This document shows positions 1-64,000 of a stretch of DNA of 64,000 nt, in pieces (positions within the stretch are counted from its first letter, which is position 1; every line of letters begins with the position of its first letter). The notes beneath the pieces were generated by a model. It was not told where the DNA came from and searched no databases. It worked only from the letters and a program-made list of their open reading frames with translations. The stretch covers positions 310,001 through 374,000 of the forward strand of contig QKMZ01000001.1 in the NCBI GenBank assembly GCA_003242885.1. The letters are read 5' to 3'. The DNA comes from Candidatus Melainabacteria bacterium. Its GTDB lineage: Bacteria > Cyanobacteriota > Vampirovibrionia > Obscuribacterales > Obscuribacteraceae. Position numbers and translations under genes: made by a program.

Positions 1-14
1 TGGCTACCGGCACT

Positions 15-1400
15 ATGCGAATGGGCTTGATCTCTGGCATTCGCGGCGAAGGCCGAATGACTGATTCCGATAAATTTGACCAGTTCAAGGCAGGCATGAT
101 CGATGGAATGATTCTTGCTTCGCCTCTTCTCTTCGGCAGAACCGCGGCTACGGCAGAAGGTGCACCAATTGTTCGTGCAGAGTACACGGCTGGAAAAGAA
201 ATAATACCTGTTGTACCGGGTCGCGTTGTCCAAGCCGAAACGACTGTAGGGCGCGAGGTGGTTCAAGCCGAGGTAACGGCAGGAAAAGAAGTGGCTCAAG
301 TGGTTCCACGCCCAGTCGTTCAGGCGGATGTGACCGCCGGTCGTGAGGTTGTGGGAGCTGAAGTAACAGCGGGTCGCGAGGTTGCAGTTCGACCTGTTGA
401 AGTGAAGAAACCGGTGGTCCCTGAAGTAGTTGACGACGCAGCAGGATTCCGAGTTACAGAAAACGGCAGAGAGCTAAAGATCAGCTCAGTCGATACTCCG
501 GCACAGAGACTTGCCGCTCAGAGAGAAGAAGCTCTCCGACGTGCTACTGCTGAGAGAGAAGCTCTTGCACAGCGAGAAGCACTCGCAGAAAAGGCTGCTG
601 CAGAAAGAGCCGCTGCTGAAAGAGCCGCTGCAGAGAGAGCTGCTGCGGAAAGAGCTGCTGCGGAGAGGGAGGCAACAGAAAGAGCCGCCGCGGAGAGAGA
701 GGCGACAGAGAGAGCTGCTGCTGAAAGGGCTGCTGCAGAAAGAGCCGCTGCAGAGAGAGCTGCTGCAGAGAGAGCTGCTGCAGAGAGAGCTGCTGCAGAG
801 AAAGCTGCTGCAGAAAGAGCTGCTGCAGAAAGAGCCGCTGCAGAAAAAGCCGCTGCAGAAAGAGCCGCTGCAGAAAAAGCAGCTGCAGAGAAGGCTGCGG
901 CCGAGAGAGCTGCCGCAGAAAGATTGGCCATGGAAAGGGCTGCAACTGTGGAGAAGCCTGCTGTCGCCGGAATTACGGCGGATGCTGCACGAGGTCTTGG
1001 TATTCCGGAGGTCGCCATCGCGGCTGCCGCCGGGCGCGTTGTCGACAGGGTAGTAACACCTGACGTGCAGGCAGCAGAACCTGTCGCTGCTGCTACAGCC
1101 TACAAGCCTTCCGCCAAAGTTGCCGAGCTGGCTAGTGTTCGTCGTGGCGAGGGCCCTTGGCAAACAGCCGAAAGAATTCTTGCGTCAGACGGGAAACGTC
1201 ATGGAGTTGATGAAGTTCGTGCTCTCACTAAGGCAATTCAGGCGGCCTACAAAGCTGACAACAACAGCACAGATATGAGTGGTCTGAAGGTTAAGTACAA
1301 CTTCGCGACCAAGTCAGAGCAAACCTTCAACAACATCATCAACAACTGTCAGGACGCCAAAGTTCGAGCCTTGTTGATTTCTCTAGCTGAGAAAGGCTAG
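15..1400 (+). CDS. Low-complexity AAAER-repeat protein with C-terminal LysM-like domain
   Basis: Long ORF; AEVTAGREV repeats, then a long (AAAER)n helix-forming tract, then a C-terminal VRRGEGPWQTAERILA module also present in the next gene. Start uncertain (ATG 15 or 57; the frame is open toward the window edge). Confidence 0.8.
   Translation: MRMGLISGIRGEGRMTDSDKFDQFKAGMIDGMILASPLLFGRTAATAEGAPIVRAEYTAGKEIIPVVPGRVVQAETTVGREVVQAEVTAGKEVAQVVPRPVVQADVTAGREVVGAEVTAGREVAVRPVEVKKPVVPEVVDDAAGFRVTENGRELKISSVDTPAQRLAAQREEALRRATAEREALAQREALAEKAAAERAAAERAAAERAAAERAAAEREATERAAAEREATERAAAERAAAERAAAERAAAERAAAERAAAEKAAAERAAAERAAAEKAAAERAAAEKAAAEKAAAERAAAERLAMERAATVEKPAVAGITADAARGLGIPEVAIAAAAGRVVDRVVTPDVQAAEPVAAATAYKPSAKVAELASVRRGEGPWQTAERILASDGKRHGVDEVRALTKAIQAAYKADNNSTDMSGLKVKYNFATKSEQTFNNIINNCQDAKVRALLISLAEKG
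589..912 (+). repeat. 15-bp tandem repeat (gctgctgcagagaga-like) encoding AAAER/AAAEK units
   Basis: Direct reading of the sequence; about 20 degenerate 5-aa units. Confidence 0.85.
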
Positions 1401-1659
1401 TCGTTTCCTGCTGAATCGAACATTAAACAACTCAGTTGTTGACGTGCATGCGTTGAGCCGGGAGTCCCGCAACAATGCCAGGCATCAGATAGGGCATCCG
1501 CTTTGGGACCAACTGGCTAGGGTTTCCCGCTTTTGACACTTCGTCAAACGAATGTCATACCGCCTTGATACTTTATTGTGGCGAACAGCAGAACAGTGTT
1601 CGCGACCCCCCCCCTTGCAATAAAGCTTTTAGCTCCCCCTCCCCAGGAGCCTATTTACT

Positions 1660-4600
1660 ATGGCCGACGTTTCAACAGTAAATCCTGAAGTAAGCGAAAG
1701 CAGCGAGCGCAACAAGGCAGCGTGTGATGCGCTTCGTAGTGATGCATCACTCGAAAGCCCAGCTGCACCAACGACAGATACTTCGTCCGAACATCTGCCG
1801 GCACTCTCCTTGGAAGACTGCTCCGCTGCTGACCCGATGCTCCAAGCAAAGGCGCTGGCCCTCAAAGAGTATTTGCATCCTGGTCACGTTTTTGGTCTCG
1901 GAATACTCCCAGAAAACGGCATAGAATTCACTGATGTCCAAAACATCTTCAGAAGTATGTCACCCGCTCAAATGCAAGATTTTGAGGCTGCGTACAACAA
2001 TTTGCCCGACACTGATGATCTGAGTACAGAACTGAGCCGGCTCCACGATCCCGTGAAGGAAGCCACAATCCATGCGCTCATGGGACGCACCGAGGGGCAG
2101 ACAAACTGGGGTGGCTACATTTCCGTAGCACTCGAAGCCGCTAATAGCGGTGATCAAAATGGCGGCGGCGAACTAATGCGTGCCATTTTTTCAACAATGG
2201 ACAAAGCTGAAATTGATGCGGCAGGGACACAATGGGCCAACGAGCATGGCGGGCAGACTCTAGAGGATGCCATCAAAGCATCCGGTTTGAGCGAAACAGA
2301 CAAAGGTCTTTATCAATCCATTTATATGGGTGGTGCGGACAATCGTGATACTGCGGTGACTGTTCAAGCCGCAAAAGATTACATCTCGTCGCTTGATAGT
2401 GGCTACCCAAGCGATGTGCCTCGCGCTGAATGGCTGCGCAGATTCGGCGACATTGTTTCGGGTGACTCTGCCGCAACATCGGCTTTGTTGGAAGACCCAA
2501 ATTTCGTTGCTCAATATCATCGTGTTTTTGATGGAACCCCTCTGGCTGAGGGGTATTTGAATGAAGGTCGCATCTCACTTACGGATGTGATTTCTCAAAA
2601 CAGAACAGTAATCGCAAAGTTGATGCAAGGGGAAGCTTCTGAAGACTTTGTTGAATCTGCTCTGAGAAACGCAACTCAGGAAGAACGCGTTGACTTTATC
2701 GCTGGGCGCGCTTTAGTCCAGAGTGGTGCTGAGCTGACCACTACCGAAGATAAGCGCAAGGCTGATTACTATAACAACATGATGAGAACGTTCCAGGAAG
2801 CTGGCGGTACCGAACTGGCTGCTGTCTGGGAAGACGTTTTGACTCACGGTAAAAAGACTCTCGTATCGCAAGTCGCAATGATTGATTCCGATTTCGAGAA
2901 GAGCCAACCTGAGCTCATGCACATGATCGAAACAATGAGTGAGGAAGATTGGAATCTCATTCATTCGGCAGATGGCACTCCTACACCTGAGCTGACTGCG
3001 TTAATTGATACCATCGGCAAAGTTGCTCCGGAGTTCGAAACCGAAGCCGTTGCAAGATTGCGTGAGATGTCCGAAGCCGCAACTTATTCAGATGCAAAAG
3101 CTGGAAATTCTAGCTTCGATGAAATCATTGCTCGCAATTCGGATGCTTTTAGTGCTCCGAATGCAGCTGATGTTCTTGAAGCAGTTAAGAACATGACTGA
3201 TGCGGATCGCCAAAAATATTTTTCGAACGATGAGTACCGAGCATCTGTAGACGCTGTGATTTTCCCGAATCATCAGGTCATGAAATCTTTCATTGATAGC
3301 CCAGTAGCGCAAGCACAAATGCTGATGGCGCAATCGATGCTCGGGCAAATTAAAGAAGACGGTAAGGCTCCAGAGATGGGCGTCGTAGAGAATTTTGCGC
3401 AAAAGGTCATTAATGGCGAAATCAACAGCTCGAATCAACTTGCCACTCTTGAATCAGTAGCAACTGATCCTTCACTTCAACAATTGCTCAAAAACTATTT
3501 GCCGATGTACAACGAGCAAATGATGCCTGCCAATTCGTTCGAAGAGCACCTTGATGGCTATGATGCACGCACCACAAGTTTGACTCAACTGCTCATGAGC
3601 CTCGATCCGGATGGTCATAAAGCAAACTTCGGTGCTTTGGTAAATGGTGGCAAGATTTCTGAAGCAACTCAGATGGTTGGCGATCTGGCCCCAGTCCCTG
3701 GATTTAGCACTCTTGCAGATGAGACTACTAACCGTTTTTCACCAGAAGATCCGAGATTCGAAGTAGCGCAAAATGTTCTCGAGCAAAATGGTAAAGCTGA
3801 GCCGGAAGACATTGCTCAAATGTACTTGCTTGGAATGGACTCGCACGCAAATGGCGGCGAATCTTATAACTACCGTGATGTCCTGACGATGCTTGACGCT
3901 GCGGGGCCAGCGGGGCGCTCACAGTTTTACCAATCCATGAAAGACAAATATCAAGTTGATTTTGTTGAAGCATTCAAGAGCCGCGTTGCCAGCGAGAACT
4001 TGGAAGGCGGATACAAGACAATCTTCGATAACGCAGTTGCACAAGGTTTCAATCTCACAACCGCTGATGAAGTTGCCTTGGCAGCCCTTGATGATCAAGG
4101 TGGATACAGAGAGTTCGAAAGCACCTTGGCTGCAATGTCTTTCGATGAGCGCGATCAGATGAAAGCTGAGTTCGCAGCAAAAGGCTATGGCGACTTTGAT
4201 TCCGAATTCCTCGGACTGATTGGTAGCAACACCGCTGAATTGGAAAAATATGGTGCTTTGATTTCTTCCTTCGAGGAAGATCCTTCTTCCAAATTCATTC
4301 AAAGATTGCTCGAGTCCAAAGATGATCTTTCCGGCTGGGATCTCGATGGCACCAACGAAGAGCTCGTTAGATCTATCTTGACCAATCGCGATGTATTAGC
4401 GAAGTACGCGGCGGCTCGTGAAAGCTTGCCCCCGGAAGTGCTTGCTCAAATCGATCAAATGTATGTCGATGCGGTAAACGATAACCGTACTTCAAAAGAA
4501 AATGTCGCAGCAAAAGTAAATGCAGCGGTTGACAGCATTCTGCTGGTTGCAGCGGTAGCCAGTATGTTTCCATCAGGCGGTACAAGCGCAGTAGCTTTTG

Positions 4601-5757
4601 GCGCACTAACAGCTGCTTCTCGAGCGGCATTGATTGACGCTGTTAAAGGCGACGGCATTATGACTGAAGAGGAGCGTCAAGCAAACTTCAATCGTGCAAT
4701 GCTTGAAGCTGGTCTATTCCTGGGTGCTGATGCCGCTGTTCAAGCGTTCAAAGGAGTGAAGGCTCTGGCACAAAATCCAGCAATTCGCGATTTGATTATT
4801 GCCAGCGCAGATATGCCAGAAGTAGCGACTGTGACGAATAAGGCTGCTACAGTTGTTTCCCGCCCTACTGCAGAACAATTGGCAGCGATTAGAAAGGTGG
4901 ATGATGTTGTACCGGAACAAGTGGTTCCTGTCGCAAAGCAACCGACCGCTGAAGAACTGGCAGCCATTAGAAACGTAGATAACGCCGCACCGGAAGAAGT
5001 CGTTGCTACCGTCAAACAACCAACACCAGAAGAATTGGCTGCAATCAGAAATGTAGATAACGCCGCCCCGGAAGAAGTCGTCGCTACTGTCAAACAACCA
5101 ACACCAGAAGAATTGGCTGCAATCAGAAATGTAGATAACGCCGCACCGGAAGAAGTCGTCGCTACTGTCAAACAACCAACACCAGAAGAATTGGCTGCAA
5201 TCAGAAATGTAGATAACGCCGCACCGGAAGAAGTCGTTGCTACCGTCAAACAACCAACACCAGAAGAGCTGGCAGCAATCAGAAACACCGATGGAGTTGT
5301 CCCTGCTAAGCCATCCGTCACACCTGTGAGAAGAGCAACAGCAGAAGAGTTAGCTGCAATTAGAAGTGTGCCTGATGAACTTGTAATTCCGAGAGGGACA
5401 ATTTTCCCAACCACTGCTGCTGAAATCTTGGAGGTTCAGCCGCAAGCAGAACAAACAGATTTCGAGCCACCCACACCGAACGACGCTCTTATCGCCATGG
5501 CGACTGTAAAACGTGGTGAAGGTCCGTGGCAAACTGCTGAAAGAATTCTTGCAGCTGCTGGTGGCGATTACGACGTGATGGAAGTGCGTGCTTTGACTAA
5601 CGCAATCAAGGCAATCTATGCCTCTGACAGCAATAATCCTGATATCAGCGGACTCAAGGTGAATCATCAGTTCATTACTGATGCTAATTTCGAACAATTG
5701 ATAAACAGCGTCAGCAATGAAGACGTGAAAGCAGCTCTCATGGGTTTTGCCGCTTAG
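1660..5757 (+). CDS. Large helical multi-repeat protein (annexin-like helical repeats possible) with 26-aa tandem repeats and C-terminal LysM-like module
   Basis: 1365-aa ORF; 78-bp tandem repeats near the 3' end; C-terminal VKRGEGPWQTAERILA module shared with ORF 15..1400. Confidence 0.85.
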   Translation: MADVSTVNPEVSESSERNKAACDALRSDASLESPAAPTTDTSSEHLPALSLEDCSAADPMLQAKALALKEYLHPGHVFGLGILPENGIEFTDVQNIFRSMSPAQMQDFEAAYNNLPDTDDLSTELSRLHDPVKEATIHALMGRTEGQTNWGGYISVALEAANSGDQNGGGELMRAIFSTMDKAEIDAAGTQWANEHGGQTLEDAIKASGLSETDKGLYQSIYMGGADNRDTAVTVQAAKDYISSLDSGYPSDVPRAEWLRRFGDIVSGDSAATSALLEDPNFVAQYHRVFDGTPLAEGYLNEGRISLTDVISQNRTVIAKLMQGEASEDFVESALRNATQEERVDFIAGRALVQSGAELTTTEDKRKADYYNNMMRTFQEAGGTELAAVWEDVLTHGKKTLVSQVAMIDSDFEKSQPELMHMIETMSEEDWNLIHSADGTPTPELTALIDTIGKVAPEFETEAVARLREMSEAATYSDAKAGNSSFDEIIARNSDAFSAPNAADVLEAVKNMTDADRQKYFSNDEYRASVDAVIFPNHQVMKSFIDSPVAQAQMLMAQSMLGQIKEDGKAPEMGVVENFAQKVINGEINSSNQLATLESVATDPSLQQLLKNYLPMYNEQMMPANSFEEHLDGYDARTTSLTQLLMSLDPDGHKANFGALVNGGKISEATQMVGDLAPVPGFSTLADETTNRFSPEDPRFEVAQNVLEQNGKAEPEDIAQMYLLGMDSHANGGESYNYRDVLTMLDAAGPAGRSQFYQSMKDKYQVDFVEAFKSRVASENLEGGYKTIFDNAVAQGFNLTTADEVALAALDDQGGYREFESTLAAMSFDERDQMKAEFAAKGYGDFDSEFLGLIGSNTAELEKYGALISSFEEDPSSKFIQRLLESKDDLSGWDLDGTNEELVRSILTNRDVLAKYAAARESLPPEVLAQIDQMYVDAVNDNRTSKENVAAKVNAAVDSILLVAAVASMFPSGGTSAVAFGALTAASRAALIDAVKGDGIMTEEERQANFNRAMLEAGLFLGADAAVQAFKGVKALAQNPAIRDLIIASADMPEVATVTNKAATVVSRPTAEQLAAIRKVDDVVPEQVVPVAKQPTAEELAAIRNVDNAAPEEVVATVKQPTPEELAAIRNVDNAAPEEVVATVKQPTPEELAAIRNVDNAAPEEVVATVKQPTPEELAAIRNVDNAAPEEVVATVKQPTPEELAAIRNTDGVVPAKPSVTPVRRATAEELAAIRSVPDELVIPRGTIFPTTAAEILEVQPQAEQTDFEPPTPNDALIAMATVKRGEGPWQTAERILAAAGGDYDVMEVRALTNAIKAIYASDSNNPDISGLKVNHQFITDANFEQLINSVSNEDVKAALMGFAA
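4903..5292 (+). repeat. Five 78-bp tandem units (AAPEEVVATVKQPTPEELAAIRNVDN), the central ones near-identical
   Basis: Direct reading: units at 4903, 4981, 5059, 5137 and 5215. Confidence 0.9.
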
Positions 5758-5844
5758 TACATTTCTTTCATTTTTTGCACAGTAGTTTCGAAGGACATTC
5801 CTCGCAAAACTGATCCAGCCTCAGATTTGCTCCATCGACAAAGG

Positions 5845-5876
5845 AAAAACTCCCGGTTTAGTAGCCGGGAGTTTTT
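5845..5876. terminator. Bidirectional intrinsic terminator
   Basis: aaaaactcccggtttagtagccgggagttttt between convergent genes. Confidence 0.85.
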
Positions 5877-5896
5877 AATTGCTTTTGCGTTCGCAA

Positions 5897-6577
5897 CTAT
5901 TGCTGTGGATTTGCACCGAGAAGCGGGCTGTTCAGTCCGGTAACGGACGCTGCGGCTGAGGCGGCGTTCAATACTGGAGCGCCAGGGTGTCGCTTCACTT
6001 GACCGAGCAGACGTTGTCCGTTTCTCACAATGGTTTGTGATTCAACGAGACGTTGCCCGAGGTTTTGCAAATCGGTGTCGATGCGAGTCAGCACAGATTC
6101 GGCATAGTGGTCGGCACCTTCGCGGGTGGCGGCAGCATGCTCTTCTGCTTCCAGGCGAATCTTTTCAGCTTCTGCCAGGGCTTCTCTGCGCATTTGTTCG
6201 ACTTCGGAAACTACCTGCTTGCGGATGCGCTCGACTTCAGCTTGCACGGCTTTGAGAAGCTCAGATTCGTGCAGCATGTTTTCGGCTTGCCGGCGAGCGG
6301 TAGCGATAATTTGTTCGGAGCGACGCTGGGATTCGCCCAGAATTTCGTCGCGGCGCTGAAGGACGTCTCCAGCTTCTTTCAATTCTTCCGGCAAGCGAGC
6401 GCGGGCTTTGTCGAGTACATCAAGAAACTCATCAGCATTGATGAATTTGTATTTGTACACGCCTACAGCGTCATCGATTAGATGCTCAAGCAAGTCGAGA
6501 TGTTTATATATCGAGGTTTGCTTGTAGGTCGCTGCAGTTGCTTGTTGCTGTTGCGGAGATACAGTTAGCGTCGTCAT
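5897..6577 (-). CDS. Coiled-coil protein (ATP synthase subunit B / DivIVA-like)
   Basis: Charged heptad-rich sequence; start abuts the coaD stop, suggesting an operon. Confidence 0.75.
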   Translation of the reverse strand: MTTLTVSPQQQQATAATYKQTSIYKHLDLLEHLIDDAVGVYKYKFINADEFLDVLDKARARLPEELKEAGDVLQRRDEILGESQRRSEQIIATARRQAENMLHESELLKAVQAEVERIRKQVVSEVEQMRREALAEAEKIRLEAEEHAAATREGADHYAESVLTRIDTDLQNLGQRLVESQTIVRNGQRLLGQVKRHPGAPVLNAASAAASVTGLNSPLLGANPQQ

Positions 6578-7066
6578 CTATTTGGTGCCTCTGCTGAAAT
6601 GCCTCTTCAGGTATTCGTTCACAGGTGGAGGGACAAACTGGGATACGTCACCGCCGAGGCGGGCAATTTCCTTCACAGTGGATGAACTGATAAAAGAATA
6701 CTCGGCTTTTGTCATGAGAAAAATAGTTTCTAGTTCAGGAAAGAGTTGCTTATTCGCCTGCTCCATTCCCAGCTCCGCTTCGAAGTCGGAAATAGCTCGC
6801 AGCCCCCGTATCAGAACTTTGATGTCGTTCTGTTTGGCGTAATCAACCGTAAGCCCCTGAAAAGAACCTACAGAAACGTTTTTCAGATCTTTTACCGCCT
6901 CACTAATCAACTGGGTTCTCACTTCCGGAGGCAGCAGCGGGGATTTCCCCGGATTGCCGACAACTGCCATGATTACTTCGTCGAAGAGCTTGCTAGACCT
7001 CTGGATGATGTCCAGGTGTCCGTAGGTCATGGGATCAAATGAACCAGGATATATAACTCGGACCAT
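6578..7066 (-). CDS. coaD: Phosphopantetheine adenylyltransferase
   Basis: YPGSFDPMTYGHLDII N-terminus and ISSSTVKEIA near the C-terminus. Confidence 0.97.
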   Translation of the reverse strand: MVRVIYPGSFDPMTYGHLDIIQRSSKLFDEVIMAVVGNPGKSPLLPPEVRTQLISEAVKDLKNVSVGSFQGLTVDYAKQNDIKVLIRGLRAISDFEAELGMEQANKQLFPELETIFLMTKAEYSFISSSTVKEIARLGGDVSQFVPPPVNEYLKRHFSRGTK

Positions 7067-7307
7067 GATCCTATGTATTCCGGATAGACCAAGAATCGGT
7101 CAAGAACTGTCAACTGACACGGCTTTTGGCCTTGTCAATGGAGCAATGATAACACGGCAATTTCTTGGAAACGCGGCGGGGAGGCCATATATTGCTAATA
7201 ATCCCGCGGTGCGAATGTCAAGCGGAATTAATGCCTACAAAACGCGCGGAGATTCGCCTTTTTACGCGTCGAGTTTCGCGAAGACAGGCAGGTGAGAAAA
7301 AACAAAT

Positions 7308-9302
7308 TTATGAAGCTAGTTCGTGAGAAGCGACATTTGGCTTAGCCAGTGCGTTTTCTTCTGATGCCGTAAGACTTGCTTCTCTGGAATCATCATTCAG
7401 CGGCTCACCATCTTCATACGGATTGCCGGTGGGCAGGAAGAAGGAGAAGGTCGAACCCTGACCCAGCGCCGATTCAACGGTCACCCGTCCTTTGTGCTTT
7501 TCAATAATCTTGGTGACGATGGTTAAGCCCAAACCCGTTCCTTTGATCGTATGAACCTTTCGCTCCACTCTATAGAAGCGGTCAAAAATCTGCGGCAAGC
7601 ATTCCTCAGGAATGCCAATGCCGTTATCTTTTATGGCGACCTGAACCTCTTTGGTTTCCGTAAGGTGATTGATCAGCACTTCGATCGTGCCGCCAGCGGG
7701 CGTATATTTGATCGCGTTGGTGAGAAGATTTATAGCTACGCGTTCAATCGATTCTCGATTCATATATACATCAGGTACGTCCGGACCCTGCGTAACTTTC
7801 AATTCCAGTTCGCGGTCGCGCGCCATTAGATTGACTGAGCGCACAGCTTGCTCGACTGCATCGAAAACTGGGAAAGCAATTAGTTCCAATTCTCTGTCGC
7901 CTTCTTCAATGCGACTCAGCTCAAGTACGTCATTGACCAGATACATCAAGCGGTCTGCTTCGTTATCGATGATGTCTAAGAACTCGCGGTAGATATCAGG
8001 ATCTAATTTCTCGCCGTGATTGCAGAGCGTGTCTACGTAAGTTTTGATTGATGTGATCGGTGTGCGCAACTCGTGCGAAACGTTCGATATGAACTCGTTC
8101 TTCATCTTTTCGAGTTCTGCTTCGCGCGTTACGTCGTGCATGATCATTACTGAGCCAAGAAATTCTTGATTCAAGCTTATCGGTGCAATGTGCATGCGAA
8201 CGGTCAAATCACCCAGGTGAATTGATTGCACGACAGGCTCGAGTGTGCCTGGCGAAACCGTGTCTGTGAACGCCTGGACGATGTGGCAAATTGCCGGAGA
8301 ATCAGGTTCTTCGGTGCAAAAGATGAGAGGTTTGCCCAGCAATTCTTTCGCTTCTTTAGCGAATAACTGCGTTGCTGCAGCGTTGACAATTTGCACTTTG
8401 TTGTCGCGGTCGCAGACGACGACGCCGTCAGCGATTGACATAAGCACTAGTTCTAACTTGTTGCGCTCGGAGATGTATTTGTTTCTCTCTGCCATCAGAG
8501 TGTCGACGTTTTGCTTGTCGTACTGCTGCAGACGGCTCGACATATAGTTGAAAGCATTGACTACATGGTCGATTTCGCGACCTGCTCGTTGTGATTTGAT
8601 CTGGTGGCCAAAACGTCCGGCAGCAATTTCACTGGCACCTTGCGAAAGAATTCTCAGCGGTCGATTGATCAATGCATAGTTAGCCCACAAGCCAAGGGCG
8701 CCCAAAAGCCCTACCAGACCAAATATTGAAACGAGGAAGTTGCGGGTTTCTTTTTGAGTTCCAAGAATTGTGAACGCGTTGCTGTCCAATCCAACCCAGC
8801 ACATTCCGAGCTTTTCGTTGTTTTTCTCCATCGGCACGGCAATATTGGTCACGGGTCTGTAACCGTATGGGCTCGCGTACACGTTGGGCGTGGCGTATTT
8901 GCCGGGCGGTTCTTTAAAGATGGGAAAGAGTGGACGAGTGTCTTTGTTTCTGGACCTCAGCGATTCGCTATCCAGCATCACTTTGCCGGATGCGTCGCAG
9001 AAGACGATATAGACAATTGAAGGAGTCTTCTGGCATTCGGTCAAAATGTAGTATTTGAGCCCTTCCAGGTTGCCGTCATGAGTCAGTGATTCAGCGCCAC
9101 CTCGAGCAAGAGCGTGAGCCAGAGCGACTCCGAATTGCTCTACGGACTGGTTGAGGACGCGTTGAGCGCGGTCGACCCAGACCCATGCTGTAAATGTGAC
9201 GAGTGCAGAGATGCTCAAAATGCCGAGCACGAGCAATTGTTTTTGCGCCGAAACACGCGCCCACATGACTATGAGCTTGTCGACCGTGCGTGGAGCTTTC
9301 AA
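7308..9302 (-). CDS. Membrane sensor histidine kinase (HAMP-PAS-HisKA-HATPase)
   Basis: FISNVSHELRTPITSIKTY H-box; NAIKYTPAGG; DNGIGIPEE; GTGLGLTIV. Confidence 0.95.
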   Translation of the reverse strand: MKAPRTVDKLIVMWARVSAQKQLLVLGILSISALVTFTAWVWVDRAQRVLNQSVEQFGVALAHALARGGAESLTHDGNLEGLKYYILTECQKTPSIVYIVFCDASGKVMLDSESLRSRNKDTRPLFPIFKEPPGKYATPNVYASPYGYRPVTNIAVPMEKNNEKLGMCWVGLDSNAFTILGTQKETRNFLVSIFGLVGLLGALGLWANYALINRPLRILSQGASEIAAGRFGHQIKSQRAGREIDHVVNAFNYMSSRLQQYDKQNVDTLMAERNKYISERNKLELVLMSIADGVVVCDRDNKVQIVNAAATQLFAKEAKELLGKPLIFCTEEPDSPAICHIVQAFTDTVSPGTLEPVVQSIHLGDLTVRMHIAPISLNQEFLGSVMIMHDVTREAELEKMKNEFISNVSHELRTPITSIKTYVDTLCNHGEKLDPDIYREFLDIIDNEADRLMYLVNDVLELSRIEEGDRELELIAFPVFDAVEQAVRSVNLMARDRELELKVTQGPDVPDVYMNRESIERVAINLLTNAIKYTPAGGTIEVLINHLTETKEVQVAIKDNGIGIPEECLPQIFDRFYRVERKVHTIKGTGLGLTIVTKIIEKHKGRVTVESALGQGSTFSFFLPTGNPYEDGEPLNDDSREASLTASEENALAKPNVASHELAS

Positions 9303-9514
9303 ATGCTGAGGCGGTTCTTTGGTGCTGATGACCGAATCCTCTATATGGGGGATGCGCGAGTGCCTTGGAATGCGCTATTTCCTGTTATATGCCTCCCCGT
9401 TTTGCAGTTCGGCGCTGACAATGTGAAAACCTTGGCCTAGACCAATTCTATCGGAATTAACCTTCTGCACTCCACAACTGTGGCGAATTCCAAAGCGCCG
9501 GATGGTTTAAATCC

Positions 9515-10405
9515 TTGTTGTCAGGGGAAAAACCGGAGAGGGGGGTCAAGAAGCGAATCCATAGCCATAGGAACCCATGTATAGATATGGAAACCTCTTT
9601 TCCCGAGACTAAAACTGCCAGCAAACGCTCGCCAAAGCAGGCTCCGGCCTACCTCAAGGAGGAAGAGACTGACGATTTGGTTCGCCAGTACATGCCTCTG
9701 GTGCGCCAATTCGCACGGCGGTACGCGCAGTTCAATCCTGACTACACCGAAGACCTTACCCAGGTCGGCTCAATCGGGCTCCTCAAAGCAATTAAATATT
9801 ATGATCCGCGCAGAGCGCGCTCTGCCAGCTTCAAAACACTCGCCACTTGCTACATAAGGGGCGAGATTCGCCATTATCTGCGTGATCATTGCTCGCTGGT
9901 TCAGGTTCCGCGTCGCTTGACCGAGATGAATTCCCAGCTGGCTCAACTTGAAGAGAAGTTGACGAAGGTTTTGGACCATGTCCCGTCGGTAAACGAGCTG
10001 GCGATCTACTCCGGCTTTACAGTTCAGGAAGTGCTGGAAGCGCAGCAGTCATGGGAAGCGCGAATTCACTATGAGTCTTTCGATTCTCAGAATGAAGATG
10101 ATGATAGGGAAGACCGCCGCAGCTTGAGTGAAACGGTACCTGACAAACGCTATCAAGAACAATTGTCGTCGAATGAAGAACGTGAACTCGTTGCGCAGGC
10201 GCTTAAGAAGCTGGGTGACAGGACTCGCCAGATTGTCGAGTTCGTCTACTTCTATGATCTTTCGCAGAAGGAAACAGCTACTGTGCTTGGTCTTTCAGAG
10301 ATGGGCGTGTCGCGCGCCGTGCACACAGGACTGAAACGACTGAAGGAAATCATGCAGAACGATGGCGTGATGTCTCAGCGCAAATGCGCTCCGCCGGAAC
10401 AATAG
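9515..10405 (+). CDS. Sigma-70 family RNA polymerase sigma factor (SigB/SigF-like)
   Basis: Region 2 (DLTQVGSIGLLKAIKYYDP) and region 4 (LSQKETATVLGLSEMGVSRAV); alternative start ATG 9587. Confidence 0.9.
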   Translation: MLSGEKPERGVKKRIHSHRNPCIDMETSFPETKTASKRSPKQAPAYLKEEETDDLVRQYMPLVRQFARRYAQFNPDYTEDLTQVGSIGLLKAIKYYDPRRARSASFKTLATCYIRGEIRHYLRDHCSLVQVPRRLTEMNSQLAQLEEKLTKVLDHVPSVNELAIYSGFTVQEVLEAQQSWEARIHYESFDSQNEDDDREDRRSLSETVPDKRYQEQLSSNEERELVAQALKKLGDRTRQIVEFVYFYDLSQKETATVLGLSEMGVSRAVHTGLKRLKEIMQNDGVMSQRKCAPPEQ

Positions 10406-10423
10406 CCGCGATTGCAGCGTATT

Positions 10424-10461
10424 CATGTTGAGGGATTTTCTCAGGTTTTTCCCTCAACATG
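10424..10461. terminator. Inverted repeat downstream of the sigma factor (12-bp stem)
   Basis: catgttgaggga ... tccctcaacatg; no clear T-run, so terminator function uncertain. Confidence 0.45.
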
Positions 10462-10564
10462 CTTCGAGGAAGAAAGCCACAGGTGGGTCTTGGCATCAGC
10501 GTTGCAAACTTCTGGATGTCCTTGATTTGGCAGAAGCCTCGCCTGCGCTCAAAAAACCTTGACG

Positions 10565-10602
10565 CAGTCTGAGGGATTTTCTCGAGAAAATCCCTCAGAC
10601 TG
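10565..10602. repeat. Perfect 38-bp palindrome
   Basis: cagtctgagggattttctcgagaaaatccctcagactg is its own reverse complement. Confidence 0.9.
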
Positions 10603-10661
10603 GAAATATTGAAGTCCAGAAATACATTGTCGTAATTCTTGAATTCAGCTGGATGTCAAGG

Positions 10662-10689
10662 TTGACAACCATTTAAACCCTGCTAACAT
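10662..10689 (+). promoter_or_regulatory. Putative sigma70-type promoter (TTGACA-N16-TAACAT)
   Basis: Consensus-like -35/-10 upstream of ORF 10768. Confidence 0.45.
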
Positions 10690-10767
10690 TTGGCTTTTAG
10701 AACGGCGGGCTTACATTAAAACCCAGTCCCCAAGCCGTATATCCAGCGGAACCACTTTTACTACATT

Positions 10768-11172
10768 TTGGGTGAGGAACAGATAATGCCGACCGGCGGC
10801 GAGTCTATAGTGGCACTCGAGCATTTGGATAGCCATATTAAGGCCATATTGAAGCTTAAGCTGCGCGCTTTCGTGCATCTAAATCCCTGCTTCGACAGTA
10901 TGCATTCTATAGATGCAAGCAGGGGACTGACACATACGATGCGCAGTACTATCGAAACACCCGTTCTTTCATCTCCGGCATCGCCGCAAAAGCCACCGGT
11001 GTTGGACTTTCCGCCGATTCCAGAAAAAGATTTGTATTCGGCTGCGCCTGAAATAGCTCAGGTTGAAGAGTTTTCACCAGAGCTGCCTTATTCGATAGAA
11101 ACTATCGCACAACCGGCTGATTGCCGGAATCGCCTTGCTGTTCAGCGGTTCCGCCGGCGCGCCCGCGTTTAG
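10768..11172 (+). CDS. Hypothetical protein
   Basis: 134-aa ORF with a promoter-like sequence upstream; no recognised family. Confidence 0.5.
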   Translation: MGEEQIMPTGGESIVALEHLDSHIKAILKLKLRAFVHLNPCFDSMHSIDASRGLTHTMRSTIETPVLSSPASPQKPPVLDFPPIPEKDLYSAAPEIAQVEEFSPELPYSIETIAQPADCRNRLAVQRFRRRARV

Positions 11173-11227
11173 GAAGAAAGTCAGGAGTTTAGCGCAAGAC
11201 GCCGGCGGTCTCAGTCTGTGAAGAAAA

Positions 11228-11256
11228 GGGGCGGCGCCTGGCGCCGCCCCTACAAT
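11228..11256 (-). repeat. GC-rich palindromic repeat copy (tgtaggggcg family)
   Basis: aggggcggcgcctggcgccgcccctacaat; perfect inverted repeat; may double as a hairpin downstream of the tRNA. Confidence 0.65.
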
Positions 11257-11259
11257 AAT

Positions 11260-11333
11260 GGTCGGGACGAGAGGAATTGAACCTCCGGCCTCACCCACCC
11301 CAAAGGTGCGCGCTACCCCTGCGCCACGTCCCG
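11260..11333 (-). tRNA. tRNA-Pro(GGG) with encoded CCA
   Basis: Reverse complement CGGGACGTGGCGCAGGGGTAGCGCGCACCTTTGGGGTGGGTGAGGCCGGAGGTTCAATTCCTCTCGTCCCGACCA folds as a cloverleaf; anticodon loop TTGGGGT. Confidence 0.95.
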
Positions 11334-11396
11334 CAACGCATCTGAACGCAATTATACTATGATGATTACTTGTTGCCGGAGTCATAACTAAACAAG

Positions 11397-13727
11397 GTGC
11401 AATTTAGCCCAACCGATCTCTTCGCTTTTCAGCTCGACGATTTCCAGCTCGAGGCCATCAAGCATCTTGAGGAAGGCAAGAGTGTAGTTGTCTGTGCTCC
11501 CACAGGCGCCGGAAAGACCGTCATTGCCGAGTACGCAATCGAGCAAGCGCTGAGCATGAACAAGCGCTGCTATTACACGACACCTCTAAAAGCACTTTCC
11601 AACCAGAAGTTCCATGACTTCCGAGCCAAGTATGGCGAAGACAAGGTCGGCTTGTTGACGGGTGACATCTCCATAAATCGCGATGGAAGAGTCGTTGTTA
11701 TGACGACTGAAGTCTTTCGCAACATGTTGTACGGCACCATTCTTGGTGACAAGCGAAAAAACTTGCAAGATGTTTCGTCCGTCGTTTTGGACGAATGCCA
11801 CTATATGAATGACCCCGAGCGCGGCACCGTTTGGGAAGAATCTATCATCTACGCTCCCAAAGATATTCAGCTCGTCGCGCTTTCTGCAACCGTTGCGAAT
11901 GCAGACGAATTGACTACCTGGATAGACGAAACTCATGGACCAACCGCGTTGGTTTTATCGAGTTTTCGCCCTGTGCCACTGCGTTTTTATTACTTTGGCG
12001 ATCGGCGCATCTACCCTCTTTTGAGCCCAGGCAAAGTAGTTAACACCTTGCTGAAAAACAGATTCGGTGCAAAAAAGCAGATGCATCGAGATCGCAAGCA
12101 TCGCTCGATTCCTGCACTGGGAGCGCACCCTGGTGATGTTCTGGGGCAACTGTCCGCCCGCAACATGTTGCCTGCAATTTACTTTCTATTCTCCAGGCGC
12201 GGCTGCGAAGATGCAATGAAAAAGGCGCGCGGCATTCCTCTGCTTTCTAAAGAAGAACAAGCAGAACTCAAGATTGCCGTCGACAAATTTGTCATTGAAT
12301 ATCCCAACCTGAAAAATCACCCGCACCTTCCATATTTATTTGAAGGCATGTCGGTTCACCACGCCGGGATGTTGCCTAGCTGGAAGGCGATGGTAGAAAA
12401 GCTCTTCATTCGCGGATTGCTGAAGGTTGTCTTCGCCACCGAAACACTCGCGGCTGGTATAAACATGCCGGCGCGTACAACTGTCATCAGCTCGATTTCG
12501 AAACGTGCAGACGAGGGGCATCGTCAGTTGCGTGCTTCCGAGTTTCTCCAGATGTCTGGTCGCGCTGGGCGACGGGGAATGGACGAAGTCGGCAATGTTG
12601 TCGTTCTGCATCATCCATTCGAGAGTGTCGAAGATGGCGCTAAGTTGGCGACGGCAGAAGCTGATCCGCTTTCCAGTCGTTTTACTCCATCTTACGGAAT
12701 GGTCTTGAACCTGCTCGAGCGTCATACGCTTGATGAGGCGCGTGATTTGATCGAGCGCAGTTTTGGGCAGTTTCTCATCAACCATCAGTTAGAACCTTTG
12801 TACGAACAAAAGATGGGCTGGGAGAAAGAACTCGAGCGCATGAAAGATCCGCTGTGCCCGGATGTAATCGGCGATTTGCCTCTTTACGCAAAGCGCTTGG
12901 AAGCAATTCGTGCGAAGCACAAACAACTGAAAAGCATGGAACGTGGTCTCAAGCAGGGCAGAGCGCAGGTTGATCCTTCAGCTCAAGAGGCCCTCAACAC
13001 TGTACGCAATGATATTTCCGCGTTGCTTGCTGAAGCTTATGCAATGCCATGCCATGGCTGTCCGGTGCAAAAACCTTGCAGCAAGCAGACTGAGCGTGAG
13101 CGTCAATTGGACCGCCGCATCAAAGAATTCGACAGAAGAATTCAAAGAGAAACTACCAAGTATTGGCGCACCTTTGTCGCACTCACCGACATCTTGCGGA
13201 TTAAAGGATATCTCGATGGTGACAAGCCCACGAAATATGGACAGATGGCTTCTTCCATCAGAGGTACGAACGAACTCTTCCTTTGCGAAGTTGCGATAAA
13301 TGGATTGCTCGATCATCTTAATCCTGCACAATTCGCCGCGATGATGACGGCCCTTGTGACTGAAGAAGGGCGCTTGCACGAACCTATTCGAACACGCGTA
13401 AGTCCTGAAGCAGAGCTTGCCTTTGAAAAGATCGGCAAGCTGGGCAGAGAATTATTCAGAACACAAAGAGATTTCGATGTTGATATTCCGATTTCAATCG
13501 CTCCTACCTTTTCCGGTCTCACGGAAATGTGGGCGCAAGGCGCAACTTGGGAGCAGATGCGATTGGCGACTTCGTACGATGAAGGCGATGTAGTGAGAGC
13601 CTTGAGGCGAACTGTCGATCTTTGTCGTCAATTCAATCGTGCGCCAAACGTACCGGAGAAATTCATGATGATGTGCATGCAGGCAGAGCGTCTGATTGCT
13701 CGCGATGAAGTGAAAGAAGATTTTTAA
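11397..13727 (+). CDS. Ski2/Mtr4-like DEAD/DEAH-box RNA helicase
   Basis: APTGAGKT, DECHYM, ALSATV, QMSGRAGRRG motifs; GTG start. Confidence 0.93.
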   Translation: MQFSPTDLFAFQLDDFQLEAIKHLEEGKSVVVCAPTGAGKTVIAEYAIEQALSMNKRCYYTTPLKALSNQKFHDFRAKYGEDKVGLLTGDISINRDGRVVVMTTEVFRNMLYGTILGDKRKNLQDVSSVVLDECHYMNDPERGTVWEESIIYAPKDIQLVALSATVANADELTTWIDETHGPTALVLSSFRPVPLRFYYFGDRRIYPLLSPGKVVNTLLKNRFGAKKQMHRDRKHRSIPALGAHPGDVLGQLSARNMLPAIYFLFSRRGCEDAMKKARGIPLLSKEEQAELKIAVDKFVIEYPNLKNHPHLPYLFEGMSVHHAGMLPSWKAMVEKLFIRGLLKVVFATETLAAGINMPARTTVISSISKRADEGHRQLRASEFLQMSGRAGRRGMDEVGNVVVLHHPFESVEDGAKLATAEADPLSSRFTPSYGMVLNLLERHTLDEARDLIERSFGQFLINHQLEPLYEQKMGWEKELERMKDPLCPDVIGDLPLYAKRLEAIRAKHKQLKSMERGLKQGRAQVDPSAQEALNTVRNDISALLAEAYAMPCHGCPVQKPCSKQTERERQLDRRIKEFDRRIQRETTKYWRTFVALTDILRIKGYLDGDKPTKYGQMASSIRGTNELFLCEVAINGLLDHLNPAQFAAMMTALVTEEGRLHEPIRTRVSPEAELAFEKIGKLGRELFRTQRDFDVDIPISIAPTFSGLTEMWAQGATWEQMRLATSYDEGDVVRALRRTVDLCRQFNRAPNVPEKFMMMCMQAERLIARDEVKEDF

Positions 13728-14647
13728 TGGCAAGCCTTCGCAATCTTTCTGCTTTTCTGGCAATTGTTCTTTGCCTTTCGATGCCACTCGCTGAAAGTAA
13801 ACATCGGCGTATTGATGCACATGCCGAGCGGATGAAGGAAATTCGCCAGGCTGTGCGCGATGGAAAAGCGCAGTCAGTCATGTACGAACTTGAAAGCATA
13901 ACCAGGGATAACCCAAAGGATGTTGAAGCCTGGGTTTTGCTCAGCAAAGCCTACACCGATCTAGATATGAGCAGCAGTGGTGGCAAGATGATCGGCAAAG
14001 CGATGGATGCTGCAAAAAATGCCGTGGCTGTGGCGCCTACGAATAGCACGGCGTTGAAGAACCTTGCTGAACTTCATGCACAACGCGGTAACTTCAAGGA
14101 AGCGTTGACGTTGATTGACAGGGCTATAGCGTCACCCATTCAAGATCCTTTCGTGTACAAATCGAAGGCGTTGATGCTCAGTGAGATTAAACGAGACAAG
14201 GAAGCCGTAATAGCTTGGAATAAGTTTGCCAGCATTCATCCTGCTGCGAATACCAGTCCAAATCAAATGGATGACGGTGCTTTGATTTACGCTCGTGGTG
14301 GACTGACCGACAAAGCTTGCGCTCTGTACGACAAATTGAATGCGGTACAGCCGAGCGAAAAGTGGATTTTGAAAAAGGCGGAAGCCTACGATATGGGCGG
14401 AAAGACGAAGGAAGCGATAGGTGTTTATACCGAACTCATACGCCTCCATCCGAGTGACGAACTCGCGCTCATGGAGCGCGCAAAATTGAAATCCAAGCTT
14501 GGCAAACACAAAGAAGCGCTGGTAGATATGGACGCGGCGATTAAAGAGATGCCTACGTCGAAGATGTATTTGGAGCGCGCAAGCATTTACGAAAAGCTGG
14601 GCAACGCAAAAATGGCGCAGCGCGACCGAGAGAAGGCTCGCGAGTAA
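13727..14647 (+). CDS. TPR-repeat protein, signal-peptide-like N-terminus
   Basis: TPR-like helical repeats; start next to the helicase stop. Confidence 0.8.
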   Translation: MASLRNLSAFLAIVLCLSMPLAESKHRRIDAHAERMKEIRQAVRDGKAQSVMYELESITRDNPKDVEAWVLLSKAYTDLDMSSSGGKMIGKAMDAAKNAVAVAPTNSTALKNLAELHAQRGNFKEALTLIDRAIASPIQDPFVYKSKALMLSEIKRDKEAVIAWNKFASIHPAANTSPNQMDDGALIYARGGLTDKACALYDKLNAVQPSEKWILKKAEAYDMGGKTKEAIGVYTELIRLHPSDELALMERAKLKSKLGKHKEALVDMDAAIKEMPTSKMYLERASIYEKLGNAKMAQRDREKARE

Positions 14648-14709
14648 AGGTAGCGCAACTCTGTGTTGATCGGATATCGGGCTGCAACACTACCACTCGT
14701 TGAAAACGG

Positions 14710-15492
14710 TTGAAAAATTCGCTAAAGTTTCGTTTTCGAAACTATGAGCCGACCGTGAGAAGGAGTGTAACCTTGAAGTGGAATCGCCAGACTGCAACCC
14801 TACTTGTCTTGACGTGTTCAGCTACCGCGGCCTTGGCTGCTGACGCCAATGCCGAATGGGCGCAGGCACAGCAGCTTTTTCAAAGTGGGGACTTCAATCG
14901 GGCTTTGCCAGCTCTACTTTCTCTCGATAAGGCGTTTCCCAGCAATGTCAAACTGCACTACATGATTGGCATGAGCTACAAAAATATCGGTAAGCCTGCT
15001 CAAGCTGAGCGTGAATTGGGTTGGGTTTCCTCCTATGCGCAGGATGCGGCGCTTAAACAGTCAGCTCTCACGGCGCTTTCGGAGTTGAAGTCGAATGCGG
15101 ACTTGGCTCGTGCAAAAAAGAGGGAAGAAGAGAAGGCTGCAGCTGCGACGACAGCCGCAGCGGGCAAGAAGTCATCAAATCCGCTGGAAATTTTTGCAGG
15201 TGGATTGCCGCCTTCCAAGGCTTTAGTCCATGACTCTGTCGGTGCAACGGTTCAAGAAGCCTACAGAAAGGGTTGGAAACCTTGCACAAATTCGCGTTGC
15301 TTGAATTACTCAAAACCTGGATGGCAGAAAATGAGTGTGGCAGGGCATCCCGATACCGATATTTGGATGAGTTTCGGACGAATGGCGTTTAGTCAAAATC
15401 ATATCGGCGACATTATTGACACCGCAGGCGGAGACGCGCGCGACACCGGTCCTTGCATGACTTGCCTGGGTACGGGCTGGGTAAAGAAGTGA
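14710..15492 (+). CDS. TPR-containing exported protein with C-terminal Cys motifs
   Basis: TPR-like N-half; CMTCLGTGW at the C-terminus; start uncertain. Confidence 0.7.
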   Translation: MKNSLKFRFRNYEPTVRRSVTLKWNRQTATLLVLTCSATAALAADANAEWAQAQQLFQSGDFNRALPALLSLDKAFPSNVKLHYMIGMSYKNIGKPAQAERELGWVSSYAQDAALKQSALTALSELKSNADLARAKKREEEKAAAATTAAAGKKSSNPLEIFAGGLPPSKALVHDSVGATVQEAYRKGWKPCTNSRCLNYSKPGWQKMSVAGHPDTDIWMSFGRMAFSQNHIGDIIDTAGGDARDTGPCMTCLGTGWVKK

Positions 15493-15629
15493 GTGCTTCT
15501 GAAAGAAATTGAGAAGCATCCTTGCGGTGCAAGCTTTGCCCGCTCTTTCGCCATTGCATGCCAACAGGATACAATTTCCAACCTGTTTGTGTCCGTTTGG
15601 ACGGGCGTTTTGGGAATTGGTTCTAAGCG

Positions 15630-16868
15630 ATGACCTGGGTCGACAAGATACGATCGAATCCGTGGATGGTGCTTTTCGTCTGTTCGTTCGGACTTTTTCA
15701 GGAAGAATTCCTCTACGGCATGGTTTGCCCGCTGACGCCTGAGGCGCCCGCGCATATTTCTGATGAGCACGTCATCAGCACTTTGTACGGTGCCTATGCT
15801 CTGGGCATGTTCATTGCGACGCCGATACTAGGACTTGTCACAGACCGGCTCGGTCGTCGCAAACCTATGATTATTGGCGGTGTGCTTTTGGGTATCGCTG
15901 CGATTCTATTTGCCATCGGAACCAGTCGAGAAATGCTGTTCGTCGGACGAGTCTTTCAAGGTGCCGGCGCCGCTTGCAGTTGGACTGCTGGGTTGGCTCT
16001 GGTGGCGAAATATTGTTCGAAGCACCGTGTGCGCGACATGGGCTATTGCATGTTGGGAGCGACCACAGGCTCGGTCGTGGGACCTTGGGTGGGCGGTGAG
16101 TTATTCGATCGGTTCGGCTATCTGGCGCCGTTTTACTTCGCCATTGGTCTGGTTGTAGTCGATTTGATTTTGCGAGTAGTTTTTACTCCTTCAACTACGA
16201 ATCCAGATAAGCAGCCACCTTGGAGCGAAACGTTCAAAGAATTGGGCGGTATTGTCACGGACAAACGAGTATTGTCCGCAGCCTTTGCTGTGGCGCTGGC
16301 CGCGGCTAGTTGGGCGTTGATGGAACCACTTTTCCCCATGCATGCTATACGAATTGCCAATGCTTCTCCTGCAACCGTAGGTGGTATCATCACCGGATCG
16401 AATTTACTCTATGCGTTTCTTGCACCTGCCGTAAGTATTGTGTGTGATCGCATAGGTGTGAGGACGACAACGGCTCTAGGTCTGGCGATGACCGCAGTGT
16501 TCTTGCCCTTGTTGGCGCTTACTCCTAATTTGTTCTTTGCCGGATCTGTTTTGTGGCTAATAACCATTTCTTACGCGTTTACCATAAATCCTACTTCTGC
16601 AGAACTCGGAGACGCTGTTGACCAGAGGGGCTCGACGTCATATTCCGTCGCCTATGCCGTATACAATCTTGCCTACGCCATAGGCATGATTAGCGTCGAT
16701 TCTTACGTAGAGTTTGTCACTGACTCAGCGCATCACCTTCAGTTGTTGCATATTCTGCTTATCGTGAGCGGGTTATTTGTCATTTGCATTCCGCTGTTTC
16801 TGGTGAAGCCGCAAGTGTCCGAAACAGCGCCGCCTGCGGAAGCAGAGACACCCGCTTCAACCGGTTAG
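15630..16868 (+). CDS. MFS transporter (drug/H+ antiporter-like)
   Basis: 12-TM pattern; GLVTDRLGRRKPMIIGG motif. Confidence 0.92.
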   Translation: MTWVDKIRSNPWMVLFVCSFGLFQEEFLYGMVCPLTPEAPAHISDEHVISTLYGAYALGMFIATPILGLVTDRLGRRKPMIIGGVLLGIAAILFAIGTSREMLFVGRVFQGAGAACSWTAGLALVAKYCSKHRVRDMGYCMLGATTGSVVGPWVGGELFDRFGYLAPFYFAIGLVVVDLILRVVFTPSTTNPDKQPPWSETFKELGGIVTDKRVLSAAFAVALAAASWALMEPLFPMHAIRIANASPATVGGIITGSNLLYAFLAPAVSIVCDRIGVRTTTALGLAMTAVFLPLLALTPNLFFAGSVLWLITISYAFTINPTSAELGDAVDQRGSTSYSVAYAVYNLAYAIGMISVDSYVEFVTDSAHHLQLLHILLIVSGLFVICIPLFLVKPQVSETAPPAEAETPASTG

Positions 16869-16901
16869 CTATGACCCCACGGAAGTGATTTTGCTGGTGT
16901 C

Positions 16902-17314
16902 TTAGTTATCACTGACCAGCGCTGTGATGTTCAGGCTAAAACGTTTTGCAAGGCGTTTCGCTTGTTCTATGCTAAGGTTACGTTCACCCTTCAGAAACTC
17001 GCACACCCGATTTGCTGAGCCGAATTCGGGTATCAGGTCTTTCTGTGATAGGTCGTTCTCTGTCATCAGATATTGGATCAACTCACGCGACGAAAAATGT
17101 GCGATATCACTTTCCCATTTCGATTCGTACTTTTCGATAAGGTCTATGAGAACCTCAAGATGGTCTTTTTCTGCCTGATTTAATTCTTCAAGTCTTGCCG
17201 TGAGTGTGTCGCAAATCTCGAAATCTCGGCTGCTCGTTCGTTTTGCGTATCATTGCGAATTGGGCGAAGCGGAAATCGCTTGTTTAATTGCTCGTATATC
17301 TTCGTATCGTTCAT
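16902..17314 (-). pseudogene. HigA-type (Xre-family HTH) antitoxin, frameshifted by an 8-bp tandem duplication
   Basis: Manual translation: MNDTKIYEQLNKRFPLRPIRNDTQNERAAEI in one frame, then CDTLTARLEELNQAEKDHLEVLIDLIEKYESKW...LSQKDLIPEFGSANRVCEFLKGERNLSIEQAKRLAKRFSLNITALVSDN* in another; aaatctcg|aaatctcg at 17213-17228. Confidence 0.75.
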
Positions 17315-17340
17315 TTCAAATCCTCGATCATCGAAAACGT

Positions 17341-17544
17341 TTAGGGCCCAATGTCAGTTCCAGCAGAATCGAAACCTTTGTAGTTGTCTGTTTTTCCCTT
17401 TAGAAATCCTTGGAGGGTTGAAGATTCAGCCTCTTCGAAAGCTTTGATAATCGCACTCTTAAGAGAAGGAAGTGCAGCGAAAAATGCTATGCACGTCAAT
17501 AAGAATAAGAATCCCGCAGATTTAACCATTGGTCGAACTTTCAC
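17341..17544 (-). CDS. Small single-TM hypothetical protein
   Basis: 67 aa with hydrophobic N-terminus; weak support. Confidence 0.35.
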   Translation of the reverse strand: MKVRPMVKSAGFLFLLTCIAFFAALPSLKSAIIKAFEEAESSTLQGFLKGKTDNYKGFDSAGTDIGP

Positions 17545-17672
17545 TGAATTAGTCCCCCTTCTCCAACTTACCTTTGTCGATTCGCATAGTCAAGAAGTTC
17601 GAATCTAAGTGAAAGCGCGCTGGATTTTAGTATGCTTTTCCGGCTGGCAAAACGAGCCGGGGGATACCAGAC

Positions 17673-19145
17673 ATGTCACGTTCTTTTCTTTCAGACCTAA
17701 GCCAGAGATTCCTTTCAAAAGAGGAGCGTTTTTCGCGCCGCGAGATATTGAAGGGCATGATGGCGACGGCAGCAGGTTTGATGCTAAGCAGTGCGCTGCC
17801 AGGTAGTACGTTTGCCAAAGATGGACGGCGCGTAATCGTCATCGGTGCGGGCTTTTCGGGGCTAGCTGCTGCATTCGAGTTGTCTTGCGTCGGTTATGAC
17901 GTTGTGGTGCTGGAGGCGCGCGATCGTGTTGGTGGTCGTGTGCACACTCTGTACGATTTTGTTCAAGGAAAAACAGTTGAAGCCGGCGCAGAATTGATTG
18001 GTGCCAATCATCCGACCTGGCAAGCGTATGCCAAACGTTTCAAACTGGAGATGTTGGAGCGCACAGACTATCCTGACAGCGCCAAGCCTTGCTTCTTGAA
18101 TGGAAAATTGCTCAGTCCAAAAGAAGCTGAAGCGCTCTGGCATGAGGTAGACGAACAGCTCAACCTTTACAACGCTCTTGCTCAGAAGATCGATCCCATT
18201 CAACCCTGGAGAAGTCCAAACGCGCTCGCGCTCGATAACAAAACAGTCGATAGTTGGATCGATGATTTGAAGTGTTCTGAAGTTTGCAAGCGAGCGATCC
18301 GATTGGCAGAACGCTCTGATGCAAATGATCCGGGATGGGAGAGTTTGCTCGGGCGCCTTTGCATAATCAAAGGCGGCGGGCTGGAGAAGTACTGGACAGA
18401 CACCGAAGTTTATCGCTGCAAAGGTGGCAATCAGCAATTAGCTGAGAAGCTTGCGGATGCGGTAGGGCGAAACAAAATTCGGTTGGAAACACCGGTGGTC
18501 GCTGTTGATATTTTGGACGACAAGGTAAAAGTCGAATTAGAGAATGGAGAAGTTCTGGAAGCAGATGATGTGATACTAAGCGTGCCACCAGGCACGTGGA
18601 AAAGAATTACATTCACTCCTCCATTCCCGCCACAATTGTCGCCACAGATGTCGAACCAGGTGAAGTTTCTCTCTGAGGTCCGGAGCAGGTTTTGGGAGCA
18701 AGACAATCTGTCACCAGACTCTCTGAGCGATGGACCTGTTGCGGAAACTTGGGATGCAACAGATAAACAAGCAGATGAAGGACACGCTTGTTTGACAGTT
18801 TTTGCTGGTGGAAATGCGGCCGACAAAGGAAGAGGTTGGACACATGATCAGCGTATGGCTCATTACGCTCTTGAACTGGAGCGGATTTACCCACGCTATG
18901 GGCAGAATTTTATCAAGGGAATATTTGTTGATTGGCCATCGGATCCCTGGTCCCAAGCTGGTTATTCTGCGCCTGCACCGGGTCAGATTATTACTTTGGG
19001 TCCGATTCTCTATGGTGGTCTTGGGCGTTTGCACTTCGCAGGTGAACATACCAGTTTTGCTTTCCAGGGCTACATGGAAGGTGGATTGCACTCAGGCGCT
19101 TCTGTAGCGAAGCGCCTAGCACAGCGCGATAAGGTGGTGTCATGA
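17673..19145 (+). CDS. Flavin amine oxidase family FAD-dependent oxidoreductase with Tat-like signal
   Basis: SRREILKG followed by a hydrophobic stretch; VIVIGAGFSGLAAAFEL...VVLEARDRVGGRVHT; HFAGEHTS. Confidence 0.93.
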   Translation: MSRSFLSDLSQRFLSKEERFSRREILKGMMATAAGLMLSSALPGSTFAKDGRRVIVIGAGFSGLAAAFELSCVGYDVVVLEARDRVGGRVHTLYDFVQGKTVEAGAELIGANHPTWQAYAKRFKLEMLERTDYPDSAKPCFLNGKLLSPKEAEALWHEVDEQLNLYNALAQKIDPIQPWRSPNALALDNKTVDSWIDDLKCSEVCKRAIRLAERSDANDPGWESLLGRLCIIKGGGLEKYWTDTEVYRCKGGNQQLAEKLADAVGRNKIRLETPVVAVDILDDKVKVELENGEVLEADDVILSVPPGTWKRITFTPPFPPQLSPQMSNQVKFLSEVRSRFWEQDNLSPDSLSDGPVAETWDATDKQADEGHACLTVFAGGNAADKGRGWTHDQRMAHYALELERIYPRYGQNFIKGIFVDWPSDPWSQAGYSAPAPGQIITLGPILYGGLGRLHFAGEHTSFAFQGYMEGGLHSGASVAKRLAQRDKVVS

Positions 19146-20326
19146 GCAGTTATGTAACTGAACCTAGCGAGACAATGAAGTCGACTGGCAAGATTTGCTT
19201 TCGATTGTTGAATGCGTTGTCTGGCAGCAACGAGAATGTTTGCATATCGCCCTTGAGCATTAGCATTGCAATGCAATTAGCACTATCTGGTGCCGCTGGC
19301 AACACGCTTGATGAAATGCTGAACGCGCTGGATATTCATTGTGCAGGGCGTGATGCACTCGCTAACGATTACTACAATTCAATGACTCAGCTTTTGGGGC
19401 AGCCGGTTCGTGGATTTGAAGGTCCTGGCGCGAAGCTGGAGTTTAGTGTCGCGAACTCATTGTGGTCGCATGAGTCGGTTCTTCTGCATCCGGGCTTTGT
19501 TGACTATCTTCAGAGATATTACGCTGCAGAGGCGTATAGTATGAATTTTGCAAATCCGCATACGGTCAACGCAATAAACGCCTGGGTTTCAGCAAAAACC
19601 AACGGTAAAATCCCAGCGATAGTGTCAGATCTTGTACCAGAGCATTTTCTTCTTCTTATCAATTGCGCATACTTTAAGGCTCGCTGGGCCGCACAGTTTA
19701 ATAAGTTCGATACCATTCAAGACAACTTTTTCTTGTATGGCGAAAGTCCGGTAGAAGTTGCGATGATGCGGATGAATTCTACGCTGGCATATTATAGGGA
19801 CCAGAACTGCGAGATAGCAGCATTACCCTACACTGATAAGCGCTTTTGCATGTATGTGATTCTGCCTGCAAAAGGCACATCGCTAAAACATTTTGTTGCA
19901 AGCTTCAGCCAAGAACAATATTGGAGGTCGATTGCTGCCATGACTGACCATCAAGGTCAATTCTCGATGCCACGTTTTAAGTTTCAGTATGGCCAATTCA
20001 TGCGGTCTCACCTCGCGCAGCTCGGCATCAAGGAAGCTTTCTCGGAGCAGGCTAATTTCTGGAATATGCTTTCACCCAACCAGCCGAAATTGCCATTTTT
20101 CAAAATTGATGAAGTTATTCACAGGACCTTTATCGATGTGAATGAAGAAGGCACGGAAGCTGCCGCGGCCACTGCGGTCATGATGTGGGGAGCAGCTGCC
20201 AGACAGGCACCGCCACCGTTCCAGATGGTAGTCGACCGGCCCTTTATGTTTGTCATTGCAGAAAAAAAATCTGACGCGATTCTATTTGCAGGCAGCGTTC
20301 AAGATCCTCGGCATCTCGGCGCGTAG
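19142..20326 (+). CDS. Serpin (serine protease inhibitor family)
   Basis: NVCISPLSISIAMQLALSGAAGNTLDEM; INCAYFKARW; FIDVNEEGTEAAAATAV hinge; DRPFMFVI near the C-terminus; ATGA overlap with upstream gene. Confidence 0.95.
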   Translation: MSSYVTEPSETMKSTGKICFRLLNALSGSNENVCISPLSISIAMQLALSGAAGNTLDEMLNALDIHCAGRDALANDYYNSMTQLLGQPVRGFEGPGAKLEFSVANSLWSHESVLLHPGFVDYLQRYYAAEAYSMNFANPHTVNAINAWVSAKTNGKIPAIVSDLVPEHFLLLINCAYFKARWAAQFNKFDTIQDNFFLYGESPVEVAMMRMNSTLAYYRDQNCEIAALPYTDKRFCMYVILPAKGTSLKHFVASFSQEQYWRSIAAMTDHQGQFSMPRFKFQYGQFMRSHLAQLGIKEAFSEQANFWNMLSPNQPKLPFFKIDEVIHRTFIDVNEEGTEAAAATAVMMWGAAARQAPPPFQMVVDRPFMFVIAEKKSDAILFAGSVQDPRHLGA

Positions 20327-20336
20327 ACGCTCAAGA

Positions 20337-21548
20337 TCAGAAATCTGTTGTTGCGGGTGAACGTTTTGCGCCCAGTGCTAAAACAATAGGCAGCATGAAA
20401 AATGGCGCCAATGCGCTAATTGCTAGTCCCCAGCTAAGCGATGAGTGGTCGGCAATCACGCCGACTGCCCAGGGCATAAATATTCCTCCGGCGTTTCCAA
20501 ATGCAGCTAGCGCACCGAACATGGTGGCACCACCATTTGGGTACTTGTCTGCAGTTATCGCCAGCATGGTCGGCCATAGACAGCTGCCGGTAAGACCCGC
20601 CAGTACACAAGCGCCCAAGGCAATCACTTTGATAGGAAAGAAAGAACCTAGTAGGAAGAGGACGACAGATATCCCGCATCCCCAGGCCATGATAGTTACT
20701 GGATCAAGTTTTTCACTAAGTGCACCGATGCCCATTCGACCTATCGCCATGCAGATAGAGAAGAGAAATAGAGCAGTGCCACCAACCCATTGCGGATATT
20801 TCAGCGCTAGTTCGGCGTAGGCCGGAAGCCATTGAGCCATGCCGAGTTCTGTCGCACCGCCCAAGAAAATTGCGACTAGCGCGCCGAAGAACCAGATGTC
20901 CGTGACAAGCTTGAGGAACGGGGTGCGCGCCGCACCCTCCTCTGTAAGAGAGGGAAACTTTTGCGAACCAAGCGCAAATATGAGCAAGATTGGCAGTGGA
21001 ATGAGAATGAGACATGCCGCGCGCCAGGAGATATTGCACTGTAAGGCGGCAGTTCCGGCAAGTACCGTTACGGTTGCACCGACACAGTAGAAAGAATGCA
21101 GCCAATTCATTGAAGCAGAACGATTTTCTGGATTAATAGCCGAGACAACAGGACTCAGCACCATGTCGAGAACGCCGGCGCCCACACCCATGATAAAGTT
21201 TGCAACCAGCAGTACTGTGTAATTGGGCGACCACGATGTTATCGCTAGACCTGTAGCTAATAGTAAATTGCCTGCGATGGCAAATGATTTTGCACCGATT
21301 CTGTCTGCCAGTGGACCGGTTACCAAAATCGCTAAGGTCAGGCCGATGAATGCGAGCGAGCCAATGCGACCAAGCTCTTCTTGTGTTAAACCCGTCCCAC
21401 TTGCGCCAGGAAATGAATGTTGTATTGACACAAGAAAGATCGGCAATAAATTGATGCCGATTGCCAGGCTCATCATCGCGCCATAGCAGAGGTATGTAAG
21501 TAGTCGCGCTTGACTCATGATTTCCGTGGAAACGGCAATGCCATGCAT
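20337..21548 (-). CDS. MFS transporter (sugar-porter-like)
   Basis: Multi-TM; GPLADRIGAKSFAIAGNLLL motif; clustered with sugar genes. Confidence 0.88.
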   Translation of the reverse strand: MHGIAVSTEIMSQARLLTYLCYGAMMSLAIGINLLPIFLVSIQHSFPGASGTGLTQEELGRIGSLAFIGLTLAILVTGPLADRIGAKSFAIAGNLLLATGLAITSWSPNYTVLLVANFIMGVGAGVLDMVLSPVVSAINPENRSASMNWLHSFYCVGATVTVLAGTAALQCNISWRAACLILIPLPILLIFALGSQKFPSLTEEGAARTPFLKLVTDIWFFGALVAIFLGGATELGMAQWLPAYAELALKYPQWVGGTALFLFSICMAIGRMGIGALSEKLDPVTIMAWGCGISVVLFLLGSFFPIKVIALGACVLAGLTGSCLWPTMLAITADKYPNGGATMFGALAAFGNAGGIFMPWAVGVIADHSSLSWGLAISALAPFFMLPIVLALGAKRSPATTDF

Positions 21549-21580
21549 CGCCTTGTTCTCGATTCCTTATTTAGCAGAGC

Positions 21581-21608
21581 GTAGGGGCGATACATGGCAT
21601 CGCCCGGT
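21581..21608 (+). repeat. Dispersed palindromic repeat copy (gtaggggcgatacatggcatcgcccggt)
   Basis: Direct comparison with copies listed in findings. Confidence 0.8.
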
Positions 21609-22292
21609 TTACGAATGAGCTTTCTCTGGGATTGGGCAACCTTGAGCCAGCCACTCGCGAACATGATGCAGTGATTCGAAAACACCTTCTGCGATACTGC
21701 GAGATTCATCGGATGCTGGAAGTAAATCCGGCACGAGGCACGAACGCATTCCGCCGGCGCGCGCTGCCATTAGCCCGCTGTGAGCATCTTCTAAAACCAG
21801 GCAATTGTCGGCTGTGAGCTTCAGCTCTCCTTGTGCTTTCAAGAAAATATCCGGGTTTGGCTTTCCGCGCTCGACCATATCGCCGCCGATGACGACAACA
21901 AAGTAATCGAAAATTTCGTGGTGCTTGAGACGTTCGATTGCTTCTTTTTGGACGGTCGATGTTCCAACCGCGCAAGGAACATTGTTTTCCTTTGCCCAAA
22001 CTAGAAGCTCTCGCACTCCGGGTTTCAGAGGAAGGCCTTCTTTCTTGTGCAGCTCTTCATAAAGATATGCGGCGCGGTCATGAAACTTCGCTTTGTCGAA
22101 GCCAATGCCGAATTCTTGCGCAAGAACTATCTCGGCGTCGGCCACGGTAATTCCGATGAGCTGCAGGTAGAGTTCGTCCGTCAGGTCGAACCCCATTTCT
22201 TTCGCAGCCTGAGTCCAAGACCGCTTGTAGTGCAGCTCGGTGTCAAGCAACAAACCGTCCATATCAAAAATCAAAGCATGAGGAGTGCGCAT
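21609..22292 (-). CDS. HAD-family hydrolase (beta-phosphoglucomutase-like)
   Basis: IFDMDGLLLDTE; VGTSTVQKEAIERL; GKPNPDIFLKA; EDAHSGLMAARAGGM. Confidence 0.93.
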   Translation of the reverse strand: MRTPHALIFDMDGLLLDTELHYKRSWTQAAKEMGFDLTDELYLQLIGITVADAEIVLAQEFGIGFDKAKFHDRAAYLYEELHKKEGLPLKPGVRELLVWAKENNVPCAVGTSTVQKEAIERLKHHEIFDYFVVVIGGDMVERGKPNPDIFLKAQGELKLTADNCLVLEDAHSGLMAARAGGMRSCLVPDLLPASDESRSIAEGVFESLHHVREWLAQGCPIPEKAHS

Positions 22293-22304
22293 TTTCTTTC
22301 CTAT

Positions 22305-22334
22305 TGTAGGGGCGATGCCGTGCGTCGCCCGGTT
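22305..22334 (+). repeat. Dispersed palindromic repeat copy (tgtaggggcgatgccgtgcgtcgcccggtt)
   Basis: Direct comparison. Confidence 0.85.
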
Positions 22335-22347
22335 TTAGTTTTTGTCC

Positions 22348-22376
22348 TGTAGGGGCGATGCCATGCATCGACCGGT
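22348..22376 (+). repeat. Dispersed palindromic repeat copy (tgtaggggcgatgccatgcatcgaccggt)
   Basis: Direct comparison. Confidence 0.85.
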
Positions 22377-22421
22377 ATAAGACTCACATCTTATTTCAGA
22401 CAATCAAGTTCAGAAGGAAAC

Positions 22422-22985
22422 CTAGCAGCAAGGAGTCAGAACCTTTTCGTCCGCTTCTGGAGCTTGGAAAATGTCGATCTTCTTGTTGGCGAATACGTTG
22501 TCGGTTTCCTCATTGCAGTAGGTGCTCACCTCACCAATCAACGCGGGGCCACCGACTGGTGCGAATTCGTGCCAGACGCCTGAAGTCAGTGTGACTCTTT
22601 CGCCTTCGCTCAATTCAAAAGGTTCGCCGGATTTCTTGGTTTCCATCTTGCGATTGATTTTGATTTCAACCGTTCCTTCCGCTTTGTGTTCTTCCGGGTT
22701 CTTATTCCAAAGCGTAAACTTCACTCTGCCGTGGCGAACGATGATGTCTTCTTTCTTTTCATAGTGAGTGTGGCAAGGCGTCACCATGTTTTCTCGCGCG
22801 TACATGATCTTTTCGCAGTATTCAGGCTCGTTGCACAAAAGGACTTCAACCAGACCGGCTTTCTCGTATTCGCCCAGTCCAAAATCGGTTGCGCACCACT
22901 CTGGTTCTGGCGGAAGTTTCCAGTTGTGTTTTTTCAAGCACTCTGCGGCTTCTTTCAGGAGCATATTGATTTCGCTCTGCTTCAT
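22422..22985 (-). CDS. D-lyxose isomerase-like cupin
   Basis: MKQSEINMLLKEA; TPCHTHYEKKEDIIVRHGRVKFTLWN; LTSGVWHEFAPVGG. Confidence 0.8.
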   Translation of the reverse strand: MKQSEINMLLKEAAECLKKHNWKLPPEPEWCATDFGLGEYEKAGLVEVLLCNEPEYCEKIMYARENMVTPCHTHYEKKEDIIVRHGRVKFTLWNKNPEEHKAEGTVEIKINRKMETKKSGEPFELSEGERVTLTSGVWHEFAPVGGPALIGEVSTYCNEETDNVFANKKIDIFQAPEADEKVLTPCC

Positions 22986-23081
22986 TGTCTTTCTCCTGTT
23001 TTCGCTTTCGAATGAATTCTCATTTCGGCTGCGAATTTAGATAGTTCTGGATTTGGATGCTCTTCGGTTTACACACAGCTC

Positions 23082-23112
23082 AGGGCATGGCATCGCCCAT
23101 CGCCCTTACAGG
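23082..23112 (-). repeat. Dispersed palindromic repeat copy (inverted, diverged)
   Basis: Reverse complement cctgtaagggcgatgggcgatgccatgccct. Confidence 0.7.
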
Positions 23113-23123
23113 GAAGACTAGTT

Positions 23124-23969
23124 TTACTTCACTGCCACGCCTTCGCGAATGTGCTTAAGTGCAGTCTTGGCGCTTTCACCGTGGTGAAGAACAGCTTGCA
23201 ATGCTTTGGTCATGCCAATCGGATCTTCGTGCTGAATGATGTTGCGCCCGTAGATAAGACCAGCGACGCCCTCAGCAACGAGCTTTTCAGTGTGCTCCAA
23301 AATAGCTTGGTTGGAAGCACGCCCGCCGCCGCGCACGCAGACCGGAACTCCCGACGCTGCTTCAATGACTTTGTCGAATTCTTCTTCTGGATCCGTCGGA
23401 TCTGTCTTGATCAAGTCAGCGCCAAGTTCTGCAGCCATGCGCGCCAGAGTCACTACGCGAGCCGGAGTGAGATCGCCTTCCATATCGCCTTTATTGTTGC
23501 GGCGGAATGACAATGGCTCGATACCCATGGGCATACCATAACGGTCGCAGATGTTTTTCAAGCGAAGGATATTGCGCACACATTGCTCAAGCATCTCAGG
23601 GAATTCGTCCACTTGCAGAAGATTGAGCAGTATGCAAGCAGCATCGAGCCTGACCGCCAGTTCGACGGCACCTTCATAAGCTTCGCAAAACAAGCGTGAT
23701 GACGGCAGCACATCGTTGTAGAAATTTGCCGTGTCCGCGCGCAGCATAAGCGCCGGTTTGGTTCGTCCTGGCAACTTTTGTAGATGTGGCGCTTCGCCTG
23801 GTGATAACAGCATGGCGTCCGGGTTAGCTTCAGCCAATGTCTTCACCACCTTGTCCATGTTTTCAATGCCATCCAAGAAGGCTGCATTGTTAAACAAAGC
23901 GTGGTCAATAGCCACAATCATTGTGCGCTTGGATTCAGGGTGGAAAAGGCGGTTTAAACGATAATGCAT
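23124..23969 (-). CDS. Class I aldolase (DeoC/LacD/FbaB-like)
   Basis: IVAIDHA; DLIKTDPT; VPVCVRGGG; GVAGLIYGRNI. The ORF track extends to 24170, but MHYRLNRLFHPESKRTMIVAIDHA fits the family start better. Confidence 0.85.
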   Translation of the reverse strand: MHYRLNRLFHPESKRTMIVAIDHALFNNAAFLDGIENMDKVVKTLAEANPDAMLLSPGEAPHLQKLPGRTKPALMLRADTANFYNDVLPSSRLFCEAYEGAVELAVRLDAACILLNLLQVDEFPEMLEQCVRNILRLKNICDRYGMPMGIEPLSFRRNNKGDMEGDLTPARVVTLARMAAELGADLIKTDPTDPEEEFDKVIEAASGVPVCVRGGGRASNQAILEHTEKLVAEGVAGLIYGRNIIQHEDPIGMTKALQAVLHHGESAKTALKHIREGVAVK

Positions 23970-24292
23970 CAAAATATCCTCTGAAGTTTTCAACAGTTCA
24001 GACGGGGCGCCACATGCGTTGGCAGATCTTAACACGCATAATGCGCGATTCTGCGCCTGCACAATACTTTCCAGTTTTCTCCGGAAGTTAATCCTTATGT
24101 GACTCATGCGGTTAACCAAGAATACGAAAGCAGCTTTTTCGCCCTGTCCAATTGGCAACCGCCGAAACACGCGGGGCGACCGTTTTAACGCAAAAGTGAG
24201 AGTCCATCGGTTATCATCCTTTCTTTCAGATCTTTCTGTTCTTTCAATTAGGATGGGCGACTTGATGCGTTGCCCGGCGTGGGGAGAGTTCT

Positions 24293-25402
24293 ATGCAGCA
24301 AGTCGTCAATAAAGCCAGCGAGCTACTGGCAGGGTTGGAGCGCGGAGAATCATTGCCGTCGAGCTGGTACACCGACCCGGAAATGACGGAGCAAGAAATT
24401 CACAAGATCTTCCGCAAGGCTTGGCAATATGTGGGGCCCACGCAAAAGCTCAAAAACATCGGCGACTTTATCACTGGTTATGTCGGTGGAATTCCCGTAG
24501 TAGTTGTTCGTAACGACCAGGGACTTCAAGGATTCGTCAATGTTTGCCGCCATCGTCGCCATGAGGTGATGAAAGACTGCGGCAACGCGAAGATAATGCA
24601 ATGCCGCTACCACGCTTGGACGTATGATCTGTGCGGTGAATTGAAAGCAGCGCCTCGCTCTGATCGCGAGCCGAATTTTTCAGTGTCGGACTATCCGCTT
24701 TTGCCAATCAAGGTAGAAACGTTGGGTCCGTGGGTGTTCGCAAATGCTGATCAGGACAGCAAGCCGCTGGTAACTTATTTCGGGCCATTGTTGGACATTA
24801 TCGCTGAATCCGGTATCGATTTGGATTCGCTCGAGCTCTGGAGTCGCGATGAATGGGATGCGCGCGCCAACTGGAAGACGATGTTGGAAAATTATCTCGA
24901 GTGCTATCACTGTCCGGTCGCGCACCCTGGATTTAGCGCTGCGATAGATGTAGACCAAGATAGTTACAAGCTTACGCCGTACGAATGGTTTTCCAGTCAA
25001 GTCGGTTATGTTCGCCAGTCAGCCTTGGAAGGCCAAGCGAAGGTCAAAACCTATGATGCAAAAGGTTCTGTGAAACAAGCTCAATACCATTTGCTCTGGC
25101 CGAATTTCACTATTAACATCAATCCTGGATTTCCCAATCTTTCAATTGATGTTTGGTTGCCCAATGGACCAAACACTGCCAAAGGTTTTTCAGAACAGTA
25201 TTTTGCCCCAGGTGTCGACAAAGCATGGGCCGAAGAACTCATTCACTTCAATACTGAAGTCGGTTTAGAAGATGACGTGCTGACGAATTCTGTGCAGCTT
25301 GGATTGATGGGTGGCACGCCGAGCGTGGGGCGCTTTCTCACGAACAGCGAACATCTATGCATTCACTTTCAGAAGCTTGTCGTCAATGCGATGTGCGAGT
25401 AG
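24293..25402 (+). CDS. Rieske [2Fe-2S] ring-hydroxylating oxygenase alpha subunit
   Basis: CRHRRHE...CRYHAWTYDLCGEL Rieske motif; ENYLECYHCPVAHPGF iron-site region. Confidence 0.95.
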   Translation: MQQVVNKASELLAGLERGESLPSSWYTDPEMTEQEIHKIFRKAWQYVGPTQKLKNIGDFITGYVGGIPVVVVRNDQGLQGFVNVCRHRRHEVMKDCGNAKIMQCRYHAWTYDLCGELKAAPRSDREPNFSVSDYPLLPIKVETLGPWVFANADQDSKPLVTYFGPLLDIIAESGIDLDSLELWSRDEWDARANWKTMLENYLECYHCPVAHPGFSAAIDVDQDSYKLTPYEWFSSQVGYVRQSALEGQAKVKTYDAKGSVKQAQYHLLWPNFTININPGFPNLSIDVWLPNGPNTAKGFSEQYFAPGVDKAWAEELIHFNTEVGLEDDVLTNSVQLGLMGGTPSVGRFLTNSEHLCIHFQKLVVNAMCE

Positions 25403-25457
25403 AAGACTTTGATTTAAAGCGGGCTTAAAACTAGGAAACAAGGAAACTGGCAGCAGC

Positions 25458-28172
25458 ATGTTACAGGTATACGACAGTCAGGAGACTCGCCGACTTGAGG
25501 AAGATCGGCTAAGGCAGCGCAACTGGAAGCGCTGGGGACCGTATCTGTCGAACCGGCAGTGGGGCACAGTCCGCGAAGACTATTCAGCGGGCGGCTCGTG
25601 TTGGGACTATTTCACTCACGATCATTCGCGCAGTCGCGCCTACCGCTGGGGTGAAGATGGATTGCTCGGAATCACTGATCGCGAGTGCCGTTTGTGCTTT
25701 TCTCTCTGCTTGTGGAATGGCAAAGATCCGATTTTAAAAGAACGGTTGTTTGGACTGACAGGTCCCGAAGGAAATCACGGCGAAGACGTCAAAGAAAACT
25801 TTTACTACATAGATTCGACGATTACGCACTCGTACATGAAAGCGCTGTATAAGTATCCAGCTAACGAGTTTCCTTATGACAGTCTCGTCAAAGAAAACAG
25901 AAATCGTAGTCGCTCAATGCCAGAGTTTGAGCTGTATGACACAGGTGTTTTTGACAAAGACGAATACTTCGATGTTTTCGTCGAGTATGCGAAGAACACT
26001 CCGAACGACATTCTCATCAAGGTTGTGATTAACAATCGTTCGTCTGAAACGCGTCAGATTCACTTCTTGCCGACGCTGTGGTTTCGCAACACCTGGAGTT
26101 TCGGATCCGCCTACGATCGTGTCACCACACGACCAAGCATGAAATTTGAAAAGCCTGGATTGATTTCCACTGAGCACGAGACGCTCGGGAAGTTTTATTT
26201 CGCATATCAAACACCATCCTATGCAAAGGCTGAGCCGACGCCGCTTTTTACCGAGAATGAGACGAATCACGAACGTCTTTTCGGACTCCCAAATTCGGTT
26301 CCGCATGTGAAGGATGCCTTTCACGAGTATGTAATCGGTAAAAAGGAAGATGCTGTAAATCCAGACCGCGTTGGCACAAAATTTGCGCCGCATTATGTTT
26401 TGGAGATCGGTGCAAAAGATTCATGCACAGTCAATCTGCGCCTGTTTTCAGAGGCTGAGCAGCCCAGCGAGACTTTTGACACGGAGTTCGACAAACTATT
26501 TTTGGTGCGACTGGCTGAAGCCGACGATCTCTACTACAAAGATGGTGTCATCCATCCTTCGTTAACCTCTGAAGAAAAACTTGTGGCGCGTCAGGCTTAC
26601 GCTGGACTTCTTTGGACGAAACAGTTTTATCACTACGTCATTCCGGATTGGCTTGATGGAGATGTGAGCCAGCCCGCGCCACCCGGGCAGCGCAAGCACG
26701 GACGTAACAAAGATTGGAAGCATGTCTACAATCGCGACATTATTTCTATGCCCGACAAGTGGGAATACCCTTGGTTCGCCGCCTGGGATCTGGCATTCCA
26801 TATGATTCCTTTTTCCGATATGGATTCATATTTCGCCAAAGACCAAATGATTCTTCTCTTGCGTGAGTGGTATATGCACCCTAACGGGCAAATTCCTGCG
26901 TATGAGTTCAATTTTGGTGACGTCAATCCGCCCGTTCATGCGTGGGCGGCGTGGCACATATACAAATCCGAACGCTATACCGGCGTGCCCGATCGCGTTT
27001 TTCTTGAAAGCATCTTTCAGAAGCTGACGCTCAATTTCACATGGTGGGTGAATCGCAAAGATTTGGAGGGAAACAATCTCTTCTCTGGCGGGTTCTTAGG
27101 ATTGGACAATATCGGTGCATTTGACCGATCGCAAAAACTGCCCACGGGTGGAGTTCTCGAGCAGGCTGACGGAACTGCCTGGATGGCATTCTTCTGTCTC
27201 AACATGTTCCGTATGGCGATGGAGTTGGCACAAGAGAATCCCGTCTATGAAGACATGGCGTCCAGATATTTTGAACATTTTGTTTCCATCACGGACGCGA
27301 TGAATTGCCTGGGCGGCAACGGACTCTGGCATGAAGAAGATGGCTTTTACTACGATCAAATTCATGTAGACGATCATTACATGCCACTGAAGATCCGATC
27401 TCTTGTCGGATTACTGCCACTAATTGCGGTGCACACATTCGATGAAAGTCAGCTTTCCCGGATGCCGAATTTCTACAAGCGCATGGCGTGGTTTCTCACA
27501 TACAGAGCGGATTTGTCGAAGTCTATTACGTATGCTGCTGAAGATCATGATGTGCGCATTCTAGCGATTCCATCTAAAGAGAGATTGGAAAGATTGCTTG
27601 CCTATCTTTTGGATGAGGAAGAATTTCTTTCTCCATACGGCATTCGCTCGCTGTCTAAGTATCACGAGAAGCATCCATATTCGTTCTTCGCTGGTGGCAA
27701 AGAGCATCGAGTCGAGTACATGCCGGACGAAAGCGATACTGGCATGTTTGGCGGCAATTCAAATTGGAGAGGACCGATTTGGTTCCCACTCAATTATTTG
27801 ATTGTTGAGGCGTTGCTGCGCTACTACCATTTTTATGGTGACTCTTTCCTTGTCGAATGTCCGACAGGCTCCGGCAATATGATGAATCTCGAGCAAGTTT
27901 CGCAGGAGATTGCTCGCCGCCTTTCATCAATATTTCTACCCGATCAAAATGGTGTTCGCCCCTGCAATGGGCAGCAAACAAAATACGCTGATGACCCGAA
28001 TTGGAAAAATTTGGTTCTCTTCTACGAGTATTTCAACCCTGAGACAGGCAGGGGGTTGGGAGCCGATCACCAAACTGGATGGACGGCTCTTGTCGCTGAC
28101 CTGCTCGCGCGCGAAAGATGGGATAAACTTGTCAATGGTACAAGGGTTGTTTTAGATGTAGCGCGATCTTGA
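25458..28172 (+). CDS. GH63/MGH1-like glycoside hydrolase (glucosidase)
   Basis: WGPYLSNRQWGTVREDYS; WEYPWFAAWDLAFHMIPF; FGGNSNWRGPIWFPLNYL. Confidence 0.9.
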   Translation: MLQVYDSQETRRLEEDRLRQRNWKRWGPYLSNRQWGTVREDYSAGGSCWDYFTHDHSRSRAYRWGEDGLLGITDRECRLCFSLCLWNGKDPILKERLFGLTGPEGNHGEDVKENFYYIDSTITHSYMKALYKYPANEFPYDSLVKENRNRSRSMPEFELYDTGVFDKDEYFDVFVEYAKNTPNDILIKVVINNRSSETRQIHFLPTLWFRNTWSFGSAYDRVTTRPSMKFEKPGLISTEHETLGKFYFAYQTPSYAKAEPTPLFTENETNHERLFGLPNSVPHVKDAFHEYVIGKKEDAVNPDRVGTKFAPHYVLEIGAKDSCTVNLRLFSEAEQPSETFDTEFDKLFLVRLAEADDLYYKDGVIHPSLTSEEKLVARQAYAGLLWTKQFYHYVIPDWLDGDVSQPAPPGQRKHGRNKDWKHVYNRDIISMPDKWEYPWFAAWDLAFHMIPFSDMDSYFAKDQMILLLREWYMHPNGQIPAYEFNFGDVNPPVHAWAAWHIYKSERYTGVPDRVFLESIFQKLTLNFTWWVNRKDLEGNNLFSGGFLGLDNIGAFDRSQKLPTGGVLEQADGTAWMAFFCLNMFRMAMELAQENPVYEDMASRYFEHFVSITDAMNCLGGNGLWHEEDGFYYDQIHVDDHYMPLKIRSLVGLLPLIAVHTFDESQLSRMPNFYKRMAWFLTYRADLSKSITYAAEDHDVRILAIPSKERLERLLAYLLDEEEFLSPYGIRSLSKYHEKHPYSFFAGGKEHRVEYMPDESDTGMFGGNSNWRGPIWFPLNYLIVEALLRYYHFYGDSFLVECPTGSGNMMNLEQVSQEIARRLSSIFLPDQNGVRPCNGQQTKYADDPNWKNLVLFYEYFNPETGRGLGADHQTGWTALVADLLARERWDKLVNGTRVVLDVARS

Positions 28173-28173
28173 A

Positions 28174-29616
28174 ATGCTAAGCGGCATGCGGAGCAGTTTT
28201 AGAAACAAAAATCGAAGTGCGAGCCAATGGATTGTTATGGCGCGTAAACTTGCTGCTGTCGTGCTGAGTCTGCAAATTCTTACCTGCTCGAGCGCTTTTG
28301 CGCTGCAGCCACTTGATGAAGAACGCCAGATTGATGCAATCACAAACCAGATCTTGCATCGAGAGATTGATTTAGAGCGGTACTATCTGCAATACCGTGT
28401 TTATGGCACGAAAATTCCTAAGACCCAGCGTATTCGATTTGCCGCTGGTCAAATCGCCTCTGCTGCCGTGGGTTTGGCGTCCAGTATTTGGCTGGTCAAG
28501 ATTTCCGGCGCCAATATTCACCACCCTGAAAAAATTACAGACGGAGAAAATCGTCGCGCCATAAGAGTCGGAATCGTCGGAATTCTCCTAGATGGCGCCA
28601 GCGTCGGCTTTGAGTTTGGCGCGAACGGTTGGACTGCTATGAAGAACATCATTCTAAAAAAGAGTCCAGGTGCTGCTGTAAAGGAAGTAATAAAACGCGT
28701 ACAAGAAATTGATGCATTGCGCGCTGAAAGAGACGCGCTTGTGGCGAAGTTTCCAGATTCTGAACTTGGTGGCGTGTATCGAGCTGAAGGCCGCGTGTTG
28801 AAGCACTTTCGCGATTGGTGTCTATCGGAATTTGCGGATGTGTATTCCGATATCAAGGCTCTTCAGTCTAGTTACAACGTTTACTATGCGCTCGACCTCG
28901 CCGCCGATGGTCTCTATTTGGCGTCATATTTGCTGGGCATGCAATCATATAAAAGCGATCGCTTTACGAAGCCTTCGGTGGTCACGGGCATTGTAGGAGA
29001 TGGCTTCGGTATTGCCAGTGCGCCGGCCAGCTCCCGGTCTTATTATTTGCTTGCGAAATTCTGGCGCGGTAGATTGAAGAAGAAGTTTCAAGAGTCTCTA
29101 AAAGATGCTGAGGCTGATGCGAAAGTGGCGATGGCTGACTTGAGTAGAGAACTTTCGACAAAGGACATCACACTATTGGAGGCGACTCCGTCCGTCCAAA
29201 ATCGGACCTCTGCGTATGCGCTTTGGTCCGCACGTTATGACCGAAGTATCGACGAGAGCCTGGAAGATTTGCGCCACAACAATAAAGTTGCCTTGCAGGG
29301 AGAGCTGACTGGTCCTCTGATTTCGGGGACATATTTGAATCAGGATATCTTGGGTATGGTCAGCCTAAGCAGTCGGCTGCGCAACCGCGATAGAGCGCAG
29401 AACAATCTTGCGCTGGCAGGAGCAATTGGTTCAACAGCCGGTACTGGGTTTTCTCTTGGACTGACTACTTACTGGCTATATGATGATATCCGTCATCGAA
29501 CAAGAATGAGAAAGAAAGACGAGCTGCCCGAGCAGATTTTGGCGAGACGATTGAAAACTCTCGATGAGCTCGATTCGATGTTGATTTCGTCAAATAAGCC
29601 GCAACCTATTCAGTGA
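28174..29616 (+). CDS. Hypothetical membrane/exported protein
   Basis: 480-aa ORF directly after the GH63 gene; likely start at 28237 (MARKLAAVVLSLQILTCSSAFA). Confidence 0.75.
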   Translation: MLSGMRSSFRNKNRSASQWIVMARKLAAVVLSLQILTCSSAFALQPLDEERQIDAITNQILHREIDLERYYLQYRVYGTKIPKTQRIRFAAGQIASAAVGLASSIWLVKISGANIHHPEKITDGENRRAIRVGIVGILLDGASVGFEFGANGWTAMKNIILKKSPGAAVKEVIKRVQEIDALRAERDALVAKFPDSELGGVYRAEGRVLKHFRDWCLSEFADVYSDIKALQSSYNVYYALDLAADGLYLASYLLGMQSYKSDRFTKPSVVTGIVGDGFGIASAPASSRSYYLLAKFWRGRLKKKFQESLKDAEADAKVAMADLSRELSTKDITLLEATPSVQNRTSAYALWSARYDRSIDESLEDLRHNNKVALQGELTGPLISGTYLNQDILGMVSLSSRLRNRDRAQNNLALAGAIGSTAGTGFSLGLTTYWLYDDIRHRTRMRKKDELPEQILARRLKTLDELDSMLISSNKPQPIQ

Positions 29617-29635
29617 AACGGTCGAAATCTATTCA

Positions 29636-30811
29636 GTGAAACAGTCGAAATCCATGAATGATTACTTTCTGAAATCGGAGCGCCTCCGTTTTCGCTGGTG
29701 GCACGCGGACGATGTGAAACTCGCCTGGAGCCTTTGGGGAGACCCCGAAGTGACAAAGCTCTTTAGCAAAGAACCTCTAACACGTGGAGCCGTGGAGAAG
29801 CGTTTGGCGCACGAGATTGAACAGGGAAATAAGTTCGGAATTCAATATTGGCCGCTCTTCACTCCTGACGGCGATTTCGTCGGCTGCTGCGGTTTAAGAC
29901 CGAAACCTGTGAGCACCGGTGGCTGCGGTTTAAGACCCTATGCGAAACCTGGGAGCGCCGGCGGCTCGCCGGCTTCGGTCGGCTTGGATGCCGCCACTGC
30001 AGACTCTGAAGATGACAAAGGTTCTGACGAAAGAGTTTCTCTTCACTCAGACTTAGACCTTCATTCGTGTGCGGAAATTGGTTTTCACCTCCTTCCGAAC
30101 CATTGGGGAAAGGGTTATGCAACTGAGGCTGCAAGGGCAGTTATAGATCATGCGTTTTCAACCCTGAAGATAAAAACTTTGTTCGCTGGTCACCATCCTG
30201 ATAACAAGTCCTCACGAAGTGCTTTACGTAAATTGGGTTTCATCGGCGCTTCTGCAGAGTTTTATGAACCAACAGGATTGCATCATCCATCGTACTTGCT
30301 TTATCGAGATGATAAACCCTGTCGATTGCGTCTTGCTCAACAGGCTGACTCATATGCTCTTGCCGCGGTTCATCACGATTCTCTAAAGGGAACATTTGAC
30401 GACCTTGTGCCTGTTTATGCCAACTCTAGATCGTTGGATGACTTTGAACATTTGTGGAGTGGCAGGTTCGATGATCCGCTTTGTGTGACGAGCGCGCTTG
30501 TGCGCGGCGAACAGATTGTTGGACTTGTGTCGGCATCTGCGCCACGCGATGATGATTCCGATGGAACATTCGGAGAAGTTGGTCGTATTTATTTGCACCC
30601 TTCCGTTTGGCAGAGAGGGCATGGAAAAACACTCCTGACGTGGTGTGAAGAAGAGCTTGCCAGGACGGGTTACCTGACGTCGAAACTCTGGGTGTTCGAA
30701 GTAAACGAACGTGCAAGACGTTTTTACGAAAGAAACGGATACCGATTGGACGGCAAGGCGAAAGAAGAGTTCGGAACGCGTTTGCTCCGCTACGAAAAGA
30801 ACTTATTGTAG
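29636..30811 (+). CDS. Two-domain GNAT acetyltransferase (RimJ/RimL-like plus second GNAT)
   Basis: LRFRWWHADDV; EIGFHLLPNHWGKGYATEAARAVIDHAF; VGRIYLHPSVWQRGHGKTLL; RRFYERNGY. Confidence 0.85.
   Translation: MKQSKSMNDYFLKSERLRFRWWHADDVKLAWSLWGDPEVTKLFSKEPLTRGAVEKRLAHEIEQGNKFGIQYWPLFTPDGDFVGCCGLRPKPVSTGGCGLRPYAKPGSAGGSPASVGLDAATADSEDDKGSDERVSLHSDLDLHSCAEIGFHLLPNHWGKGYATEAARAVIDHAFSTLKIKTLFAGHHPDNKSSRSALRKLGFIGASAEFYEPTGLHHPSYLLYRDDKPCRLRLAQQADSYALAAVHHDSLKGTFDDLVPVYANSRSLDDFEHLWSGRFDDPLCVTSALVRGEQIVGLVSASAPRDDDSDGTFGEVGRIYLHPSVWQRGHGKTLLTWCEEELARTGYLTSKLWVFEVNERARRFYERNGYRLDGKAKEEFGTRLLRYEKNLL
29886..29973. repeat. 36-bp direct duplication plus GC-rich palindrome inside the GNAT CDS
   Basis: gctgcggtttaagacc at 29886 and 29922; GCCGGCG-gct-CGCCGGC at 29957-29973. 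Confidence 0.7.
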
Positions 30812-30833
30812 GGGCGATGCCATGCGTCGACTG
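30807..30833 (+). repeat. Dispersed palindromic repeat copy (tgtaggggcgatgccatgcgtcgact)
   Basis: Direct comparison; overlaps the GNAT stop codon. Confidence 0.8.
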
Positions 30834-30911
30834 GCTTTGGTAGAGGTTCATCGTATGAACTCTTTTGAAACTTTAGAAAGGCGCACGCATTGCGCCACTA
30901 CTCGTTCAAAC

Positions 30912-31628
30912 TTACGCGCGTTTCGAATTTAATCGATATCCTTCTTTCGAAAGGTTTTCAATCACGGTTCCTTCGACGTCTCCGATTTTCTTTCTTACAC
31001 GCTTAATCGCAGAGCGGACAGCTTCTTCCGACGCCTCTCCATCGTCACCCCATGCGCGCTGTGCAAGTGCTTCGTAACTAAACACATCATCCGGATGCTG
31101 CATCATAAATTCGAGCAGCGCAAAATCTTTCGGCGAAAGGTGCACGTTCATACCGTCTACAGTTAGCTTTCTGCTTGCTGCTGAAAGTTCTAAATTCCGC
31201 ACTTGTATGGTGACATCGCCTTCCGGAAAATCGTAGCTGCGTCGCAGAAGCGCACGCAATCTTGCTGAAAGCTCGGTCAAGTGAAACGGTTTGCTCAAAT
31301 AATCATCGGCACCCATATCGAGACCCGATTCTTTGTCGGACAAACCGCCGCGACCAGTGAGCATTAAAACAGGCGTTCTGCCTCCGCTTGAGCGATAGTT
31401 CTTGAGCACATCCAAGCCGGACATTTTAGGCAAATTCCAATCAAGCATGATCAAATCATATTTGAAAGATGACAGCCGAAAGTTAGCTTCCGCGCCATCT
31501 CCGGCATGTTCGACTGTGTATCCCTCGTGCTCGAGGAAATCACTCATCGTGCTCGTCAGGTCGATATCGTCTTCAACCAGTAGAATTTTCGCCATGGCAA
31601 CCGCTTGTTTTATCTGTGCATGATACAA
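30912..31628 (-). CDS. OmpR-family response regulator
   Basis: ILLVEDDIDL; LDWNLPKMSGLDVL; DYLSKPFHLTEL; winged-helix C-terminus. Confidence 0.95.
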   Translation of the reverse strand: MYHAQIKQAVAMAKILLVEDDIDLTSTMSDFLEHEGYTVEHAGDGAEANFRLSSFKYDLIMLDWNLPKMSGLDVLKNYRSSGGRTPVLMLTGRGGLSDKESGLDMGADDYLSKPFHLTELSARLRALLRRSYDFPEGDVTIQVRNLELSAASRKLTVDGMNVHLSPKDFALLEFMMQHPDDVFSYEALAQRAWGDDGEASEEAVRSAIKRVRKKIGDVEGTVIENLSKEGYRLNSKRA

Positions 31629-31683
31629 GTTGCATCATAGTACCGGGCTCTTTCCAATTTATCTACCCGGGCTAATCGCCGGA

Positions 31684-32355
31684 TTAATCCGGAAAGAATC
31701 CGTAGCCGTGCCCGTGTACGTTTCGCACAACATCATTCTCATTCTCTGCCGCCAGTTTTTGCCGCAAGCGTTTGACGCATGACCGAATCGCCATATCCGT
31801 AGATTCCGAATCTGTCGGCCAGACTCTGTTGAGCAAAGTGTCTGGAGAGAAAAGCTCGCGAGGATGTTTCATCAGAAATTCGAGCAATGCCAATTCTTTC
31901 GGCAAGAGTGGAACCTTCTTATTTCCGATACGAAGCACGCCTGCTTTTCTGTCCAGCTCGAAGCGGTCGTGCTTGGGATTGTCGTCTTGCACGTGCGGGC
32001 GACGCAAGAGCGCTGAAATACGTGCAGTCAGCTCGCGTGCGTGGAAAGGTTTGGTCAGATAGTCATCGGCTCCGGTGTCGAAGCCGGTTACCTTGTCGGC
32101 AATGTCGGATCTGCCAGTGAGCATGAGAATGGGCGATGTACCCCCTGCATTCCGATACTCCTTGAGAATGTCAATTCCCTTGCAACCAGGCAATTCCCAA
32201 TCAAGAATAATGATGTCGTAGTCGTAAGTCTTCACGCGCGTGCGGGCGTCGGTGCCGTCGTTCACGACTTCGCACTGGTGCTTCTCTCTGGTTAGCCACC
32301 CCTGGATGATTTCTGCAAGGGCGGTATCGTCTTCTACGAGTAGTATTTTGGCCAT
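31684..32355 (-). CDS. OmpR-family response regulator
   Basis: ILLVEDDTAL; LDWELPGCKGIDIL; DYLTKPFHARELTARI; winged-helix C-terminus. Confidence 0.95.
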   Translation of the reverse strand: MAKILLVEDDTALAEIIQGWLTREKHQCEVVNDGTDARTRVKTYDYDIIILDWELPGCKGIDILKEYRNAGGTSPILMLTGRSDIADKVTGFDTGADDYLTKPFHARELTARISALLRRPHVQDDNPKHDRFELDRKAGVLRIGNKKVPLLPKELALLEFLMKHPRELFSPDTLLNRVWPTDSESTDMAIRSCVKRLRQKLAAENENDVVRNVHGHGYGFFPD

Positions 32356-32392
32356 GGCAAGAGGTTCAATTAGCTATCAAATGATAGCTTAC

Positions 32393-34111
32393 TCAAGCCT
32401 CGTCGGTATTGAGGGTAAACCAGAAAGTGCTGCCCTTGCCTTCCTCTGAATCCACGCCGATTTGCCCATCGTGGGCTTCTACAATTGCTTTGCAGATGGA
32501 TAGCCCGAGCCCGAAGCCTTGTTTTCTGCCATCAGTGCTGCCGACCTGGCGAAAGCGGTCGAAGACGAATTTCAAGTCTTCGGCAGCAATTCCGACACCT
32601 TCGTCTTTGATGCACACTTTGCAAGTGTCGCCATTTTTTTTAAGTGAGACAGTTACTGTAGATTTGGCTGGTGAGAATTTGACCGCATTGGTCAGGATGT
32701 TGGTTGCTACTTGCATCATTCTGGATTTGTCGATGTTGGCCAAGACTTCATCAAGCTCCGCTTTCAGTTCAATGTCTTTGGGGATTGCCAGCGCTTCCAC
32801 CTGGGCCATGCTGTTGCGCAGGAGCTCCGCCAAATCAGTTTTGTTGCGGTCGAGAGAAATCGTGCCGGCATCCAAGCGTTCCATTTCCAGAAGGCTGTTA
32901 GCTAAGGTAAGCATCTCTTGCGCAGAACCTTTGGCACGCTTTACAGATTTCAAAAGATTGGGTGGCATTTGCTCACCCATTTCGATTTCCAACCAATCAA
33001 GGACCATTTGTACGGATGTAAGCGGAGTGCGCAAGTCGTGGTTGACCATGGCGAAGAAGTCCGACTTGATGCGCTCAAGCTCTTTGCGTTCGCTGATATC
33101 CTGGACAATGCAGTAGAGGGAGCTTTCTTCTTTTGACCAGGAAACGCTCCACGAAGCGTCCACCAATTCACCATCTTTGCGTTTGATTTTTGTCTCTGTG
33201 CGAAACTCAGTGTCCGAGCCGACCACCTGCGAAAGTTCTGCACCAAATTTCTCTTTGTATTCATCGGCGATAAGTTCAACAACGCGCCGCGCTAAAAATT
33301 CTTCGCTCGAATATCCCCAGAGTTTTTCCGTTGCTGGATTGACGCTGGTAAAGCTGAGACCCGCATCAAGTGAGCAAATCGCCTCGGCTGCGTTTTCCAG
33401 CATTGCTCGTTCGTGTTTGCGCAAAATTTCAATTGCGTCGTGCATTTGGTGATAAACCAAATCGATTTCGGCTAGTTCATCACCACCTCTAATCGGCGCA
33501 AGAGGCGCAAGTCCAGCGGACATCCGGCGGGTGTTGTCCATCAGAATGTCGAGGCGCCTTTTGAAATTGACGTTGACATACACTGCCGCTGTTATCGCGA
33601 TGCCGACGATTAGAAGAAGCAGAATGCATAGAATCCGGACGGAAAGTTCGTTGTTTTCTGTGAGTTGCCTCTGCAATTCAGTTTCGTTGGAATTCTCTTG
33701 CCGAACAACGTCGTTGACCAAGGAATAGAACTTGTTGATTCGGGCGCGGCTGCGGACAATCAATTGCATGGCGCCCATCTTGTCGCCTTCGTAATATCGG
33801 CTGCGCAATTGATCGAAATCTTCTTGCACCCCGTAGATAGTTCGCGTCAACTGAAGCCACTGTGATTGCTTTGTTTTTGTGTGCGATGAAAGCTCTTCAA
33901 TGACTTTTACTTCAGCGGCTGTGCGAAAGTTGAGCTCGCGAATTTTGCTGTCGTCTTTCGGAATCAGCCCTGCAAATTGTAAGAACATCATTTGTGTTCT
34001 TTCCAGGTGCATGGACAGCAGAGCGTTGATGTGCCCCACCATTGTGCGCGATTCAATGAGCTGAACTCGCGCGTCTTCCGATTGCGTGAATGTATGCAGC
34101 AGCCAGCCCAC
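32393..34111 (-). CDS. PAS-containing sensor histidine kinase
   Basis: FFAMVNHDLRTPLTSVQMV; NAVKFSPAKS; DEGVGIAAED; GFGLGLSICK. The frame stays open upstream to 34180 and encodes a TM segment, so the start is uncertain. Confidence 0.92.
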   Translation of the reverse strand: MGWLLHTFTQSEDARVQLIESRTMVGHINALLSMHLERTQMMFLQFAGLIPKDDSKIRELNFRTAAEVKVIEELSSHTKTKQSQWLQLTRTIYGVQEDFDQLRSRYYEGDKMGAMQLIVRSRARINKFYSLVNDVVRQENSNETELQRQLTENNELSVRILCILLLLIVGIAITAAVYVNVNFKRRLDILMDNTRRMSAGLAPLAPIRGGDELAEIDLVYHQMHDAIEILRKHERAMLENAAEAICSLDAGLSFTSVNPATEKLWGYSSEEFLARRVVELIADEYKEKFGAELSQVVGSDTEFRTETKIKRKDGELVDASWSVSWSKEESSLYCIVQDISERKELERIKSDFFAMVNHDLRTPLTSVQMVLDWLEIEMGEQMPPNLLKSVKRAKGSAQEMLTLANSLLEMERLDAGTISLDRNKTDLAELLRNSMAQVEALAIPKDIELKAELDEVLANIDKSRMMQVATNILTNAVKFSPAKSTVTVSLKKNGDTCKVCIKDEGVGIAAEDLKFVFDRFRQVGSTDGRKQGFGLGLSICKAIVEAHDGQIGVDSEEGKGSTFWFTLNTDEA

Positions 34112-34245
34112 TAAGCCGACTTCCAGGACGACCGGTGCGGCAACAAGAATTAATATCTGTTTGGTAAGTTTGATAGAGTTTCAGCCTTCAAAAGCAACCT
34201 TTGAAACCTGAATTAGTATAGCAATGCAACGCCAGCATGCAGCAA

Positions 34246-34272
34246 AGGCGACCTCCGGTTTAGTGGTCGCCT
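34246..34272 (-). terminator. Hairpin (possible terminator)
   Basis: aggcgacc...ggtcgcct, followed on the minus strand by TTTGCTGC. Confidence 0.35.
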
Positions 34273-34304
34273 GCGCTGTGGTCCTTCTCCAAAAGGTTTT
34301 TTCG

Positions 34305-34511
34305 CTAAATCTTCCTGGTTCTGGGAGGGTTCAATTGGCTGATGAATCGATCGAAGCGCCGTTGCAGTGCAAACAGCTCGGCGCTCGTGATCGGTTCACG
34401 TGATCGCGACTCAACTTGCACCGGCATTCTACGAATAGTTTTTTCCGGCACAAACGCGAAGTCTGCGATACCCTGCAAATGAGTATTCGAACTGGCTGAG
34501 GGTTCAAACAT
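34305..34511 (-). CDS. Small hypothetical protein
   Basis: 68-aa ORF in the gap between cmk and the histidine kinase; weak support. Confidence 0.3.
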   Translation of the reverse strand: MFEPSASSNTHLQGIADFAFVPEKTIRRMPVQVESRSREPITSAELFALQRRFDRFISQLNPPRTRKI

Positions 34512-34630
34512 CGTTGTGCAAAGTCTCCAGCAGCAGGGAAGCGAGGGATGCTGAGAAGATAACCCTGTAGTTTGGTCAAAAGTTGGGCACTAATATTAAA
34601 CGACAAGGTCCGCTCTATTTTTATTGCGCT

Positions 34631-35356
34631 CTATATAAGTTCGCGGCGGGAGCGCTCTTGAACTTTAGTGTTGGTGCAAAGAGAGAGGATTTTGTCGACG
34701 ACCTCGGCAATAGACATTCCGTCGGTAACAATTTCGTGTGCATCAACGGCTTTCTTTAGTGGCGCAATTTCTCTTGTAGAATCACGCTTATCGCGCTCGA
34801 TCATTTCTTGAAGGACAGTATCGTATGCGACGCTTTCGCCGCGCGCTTCAAATTCGTGCATCCTGCGTTTGGCTCTTTCGGCGGCGGACGCAGTTAGGAA
34901 AATTTTGACCTCGGCGTTCGGAAGCACCACGGTGCCTATGTCCCGACCGTCCAGCACAACGCCACCATTTTGTGCCAGTCGTCTTTGCTGCTCTACCAGC
35001 GAGTCTCTGACGGGTCCTATTGTTGAAATCGGGCTGACCATAAGGCTCACTTCCCGAGAGCGAATCTCGTAAGTAATGTCTTCTTCGTCCAAGAAGACCT
35101 TCAGAAGCGGACTGCCATCGGCATTAATTGAGGGCACGAGATCGATTTTTGCCTGGGCCACGGCTTGTGCTATTTCTTCAGGCTCTTCCATGCTCAACCC
35201 TTTTCGTAAGGCAAGCACGGTTGCTGCTCTGTACATCGCGCCGGTGTCTAAATACAAATAGCCGAGTTTTTTCGCCGCCAGCTTGGCGACGGTGGATTTA
35301 CCGGCGCCTGCCGGACCATCAATAGCTATTTTCAACGCCTGCGCGGTCTCGATCAT
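34631..35356 (-). CDS. cmk: Cytidylate kinase
   Basis: KIAIDGPAGAGKSTVAKLAAKKLGYLYLDTGAMYRAAT; VVLDGRDIGTVVLPNAEVKIFLTASAAERAKRR. Confidence 0.97.
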   Translation of the reverse strand: MIETAQALKIAIDGPAGAGKSTVAKLAAKKLGYLYLDTGAMYRAATVLALRKGLSMEEPEEIAQAVAQAKIDLVPSINADGSPLLKVFLDEEDITYEIRSREVSLMVSPISTIGPVRDSLVEQQRRLAQNGGVVLDGRDIGTVVLPNAEVKIFLTASAAERAKRRMHEFEARGESVAYDTVLQEMIERDKRDSTREIAPLKKAVDAHEIVTDGMSIAEVVDKILSLCTNTKVQERSRRELI

Positions 35357-35368
35357 GTGTCGAGAATA

Positions 35369-36124
35369 TCACTTGATGAAATAAAGCGCGACTCCAATTG
35401 CAATTACCACAAGCACGAGTATCGCTGCTGCAATAATCGGCATTTGTGAATTGGCCCCTTCGAGTTTGCCTTTGGAGAGGTATTCGGATTGTCTGAGTGC
35501 CGGAGAGCCAGTCAATGTTTTCCTGGGATTGCGGCTCTGTACAGCATTCTGTACGTCGTCTGCGCTGACTACGCCGGGCGGATAAGATTCGTTGTCGATG
35601 AGCGGTTGCATGAGTGCCCATGCAGCTTTGTCCGGAATTTTGTGGGTCCCGGAGAGAACCATTGGTGGAGGAATTGGCTCTTCTTCATCTTCGTCTTGCA
35701 GTGCAGGTAATTCACCCAGTGTGAAGTCCTGCCCGAAGACTTTGTCCAGAAGTGCTCTTTCGTCAAAGAGTTTAGCCGGAGAGTCGGGAAGGTGTGGCAT
35801 CGTCTTCACAAGCTGATCGATTTCAATATGAAGATTGGGCTGCAATTCAATTGAATCGCCCGGCATTGCATTAAGCAGAGCGAAGTTTCCCTCGTCTATC
35901 GAAAGCAGTAGCCTGAGCGCGGAATAGCCTGTTTCAAAACTGTCGATTACTGAAGCCGCGGTCACGTATTTGCCGCCTTCTATTGCAATTTTGCCGTTCA
36001 ATCCATCGCGTTGCCTGTTGATTCGCAAGATCTTGAGACCCGGCACAGGAAGCGCTTTTATGCGCAGCAAAACATCCTTCATCGCAACCTGATCTGACAA
36101 TCGACCTTCGAATATCAGATCCAC
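35369..36124 (-). CDS. DUF4388-like protein with C-terminal tail anchor
   Basis: GRLSDQVAMKDVL-like N-terminus; C-terminal TM IIAAAILVLVVIAIGVALYFIK. Confidence 0.65.
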   Translation of the reverse strand: MDLIFEGRLSDQVAMKDVLLRIKALPVPGLKILRINRQRDGLNGKIAIEGGKYVTAASVIDSFETGYSALRLLLSIDEGNFALLNAMPGDSIELQPNLHIEIDQLVKTMPHLPDSPAKLFDERALLDKVFGQDFTLGELPALQDEDEEEPIPPPMVLSGTHKIPDKAAWALMQPLIDNESYPPGVVSADDVQNAVQSRNPRKTLTGSPALRQSEYLSKGKLEGANSQMPIIAAAILVLVVIAIGVALYFIK

Positions 36125-36189
36125 GACGATGCCATCCTTCTATCTGTCATCAGCGCATCAAGCGCTTTATTTTGTGCTGGCGATGTATC

Positions 36190-36531
36190 TTATTGGGTTT
36201 TTGGCTCTTTGCGGGTCAAGAAACCTTTTAGCCATTCTGCAAAGGAGATTCCTTTTGCAGATGAGGCTGCGGTCTGCTGTGCCTCGGAAAGGGACGAACC
36301 ATTGGCGACCAGATGAATGATTTTCGCTACTTCATCGTCTTCTGGAAATCTACCAAGCTTGCTCTTGGAATAAATGAGCACACCCTTGTCTTCAATTTCG
36401 AATACGCCGCCGCTTGATTTAACAAGCTCTGATTCTTCGGAAAACTGACTTTCTAATTCCGCTGCCAACCTGACAGCTCTAGCTTGATAGCCTCAAGCTC
36501 CGCAGTAGGTGATTTTAAATCTCTTTGCCAT
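36190..36531 (-). CDS. Selenoprotein W / Rdx-family protein with in-frame TGA (Sec13)
   Basis: Manual translation from ATG 36531: MAKRFKITYCGAUGYQARAVRLAAELESQFSEESELVKSSGGVFEIEDKGVLIYSKSKLGRFPEDDEV...; TGA at 36495-36493; GGAGG ribosome-binding site upstream of the ATG. Confidence 0.9.
36461..36477 (-). promoter_or_regulatory. Bacterial SECIS-like apical hairpin
   Basis: GCTGTC-AGGTT-GGCAGC on the minus strand, starting 15 nt after the TGA; 6-bp stem with one G.U and a GGU in the loop. Confidence 0.65.
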
Positions 36532-36552
36532 AAACCCTCCTTGATTCCAGTT

Positions 36553-36568
36553 GTGTCCGTTCGGACAC
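36553..36568. promoter_or_regulatory. Inverted repeat GTGTCCG-TT-CGGACAC upstream of the selenoprotein (possible operator)
   Basis: Perfect 7+2+7 dyad 21 bp upstream of ATG 36531. Confidence 0.5.
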
Positions 36569-36670
36569 CATCATGTTATCTTACCGCCCTTGAAACGGAC
36601 GTGTAAGAAAAGCCATCTAACAGTTGAAGACTGGCTTGTTTGAGACCGGTTCCAATTGAGGCGCACAAAC

Positions 36671-37468
36671 CTACGGAAAGCTGCGGAACAAGCGTTTCCA
36701 CCAGGGCAAACTCAAGTACGCCTCGTACTGCTGTTTGAAGGCGACCATTTCGCGTTGAGCGCTGACCAGCTCATCCTTGAGCATTTGATTGTTGTGCTGG
36801 TTGGTTTCAAGCAGGCGCATCGAATTCGTCATTTCGTTCAGCATGCGGAGGTCTTCAACGTGCTGGCGTGTCTCATCTGCGAGGGCTTTGTGCACTTTGA
36901 CCAGCTCTTTGAGCAGTTGCTCGACTTCTTCGGAGCGGTCGATGATGATGGTTTGATTCTCCAGCCCGTCTTCTGAGGGCTTCACCACAAATGCTTCTTT
37001 CGGCTTGCTGTTAGGCAGAGCCAGATTCAACGCTTCTTCCAGTAAATTTGGTATCAAGTCGTCACCTTCTGCTTCTCTTGCCTGTTCTTCGTCTTTCGAG
37101 CGATGTCTGACCTTAAAACTGTCGGGCGGTATAACACGCCACTCATCGTTGCCGTCGATGCGGATCTTCTTTGCTATCCAGCCATCCGGGAGCTTGTTGC
37201 CCCAGCGACCCAGGATACTGCGCTCGAGTGCTCGCACGGAGCGTCCTAAAAGAGATGAGGCTTCTTTGATGGTGAGCGCCGGACGTGCCAGCTCCTCTTC
37301 CGTCATTAAGTCAGAAATTGATTCCGAGTCTCCGTATTCATCGCATTCATCGCATTCTTCAGCGCCTGCTGATTGCGTGTCCGGATTGCTTTTCAGTTTG
37401 ATTTCCTGCTCGATTTCCGCGGGTGCTTTTGTTTCCAACTCGGTAGTTTCGACCATCTTCGCCCTCAA
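36671..37468 (-). CDS. MerR-like HTH domain plus coiled-coil protein
   Basis: TIKEASSLLGRSVRALERSILGRWGNKLPDGWIAKK followed by coiled coil. Confidence 0.65.
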   Translation of the reverse strand: MRAKMVETTELETKAPAEIEQEIKLKSNPDTQSAGAEECDECDEYGDSESISDLMTEEELARPALTIKEASSLLGRSVRALERSILGRWGNKLPDGWIAKKIRIDGNDEWRVIPPDSFKVRHRSKDEEQAREAEGDDLIPNLLEEALNLALPNSKPKEAFVVKPSEDGLENQTIIIDRSEEVEQLLKELVKVHKALADETRQHVEDLRMLNEMTNSMRLLETNQHNNQMLKDELVSAQREMVAFKQQYEAYLSLPWWKRLFRSFP

Positions 37469-37660
37469 ATCTTCTCAACAACAAGTTTTGCCGCATTTCG
37501 CTCTGAATTCGAAACGCAAAGTTGCCGGACCCTATTTTAGCCCGTTTGTCATGAGGAGCGGCTCTCTATGAAGCGCATCTGTATAGAAAGTTTCTCATAA
37601 GAAAACCTGCAAGAGCCCACGGCTCTGGCGATTGTGCTTCCCGCGTGAGTCCGTAGAAAC

Positions 37661-37689
37661 CAAAGGGAGGCGGATCAACCACCTCCCTT
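37661..37689 (-). terminator. Hairpin downstream of SOD
   Basis: aagggaggcggatcaaccacctccctt. Confidence 0.5.
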
Positions 37690-37731
37690 CAATGTCTTTC
37701 AGCTCTGAGAGCTGTTTTTCAAGGATTGAAT

Positions 37732-38346
37732 CTACTTGATCAATCTTGATTCAACAGCTGCCCAGTCGATATTGCTGAAGAATGCTTCGATGTATTTTGG
37801 TCTTTCTGCCGGTTTGTAATCCAGCAAGAAAGCATGCTCCCAAGCATCCATTACGAGGATCGGCTTGAATCCGGCAATGTTGCCTTCTTCGTGCAAGGTG
37901 ACCCAGTGGTTGGAAAGCACTTTGGTGTCTGGATCTTGGAACAGGATAGCCCAGCCCACTCCGCGCATCGCGCCTACTTTCATGAAGTCATTTTTCCATA
38001 CTTCGTAAGAAGAATAGGTGTCGCAGATTGCTTTGCCGATTGCACTGCTTTCTTTCGGTTCGTCGGATCCACCGGATTTGAGGTTGCCGAAATAGTATTC
38101 GTGCAAAACTTTGCCGTTGTATTCGAAGCCGTAACGACGCTTCAATTCGGCGTATTCCGGAGTGCCGCTTTTGCCGGCTTCGGTGAGTTCAATGACTTTC
38201 TCATTGAGGGTATTGGTGTTGGTTACATAACCACCGTACAAGGCAAAGTGAATTTCCAATGTCTTGTCGGAGATACCATTCAAATTCTTGAGATGGGAGA
38301 AGTCTTTCTTCTCGTAGGTTTTGTATTGAATTTTTGTTCCTTGCAT
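37732..38346 (-). CDS. Fe/Mn-type superoxide dismutase
   Basis: LEIHFALYGGYV, VLHEYYFGNL, MDAWEHAFLLDY carry the four metal ligands; H30-equivalent replaced. Confidence 0.88.
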   Translation of the reverse strand: MQGTKIQYKTYEKKDFSHLKNLNGISDKTLEIHFALYGGYVTNTNTLNEKVIELTEAGKSGTPEYAELKRRYGFEYNGKVLHEYYFGNLKSGGSDEPKESSAIGKAICDTYSSYEVWKNDFMKVGAMRGVGWAILFQDPDTKVLSNHWVTLHEEGNIAGFKPILVMDAWEHAFLLDYKPAERPKYIEAFFSNIDWAAVESRLIK

Positions 38347-38613
38347 CGCGCTCTCCTATGCAACACAGTAAGACCATAAAGATCTTGTGGACATCTGTCT
38401 CTCGTGGCTGTCATTCATACCATAAATCCTTTTTCAAGAAGGGCGATTGTTCATTAAACAGCAGTTTTTTGCAACCCAAACATATTGTTCTGGCCGCTTT
38501 TTATCCCGCGGGAAGCCCAGTATTGATGCGATTTTGAGCGTTGTGCGATTCTAAATTTAGAACGACACCGTATGTGGTATCGCTGGAAGTTTGTCGCTTG
38601 TTGCTGCTGAAAC

Positions 38614-40362
38614 TTATGGAACCAAGTCTGCAAGCCGTTTGCGTGGCTTCTGTCCTTCATCGCCTGGAGCCGCGTCTGCCGGTGCTTCAGCCGGTTGTGC
38701 AGCTTGGACCGGTTGGCCTGTAGCGGGATCGATTTGCTGCTGCATCTGTTGCGCTGCTGCTTGTTCTTCCGGAGTCGGTGCCGCCGGCGCCGGAGGAGGA
38801 GGTGGTGGCATAAAACCTTCCGGTGGGACCCCTGCTGCTTCGGCTGCAGGAGCAGGTTGTGCTGCTTGCTGAACCTCGGCAACTTGTTGCTCGTAAGCAT
38901 GCTGCATTTGTTCGTAAGCTTGCTGTTGCGGCGCCTGTGCTGCAGGTTGTTCGTAGGCCTGCTGCTGCATTTGCTGAATTTGTTGTTGCTGTTCTGCCAG
39001 TTGCTCTGGTGTTAGATGCAACTCTGCGGGTGTAACCGGAGGCAATTGCGCTGTGGCATTTGGGTCAACTGTCGCGTGCGAATAACCGTCGGCCGCCGAG
39101 GCCATATCGACAACTGCCGCAGCCAAGGTGCTGCCGGTACCTGTGCCTGCTGCGCTTTGAGTTGTGTAGCTATTGTAAGGTTGATTCAAGAACCAGCCCA
39201 TTTGAGCGAAAGCATCTTCAAGTGAAATTTGATTGCTAATGCAATAGTTGAGCGCAACGATTGCCTGTTCAACACTAACTACTCCTTTAGCCATGAAATC
39301 ATTCAAGGCAAGCGATACACCCATTTCAAACTCACCGATTGCGCCCACTTTGTGCAGCATCAATCCCATGATTTGAGCGTCGCGAGTGCCGTTTCTCACT
39401 GCTTCTTCAATTTGCTGTGGAGAAATTCTTCCGGCCAGCTGCAAGAATTGATAGAGCGGAACAGTTTCAACAACCGGCTCTTTCTGCGGTTCTTGGGCTT
39501 TTATGACTTCTTCGATTGTGGTACCGCCACTGGCCACCATGTTCAAAACCAGCGCTGCTTGATCGCCGATTAAAGAACCAGCCGCGACCATCCTCTGCAA
39601 TTCGAGAGCATTGTTGAGAATATGCTCGTTGATAGCGCCTTGTGCGATAAGAATCTGTCCGAGCGGTTGTTCTTGCACAAGACCCATTTCGACATAGTCC
39701 ATCAAATTGGTGTCCGGCATGATGCCGGCTTTGACAAGCAATTCACCCAATCGGATTGTATTGTGCAGAGGCAATTGCAAACCTGTTTCGGCAAGCGATT
39801 GTTCTAGCGGAATCTGTCGCTCACGCGCAGCTCTGAGCCCCTGCAGGGCTTGTTCGCGGGTGATCTTATGGTCGCGCACCAATACCTGCGCGTTTAGAGC
39901 AGAGGAGAGAAGTGGCTCGACCACCGCTCCGGTAAGAATCAAAATACGACCGAGTGGCAATCCGCTCTGAGTAGACTGCGCCAATGCCTGGTCGAGAACT
40001 TCCTTGGTAATCATTTCGGCTTCGACAAGCAGTTCGCCCAATTTGTTGGTGGGCTGACTTTGCTGCACTTCCAATCCGAGCTGTCTGAAGGCGTCTTCGA
40101 GCGCCATCTCTTCTCTGCCGACAATAGCCAGCGCCTGGAGCACTGTTTCTAAACTGATGACACCGTCTTTCAGCAGGGATTGAGCCTGGACAGCAGCTCT
40201 CAGTTGACCGTCGGAGAGAAACCCCGACATGATCAAAACTCGTCCCACCGGCAGGGATTGATGTTTGGCGATTTGCATCGCTTCACGAAGTTCTTCCGGT
40301 CTGAGGAGGCCAGCCTGAGTCAACAGATCGCCCAGACGAACTCCACCTGCTTCACTTGTCAT
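38614..40362 (-). CDS. Protein with tandem GspE/MshE N-terminal-like (MshEN) repeats and Pro/Gln/Ala-rich C-terminus
   Basis: Repeated RLGDLLTQAGLLRPEELREAMQIAKHQSLPVGRVLIMSGFLSDGQLRAA-like units. Confidence 0.75.
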   Translation of the reverse strand: MTSEAGGVRLGDLLTQAGLLRPEELREAMQIAKHQSLPVGRVLIMSGFLSDGQLRAAVQAQSLLKDGVISLETVLQALAIVGREEMALEDAFRQLGLEVQQSQPTNKLGELLVEAEMITKEVLDQALAQSTQSGLPLGRILILTGAVVEPLLSSALNAQVLVRDHKITREQALQGLRAARERQIPLEQSLAETGLQLPLHNTIRLGELLVKAGIMPDTNLMDYVEMGLVQEQPLGQILIAQGAINEHILNNALELQRMVAAGSLIGDQAALVLNMVASGGTTIEEVIKAQEPQKEPVVETVPLYQFLQLAGRISPQQIEEAVRNGTRDAQIMGLMLHKVGAIGEFEMGVSLALNDFMAKGVVSVEQAIVALNYCISNQISLEDAFAQMGWFLNQPYNSYTTQSAAGTGTGSTLAAAVVDMASAADGYSHATVDPNATAQLPPVTPAELHLTPEQLAEQQQQIQQMQQQAYEQPAAQAPQQQAYEQMQHAYEQQVAEVQQAAQPAPAAEAAGVPPEGFMPPPPPPAPAAPTPEEQAAAQQMQQQIDPATGQPVQAAQPAEAPADAAPGDEGQKPRKRLADLVP

Positions 40363-40556
40363 CGAAGTTACCTACTCCATAGTCTTTGTAGATTCTAAAG
40401 CAAAATCTTTCATATCTTTATGCATTCTGCCCGTTGGTAGCGCATCTTAATTTGTGCGGTCGCAAAGAGGGTGTAAAACTCCCGGCTTTGCAAAGATGCA
40501 AAAATCCCGCCGGAGCCGCAAAGTCCCGCTGTGCTTAATTTTTCATTTTAGGGACG

Positions 40557-41657
40557 CTAGACTGCGTCCGGAGTCAGACGTGATTCCATGTCGGTCAACT
40601 TTTCGAGGGCTGCGACCGGACCTTCGATGTTTTCCATTGCTGCAGGGCGACGATTTTTATCGGAATCTGACGTTGAAACACCGCCTGTGACCAACTCCTG
40701 CTTCTTTGGCAAGCGTATGTCTTTTGCCAAACCAAGCGCCTTCATCAAGAGAATTGCGTACCAGGAGATGTCGAACTCTCTCCAGCTCAATCCGTGGCGG
40801 GCGGACTGAGGGAAGGCGTGGTGGTTGTTATGCCAACCCTCGCCGCAGGCAAGCAACCCTACCCACCAGACATTGCGGCTGGCATCGGCCGTTTCAAAGT
40901 TGCGGTAGCCAAATCGCGGAATGTGGCAAACGGAATTGACCAAAAATGCGGCAATAAAAATGGTTGCGGCCCCCAACAGATTGGCAACAAGAGCCACAGG
41001 TCCCAGCAAAGCCAGGATTAAGAGACGAAAAACTACACAGACAGTGAGGCAAATCAGCCACTGGGTCTTGGGATTGGACGGATCCAGGGCGCGGTAGACC
41101 GGGTCTCTCAAAAGGTCTGGAACGACGACAGGGAACTGTTCTTTTGGGGTTTTGTATTCAGGAGAAAACAGCCAACCAGCAAAAGAATGCCAAAAACCGT
41201 TGCGAGGAGAGTGAGGATCGCCCTCTTTGTCAGTCAGCTTGTGATGCACTCGATGAGTCGCGACCCAGGCTATCGGCGAACCTTCAAAACATAGGTAGCC
41301 GCCCGAGACAATGAAATATTCCAAAAATCTCGGAATCTTGATGGAACGGTGTGAGAGAAGTCGGTGATAGCCGATAGTGATGCCAAGACCGTGATAGAGC
41401 CATGACGCGACAAAAACTGTCAGGAAAAGAAGCATGGGTATACTCGCAGGATCCTTAGCCCGGCAATCGTCTTGGGGAAGAAACCAAAAACGCCGGACCG
41501 CCTGTAGTTTACCTCTGATGTCCCTCTTTTGAAAGTGCATGACATCTGTGGGTTTGGTCACGGGCAAGTTAATTGCGCTTGTTGTAAGTAAGAATTTTTG
41601 GTGCGGTATCGAATATGGTGCGCAGAACCTTGTCGATGGTTTAAACCGTGTTTTCAA
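40557..41657 (-). CDS. Fatty acid (acyl-CoA/acyl-lipid) desaturase
   Basis: Histidine boxes HRLLSHR, HRVHH, HNNHH; start probably internal (MHFQKRD...). Confidence 0.93.
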   Translation of the reverse strand: MKTRFKPSTRFCAPYSIPHQKFLLTTSAINLPVTKPTDVMHFQKRDIRGKLQAVRRFWFLPQDDCRAKDPASIPMLLFLTVFVASWLYHGLGITIGYHRLLSHRSIKIPRFLEYFIVSGGYLCFEGSPIAWVATHRVHHKLTDKEGDPHSPRNGFWHSFAGWLFSPEYKTPKEQFPVVVPDLLRDPVYRALDPSNPKTQWLICLTVCVVFRLLILALLGPVALVANLLGAATIFIAAFLVNSVCHIPRFGYRNFETADASRNVWWVGLLACGEGWHNNHHAFPQSARHGLSWREFDISWYAILLMKALGLAKDIRLPKKQELVTGGVSTSDSDKNRRPAAMENIEGPVAALEKLTDMESRLTPDAV

Positions 41658-41678
41658 TAAATAACTCTAAAAACGAGA

Positions 41679-41700
41679 CCAGGCGCTCGAAAGCGCCTGG
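41679..41700. terminator. Strong hairpin ccaggcgctcgaaagcgcctgg
   Basis: 9-bp stem; TCTCGTTTTT follows on the minus strand. Confidence 0.6.
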
Positions 41701-41726
41701 CGAATTTCTCATGGTTCCTTAGAACC

Positions 41727-41978
41727 TCACCATCTTGGTGTTATGGTGCCCCCGTGGGGGCGGTTTTCAACTAGGTTGTGTTCAATTGTCAAAGACGCTT
41801 GCTCTAAGGATGTCCTCCGGGAGCGAAGTTCTGACTCTTTCATAATGCCCTCGAAAATGCGCAATCTAACCTCTTTTTCGCGCAGATTCGAAAGTTCTTT
41901 TGTTTTTGTTGCGCAGGCAACAATGTCGCTTGGAATTTTGTTATTGGCAAAACAAAATTCCAGAAAAATCACTATCAC
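41727..41978 (-). CDS. Small hypothetical protein
   Basis: 83-aa charged ORF ending just upstream of the 41679 hairpin; weak. Confidence 0.3.
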   Translation of the reverse strand: MIVIFLEFCFANNKIPSDIVACATKTKELSNLREKEVRLRIFEGIMKESELRSRRTSLEQASLTIEHNLVENRPHGGTITPRW

Positions 41979-42069
41979 TCAGTGTGGCGTCACTCACCTG
42001 TCGTAGCGATAGGTCACGCGGCACCGTATATGGTGCGGATATGCGCGCTTGGTTGAATTAGTTCGTAAA

Positions 42070-42105
42070 TCAGTGAATCAATCAGTGAATCAATTAGTGA
42101 ATCAA
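42070..42105. repeat. Three 12-bp tandem repeats (tcagtgaatcaa) across the end of the thioredoxin-like gene
   Basis: Direct reading. Confidence 0.85.
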
Positions 42106-42648
42106 TTTGAGCGCCGGCAGTTTTTTTGCTGCAATTTGCGAACTGCTTTCGTCATCAGAAGGTGGCTCTGTTATAAGCCTGGAGATTGACTTTGCCAGTT
42201 CTTGCCGATTGTTTTCTTTGTAAGTGACATACCGCTCTTCCAGGCACCCGTCTTTGAACAGCAGGACAGCGGGCACTTCGGGAACATCATATTTGTAACT
42301 CAGCCCCAGATTCTTGTTGAGGTCGAGCCTTACGTAATCGACCTTTCCGCCGAATCTCGATACCAACTCGACAATCGATTTGGCTGCCGGATCGCAAGCT
42401 GGGCAAGTGGGCAGCGAAAATTCGACCAAAACAATTCCTCGTCTTGCCAGCACGCGCGTACGAAACTTCAATTCCTGCTCGTTTTTCAAAGTGCGAGCGA
42501 GGTGTTCGTTGTGTTCGGCTTTATTGCCGAACGGTACAAAGGTGCCCAGCTGGTCGACTCCGATTTGTGCTGCGCACGGCAAAACGTTTATGCAGACAAG
42601 CAACAAGATTGATACGCATCTAGCGAAAGACAAATTCATATGAACCAA
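42094..42648 (-). CDS. Secreted thioredoxin-like protein
   Basis: Signal peptide; VEFSLPTCPACDPAAK; VDYVRLDLN; VPAVLLFKDG. Confidence 0.85.
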   Translation of the reverse strand: MVHMNLSFARCVSILLLVCINVLPCAAQIGVDQLGTFVPFGNKAEHNEHLARTLKNEQELKFRTRVLARRGIVLVEFSLPTCPACDPAAKSIVELVSRFGGKVDYVRLDLNKNLGLSYKYDVPEVPAVLLFKDGCLEERYVTYKENNRQELAKSISRLITEPPSDDESSSQIAAKKLPALKLIH

Positions 42649-42953
42649 TCGGGCGGTCGGTGTTTAGTTTACCGGACCTCGCCAGTTGCAGAAGTGATGA
42701 ATTTTTCTTGCGGTGCTACCGGTGGCGAGTCAGTCAGTGCCAAATTTTGCTCACTGTTGTCTGAATATTTCGGCTTCTTCACGAAGAGCCTCCCGGAATC
42801 ATCGGCCATGCGTTCCCTCAATGGCAAGTCGGACAAGCTTTAAGGGAAAGCCTGTGCAGTTAATCTCGCGTGCTCAGATCTACATAGTGGATATACGTAT
42901 GTACTTTTAATGAAACGAATGTTATATCCATCTCAATATCGAGGACTGCTGCC

Positions 42954-44192
42954 GTGCAAAGACGCATGTCTGGACAGAATCTTGGACCAGAGTCGGGACT
43001 TAAGCCGGGAATGGGCATGGGTCTGAAGCCGCAATTGGATCATGTCATCGTTTCTCTGAAGAAACGGATCCTGATTCCTGTTCTTATTCTTGTTGGCGTT
43101 TTGATCTGGTTCAGCCTTTGTAGAGCCTTTTATGAGAGCTATTGGACAGGTACCGTCCATCGCGTTCAAACCGTCGACTTCAATATTTTGCACCACACGC
43201 TGCCCAGTACCCTTTCTCAGCTGATTGTTTCTGGTCGCGACGACCAAATTCAGCGCGTACTTGATTCCACTTATGGCCTGTTTGGGCTGGTGATCACCGA
43301 TCCAACGGGCAATTCTATTCTTTATCAAACCGACAAGGTCTATCGGCGCAAGTCCTGGCAGAAACGCCTCAGCCCAGAGAATCTGAAGACAGAGGCGGAG
43401 CCTTACGACCTGCTTACGGACCCGCCGCCCATCAGTGCTGCTTACGAGCACAAATCACCGAGATCTTCAGGCGCCGTGAAAGTGGAAGGCGAAAGTCAGC
43501 CTGGTCGCGTACTGGGACGCATCTATTACATGCGCTCTTACCCGCCAACATTGCTTGAAGATTTGAATAATTTCCTGACGACCGGATTCTGGGAATTGTC
43601 CGGCTCCAAGCGCGGATATCTCTTCATCACTTTGTCGTCGATATTCTTCTGCCTGGTTGTCGTGCTGCTCATCTGGTTGAGGCGCCGCGGCATAGAGTTG
43701 AAAGAGAAGGAACTCGAGCATATTCAAAAAGAGCTTGAAATCAGACAACGCGCTCTTGCTCATTTATCGGGCGAACTGGCAAATCAGAAGACCAGAAAAG
43801 CTTGGTTGGAAAAAGAAGCCGAACAATCATATAAGCGTGCTCTCGGACTAAAACAATCTCTGGAGCGCTTAAGAGACTCACTGGCATTGGTCAGCGGGCA
43901 GCAAATCACAGTCCAGCAGGCGGAAAACCTTGATCCGCATCAAATGGTGAAGGTCCGCCCTCCTGTGCATCCGCCCAGCGCTTTGCTCGAGGAAATTGAA
44001 CTATTGATTCCGGCGCTTTCCGACAATGCCAAGGCGCTCCGCTCACAAGCAGGTTTGTTGCAAGACTATTGTCAGATTCTCGAGAACAGACAGGTTGAGA
44101 TGCACCAGCTCGTGGAAAACGCTTACAACAGAGCACAACAAGTTTCCGAACGATTTATTGACATGCGTCCGGGAACGACCGTTAACAACTAA
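42954..44192 (+). CDS. Two-TM membrane protein with extracytoplasmic and coiled-coil domains
   Basis: TM LIPVLILVGVLIWFSL and TM FITLSSIFFCLVVVLLIWLRR, then coiled coil. Confidence 0.75.
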   Translation: MQRRMSGQNLGPESGLKPGMGMGLKPQLDHVIVSLKKRILIPVLILVGVLIWFSLCRAFYESYWTGTVHRVQTVDFNILHHTLPSTLSQLIVSGRDDQIQRVLDSTYGLFGLVITDPTGNSILYQTDKVYRRKSWQKRLSPENLKTEAEPYDLLTDPPPISAAYEHKSPRSSGAVKVEGESQPGRVLGRIYYMRSYPPTLLEDLNNFLTTGFWELSGSKRGYLFITLSSIFFCLVVVLLIWLRRRGIELKEKELEHIQKELEIRQRALAHLSGELANQKTRKAWLEKEAEQSYKRALGLKQSLERLRDSLALVSGQQITVQQAENLDPHQMVKVRPPVHPPSALLEEIELLIPALSDNAKALRSQAGLLQDYCQILENRQVEMHQLVENAYNRAQQVSERFIDMRPGTTVNN

Positions 44193-44442
44193 GAACGGCG
44201 GGCACTTAAATACTGTAACCGCGTATGTCTCTTGATTTCGTGTTGTTGCTTAGTATTTGGCTGACTATAAGTAGGCCATGATAAGCTAATGGCTGTGGGA
44301 CTAACGCCGCCCGCATCCTGTGATGTATATAAGTGGGATGGGTAGGTGATTTAGCATGTAGCCCGCGCAATGCGAGCTTTTTCTGGCCGACTCGTTTTAG
44401 AGTCCCGGAATAACCCTGGAGTATCTGGAGCAAGAGGAAATA

Positions 44443-47400
44443 ATGAAACCAGCCTCCGGTAAGAAATTGACGCTTTCGCTGAATTCCTTGCAGGAATCGA
44501 GCAGCGAGCCCGTCTATCGCCGTGGTGTGCAGTATTATCGCCGCAAAAAGGTTCTTAAGTACGAAGAGACTGAGGGCGGTCAAAAGATTGATGCTCTCGT
44601 AATTGGCTCGGAGCCGCAGCCGTATAAAGTTCATGTCGAGATCGAGTCGGAAGAAGTTTTCAAAGCCGAATGCTCCTGCCCGTATTTCGAGGAAGTCTGC
44701 AAGCATTCAGTGGCAGTTATTCTTACGCATATTGCTCGAGGCAATCCCGGCATAAGATTTGATCTGGCGGAAAACGACAGAGGGCGCGACAACCAGCAAG
44801 AGCGGGCGCCGAAAGCCAAGGATATGCTCGATGACGCCAAAGGCGCCGAGCCTGATCCTGATGATCAGCGCCATCAACTTGGCGTTTTGGTTTTGGAAAA
44901 ACCACTTGCTTTGATCGTCGGAACCGTCCCGCAAGAGAAGCAAGGCAAGGTCAACATTCTCAAAGTGCCACCTGAGTTTTTGAATGTTCTCGAGCCTGAG
45001 TCCAGAATATATCGTCTCACAAAATATTTGACCCAATTGCCTCAGACAACCAAGGGTATTGCGGGTGGGCATCGCATTCCTCGTGGCGACGAAGGCACCG
45101 TGATCGGACATTTGAGCCTGTGTAGCAAGCTCGTTAACACCGCAGACGGAAGCGAAGTAAGTTTTTCAAACAAAGTAATCAAGCCGCTTGCCGTCCTTTC
45201 CGAGACTGAAAGCGGTGAATTGCTGTTGAAATTAGAAGCACGCGATGAGGAAGGCAATTCGCTTGAGCATCCGGTGTTTTTCCTTGGGCAAAGCAGTTGG
45301 GTAATGTCCAAGCATACCTTTTACAGTATCGATTTAAGCGCTATCCATCGGCTTTTCCAATTCTTCGACGCACACGGTCAAATGACGGTGAAGTTGGAGA
45401 TTGTTCCGAAATTTCTGGCTGTGGATCTGCCGATTTTGCAAAAACGCATGGACGTGCGACTTGACGAAACCACTGCGCCGTTTCCTGTTGCTGTCACAGA
45501 TGCACCTCGCGTCGTTATCAAGCTCGGCGAGCGCAAAGGCGTCCCGACTACAGCGATCGGCAGTGGCCCTAATGATGTGTCGCTTGAAGTCTCGCTTTCA
45601 TTTGGATATGGTGCGCTTGTTTTGCCATCGCGTGATGAGACAAGTGCAGTAGAGTCCGAACTCTATACCCGTACGATGTCGGAGACAGGACAGAGCGTTT
45701 GGGTGAAACGTCAATGGGAGTTGGAACACCAGGTGCGCCGCTTCTTGAGCAACTTGCAGCCCACTCGCACGATTGCAGATCGTTTCTTCTTTGCTGACGA
45801 AGCAGCGCTGGATGCTCTCTATTACTTGTCCTCCGAGCAGTGCGCGGAGTGGGAAGTTGCCGGCATCGATGCGCTGAAAAATTACAAGGTCCGCAAAGAG
45901 CCGCTTAAGCTCAAAGCGAAGCTGTCACTTAAAAAGGACTCCTTCAAATTCGACTTCGATCTGGATTGCTCTTCCAATGGTGAAGCGATTCCATTTCCGC
46001 TGGTTATCGAGTCACTTTTCCGCAACCGCAATTACCTGAAATTGTCTTCCGGCGAATGCGTCAGGTTGCCGATGACGACGCTTTTGAGTCTGCTCAAAAC
46101 CATCGGTCAGAGCAAGGATACATCGCGTCCGCTCTACCAAGCCTTGCCGATTGCGCACGCACTCGAGACGCATGAAATTGAAATCGATGCAGATCAAGGT
46201 TTCCAAAACTTTCTGCAGAAGATTCACAATTTCAGAGAGCTTGAAGGAATTGAGCTTCCTGAGTCGTTTGATGGTGAGTTGCGGACGTATCAAAAGGAAG
46301 GCTTCAACTGGCTTTCATTCCTTCGCGAATACGGACTGGCTGGAATCCTCGCTGATGACATGGGTCTTGGTAAAACCGTTCAAGCACTCGCGTTGCTTCT
46401 CGATCACCACAAAGACGGCAAGAAAAAAATGCCATCAATAGTGGTGGCGCCCACATCAGTTGTGTACAACTGGTTGAGCGAGGCAGAACGCTTCACGCCC
46501 AAACTTAAAAAAGCGCTTTTTCTTGGTCGCGATCGTGGCGAACTTTTGAAAACACTTCAAAAAGACAATGCCAAAAAGCCGGATGTGATCTTCACCACAT
46601 ACGGTATCATCCGTCGAGATTATGAAACGCTGAAAGATTTGCAATTCGAGTTCCTTATTCTCGACGAAGCGCAAAACATCAAGAACCCGGAATCGGTTGG
46701 TGCGATTGCCGCGAAGAGCTTGAAGTCCTTCCACCGATTGGCACTTTCCGGTACGCCTGTTGAGAACAGACTGAAAGAACTCTGGTCTCTGTTCGACTTC
46801 CTGATGCCGGATTTCTTAAGTACCTACAAAGACTTCAACGAAACTTTCGAGCGCCCGATCGAAGCAGGATTGGATGGGGCCGGACAAAAACTTAGAAAGA
46901 TCGTTCACCCATTTATTTTGAGAAGGCTGAAGAGCCAGGTCGAGAAAGAACTTCCGGATCGTACCGATATCATTCATCTTTGCGAACTGGAAGACGATCA
47001 GCGTTCACTCTATCTCGACGTTTTGGACGAATGCCGTCAGAAGGTCTTCAACGAGATTGCTTCTCGTGGCATCAAACGTTCGCAGATTTCCGTGCTCGCG
47101 GCGTTGCTTAGACTACGTCAGGTATGTTGCGACCCACGTTTGCTTAAGAATCGCGGTGATGCTCCTGCAGCTGCGTCTGCGAAGCTGTCTGCTTTTATTG
47201 CCATGATCGACGAAATCATCGATGAAGGTCACAAAATTCTGGTCTTTAGTCAGTTCGTCGAAATGCTCACTCTCATTCGAGCCGAATTGGAGAAAGCTGG
47301 TATCGATTATGCGTACATCGATGGTCAGACGCCGGCGAAAGAACGTCTTGATCGCGTTAATAACTTCAACGCCGATCCCAAGCTGCCGATATTTCTTATC

Positions 47401-47691
47401 AGCTTGAAGGCAGGCGGTACCGGTCTCAACCTGACTGGCGCCGATTACGTTATCCATTACGACCCCTGGTGGAATCCTGCGGTCGAAAATCAGGCTACTG
47501 ACCGGGCGCACCGTATCGGTCAGACGAGACATGTATTTAATTACAAGCTGATTACACGTGGAACAGTAGAAGAGAAAATTCTGGCCTTGCAAAAGAAGAA
47601 GAAAGAACTCGCAGAGCTTGTTATGGGTGGCGACGAAAGCGTCGCTAAAGAACTCACGAAAGAAGATCTTGAATATCTCTTCTCCTTCTAA
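44443..47691 (+). CDS. SWI2/SNF2 helicase with SWIM zinc finger
   Basis: CSCPYFEEVCKH SWIM; ADDMGLGKTVQAL; LDEAQNIKNPES; QATDRAHRIGQ. Confidence 0.96.
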   Translation: MKPASGKKLTLSLNSLQESSSEPVYRRGVQYYRRKKVLKYEETEGGQKIDALVIGSEPQPYKVHVEIESEEVFKAECSCPYFEEVCKHSVAVILTHIARGNPGIRFDLAENDRGRDNQQERAPKAKDMLDDAKGAEPDPDDQRHQLGVLVLEKPLALIVGTVPQEKQGKVNILKVPPEFLNVLEPESRIYRLTKYLTQLPQTTKGIAGGHRIPRGDEGTVIGHLSLCSKLVNTADGSEVSFSNKVIKPLAVLSETESGELLLKLEARDEEGNSLEHPVFFLGQSSWVMSKHTFYSIDLSAIHRLFQFFDAHGQMTVKLEIVPKFLAVDLPILQKRMDVRLDETTAPFPVAVTDAPRVVIKLGERKGVPTTAIGSGPNDVSLEVSLSFGYGALVLPSRDETSAVESELYTRTMSETGQSVWVKRQWELEHQVRRFLSNLQPTRTIADRFFFADEAALDALYYLSSEQCAEWEVAGIDALKNYKVRKEPLKLKAKLSLKKDSFKFDFDLDCSSNGEAIPFPLVIESLFRNRNYLKLSSGECVRLPMTTLLSLLKTIGQSKDTSRPLYQALPIAHALETHEIEIDADQGFQNFLQKIHNFRELEGIELPESFDGELRTYQKEGFNWLSFLREYGLAGILADDMGLGKTVQALALLLDHHKDGKKKMPSIVVAPTSVVYNWLSEAERFTPKLKKALFLGRDRGELLKTLQKDNAKKPDVIFTTYGIIRRDYETLKDLQFEFLILDEAQNIKNPESVGAIAAKSLKSFHRLALSGTPVENRLKELWSLFDFLMPDFLSTYKDFNETFERPIEAGLDGAGQKLRKIVHPFILRRLKSQVEKELPDRTDIIHLCELEDDQRSLYLDVLDECRQKVFNEIASRGIKRSQISVLAALLRLRQVCCDPRLLKNRGDAPAAASAKLSAFIAMIDEIIDEGHKILVFSQFVEMLTLIRAELEKAGIDYAYIDGQTPAKERLDRVNNFNADPKLPIFLISLKAGGTGLNLTGADYVIHYDPWWNPAVENQATDRAHRIGQTRHVFNYKLITRGTVEEKILALQKKKKELAELVMGGDESVAKELTKEDLEYLFSF

Positions 47692-47906
47692 GTTTCTCGA
47701 AAGTAAAAGATAGACATACCGCGGTATCAAGACTTTTATTAAATGTCGGAATTTTAGATGTTTGAAGTGTTTTCAGCGTTACCCCCTTGTGGGGGGCGGG
47801 AATATTTAACTTGACATCATGCGGCCTATCGCCGAAATACCGGCGAAATGACCATTAAGTAAGCCGTCCTGCAAAGAACGGCCACAAGGTCAAAAATTAG
47901 AGTCAT

Positions 47907-48590
47907 GTGCTGAACTCCTGCAACGTGCCTGGAGGCGTTCTTATTATGCGTAAATCAAAACTCCAAAGACGGAGCCAAACCGGCAGTATTGCTGAGTTTG
48001 CACCTGTCTTGTTCATTTTCTTTATGATGATTCTGTTCCCGCTCATAAACTTGATCGGCTACGGTACTGCCTGCGCTACGGTTCAATTCATTGGGACCAA
48101 TTGCGCCACTGCTGCTCAAAATGCCGCCAGTTATGCTGATGCCTTAACAGCAGTTGAAAACATGTCGAAAGGATTGACTAGCTCTGGATTTGGCAAGTTT
48201 GCAAATTTGAGCCCTCAAGGCGGCTACAAGAACTGCGGAGTCGACCTTTATCTAATCGAAATCGACTATTCGAATAACAATCGTCAGACCTACGGACCGA
48301 ACACCGAATTGCCTCACGCTTACGATTCGAGCAAAATCTACGAATACCAAGCTCGTTGCAATTTCCAAATCAATCCGTTTTTGAACCTCTCAGGGGTGCC
48401 GGGAATAGGAAGTGTTCCTATCATTGGCAAGCCGAGTGCAATGGCATCTAATGCGTGCCGCAGCGCAGAGCATCCGGAAGGACTTAGCTCGATTGCTGTT
48501 GCTCCACCGAACCAGCAAAACCCACCCCCGACTAATCCACCTACCAATGGTAATCCGGCCAATTCAGGCAACATAGGTGGCTTGCACTAA
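47907..48590 (+). CDS. TadE/G-like membrane-anchored protein
   Basis: QTGSIAEFAPVLFIFFMMILFPLINL N-terminus; likely start 47946. Confidence 0.65.
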   Translation: MLNSCNVPGGVLIMRKSKLQRRSQTGSIAEFAPVLFIFFMMILFPLINLIGYGTACATVQFIGTNCATAAQNAASYADALTAVENMSKGLTSSGFGKFANLSPQGGYKNCGVDLYLIEIDYSNNNRQTYGPNTELPHAYDSSKIYEYQARCNFQINPFLNLSGVPGIGSVPIIGKPSAMASNACRSAEHPEGLSSIAVAPPNQQNPPPTNPPTNGNPANSGNIGGLH

Positions 48591-48631
48591 CGAACGCACG
48601 TTCACACGACATCTAGTTTTTGATTCTTTGC

Positions 48632-48666
48632 ACCAGCTCGCGTTTTCTACGCGGGCTGGTTTTTTA
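48632..48666 (+). terminator. Intrinsic terminator
   Basis: accagctcgcgttttctacgcgggctggtttttt. Confidence 0.85.
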
Positions 48667-49575
48667 CGGAAGTCTTGTTGTCGCACCGGGGCTGGCAGCG
48701 GTTATTGAAACACTCATGGGAGCGCTGAGCTGATTGCCGCTGCTTACTTTGGTGGATGAGACAATTTGTACTGCCGAGGGCAAAAACTTGCACTTAGTGA
48801 AATCATTACCGGCTTCCGGACCAGCGGTCATCAGCTTTTTGAAAACACTATTGGAAGTCAATCTTGCTGGCGCGACGGTATTTTTTGCAGCGGCAGGCAG
48901 CGAGCAAAAACTGAAGTTTAGATCGTCATCCGGAGCAGGAAGTTTTGCGTTGATGTTTGGCAGGTAGACAAAACTTTTTTGTGTGATGTACTTCTCTTGC
49001 TGATCGTATTCTCGCAAGTCCGGTAAACCTTCAGCAGAAGTGAGATTGGTTAGAACTCCGTCAATGTAGCCTGCATCTACATTTTTCAACTGTGTTGCGT
49101 CCGCGCTGACACCGGGAAGTCTCATTCCAGGTTTGCTTGATGCTGCATCGGCTACGTCGTTGGATTGCTTTTGCAAGTCTTTCATGATCAGAACCGTCAA
49201 TTCTCTTCTTTCTGATTCGATCAACTCTGCCGATTGTCTGGCTTCATCCATTAGTTGAAGAGCCAGTGGACGCATGCGCTGGTGGTGGGCGATGGCTTCA
49301 TTCAATGCTGACCGTGATGAAAAGACTAGTTCTCGTGAATACTCCGTCATGCTATTCATCTGACCAACCCAGTCGTCTTTGTTGATGCCCGTCGCCATCT
49401 GCAGAGATAGCGTCTCTATGTCACTTTGTGTCCGTTTCTGAGACATCATCATCATGGACACAACTATGCCTATTCCAAGAACTGCCACTATGATGATCGC
49501 AACTAGGACAACGACCGCAAGCATGTTGCCTCGCGTCGTTCTCATAGTTGGAGTTCTTGATGCTAATCTGGTCAT
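48664..49575 (-). CDS. Tad-pilus-like membrane protein
   Basis: MRTTRGNMLAVVVLVAIIIVAVLGIGIVVSMM N-terminal TM; next to a TadE-like gene. Confidence 0.55.
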   Translation of the reverse strand: MTRLASRTPTMRTTRGNMLAVVVLVAIIIVAVLGIGIVVSMMMMSQKRTQSDIETLSLQMATGINKDDWVGQMNSMTEYSRELVFSSRSALNEAIAHHQRMRPLALQLMDEARQSAELIESERRELTVLIMKDLQKQSNDVADAASSKPGMRLPGVSADATQLKNVDAGYIDGVLTNLTSAEGLPDLREYDQQEKYITQKSFVYLPNINAKLPAPDDDLNFSFCSLPAAAKNTVAPARLTSNSVFKKLMTAGPEAGNDFTKCKFLPSAVQIVSSTKVSSGNQLSAPMSVSITAASPGATTRLP

Positions 49576-49577
49576 TA

Positions 49578-50210
49578 TTACATTCCATAATTCATGAGTT
49601 GCTGTCGACCTGCTGGTTCTGAACGAATGCTCAAACTGGCAACGCTCTGCGTCAATTGCCCGGGCATTCTGGTGACAGTGCGAAAACCGTGCCGCTGTAA
49701 TTCTTGGATGAATGCATCAAATGCGTCTTTCTGAACAACAATCGATCGCAAAGGCATCTTGTTTAAATACAGATCCAAATAGATTCTGACGACAGCACCG
49801 CCGGCAGCGTTTATTTCTTCTTGCCTATATGATGAATTGCTGATCGCTACTTTGATAATGCCTGTGGTGCCAGGTTTTACGTCCAGCTGTTTGTATCTTC
49901 GCATTCCAACTGTGCGAAGGTGGCTTGAGTAAAGGTATTCATACAATGTCTGAGGAATTGCGATGTCTGGCTCTGCGCCACGCTTTTGCAGCTCTTTATC
50001 AATTTCGCTTGTTTCTAGAACATTCTGCTCGAAATAAATGGACGACCTAATCAGTGGATTTAGTTTTGAATTAGGGTAATTCAGGCATGGTTCCACGACC
50101 TTCGTGTTTATTGTTATGACCCAATCGGCCGTAGCAGCCATTGCTCTAGCGGTGCACAATGCAAAGCTAAAACAGAGGATCAAAACGACGAAAGCCGTAA
50201 AACGGAACAT
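49578..50210 (-). CDS. Exported hypothetical protein
   Basis: Signal peptide FRFTAFVVLILCFSFALCTARAMA; directly upstream of 48664..49575 (-). Confidence 0.65.
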   Translation of the reverse strand: MFRFTAFVVLILCFSFALCTARAMAATADWVITINTKVVEPCLNYPNSKLNPLIRSSIYFEQNVLETSEIDKELQKRGAEPDIAIPQTLYEYLYSSHLRTVGMRRYKQLDVKPGTTGIIKVAISNSSYRQEEINAAGGAVVRIYLDLYLNKMPLRSIVVQKDAFDAFIQELQRHGFRTVTRMPGQLTQSVASLSIRSEPAGRQQLMNYGM

Positions 50211-50310
50211 ATTTTGCGCAATCTCATCACTACTTGCGTGTCAAGTTTACACGAATATAGTGACCTACAATCCGGGTTTCTATCTTGATGAATTGGCTTT
50301 GGATTGCTCT

Positions 50311-51588
50311 TTACCACCAACCGAATAGAAGTGCGTTTACAAGCGCTCGGTTGAAGTTTGGAATTTTATTGCCTTGTGGGGTGTCATCACAGGTTCTGTA
50401 GATGATGCTATCCAGTCTGACCGGGTTAGACCATGGGACGAAGCTTTGTAGAAAAGCAATGCCACCTGCCCAGAAAGGGCCGGAGAATGAGGTTCCATCC
50501 CCGTGATAGATTTGCGCCGGATTTCCGGCCACTACGGTGATATTTACACCTGGAGCACCGGCTTTGAAGGGTCCTGTATTTGAGAAGGCCGCAACCTGGT
50601 TATTTTCGTCATAAGCCATAACTCTTCTCAGATACTGCTCTGGACTCGGATCTACGATTCCACTGTTACCTGAACCGTTTACAAACAAGTCGCCTTGCTT
50701 GCGAGCGGCTTTAGCAATCTCTTGCACAACGGACGAACCATTGTAAGTCGGCAGGATGGAAGAGTTGATACTGAGGTTTATCGCTCCAGGGCCACCTCGT
50801 AACGCTTGGTTGTCTACGCACCATGTCATCGCGCGCAGCACATCCATCGTGTCGATCGTTTCGCCATCATTTGTGACCCGGCAAGCAACTACTTTCACCG
50901 GGAGATTATGTGAAGCCGTCCCTGCTATGAAGGTTGAGTTATTCGTTTTGCAGGACATGATTGACGACACCGCTGTGCCGTGAACGCCGGAGTCGAAGGG
51001 TGCTTCTGCAACACCGTTAGCTCCGCCGGCGAAATTAAATTGCCGAACCTGCGTCATTTCCTCGCCGGCTGTTACAAGATTGTGTCCGGAATCGATTACC
51101 GTGATGCGAGGATAAGCTCTCTGACCCATGCCTAACAACCTGAGTGTGCAACGGGCGTCATTCCATTGCATTGCCGGCAATGCATACTGATCCGGGTAGT
51201 CTGGGTCATTGGGAACGCATGAGGGTCTTGGCGGCCAATTGAACCATCCGCTTAATTTAGACTGAAAACTTGCTTCGGCTGAGAGAATATTTGCGTCTAC
51301 CTTTCCATTGAATTTCGCTACTGCTCCAGCGACGTCTCCATTGTTGGGGCGAACGTGCAGAATTGAGAAACCGCCCGTCTGACACGGAATCTCGGCTAAA
51401 ACAGTGCAACCCGCGTCAGTAAGCGCTTGCTTCGCGGCGGCAACGTCTCCACCAGCTTGAGTACAAACTAGAATTGTTCCGTTCGCCGCTTGCGCGCTCG
51501 GCATTAATGGAAATGCGCTTAACAGCAGAACCGCTGATACCTTTATGGCGGTTTGTCTAAATCTCTTCCACGAATTTGCATTCAACAT
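50311..51588 (-). CDS. Secreted S8 (subtilisin-like) serine protease
   Basis: Catalytic motifs ITVIDSGHN, HGTAVSSIM, GTSFSGPFWAGG; signal peptide. Confidence 0.92.
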   Translation of the reverse strand: MLNANSWKRFRQTAIKVSAVLLLSAFPLMPSAQAANGTILVCTQAGGDVAAAKQALTDAGCTVLAEIPCQTGGFSILHVRPNNGDVAGAVAKFNGKVDANILSAEASFQSKLSGWFNWPPRPSCVPNDPDYPDQYALPAMQWNDARCTLRLLGMGQRAYPRITVIDSGHNLVTAGEEMTQVRQFNFAGGANGVAEAPFDSGVHGTAVSSIMSCKTNNSTFIAGTASHNLPVKVVACRVTNDGETIDTMDVLRAMTWCVDNQALRGGPGAINLSINSSILPTYNGSSVVQEIAKAARKQGDLFVNGSGNSGIVDPSPEQYLRRVMAYDENNQVAAFSNTGPFKAGAPGVNITVVAGNPAQIYHGDGTSFSGPFWAGGIAFLQSFVPWSNPVRLDSIIYRTCDDTPQGNKIPNFNRALVNALLFGWW

Positions 51589-52028
51589 GATCTGCTACTC
51601 CGCATAGGCTTCGCGTTTCCGCTAGGCTACTTCGCCGCGTTAGGAACTGGTTTCAAAAAGCCAAAGTAAAAGTACTTTTTGACTGACCTGAGTCAGGCGG
51701 CTCTTTGACTTTCGTGCCAAATGTTAGTAACTGAGGAGACTTAGCGGTTCAAAACGCTAATGTGGAATCTTGTCCGCAACTCTCCACGTAAAACGATTTT
51801 AGAACGTCACGGGGGAGTCATCAAGATACTGAATTTCGGCACGGCTGACAGGTAATGTTATTACCTATATGCGACTATGCCCATGCAAAATGAGGCGGTA
51901 TCGGTTTCGTATCAAAAAGGCGAATATCAATCTTGGATTTAATATCCAATCTTCCCGGATCGGATTTAACCCATTATTCGCTGATTTAATGTGGGAATAA
52001 GGTCAGTAGCCTCAAACGTGCCAGATCT

Positions 52029-54860
52029 ATGCAAAAGCCGAGACACAATGTTGATTTAGCGAAAACCGCGGAAGAAATTCGGTTGACCACCGGATTGGAC
52101 GAACCTACGCAGCAAGAAATTATTGTGTCCGCAAAAGCCGAGCAGACTACCAGGCAGGAGTTTCGTGTCAGTACTCAAACCGACATGGAAGCAGGTTTGG
52201 AGAGCGGTTACAGCTCTGACCGCATGTTTGATTCGCTTATCGATACTCAGACCGGTACATCAACCCAAACCGAATCACATAACGATACCCAATCAGACAC
52301 TCGTCATAAAACGGCGTCTGGCGAATTGTCCTCTCTTGAAAAACACCACGACCCTGACGGGACTATGGGTTGCAATACCTGCCAAGGTGATCTGATAGAG
52401 GCGATTGCCGATGAATGTCGAATAAATGTAGGCGACGTAATCGCATCTCGCTATGAGATAAAGCAGTATCTGGGCGAGGGTGGCATGAGTGCCGTCTATG
52501 CGGCCACCGATAAGGTTATTAAGCGCGATGTGGCGCTAAAGATTTTGCATCGCGATTTGTTGGTTCGCGGTAAGGGCTCTTTGCTGAGGTTTCAGCGTGA
52601 AGCGCAAGCGCTTGGAAATTTAGACCATCCGAACATAGTAAAGATCCATCATTTCGACGCTGACGAGAATGCGCAGCCGTACATAGTTATGGATATCGTC
52701 AATGGCGAGTCCTTAGCACGACGTCTGGTGAAAGAGCCAGAAGCTGGAAAAATTACCGATATCATCGACATCTTTGTGCAAGTTTGCGACGCGCTGGCTC
52801 ATGCGCATAATCGAGGTGTTGTACACCGAGATCTAAAGCCGAGCAATATTATGGTCGTCGGTAATCAAGTCAAAGTCCTCGACTTCGGCATCGCGAAGTT
52901 GATGAGCGAAGACAGCGACCAAGAATTGCAACTCACTCGCACCGGCGAGGTATTTGGAAGCCCGCTCTATATGAGCCCCGAGCAGTGTCGTGGTTTAAAG
53001 CTGGATTTCCGCTCGGACATCTATTCAATCGGCTGCGTCATGTATGAAGCCTTTACCGGAAATCCTCCATTCACCGGAAACTCGCACATCGACACCATGC
53101 TTAAGCATGTAAATGATTTGCCTGCTTCGGTTGTGTCTTCTATGTGTGACGCGCGCTATGCAGAAAAGGTTGATGCTATCTTGCTTCGATGCATGGCGAA
53201 GAATCCTAACGCTCGCTTCCAGTCTATGGAAGAGGTTAAGGATGCTCTGCTTGAACTCGAACGTGATACTAAAGGTCCGCTAGAACAACTAAAACGAAAA
53301 CTCGAGCTAATAAGACTGAGGATTGGCGCTCAGGGTAAGTTCACGAAGAAGATGATAGCTGCCTACTGCGCTGCAGGTTTGGTTGTTTCTGGGCTTGGCG
53401 CGGTGGCTGTAATTCAACACAACAATTCTGAGCAACATTATTCATTTAAGAACGCTAGCATCGAACAGTGGAAAGAACTAAACGAACAAGGCCAAGCTGA
53501 TTTTAACAACGGAAGATTCGCGAAAGCCGAGGCCATTTTCAAAGGCGAATCAGAGATGGCTCAGAAGCTTGGAAATAAGCAACTCAAACTGGCAAGCTAT
53601 ACCGAATTGCTCGACGTAATGAAAGCTCAGGAGGTCCTCAACCCGGAGTTAACTAAGGACGAAAAATTTCAAAAGCAGAAGCAAAAGATTTCATCCGACA
53701 TAAGTGTTTTAGATAAGGATGAGAATGCCGAGCTAGCGAAATTGAAGAGAGAGCTTTTAGGGACGATGGCACCTGCTCAAAGAGAAGCGCTGTGCGATCA
53801 AGCTGCGGACTTTGGTTTGGCGTTAAGTGATCGTGGTCGCCATAAAGAAGGTATTGATCTTTTACAGCATGCCTTGCGAGTTGCTCAAAAAACCAAGAAT
53901 GAGATTTTGCTTGGCAAACTGCATTGCAATCTAGGTCGCGCTTATTCCAATGATCGCAACATCAAGGACGCTCGGGTTCACTTCGCTGAATCCTTGAAAC
54001 TGCGCGAAAAAGTATTGCCTGGTACTGACGTTGATATTGCCAGGACTGCTGCCGGTTTGGCTGGTGTTTCACCACCGCAAGACGTAGCTCGATTGTTGGA
54101 CCAAGTTCGAAAAGTTTGCGCTGCATCATTTAGTCAAAATAGTCACCAAGTTGGTTGGGCTGATTCGTTGCTTTCCAGGCACGCATACGAGATAAAGGAT
54201 TACACTTCTGCGAAGCAAAAGGCAGATTCTGCAGTATCCAAATGCAAGGCGGCGATTGAAACACAGCTCTCGGTTGAAGAGCAAAACCGCGCCAAGCTAA
54301 CGCTTGTCAGAGCACTTTCTTATCGTGCAATGGCCAATAGGGAATTGCTGGACGCGGAATTGAAAAAAGGTGGAAAGGTTGTAGACAAAGATGCAAGGGA
54401 GGCTGCAATATCAGCCGATTATGCGGAGGCTCTGCAATATGTGCAAGAATTGAATCCGAAGCCGAACGCGCGTGAAGTCGATACAAATACTGCGTGGCTG
54501 CTGACAGAAGATGCTATTGCGCTGAAGAAGCATTACGACTTTGCGATGTCCAAGGGAGACAGTTTGCCAAACGACGATTCTGGCAAACCCGCCTTACTCA
54601 ACCAAGCCAAATTCCGGGTGGCTCGTGCACTCGCTATAAATGATAGATTGCCCTCGGCGGAGGCGAAAGTCAAAGCTGCGGATTATTACTTGTGGTTGGC
54701 ACGCATTGAGCGCTCTCTCTCGGATCTTCCTGCCTCAGAGCGAGCATATCGCTTGGCGAAACAAAACAGCGATGCTGCTAACGGTGTGAGCAGCGCACTC
54801 AGCGGACTAATTCAACAAGAATTGGACGCAGTTAGCAGAGATTTGGGAAAAGATAATTGA
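52029..54860 (+). CDS. Ser/Thr protein kinase with TM and TPR domains
   Basis: LGEGGMSAVYAATD; VHRDLKPSNIMVV; DFGIAK; TM CAAGLVVSGLGAVAVI; TPR-like C-half. Confidence 0.95.
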   Translation: MQKPRHNVDLAKTAEEIRLTTGLDEPTQQEIIVSAKAEQTTRQEFRVSTQTDMEAGLESGYSSDRMFDSLIDTQTGTSTQTESHNDTQSDTRHKTASGELSSLEKHHDPDGTMGCNTCQGDLIEAIADECRINVGDVIASRYEIKQYLGEGGMSAVYAATDKVIKRDVALKILHRDLLVRGKGSLLRFQREAQALGNLDHPNIVKIHHFDADENAQPYIVMDIVNGESLARRLVKEPEAGKITDIIDIFVQVCDALAHAHNRGVVHRDLKPSNIMVVGNQVKVLDFGIAKLMSEDSDQELQLTRTGEVFGSPLYMSPEQCRGLKLDFRSDIYSIGCVMYEAFTGNPPFTGNSHIDTMLKHVNDLPASVVSSMCDARYAEKVDAILLRCMAKNPNARFQSMEEVKDALLELERDTKGPLEQLKRKLELIRLRIGAQGKFTKKMIAAYCAAGLVVSGLGAVAVIQHNNSEQHYSFKNASIEQWKELNEQGQADFNNGRFAKAEAIFKGESEMAQKLGNKQLKLASYTELLDVMKAQEVLNPELTKDEKFQKQKQKISSDISVLDKDENAELAKLKRELLGTMAPAQREALCDQAADFGLALSDRGRHKEGIDLLQHALRVAQKTKNEILLGKLHCNLGRAYSNDRNIKDARVHFAESLKLREKVLPGTDVDIARTAAGLAGVSPPQDVARLLDQVRKVCAASFSQNSHQVGWADSLLSRHAYEIKDYTSAKQKADSAVSKCKAAIETQLSVEEQNRAKLTLVRALSYRAMANRELLDAELKKGGKVVDKDAREAAISADYAEALQYVQELNPKPNAREVDTNTAWLLTEDAIALKKHYDFAMSKGDSLPNDDSGKPALLNQAKFRVARALAINDRLPSAEAKVKAADYYLWLARIERSLSDLPASERAYRLAKQNSDAANGVSSALSGLIQQELDAVSRDLGKDN

Positions 54861-54879
54861 TGCCGTTTTGGCGGATCTG

Positions 54880-56739
54880 CTATGTAAGTGTTTCGGCATT
54901 GAAAGCCAGTGTTTGATCGTCGACAAGTGATTCGTCAAGCATAGTGCGTTTTTGAATCTCTGCAAAATTGGGATGGTCGGTTGCAACGTTGTTGAACCAG
55001 AAGAGTGGAACGCCTCTGTTAATGAGCTGTTCCTGTAGTGAGCGAACCGCGTCAGGTGAGTTTACGATTTCGCTCGGCGCGATGTTGTTTTTCAAAGCAA
55101 AAATTGAGAGTGTCCCTTGCGCCTCTCCTATCGACCATTCGATCGGATGAAGTCTGTATGAGCCGTTCGTCACGTGCGTCGTGCTGATGTTTTTGCACGC
55201 CGGCAAAAGATTGGTTGCGTCTTGGGGGATAAGCGCACCAAGTGGAATTTGGAAGGGCTTAGTATGTTGCGCCGCGCCCGGAACATCTTGTTCTCCGTGA
55301 ATATCCACCGGGTAACGACCAATTCCTACGGAATCTGAAAACAGGTGCGCACGTGCTCCGGGATTTGTCGCGACAACAATTTCTTCTTCGACAATTGTGT
55401 GCTGACCAACGATGCGGCGCGACTCTCGGATGTATGGATACTTTGAAAGTCCGTCTTCTGTTCCCAGCACATCTGTTCGTAAGTAAAATTCCGGGTAGCC
55501 GAAGCCCCCATCATCACGTGGTGCTTCAGTTTGCAACCAGTAGAGAAAACCGAGACTCAGAGCCTTTCCCAGAGCCAACCGTTCTGCCTGTGTAATTGCG
55601 TCTACATCAATAATGTTTTGCATTCGTAAATCGTTGCTGTTCCAATTGATCATTGCAACGTCGAAAGGATAATCATCGGATTCGAATAGTTTTGAAGAAA
55701 TTAGCCTGCGATATTCCCAGAATGGCAGCTTCTCGATGCGCATCTCATCGCCTTCGCCTTTGAACTTGCATGCAAACATTGGATAGCCTTCCAGGGAGAA
55801 TTTCCCTGACGCCTTGAACTCATCGTAATGAGGCGGTTTTGCAATTACGTTCTTAGTGCCTGGTCTGTGTTCAATGACGAATGGATATGTGAAGTCTTGA
55901 ACATTCTCAGGACGAGCTTTTTCCGGTGCATGTGCTTCACCGGTTTCATCCTTTGATTCTGCACCGCTTCTGTACTTGACTCCGACCAGTGGGAGCAAGT
56001 CACCGAGTTCTGTTGCATCGATGACAATTTTTGCTTTGATTTCCGTACAAGTTTTTCTCTCGAAATCGTACAGGCCTATTGATGTCACTTTCTTTTTCGA
56101 GATTGCTGATGAAGTCTCAGTTTCTTCAGCTTTTGCGAAAATAGCTTTGGTTCTCAATTTGATGGTTAACTGGTGACGCTTTTCATATGGAGAAAGAAGC
56201 TTCTCAATTTCATCAACTGCAAATTTAGGTTCAAACGCAAGCCAGCTCACCCAGCAATCACCTGGGTTTAGCCAGGGCTCGGCGGCGGCCCAATCAACTA
56301 ATTTGAAATCTCTTTTGTAGCGAGCGCGAATTTCATTTCTGAAATGTTGATAGCTTCTTGCTGCGCCGCTGATTTCGACTAGGTGATTCTCGTCCAGTGC
56401 CGACACCCCTTGCGAAGTCATTTGACCTCCAAGCCAGTCTGTCTCTTCTGTGAGAATTACCAACGGTTTTTTTTCAGTGGAAAAACCTAGCTCATCCGCA
56501 GCTTTCAGTGCGGAGAGTGCTGCTGAAACTCCGCCCATTCCGCCACCGACGATGAGAATGTCGCATTCAATATGTTCAATTTGAGTTTCGTCGACCTCAA
56601 TTGAAATTACCGCGCTGCGTGGTGTTTCTATATTGACCTTCAAAGGGTCAACGATTGAAAAAACTTTTTGAGCTGAATTTGTTTTGTCCGGCAAGAATTG
56701 ACACCAGTCGAAATCCTCACAAATTCTATCTTCTTGCAA
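54880..56739 (-). CDS. FAD-dependent oxidoreductase
   Basis: CDILIVGGGMGGVSAALSAL; TDWLGGQMTSQGVSALDE; VIDATELGDLLPL. Confidence 0.9.
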   Translation of the reverse strand: MQEDRICEDFDWCQFLPDKTNSAQKVFSIVDPLKVNIETPRSAVISIEVDETQIEHIECDILIVGGGMGGVSAALSALKAADELGFSTEKKPLVILTEETDWLGGQMTSQGVSALDENHLVEISGAARSYQHFRNEIRARYKRDFKLVDWAAAEPWLNPGDCWVSWLAFEPKFAVDEIEKLLSPYEKRHQLTIKLRTKAIFAKAEETETSSAISKKKVTSIGLYDFERKTCTEIKAKIVIDATELGDLLPLVGVKYRSGAESKDETGEAHAPEKARPENVQDFTYPFVIEHRPGTKNVIAKPPHYDEFKASGKFSLEGYPMFACKFKGEGDEMRIEKLPFWEYRRLISSKLFESDDYPFDVAMINWNSNDLRMQNIIDVDAITQAERLALGKALSLGFLYWLQTEAPRDDGGFGYPEFYLRTDVLGTEDGLSKYPYIRESRRIVGQHTIVEEEIVVATNPGARAHLFSDSVGIGRYPVDIHGEQDVPGAAQHTKPFQIPLGALIPQDATNLLPACKNISTTHVTNGSYRLHPIEWSIGEAQGTLSIFALKNNIAPSEIVNSPDAVRSLQEQLINRGVPLFWFNNVATDHPNFAEIQKRTMLDESLVDDQTLAFNAETLT

Positions 56740-56754
56740 ACGTTTTCAACCAAC

Positions 56755-56787
56755 GCAAAAGCAGGGCGGATGCCCGCCGCCCTGCTT
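56755..56787 (-). terminator. Intrinsic terminator
   Basis: Minus strand: AAGCAGGGCGGCGGGCATCCGCCCTGCTTTTGCG, downstream of gene 56847..57281 (-). Confidence 0.75.
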
Positions 56788-56846
56788 GCTCCTGCGTATG
56801 GAAGCTGGGGCAGCTTCCTGGTCGCTCGGTTAAAACGAAATGTCCT

Positions 56847-57281
56847 TTAGTGGTCTAATCCAAAACCATTTGCAATGCCAAACAATCCGCGAATCTTATT
56901 GAGTTTCATCTTCGCGCGTTGTTCTGGCGTAAGAATCTTCGCGAAAGCGATTAGATGCTCAACGAGAACGTCTGTTAGCTCTGATTTCTTGCCGCGGATT
57001 TCATCGGTGATGTTCCAAACCTGCTTTTCGTCAATTGCTGGCTTAGCCAACTCTTTGAAGAGTCGCTTATATAGATCGACGATATCGACTTTTCCGTGGC
57101 CGAACTTACTAAAGGCTTGTCCCTTGAGTTCTGCGAGTTTTTCCAATTGATCGTCTGTCAGATCAATACCGGAGAAAGGCGAGCCACAACCGTGACCGCC
57201 AAACGGCCCATGCATTCCGCCGTGCATTCCGGCAAACTTGCCAAACATGCCCTGGGGACCACAATTTCCAAATCCGAACAT
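56847..57281 (-). CDS. Spy/CpxP-like small protein with Gly/His/Met-rich N-terminus
   Basis: LTDDQLEKLAELKGQA...LTPEQRAKMKLNKI pattern; GMHGGMHGPFGGHGCG. Confidence 0.65.
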   Translation of the reverse strand: MFGFGNCGPQGMFGKFAGMHGGMHGPFGGHGCGSPFSGIDLTDDQLEKLAELKGQAFSKFGHGKVDIVDLYKRLFKELAKPAIDEKQVWNITDEIRGKKSELTDVLVEHLIAFAKILTPEQRAKMKLNKIRGLFGIANGFGLDH

Positions 57282-57344
57282 AAAACCTCCTATCGTCAGG
57301 GCGAAAAGCCCTGCCGCTCGTATAATTTGAAGGAATATCCAAAA

Positions 57345-57381
57345 ACTGACTATCAGTATAAAATTATACCGTCAGTCGGTT
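57345..57381. promoter_or_regulatory. Imperfect dyad in divergent promoter (possible TetR operator)
   Basis: actgactatcagtataaaattataccgtcagtcggt between divergent genes. Confidence 0.45.
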
Positions 57382-58032
57382 TTGTGTCAAGGCGATCAAA
57401 AATTGGGACGACGAGAAGAAAAACGAGAAGCAACCAGGCAGGAAATACTGACTGCGGCGAGGTCCATGTTCCAGCAGAAGGGGTATGACGCGACGTCGGT
57501 CGATGACCTCGTGCTGGCTGCGAATGTAGCCAAGGGGACGTTTTACTATCATTTCAACTCGAAGGATGAGCTACTGCATGCTTTGCAGGAGATGGTCATT
57601 GATGAGTTTGCCACCCAAGCGCGCACAAAGTTGACTGAGGGGGTCTCTCCATTAAAGGTACTGTCAGAGTTCGTCTCTGAAATGGCTAAATGGAACGAAG
57701 CTAACTCAGACCTGTCACGCGCTGTATTTGCAGAGAAGTTCACGCGCTTTTCGCAGGGGCATGGTGGACACGGCAGCCATGCCAGCCACGGTAATCATTG
57801 CTCTGTAGAAGAGAAGAAGCGGAAATTCGTTAATTTAATTGCGGAGCTGATCGCGCTTGCGCAGAAGGCAGGCGAGATCCGAGCAGATGTAGAAGCTGAT
57901 GATTTGGTTCGTGTGATCTTGCCGCCAATTATGTTTACGACTGCAACCTGGTTGTTCAATCCTGAAGGCTCGCTGTCAGAGCGCCTAGAACGCAGTCTCA
58001 AGCTTGTTTTGGAAGGCGTCCGTCCTCAGTAA
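57382..58032 (+). CDS. TetR-family transcriptional regulator with His-rich insertion
   Basis: ATRQEILTAARSMFQQKGYDATSVDDLVLAANVAKGTFYYHFNSKDELL; GHGGHGSHASHGNHCS; start uncertain. Confidence 0.93.
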   Translation: MCQGDQKLGRREEKREATRQEILTAARSMFQQKGYDATSVDDLVLAANVAKGTFYYHFNSKDELLHALQEMVIDEFATQARTKLTEGVSPLKVLSEFVSEMAKWNEANSDLSRAVFAEKFTRFSQGHGGHGSHASHGNHCSVEEKKRKFVNLIAELIALAQKAGEIRADVEADDLVRVILPPIMFTTATWLFNPEGSLSERLERSLKLVLEGVRPQ

Positions 58033-58171
58033 ATGATGAGCGCCATTACACCAACATGGCTTGAAAAGCCTGATATCCTATGGGCGAAGTTGCCGGGCGC
58101 TCAATGCGCCTTTCTGGCAATTGGCGGCACACTCTTGTGTAGTGCCTGAACACATCTTGTGGGGCAAGAAT

Positions 58172-58771
58172 ATGAACGGTAATAATCTCGACGTCAACTA
58201 TGATTTGCTCAGTGCGGACATAATCAAGCGCGCTGAAAAAATTGCGCTTATTCTTATGGATGTTGATGGAGTGATGACTGATGGCACGCTCTATTACTTG
58301 CCTGGTGCGAACGGCGAAGCTGTTGAATTCAAAGGTTTCAATTCGCATGATGGTTTGGGATTACACTTCTGTCACGCTGCCGGTATCAAAACTGGCGTGA
58401 TTAGTGGAAGAGATTCTTTTGCGACGACAGAACGTGCGCGTATGCTCAAGATGACATACGTGTATCAAGGACATTTGAAGAAGGTTCCATCATTCGAAGA
58501 GATCCTTCAAGATGCCCAATTGCCCAATGAAGCAGTTGCATTTATTGGTGATGATTTTACTGATGTGCCTTTGTTCAACCGCGTCGGACTTGCGTGTGCA
58601 GTAGCAAATGCGAGGCCGGAAGTTAAGGAGCAAGCACACTACATTACTGCTCAGAGCGGTGGCAACGGTGCGGTTCGAGAAGTGGTCGAGATAGTTTTGA
58701 AAGCGCGTGGCTTTTGGCCACCTATTCTCAAACAGTACGAATTGATCGAAGCGGCGAAAGTAACCACCTAA
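58172..58771 (+). CDS. KdsC-like HAD phosphatase
   Basis: LILMDVDGVMTDGTLYY; GFNSHDGLGL; VISGRDS; AFIGDDFTDVPLF; track ORF starts at 58061 but ATG 58172 fits better. Confidence 0.9.
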   Translation: MNGNNLDVNYDLLSADIIKRAEKIALILMDVDGVMTDGTLYYLPGANGEAVEFKGFNSHDGLGLHFCHAAGIKTGVISGRDSFATTERARMLKMTYVYQGHLKKVPSFEEILQDAQLPNEAVAFIGDDFTDVPLFNRVGLACAVANARPEVKEQAHYITAQSGGNGAVREVVEIVLKARGFWPPILKQYELIEAAKVTT

Positions 58772-58995
58772 TTATTGAATCAACGGAATTTTCTTTATTT
58801 GAAACAGTTGCGCTCACATTGCGCCTATATATTGTTGGGTTTGTCACTGAGCGTTGCTCCTTGTGACCGAGAACGTCTGCTTGGGTGGACTCTTCAAAAA
58901 AGTTTCGAACTTAAGGAAAAACTCAGCGGAAAAATTGAACTCTTTTCCTCTTGGTTTCGTCTTTAAAGTTAGAAGCAACTTTTGGGAGAGTTTTT

Positions 58996-59802
58996 ATGAA
59001 TAAGGTGACCTTGATGAGCTTTTCGCTCGCTCTTATCACCGGCTCAATAGTCGGCATTTTGCAACCCGCTGAAGCAAAGAATTGGGGCACGGGAGTAAAT
59101 GGAAGGCAAGCAAGGCAACACTCGCGCATCAATAATGGAATCGGCAACGGTTCTCTGACTGGTCGCGAAGCGCGCCGCTTGAATATGCAACAAAGAGCTT
59201 TGAACAAGCAGGAGCAGTTCTATCGTTCCACTGGCGGCGGTCTCAACAACTGGGAGCGCAACAAGCTACAACGAGAGCAAAATCAGCTAAGCCACAATAT
59301 CTACAATCAAAAGCATGATGGACAAGATAGAAATCCTGGTCCCGGCAATGGCTGGGGCAACCCTCCAGGTCATGGTATCGGCAACCCACCCGGAACAAGT
59401 TGGGGCAATCCTCCTGGACGCGGTCCCTGGAATCCACCCGGCACCAACTGGGGCAATCCGCCAGGGCATGGACCAGGCAATCCTCCCGGCACTAGCTGGG
59501 GCAATCCGCCCGGAGTTGGTCCGTACAATCCACCTGGTACCAACTGGGGCAATTACAGGGGCGTGAATGCACGTCAGGAAAATCAGCAAGAGCGATTAAC
59601 CAACGGATTGCAAAACGGCTCGCTCACACAAAAAGAATATGATCGCTTGCAAAAGCAGCAGAATAGCCTCGCCAACTTGGAAGCGAAATATCGTGATTCC
59701 GGCAACGGACTCAATCCATATGAAAGAGCGCGTTTAGATGCCGCGCAAGATTCCCTCAGTCGCAACATCAACCGACAAGCGCACGACGGTCAGCACAATT
59801 AG
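58996..59802 (+). CDS. Exported NPPG-repeat protein with duplicated flanking domains
   Basis: Signal peptide; NNGIGNGSLTGREARRLNMQ... and TNGLQNGSLTQKEYDRLQKQ... flank a GNPPGTSWGNPPG repeat tract. Confidence 0.8.
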   Translation: MNKVTLMSFSLALITGSIVGILQPAEAKNWGTGVNGRQARQHSRINNGIGNGSLTGREARRLNMQQRALNKQEQFYRSTGGGLNNWERNKLQREQNQLSHNIYNQKHDGQDRNPGPGNGWGNPPGHGIGNPPGTSWGNPPGRGPWNPPGTNWGNPPGHGPGNPPGTSWGNPPGVGPYNPPGTNWGNYRGVNARQENQQERLTNGLQNGSLTQKEYDRLQKQQNSLANLEAKYRDSGNGLNPYERARLDAAQDSLSRNINRQAHDGQHN

Positions 59803-59895
59803 CCCCTCTAACTAACAGCCGTCGTCCGTGCGAACGTGAAATTCAACCTCGAGAGTTTCGCGTTGGCGATAGATTTGGGCGCGTTCTACCCCGAA

Positions 59896-59914
59896 GAAAG
59901 AGCGCGCTCTTTTC
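59896..59914. terminator. Palindromic bidirectional terminator-like hairpin
   Basis: aaagagcgcgctctttt between convergent genes. Confidence 0.5.
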
Positions 59915-59951
59915 TATCACCAATAACTTGATTCAACCAATGAAGAAGTGG

Positions 59952-62162
59952 TTAAGCAGCGGCACTGAATCTGAATTGCATTTTCAGTTCTGGTTTATAA
60001 CCGTTGGAGAAGCTTACAGTTTCTGGTTTCACTTTATTGGTGGCGAGTGCCGCGTCGCGAGTGGCTCTGAGTGCTGTGTTTGCTGCGAAGCTTGTTCTTG
60101 CATCGTTGCGAGCGCCTTCCAATGAAGCCATTACCCCAGCAAGTCTAGCTCTAACGGCATCATTGCCAGAAAACAATTGCATCAAAGCTCCGACTTGCGA
60201 AATACTGCCTTCTAGCTGGGCGATCAGATCGAGGCTGATCAAGCCGCTTGCAGCTTTCGCTTTGGCCGCTTCGGCTACAGCTTCTGCGTTGCGCAGTACC
60301 GTAGCTGCTTGCTTTATTTGCTGCTCTTGAATGTCCGCTGCCAATTTTGCATTGTTTCCAACAGTCACTTCGCCACTTGCATGGAAAACAGTGCCGTCTG
60401 CAAAACTGACATTGCCTTGCAAATCAAAGTGTGTTCCATCAGCCATTTTGACTTCGAGTTGATGGCTGACGAAATCGCCGGTTGACTTGAGTGTTGTGCC
60501 AAGCCTATCGGTGTGGACTTCAGGCGTGTCAACTTCCTCTTTGACGGCGTTGACAGTGGACTTATTGTTTCCTTCGCCGATTGTAACTTCGTTAGTAAGT
60601 GGGTTGACGACTGATACCGGTCTATCCGGCATCTTCAGTGACAGCCCACCTCGACCGGCTATCAGTGCCGTGTTGTCTTGGGTAGTTACGTTGATGCTGC
60701 CATCATTTCCTTTTTCGAATGTGACACCATTGCGTGTGAATTTGTTTTCGTTTGCCCAGGTCTTGAGCACTCCCAACATTTCGCGAGCTTGTGATTCAAT
60801 CTGTTTGCCGCTTGAGCCATCGAGAATTTCTTGCGGCGCTTTTCCTGCTTCGATGATGAAGTATTTGTCGCTGGCATTTTTCCAGATTTTCTCGCCTGTG
60901 GGCAGTTCAAAAAAAGCGTTGCCGTCAGTTTGTAAAACAGTAAACGACCCATCTTTGTCGCGCATGAAGATGCCGTCTTCTGCCGCTCCCAGAACCAATC
61001 CGGAGGCGCTTCTATCGGCTTTGCGATTGGCTCTCCATTGTTTGAGTCTTTCGCAAATCTTGCCGTCTGGTCCGGTAAATCTAATAATTTCGTCGTTGCC
61101 TTTGTAGTCGGTTACTTTGTCTTTGTCGATAGTTTGAATCAGATTGTTCGAGCGGTCGTAGACGTTATAAGTGTGCGTGCCGATTACTCTTTCAACCTTA
61201 AAACCGTTTGCAACATCCCAGACTTGCTTGTTGTCGACGACGCGATAGCCTTTGCCTTTTTCCGTCACTTCGACTTCGCCTGTGCTGCGATTGGCGCGAA
61301 CTTCTGTTTGATGCTCGGCGCCAAATGCGCGAAAGCTTTGTTCTTTTGCATTGAAATCTACGACGTTGCCTTTCTTATCATCGTGTGTCACCCTGTCTTG
61401 CCCGACTTTGACTTCAGCTTCTACAACTGTTTCATTACCTGATTCCGGTGTGTGCGTTGCTCTCACTACGATGGCGTCGCCATCAATTGTTGCTTGCGGA
61501 AGAGAAGTGTTGTCTTTGCTGTCGTTGAAAATTCGATTCCACTGATCTTGGTCGACATGAGCAGTGAGTTCGTTGTTTTTTCCGCCATGGAAAGAACGGT
61601 TGTCGTTTTGCGATCCTGGCAGCGCGCTAAGAAGTCTGTCTGTATTTATAGAAGGGTTGGTGGAAGTCGAAGTCTTCGAATCCGCACTCTGTTTTAACGC
61701 TGATGCCCAGGCCGAGTCTTCCAGTACTGAGGTAATGCTTTTGCTTTTGTCTAGGATTTGAACTCTATCGCCGGTCTCTTTGTTTTGGTAAGTGTTGTTG
61801 CCCAAGCTGATCAATTTAGATGCGACAACAGCGCCACCGGCGACAGGACTTAGCATTGCGGCGTAGGTGCCGAGCGCGCTGGTCATTTCGGTCGTCTTCT
61901 TCCAGGCGTACGCAACCTTGTCTGTGAAAGACGAATTGACGCCTTGAACTGTGGTTGAGAGGGACGCCGGCTTGGGTGCTTCCTTGACCGCGGTCGAGAT
62001 GAGCGGACTGGCGACTACTTCGGCAGTTTTCACAACCGCATCTTTGGCCGCTTCAACGGCCTCTCCGACCATTTTCTTGCCGGCTTCGGCTTTCTCTGAC
62101 GCCCAGTTGAGAGCGTCAGACAAACCCATGCGAATGCTATCGCCGAATCCCACAATATTCAC
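59952..62162 (-). CDS. Large hypothetical protein
   Basis: 736-aa ORF of coding-like composition; no recognised family. Confidence 0.75.
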   Translation of the reverse strand: MNIVGFGDSIRMGLSDALNWASEKAEAGKKMVGEAVEAAKDAVVKTAEVVASPLISTAVKEAPKPASLSTTVQGVNSSFTDKVAYAWKKTTEMTSALGTYAAMLSPVAGGAVVASKLISLGNNTYQNKETGDRVQILDKSKSITSVLEDSAWASALKQSADSKTSTSTNPSINTDRLLSALPGSQNDNRSFHGGKNNELTAHVDQDQWNRIFNDSKDNTSLPQATIDGDAIVVRATHTPESGNETVVEAEVKVGQDRVTHDDKKGNVVDFNAKEQSFRAFGAEHQTEVRANRSTGEVEVTEKGKGYRVVDNKQVWDVANGFKVERVIGTHTYNVYDRSNNLIQTIDKDKVTDYKGNDEIIRFTGPDGKICERLKQWRANRKADRSASGLVLGAAEDGIFMRDKDGSFTVLQTDGNAFFELPTGEKIWKNASDKYFIIEAGKAPQEILDGSSGKQIESQAREMLGVLKTWANENKFTRNGVTFEKGNDGSINVTTQDNTALIAGRGGLSLKMPDRPVSVVNPLTNEVTIGEGNNKSTVNAVKEEVDTPEVHTDRLGTTLKSTGDFVSHQLEVKMADGTHFDLQGNVSFADGTVFHASGEVTVGNNAKLAADIQEQQIKQAATVLRNAEAVAEAAKAKAASGLISLDLIAQLEGSISQVGALMQLFSGNDAVRARLAGVMASLEGARNDARTSFAANTALRATRDAALATNKVKPETVSFSNGYKPELKMQFRFSAAA

Positions 62163-62356
62163 TTCCGTAAGCCATTCCGGTCCGTATATATGCGGCAGGC
62201 TGGCGTTTTGGACAAAATTCCACGATTTTTGGGGAAATTGAAGGACAGACTACAAGTTTCGCCCTGGCCTATTTTTTGCACCTGTTGGGCTTCTGGGCTT
62301 TTAGGGCGGTCGAATTTTGGCTGGTTATACTAAAGTTAGAGGAAATTAGGATTCAA

Positions 62357-63475
62357 ATGTCTGAGAGAGACCATAAGACTCACACTTCAGAGGCGCTGAT
62401 CGGCAATTACCCCGGTCGGTATTGGCATGAGCTGGAGGAGGAAGGCAAGATATTTTGCGACCTTTGCCCGCGCGCTTGCGTGTTGAAGGAAGGCGATCGC
62501 GGCTTTTGCTTCGTTCGGCAAAATGTGGACGGGAAGATGGTTCTGACCACATATGGTCGAAGCACGGGCTTTTGTATTGATCCTATTGAAAAAAAACCGC
62601 TCAATCATTTTCTGCCTGGCTCTAGCGTGCTGTCTTTTGGAACAGCCGGATGCAACCTGGGCTGTCAGTTTTGTCAGAATTGGTCAATTAGCAAATCCAG
62701 AGAAATTGAGCAGCTGAGTGAAGTTGCGACTCCGGAAGATATTGCTCAAGCCGCATTGCGGATGGGTTGCAAGAGTGTCGCATTCACTTACAATGATCCG
62801 GTGATTTGGGCCGAGTATGCAATTGACACCGCAAAAGCCTGTCATGAAGTGGGTTTGAAGGCAGTCGCCGTCACAGCTGGATACATCACACCGCAGGCCA
62901 GACCGGAGTTTTATTCGGTTATGGACGCCGCAAACGTTGACCTGAAGGCCTTTACCTCACAGTTTTACAAGCGCCTTTGCTTGGCTGAACTAGCGCCTGT
63001 AATGGACACACTCGTTTGGCTTAAGAAGGAAAGTGAAGTCTGGTTTGAGATAACGAATCTCATGATTCCCGATGAGAACGATGGGGATGACGAGATAGAA
63101 CGAATGTGCGACTGGATTTTGAAGAATGTCGGTGATGATGTGCCAGTCCATTTCACAGCTTTCCATCCGGATTTTCGACTGCACAAGCCTTCTAGTACTC
63201 CGGAGAAGACCCTTCGACGCGCCCGTGACCAAGCCCTGAAAGCCGGAATCAAGTACGTCTATACCGGCAATGTCAATGACGCGAAGCGCCAGAGCACTTA
63301 CTGTCCGAACTGCCAAGAACTACTCATCAAGCGCGATTGGTACGAACTGGGAACCTACAAAATGAAAGGAAATCGCTGCAGCAAATGCGATTATGTTATC
63401 GCAGGCGTATTTGATGAGGGCAAAGGAAGCTGGGGACGTAAGAGAGTGCCTGTTTCCATTGAGCGCCAAAGCTAA
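62357..63475 (+). CDS. AmmeMemoRadiSam-system (PflA-like) radical SAM protein
   Basis: CDLCPRACVLKEGDRGFC; GCNLGCQFCQNW (CxxxCxxC); YNDPVIWAEYAIDTAKACHE; ATG 62357 preferred over 62276. Confidence 0.9.
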   Translation: MSERDHKTHTSEALIGNYPGRYWHELEEEGKIFCDLCPRACVLKEGDRGFCFVRQNVDGKMVLTTYGRSTGFCIDPIEKKPLNHFLPGSSVLSFGTAGCNLGCQFCQNWSISKSREIEQLSEVATPEDIAQAALRMGCKSVAFTYNDPVIWAEYAIDTAKACHEVGLKAVAVTAGYITPQARPEFYSVMDAANVDLKAFTSQFYKRLCLAELAPVMDTLVWLKKESEVWFEITNLMIPDENDGDDEIERMCDWILKNVGDDVPVHFTAFHPDFRLHKPSSTPEKTLRRARDQALKAGIKYVYTGNVNDAKRQSTYCPNCQELLIKRDWYELGTYKMKGNRCSKCDYVIAGVFDEGKGSWGRKRVPVSIERQS

Positions 63476-63621
63476 TAGGTCCGGTAATCTATGACGGGAA
63501 ACTTGTCAGAGCCACGGAGCTTTGTTGGTCTTGAAGTCTTCACATCCGGGCTGAAAAGTCTACAATCGTAAGGGCGGTGAATTCACCGTATGCAGGTCTG
63601 ATGGGTGCAGAGAGGGAAGCC

Positions 63622-64000
63622 ATGTCTGGACGGCGGTTTTATAAAAACCTATCTCGGACTGGTATTGCAGCATTTGCGATAGTTTTGTTTACTCAGCTAT
63701 TGCCGCTGCCTTTGAATGTGGCCCTGGCCGAAGAGGCGCCAAGCCCGGATACCCCGGTTTCTTCAGACGGCTCAGTAGCGCCGGGTATTTCGGCTTCCGG
63801 TTCGTCTGGCAGTTCGCCGCCGTCGAAGGGTACCGGTGCCTCGGACAGCTCTTCTGGCGATACTTCCAGCAGCTCATCCGATAGTGCATCCGAGAGCTTG
63901 AACATCAAGAACGCAGCATCAGGTTCTGTGTCACCTGATTCAACTGTCGCAGAGATCGGTTCTCAAGTAAGCTCGCAAGTAAAGACAGTAAAAACAACTG
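63622..64000 (+). CDS. N-terminal part of a Ser-rich exported protein, truncated by window end
   Basis: Manual translation MSGRRFYKNLSRTGIAAFAIVLFTQLLPLPLNVALAEEAPSPDTPVSSDGS..., open to the window edge. Confidence 0.7.
   Translation, partial: MSGRRFYKNLSRTGIAAFAIVLFTQLLPLPLNVALAEEAPSPDTPVSSDGSVAPGISASGSSGSSPPSKGTGASDSSSGDTSSSSSDSASESLNIKNAASGSVSPDSTVAEIGSQVSSQVKTVKTT

Follow-up and report, generated by a model that had tools for sequence, protein, structure and literature searches.

The window analysed here, a stretch of 64,000 nucleotides from a relative of Candidatus Obscuribacter, carries on its minus strand (17314-16902) a gene that is most probably the pseudogene of a solitary HigA-type antitoxin of the E. 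coli HigBA kind, recently broken, devoid of a toxin and inserted in one lineage only. An exact 8-bp tandem duplication puts its two halves out of frame, its relatives read through the same site without interruption, and the segment that holds it is absent between the same neighbours in sister species. In sum, the locus looks like a stray toxin-antitoxin fragment in ordinary decay.

An 8-bp tandem duplication breaks the reading frame

The higA-like gene starts at an ATG (17314-17312) with a GAGGA-like ribosome site upstream. Its parts are the following:

17222..17314, minus strand: 5' part of the higA-like gene in the frame of the start codon, MNDTKIYEQLNKRFPLRPIRNDTQNERAAEI; the N-termini of relatives match (FPLRPIR...N..AAEI)
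17213..17228: exact 8-bp tandem duplication, AAATCTCG followed by AAATCTCG, the frame break site; none in eight aligned relatives
16902..17219, minus strand: 3' part in the shifted frame, with the rest of the N-terminal domain and the C-terminal HTH, to the stop; 105-aa open frame
16902..17081, minus strand: predicted TTG-start ORF of 59 aa, HTH only; the shifted frame has no other ORF of 50 aa or more with an ATG, GTG or TTG start

Translation from 17314(-) yields MNDTKIYEQLNKRFPLRPIRNDTQNERAAEI and runs on for 13 out-of-frame residues to a stop, 44 residues altogether, and translation of the second frame from 17219(-) yields EICDTLTARLEELNQAEKDHLEVLIDLIEKYE...ALVSDN, 105 aa open to the stop at 16902. 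The switch of frame coincides exactly with the duplication in the 16-mer AAATCTCGAAATCTCG (17213-17228), which occurs once in the 64-kb window; its 8-bp repeat boundaries can be shifted some bases either way, as is true of any tandem repeat. Exact period-8 tandem duplications are expected about 0.8 times per 64 kb (shuffled window) and two were observed. The repeat alone thus proves nothing, and its weight comes from its position at the frame break and from the relatives. When the DNA of the window copy is aligned with that of eight homologues, the 8 extra bases are found in the window copy alone, and both protein and DNA alignments show that relatives carry AAEICD or a near variant across the break site, without insertion. 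All family-level homologues at least 54% identical that span this site have uninterrupted frames. The earlier note had proposed that the duplication breaks this gene and had raised natural splitting of homologues at the same place as the finding that would speak against it; the translations and the eight aligned relatives, which lack the second copy, bear out the break, and no such splitting is seen.

The window copy therefore does not have an intact reading frame, and besides the duplication it is free of accumulated stops or shifts. As a second frame break is absent, the break is probably recent. The remaining output of the gene would be at most the 44-aa peptide and, should the TTG serve as a start, a fragment that has the HTH but lacks the N-terminal domain.

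The other exact 8-bp tandem pair of the window (58513-58528) was considered as a second break and rejected, as it falls within a HAD-like gene that is open and can be aligned to the sister species in a single frame. Elsewhere, a short exact array at 42068-42107, not expected by chance, consists of 12-bp units in tandem (AATCAGTGAATC together with a variant).

A HigA-type antitoxin without its HigB partner

Matches to the HigA-like gene were detected in 43 of the 99 genomes searched (the window's own included). The best relatives are 54-67% identical over the 3' part and uninterrupted in frame; those relatives that bear a name are members of Candidatus Obscuribacter or the Obscuribacterales. 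In Pfam, the window piece matches HTH_3 below the cut-off and its relative L004 (G015) above it, and PADLOC matches the HigA part of the window, in its 3' open frame, to the first 120 positions of PD-Lambda-2_B (E=1e-18). The family HigA profile matches the solved HigA structures 5ycl and 5ifg (E ~4e-12, 117 positions), so that similarity to known HigA covers both the N-terminal domain and the HTH. Viral contigs contained no relative of the gene, and a phage origin was rejected on this ground.

The related genomes contain 28 loci in which HigA is immediately preceded by a HigB gene, and the same order is found in four more distant loci (Acidobacteria, Bacteroidales). The HigB of three relatives, tested in Pfam, match PF09907 HigB_toxin (E ~1e-25), and that of one relative matches solved HigB chains (E ~3e-7). 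The assignment of the window gene to HigA-like antitoxins with an Xre-like HTH, already made in the earlier note, is thus well founded, its relatives being mostly placed directly behind a PF09907 HigB and the family profile matching the solved E. coli and Shigella HigA.

No HigB is present in the window, and the gene is therefore not directly downstream of one. A sensitive six-frame search of 17251-17700, upstream of the gene, returned only short matches at chance level, so that a HigB remnant beside the gene was rejected and the absence of an adjacent toxin, as first noted from the sequence, was confirmed. PF09907 is matched only once in the genome, on contig C15, by a gene next to a HigA with 44% identity to the window copy. 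This HigA is the only other one of the genome and it is paired with HigB, which led us to reject a mobile copy within the genome itself.

The gene occupies a site that is empty in sister species

The surroundings of the gene are organised as follows:

15630..16868, plus strand: MFS transporter gene, left flank; PF07690, 74-92% identical in sister species
16869..17344: segment of about 476 bp (~0.47 kb), inserted in this lineage only, that holds the higA-like gene; absent between the same neighbours in G005 and G006 (and G002, G004)
17341..17544, minus strand: small ORF of 67 aa with a hydrophobic N-terminal stretch, lying 26 bp upstream of the higA-like gene; also kept by sister species that lack the antitoxin
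17673..19145, plus strand: flavin amine oxidase gene, right flank; PF01593, 91-94% identical along its full length in G005 and G006

The transporter and amine oxidase genes are adjacent in sister species (73-94% identical; 76-94% for the neighbours in G005 and G006). In G005 and G006 the space between them holds only the small minus-strand ORF, whose stop codon in G005 overlaps that of the transporter; an apparently similar small ORF occupies the slot in G004, and G002 has neither the small ORF nor HigA. In the window, some 472 additional bases with the HigA gene come after this small ORF. The small ORF has no Pfam match, and its C-terminal ...FL.G....KGFD.A... is common to the relatives. TTAG is found at both edges of the insert (16865-16868 and 17341-17344) and may be a duplicated target or, being 4 bp only, chance. 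Next to this region, a complete serpin gene (19142-20326, plus strand; PF00079, E=1e-96) shares 4 bases with the 3' end of the amine oxidase gene and is kept in G005 (72%) and G006 (46%).

A slot that is empty of HigA but keeps the small ORF indicates that HigA is the newcomer and that the small ORF is not its toxin. This bears on the idea that the ORF is a non-HigB toxin and the pair a new toxin-antitoxin arrangement. Although both are on the same strand, 26 bp apart, and the ORF has a hydrophobic N-terminus, its conservation without a following HigA in G005, G006 and apparently G004 led us to reject this reading, to which we grant next to no probability.

We propose that the antitoxin gene arrived as a toxin-free fragment, which entered between the MFS gene and the small ORF; alternatively, higB would have been lost during the insertion or later. 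Having no toxin to neutralise, the antitoxin would have been dispensable, and a duplication of 8 bp by replication slippage would then have inactivated it.

Nature of the frame break

The otherwise whole reading frame would fit a loss that is very recent, one that is reversible, and an error of the assembly alike. Under an assembly or consensus error, the genome would really contain a single copy and this solitary HigA would be intact, with a possible role in anti-addiction or as a plain repressor. The gene has no fault besides the duplication, the other solitary HigA of the family are intact and the window's genome is a 17-contig assembly, all of which would agree with such an error. We nonetheless consider it unlikely, because base-calling errors do not typically produce a clean 8-bp duplication where the sequence is non-repetitive and because frameshift errors are uncommon in this DNA: over the first 36 kb of the window, about 30 ORFs from G002 and G005 could be aligned, all of them in a single frame but for one unclear exception. 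The exception, at 36484-36931 on the plus strand, is a 144-aa ORF of G005 that aligns in three frames and marks either another decayed gene or no gene.

The earlier note had also suggested a reversible slippage switch, in which loss and gain of the 8-bp copy turn HigA on and off in the population. Two perfect adjacent copies can indeed revert by slippage, and the frame is whole apart from the duplication. Yet the switches of this type that are known rely on arrays longer than two copies, and the repeat is found in no relative, the window having two copies and each of the eight aligned relatives one. Moreover, there is no toxin partner to be switched, and exact 8-bp tandem pairs arise by chance about once per 64 kb. 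A literature search on two-copy tandem switches in bacteria returned nothing pertinent. The switch thus found no support, and we regard it as very improbable. The same low standing is given to a broader version, according to which solitary HigA recur as stand-alone genes, in anti-addiction or as repressors, and the window copy is held reversibly off by its duplication.

Regarding the preferred reading, a recently inactivated pseudogene, the divergence of the window copy offers a hint. It forms the longest end branch of the tree (0.48 vs a median of 0.19) and, among 35 positions that are otherwise invariant, shows three departures (Y to H, P to S, S to N), compared with 0-2 in most intact relatives and 5 in one. 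Together, the long branch and the three departures point to weakened constraint but are not decisive, and the branch may reflect sparse sampling only: synonymous sites are at saturation (pS 0.92), which deprives a dN/dS value for this branch of meaning.

Solitary HigA genes elsewhere in the family

Six other HigA genes without HigB upstream, all with open frames, are present in five genomes of the same family: L004 and L086 (G015), L006 (G030), L008 (G042; just 333 bases of DNA available upstream), L023 (G006) and L085 (G008). The five solitary rows on the tree are scattered, requiring 5 changes for 5 rows, and clustering of solitary copies was therefore rejected. Judged from this distribution, either repeated toxin loss or repeated stray insertion would fit. 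In G003, of the same genus, locus L047 (G003:C464, 4390-4521) is a HigA relic in a much more advanced state of decay, which has two stops and no HigB nearby and lies in a different place.

The view that an orphan antitoxin is free to decay, put forward in the earlier note, is consequently only partly upheld: the window copy and the G003 relic are in line with it, whereas the six solitary HigA with open frames show that solitary copies do not always decay. These copies may be useful rather than debris.

Comparison with known systems and significance

By itself, the window gene is one more decaying orphan antitoxin, of minor weight. With an empty site in sisters and paired relatives in the family, it is a clean example of the turnover of toxin-antitoxin fragments in a little-studied, non-photosynthetic cyanobacterial lineage; a literature search retrieved no paper on toxin-antitoxin systems in Obscuribacter. 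The intact solitary HigA of the family are a better subject for asking whether orphan antitoxins have a purpose.

The locus resembles E. coli K-12 and Shigella HigBA (HigA 5ifg and 5ycl, HigB PF09907) in its family HigA profile, in the HigB of its relatives and in their toxin-first order. Unlike HigBA, the window copy lacks HigB and is out of frame, and the relatives carry an FPLRPI motif near the N-terminus. The PADLOC matches, of the window HigA part to PD-Lambda-2_B and of the relatives' HigB to PD-Lambda-2_A, also recall PD-Lambda-2. However, the B model has 402 positions, of which the window copy and its relatives match the first 120 only, and the window has no A partner, so that membership in this anti-phage system was rejected.

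Orphan antitoxins, HigA among them, are already well known (PMC7354431, PMC12654330). HigA-1 is reported to be the most abundant orphan antitoxin in the MEER set of a marine survey (PMC12654330), and according to a review (PMC7354431) the majority of orphan antitoxins in one Klebsiella survey resembled degraded systems. The window gene shares with these a HigA-type antitoxin without its toxin; it differs from them in that the orphan is itself broken and in that its empty site can be seen in sister species.
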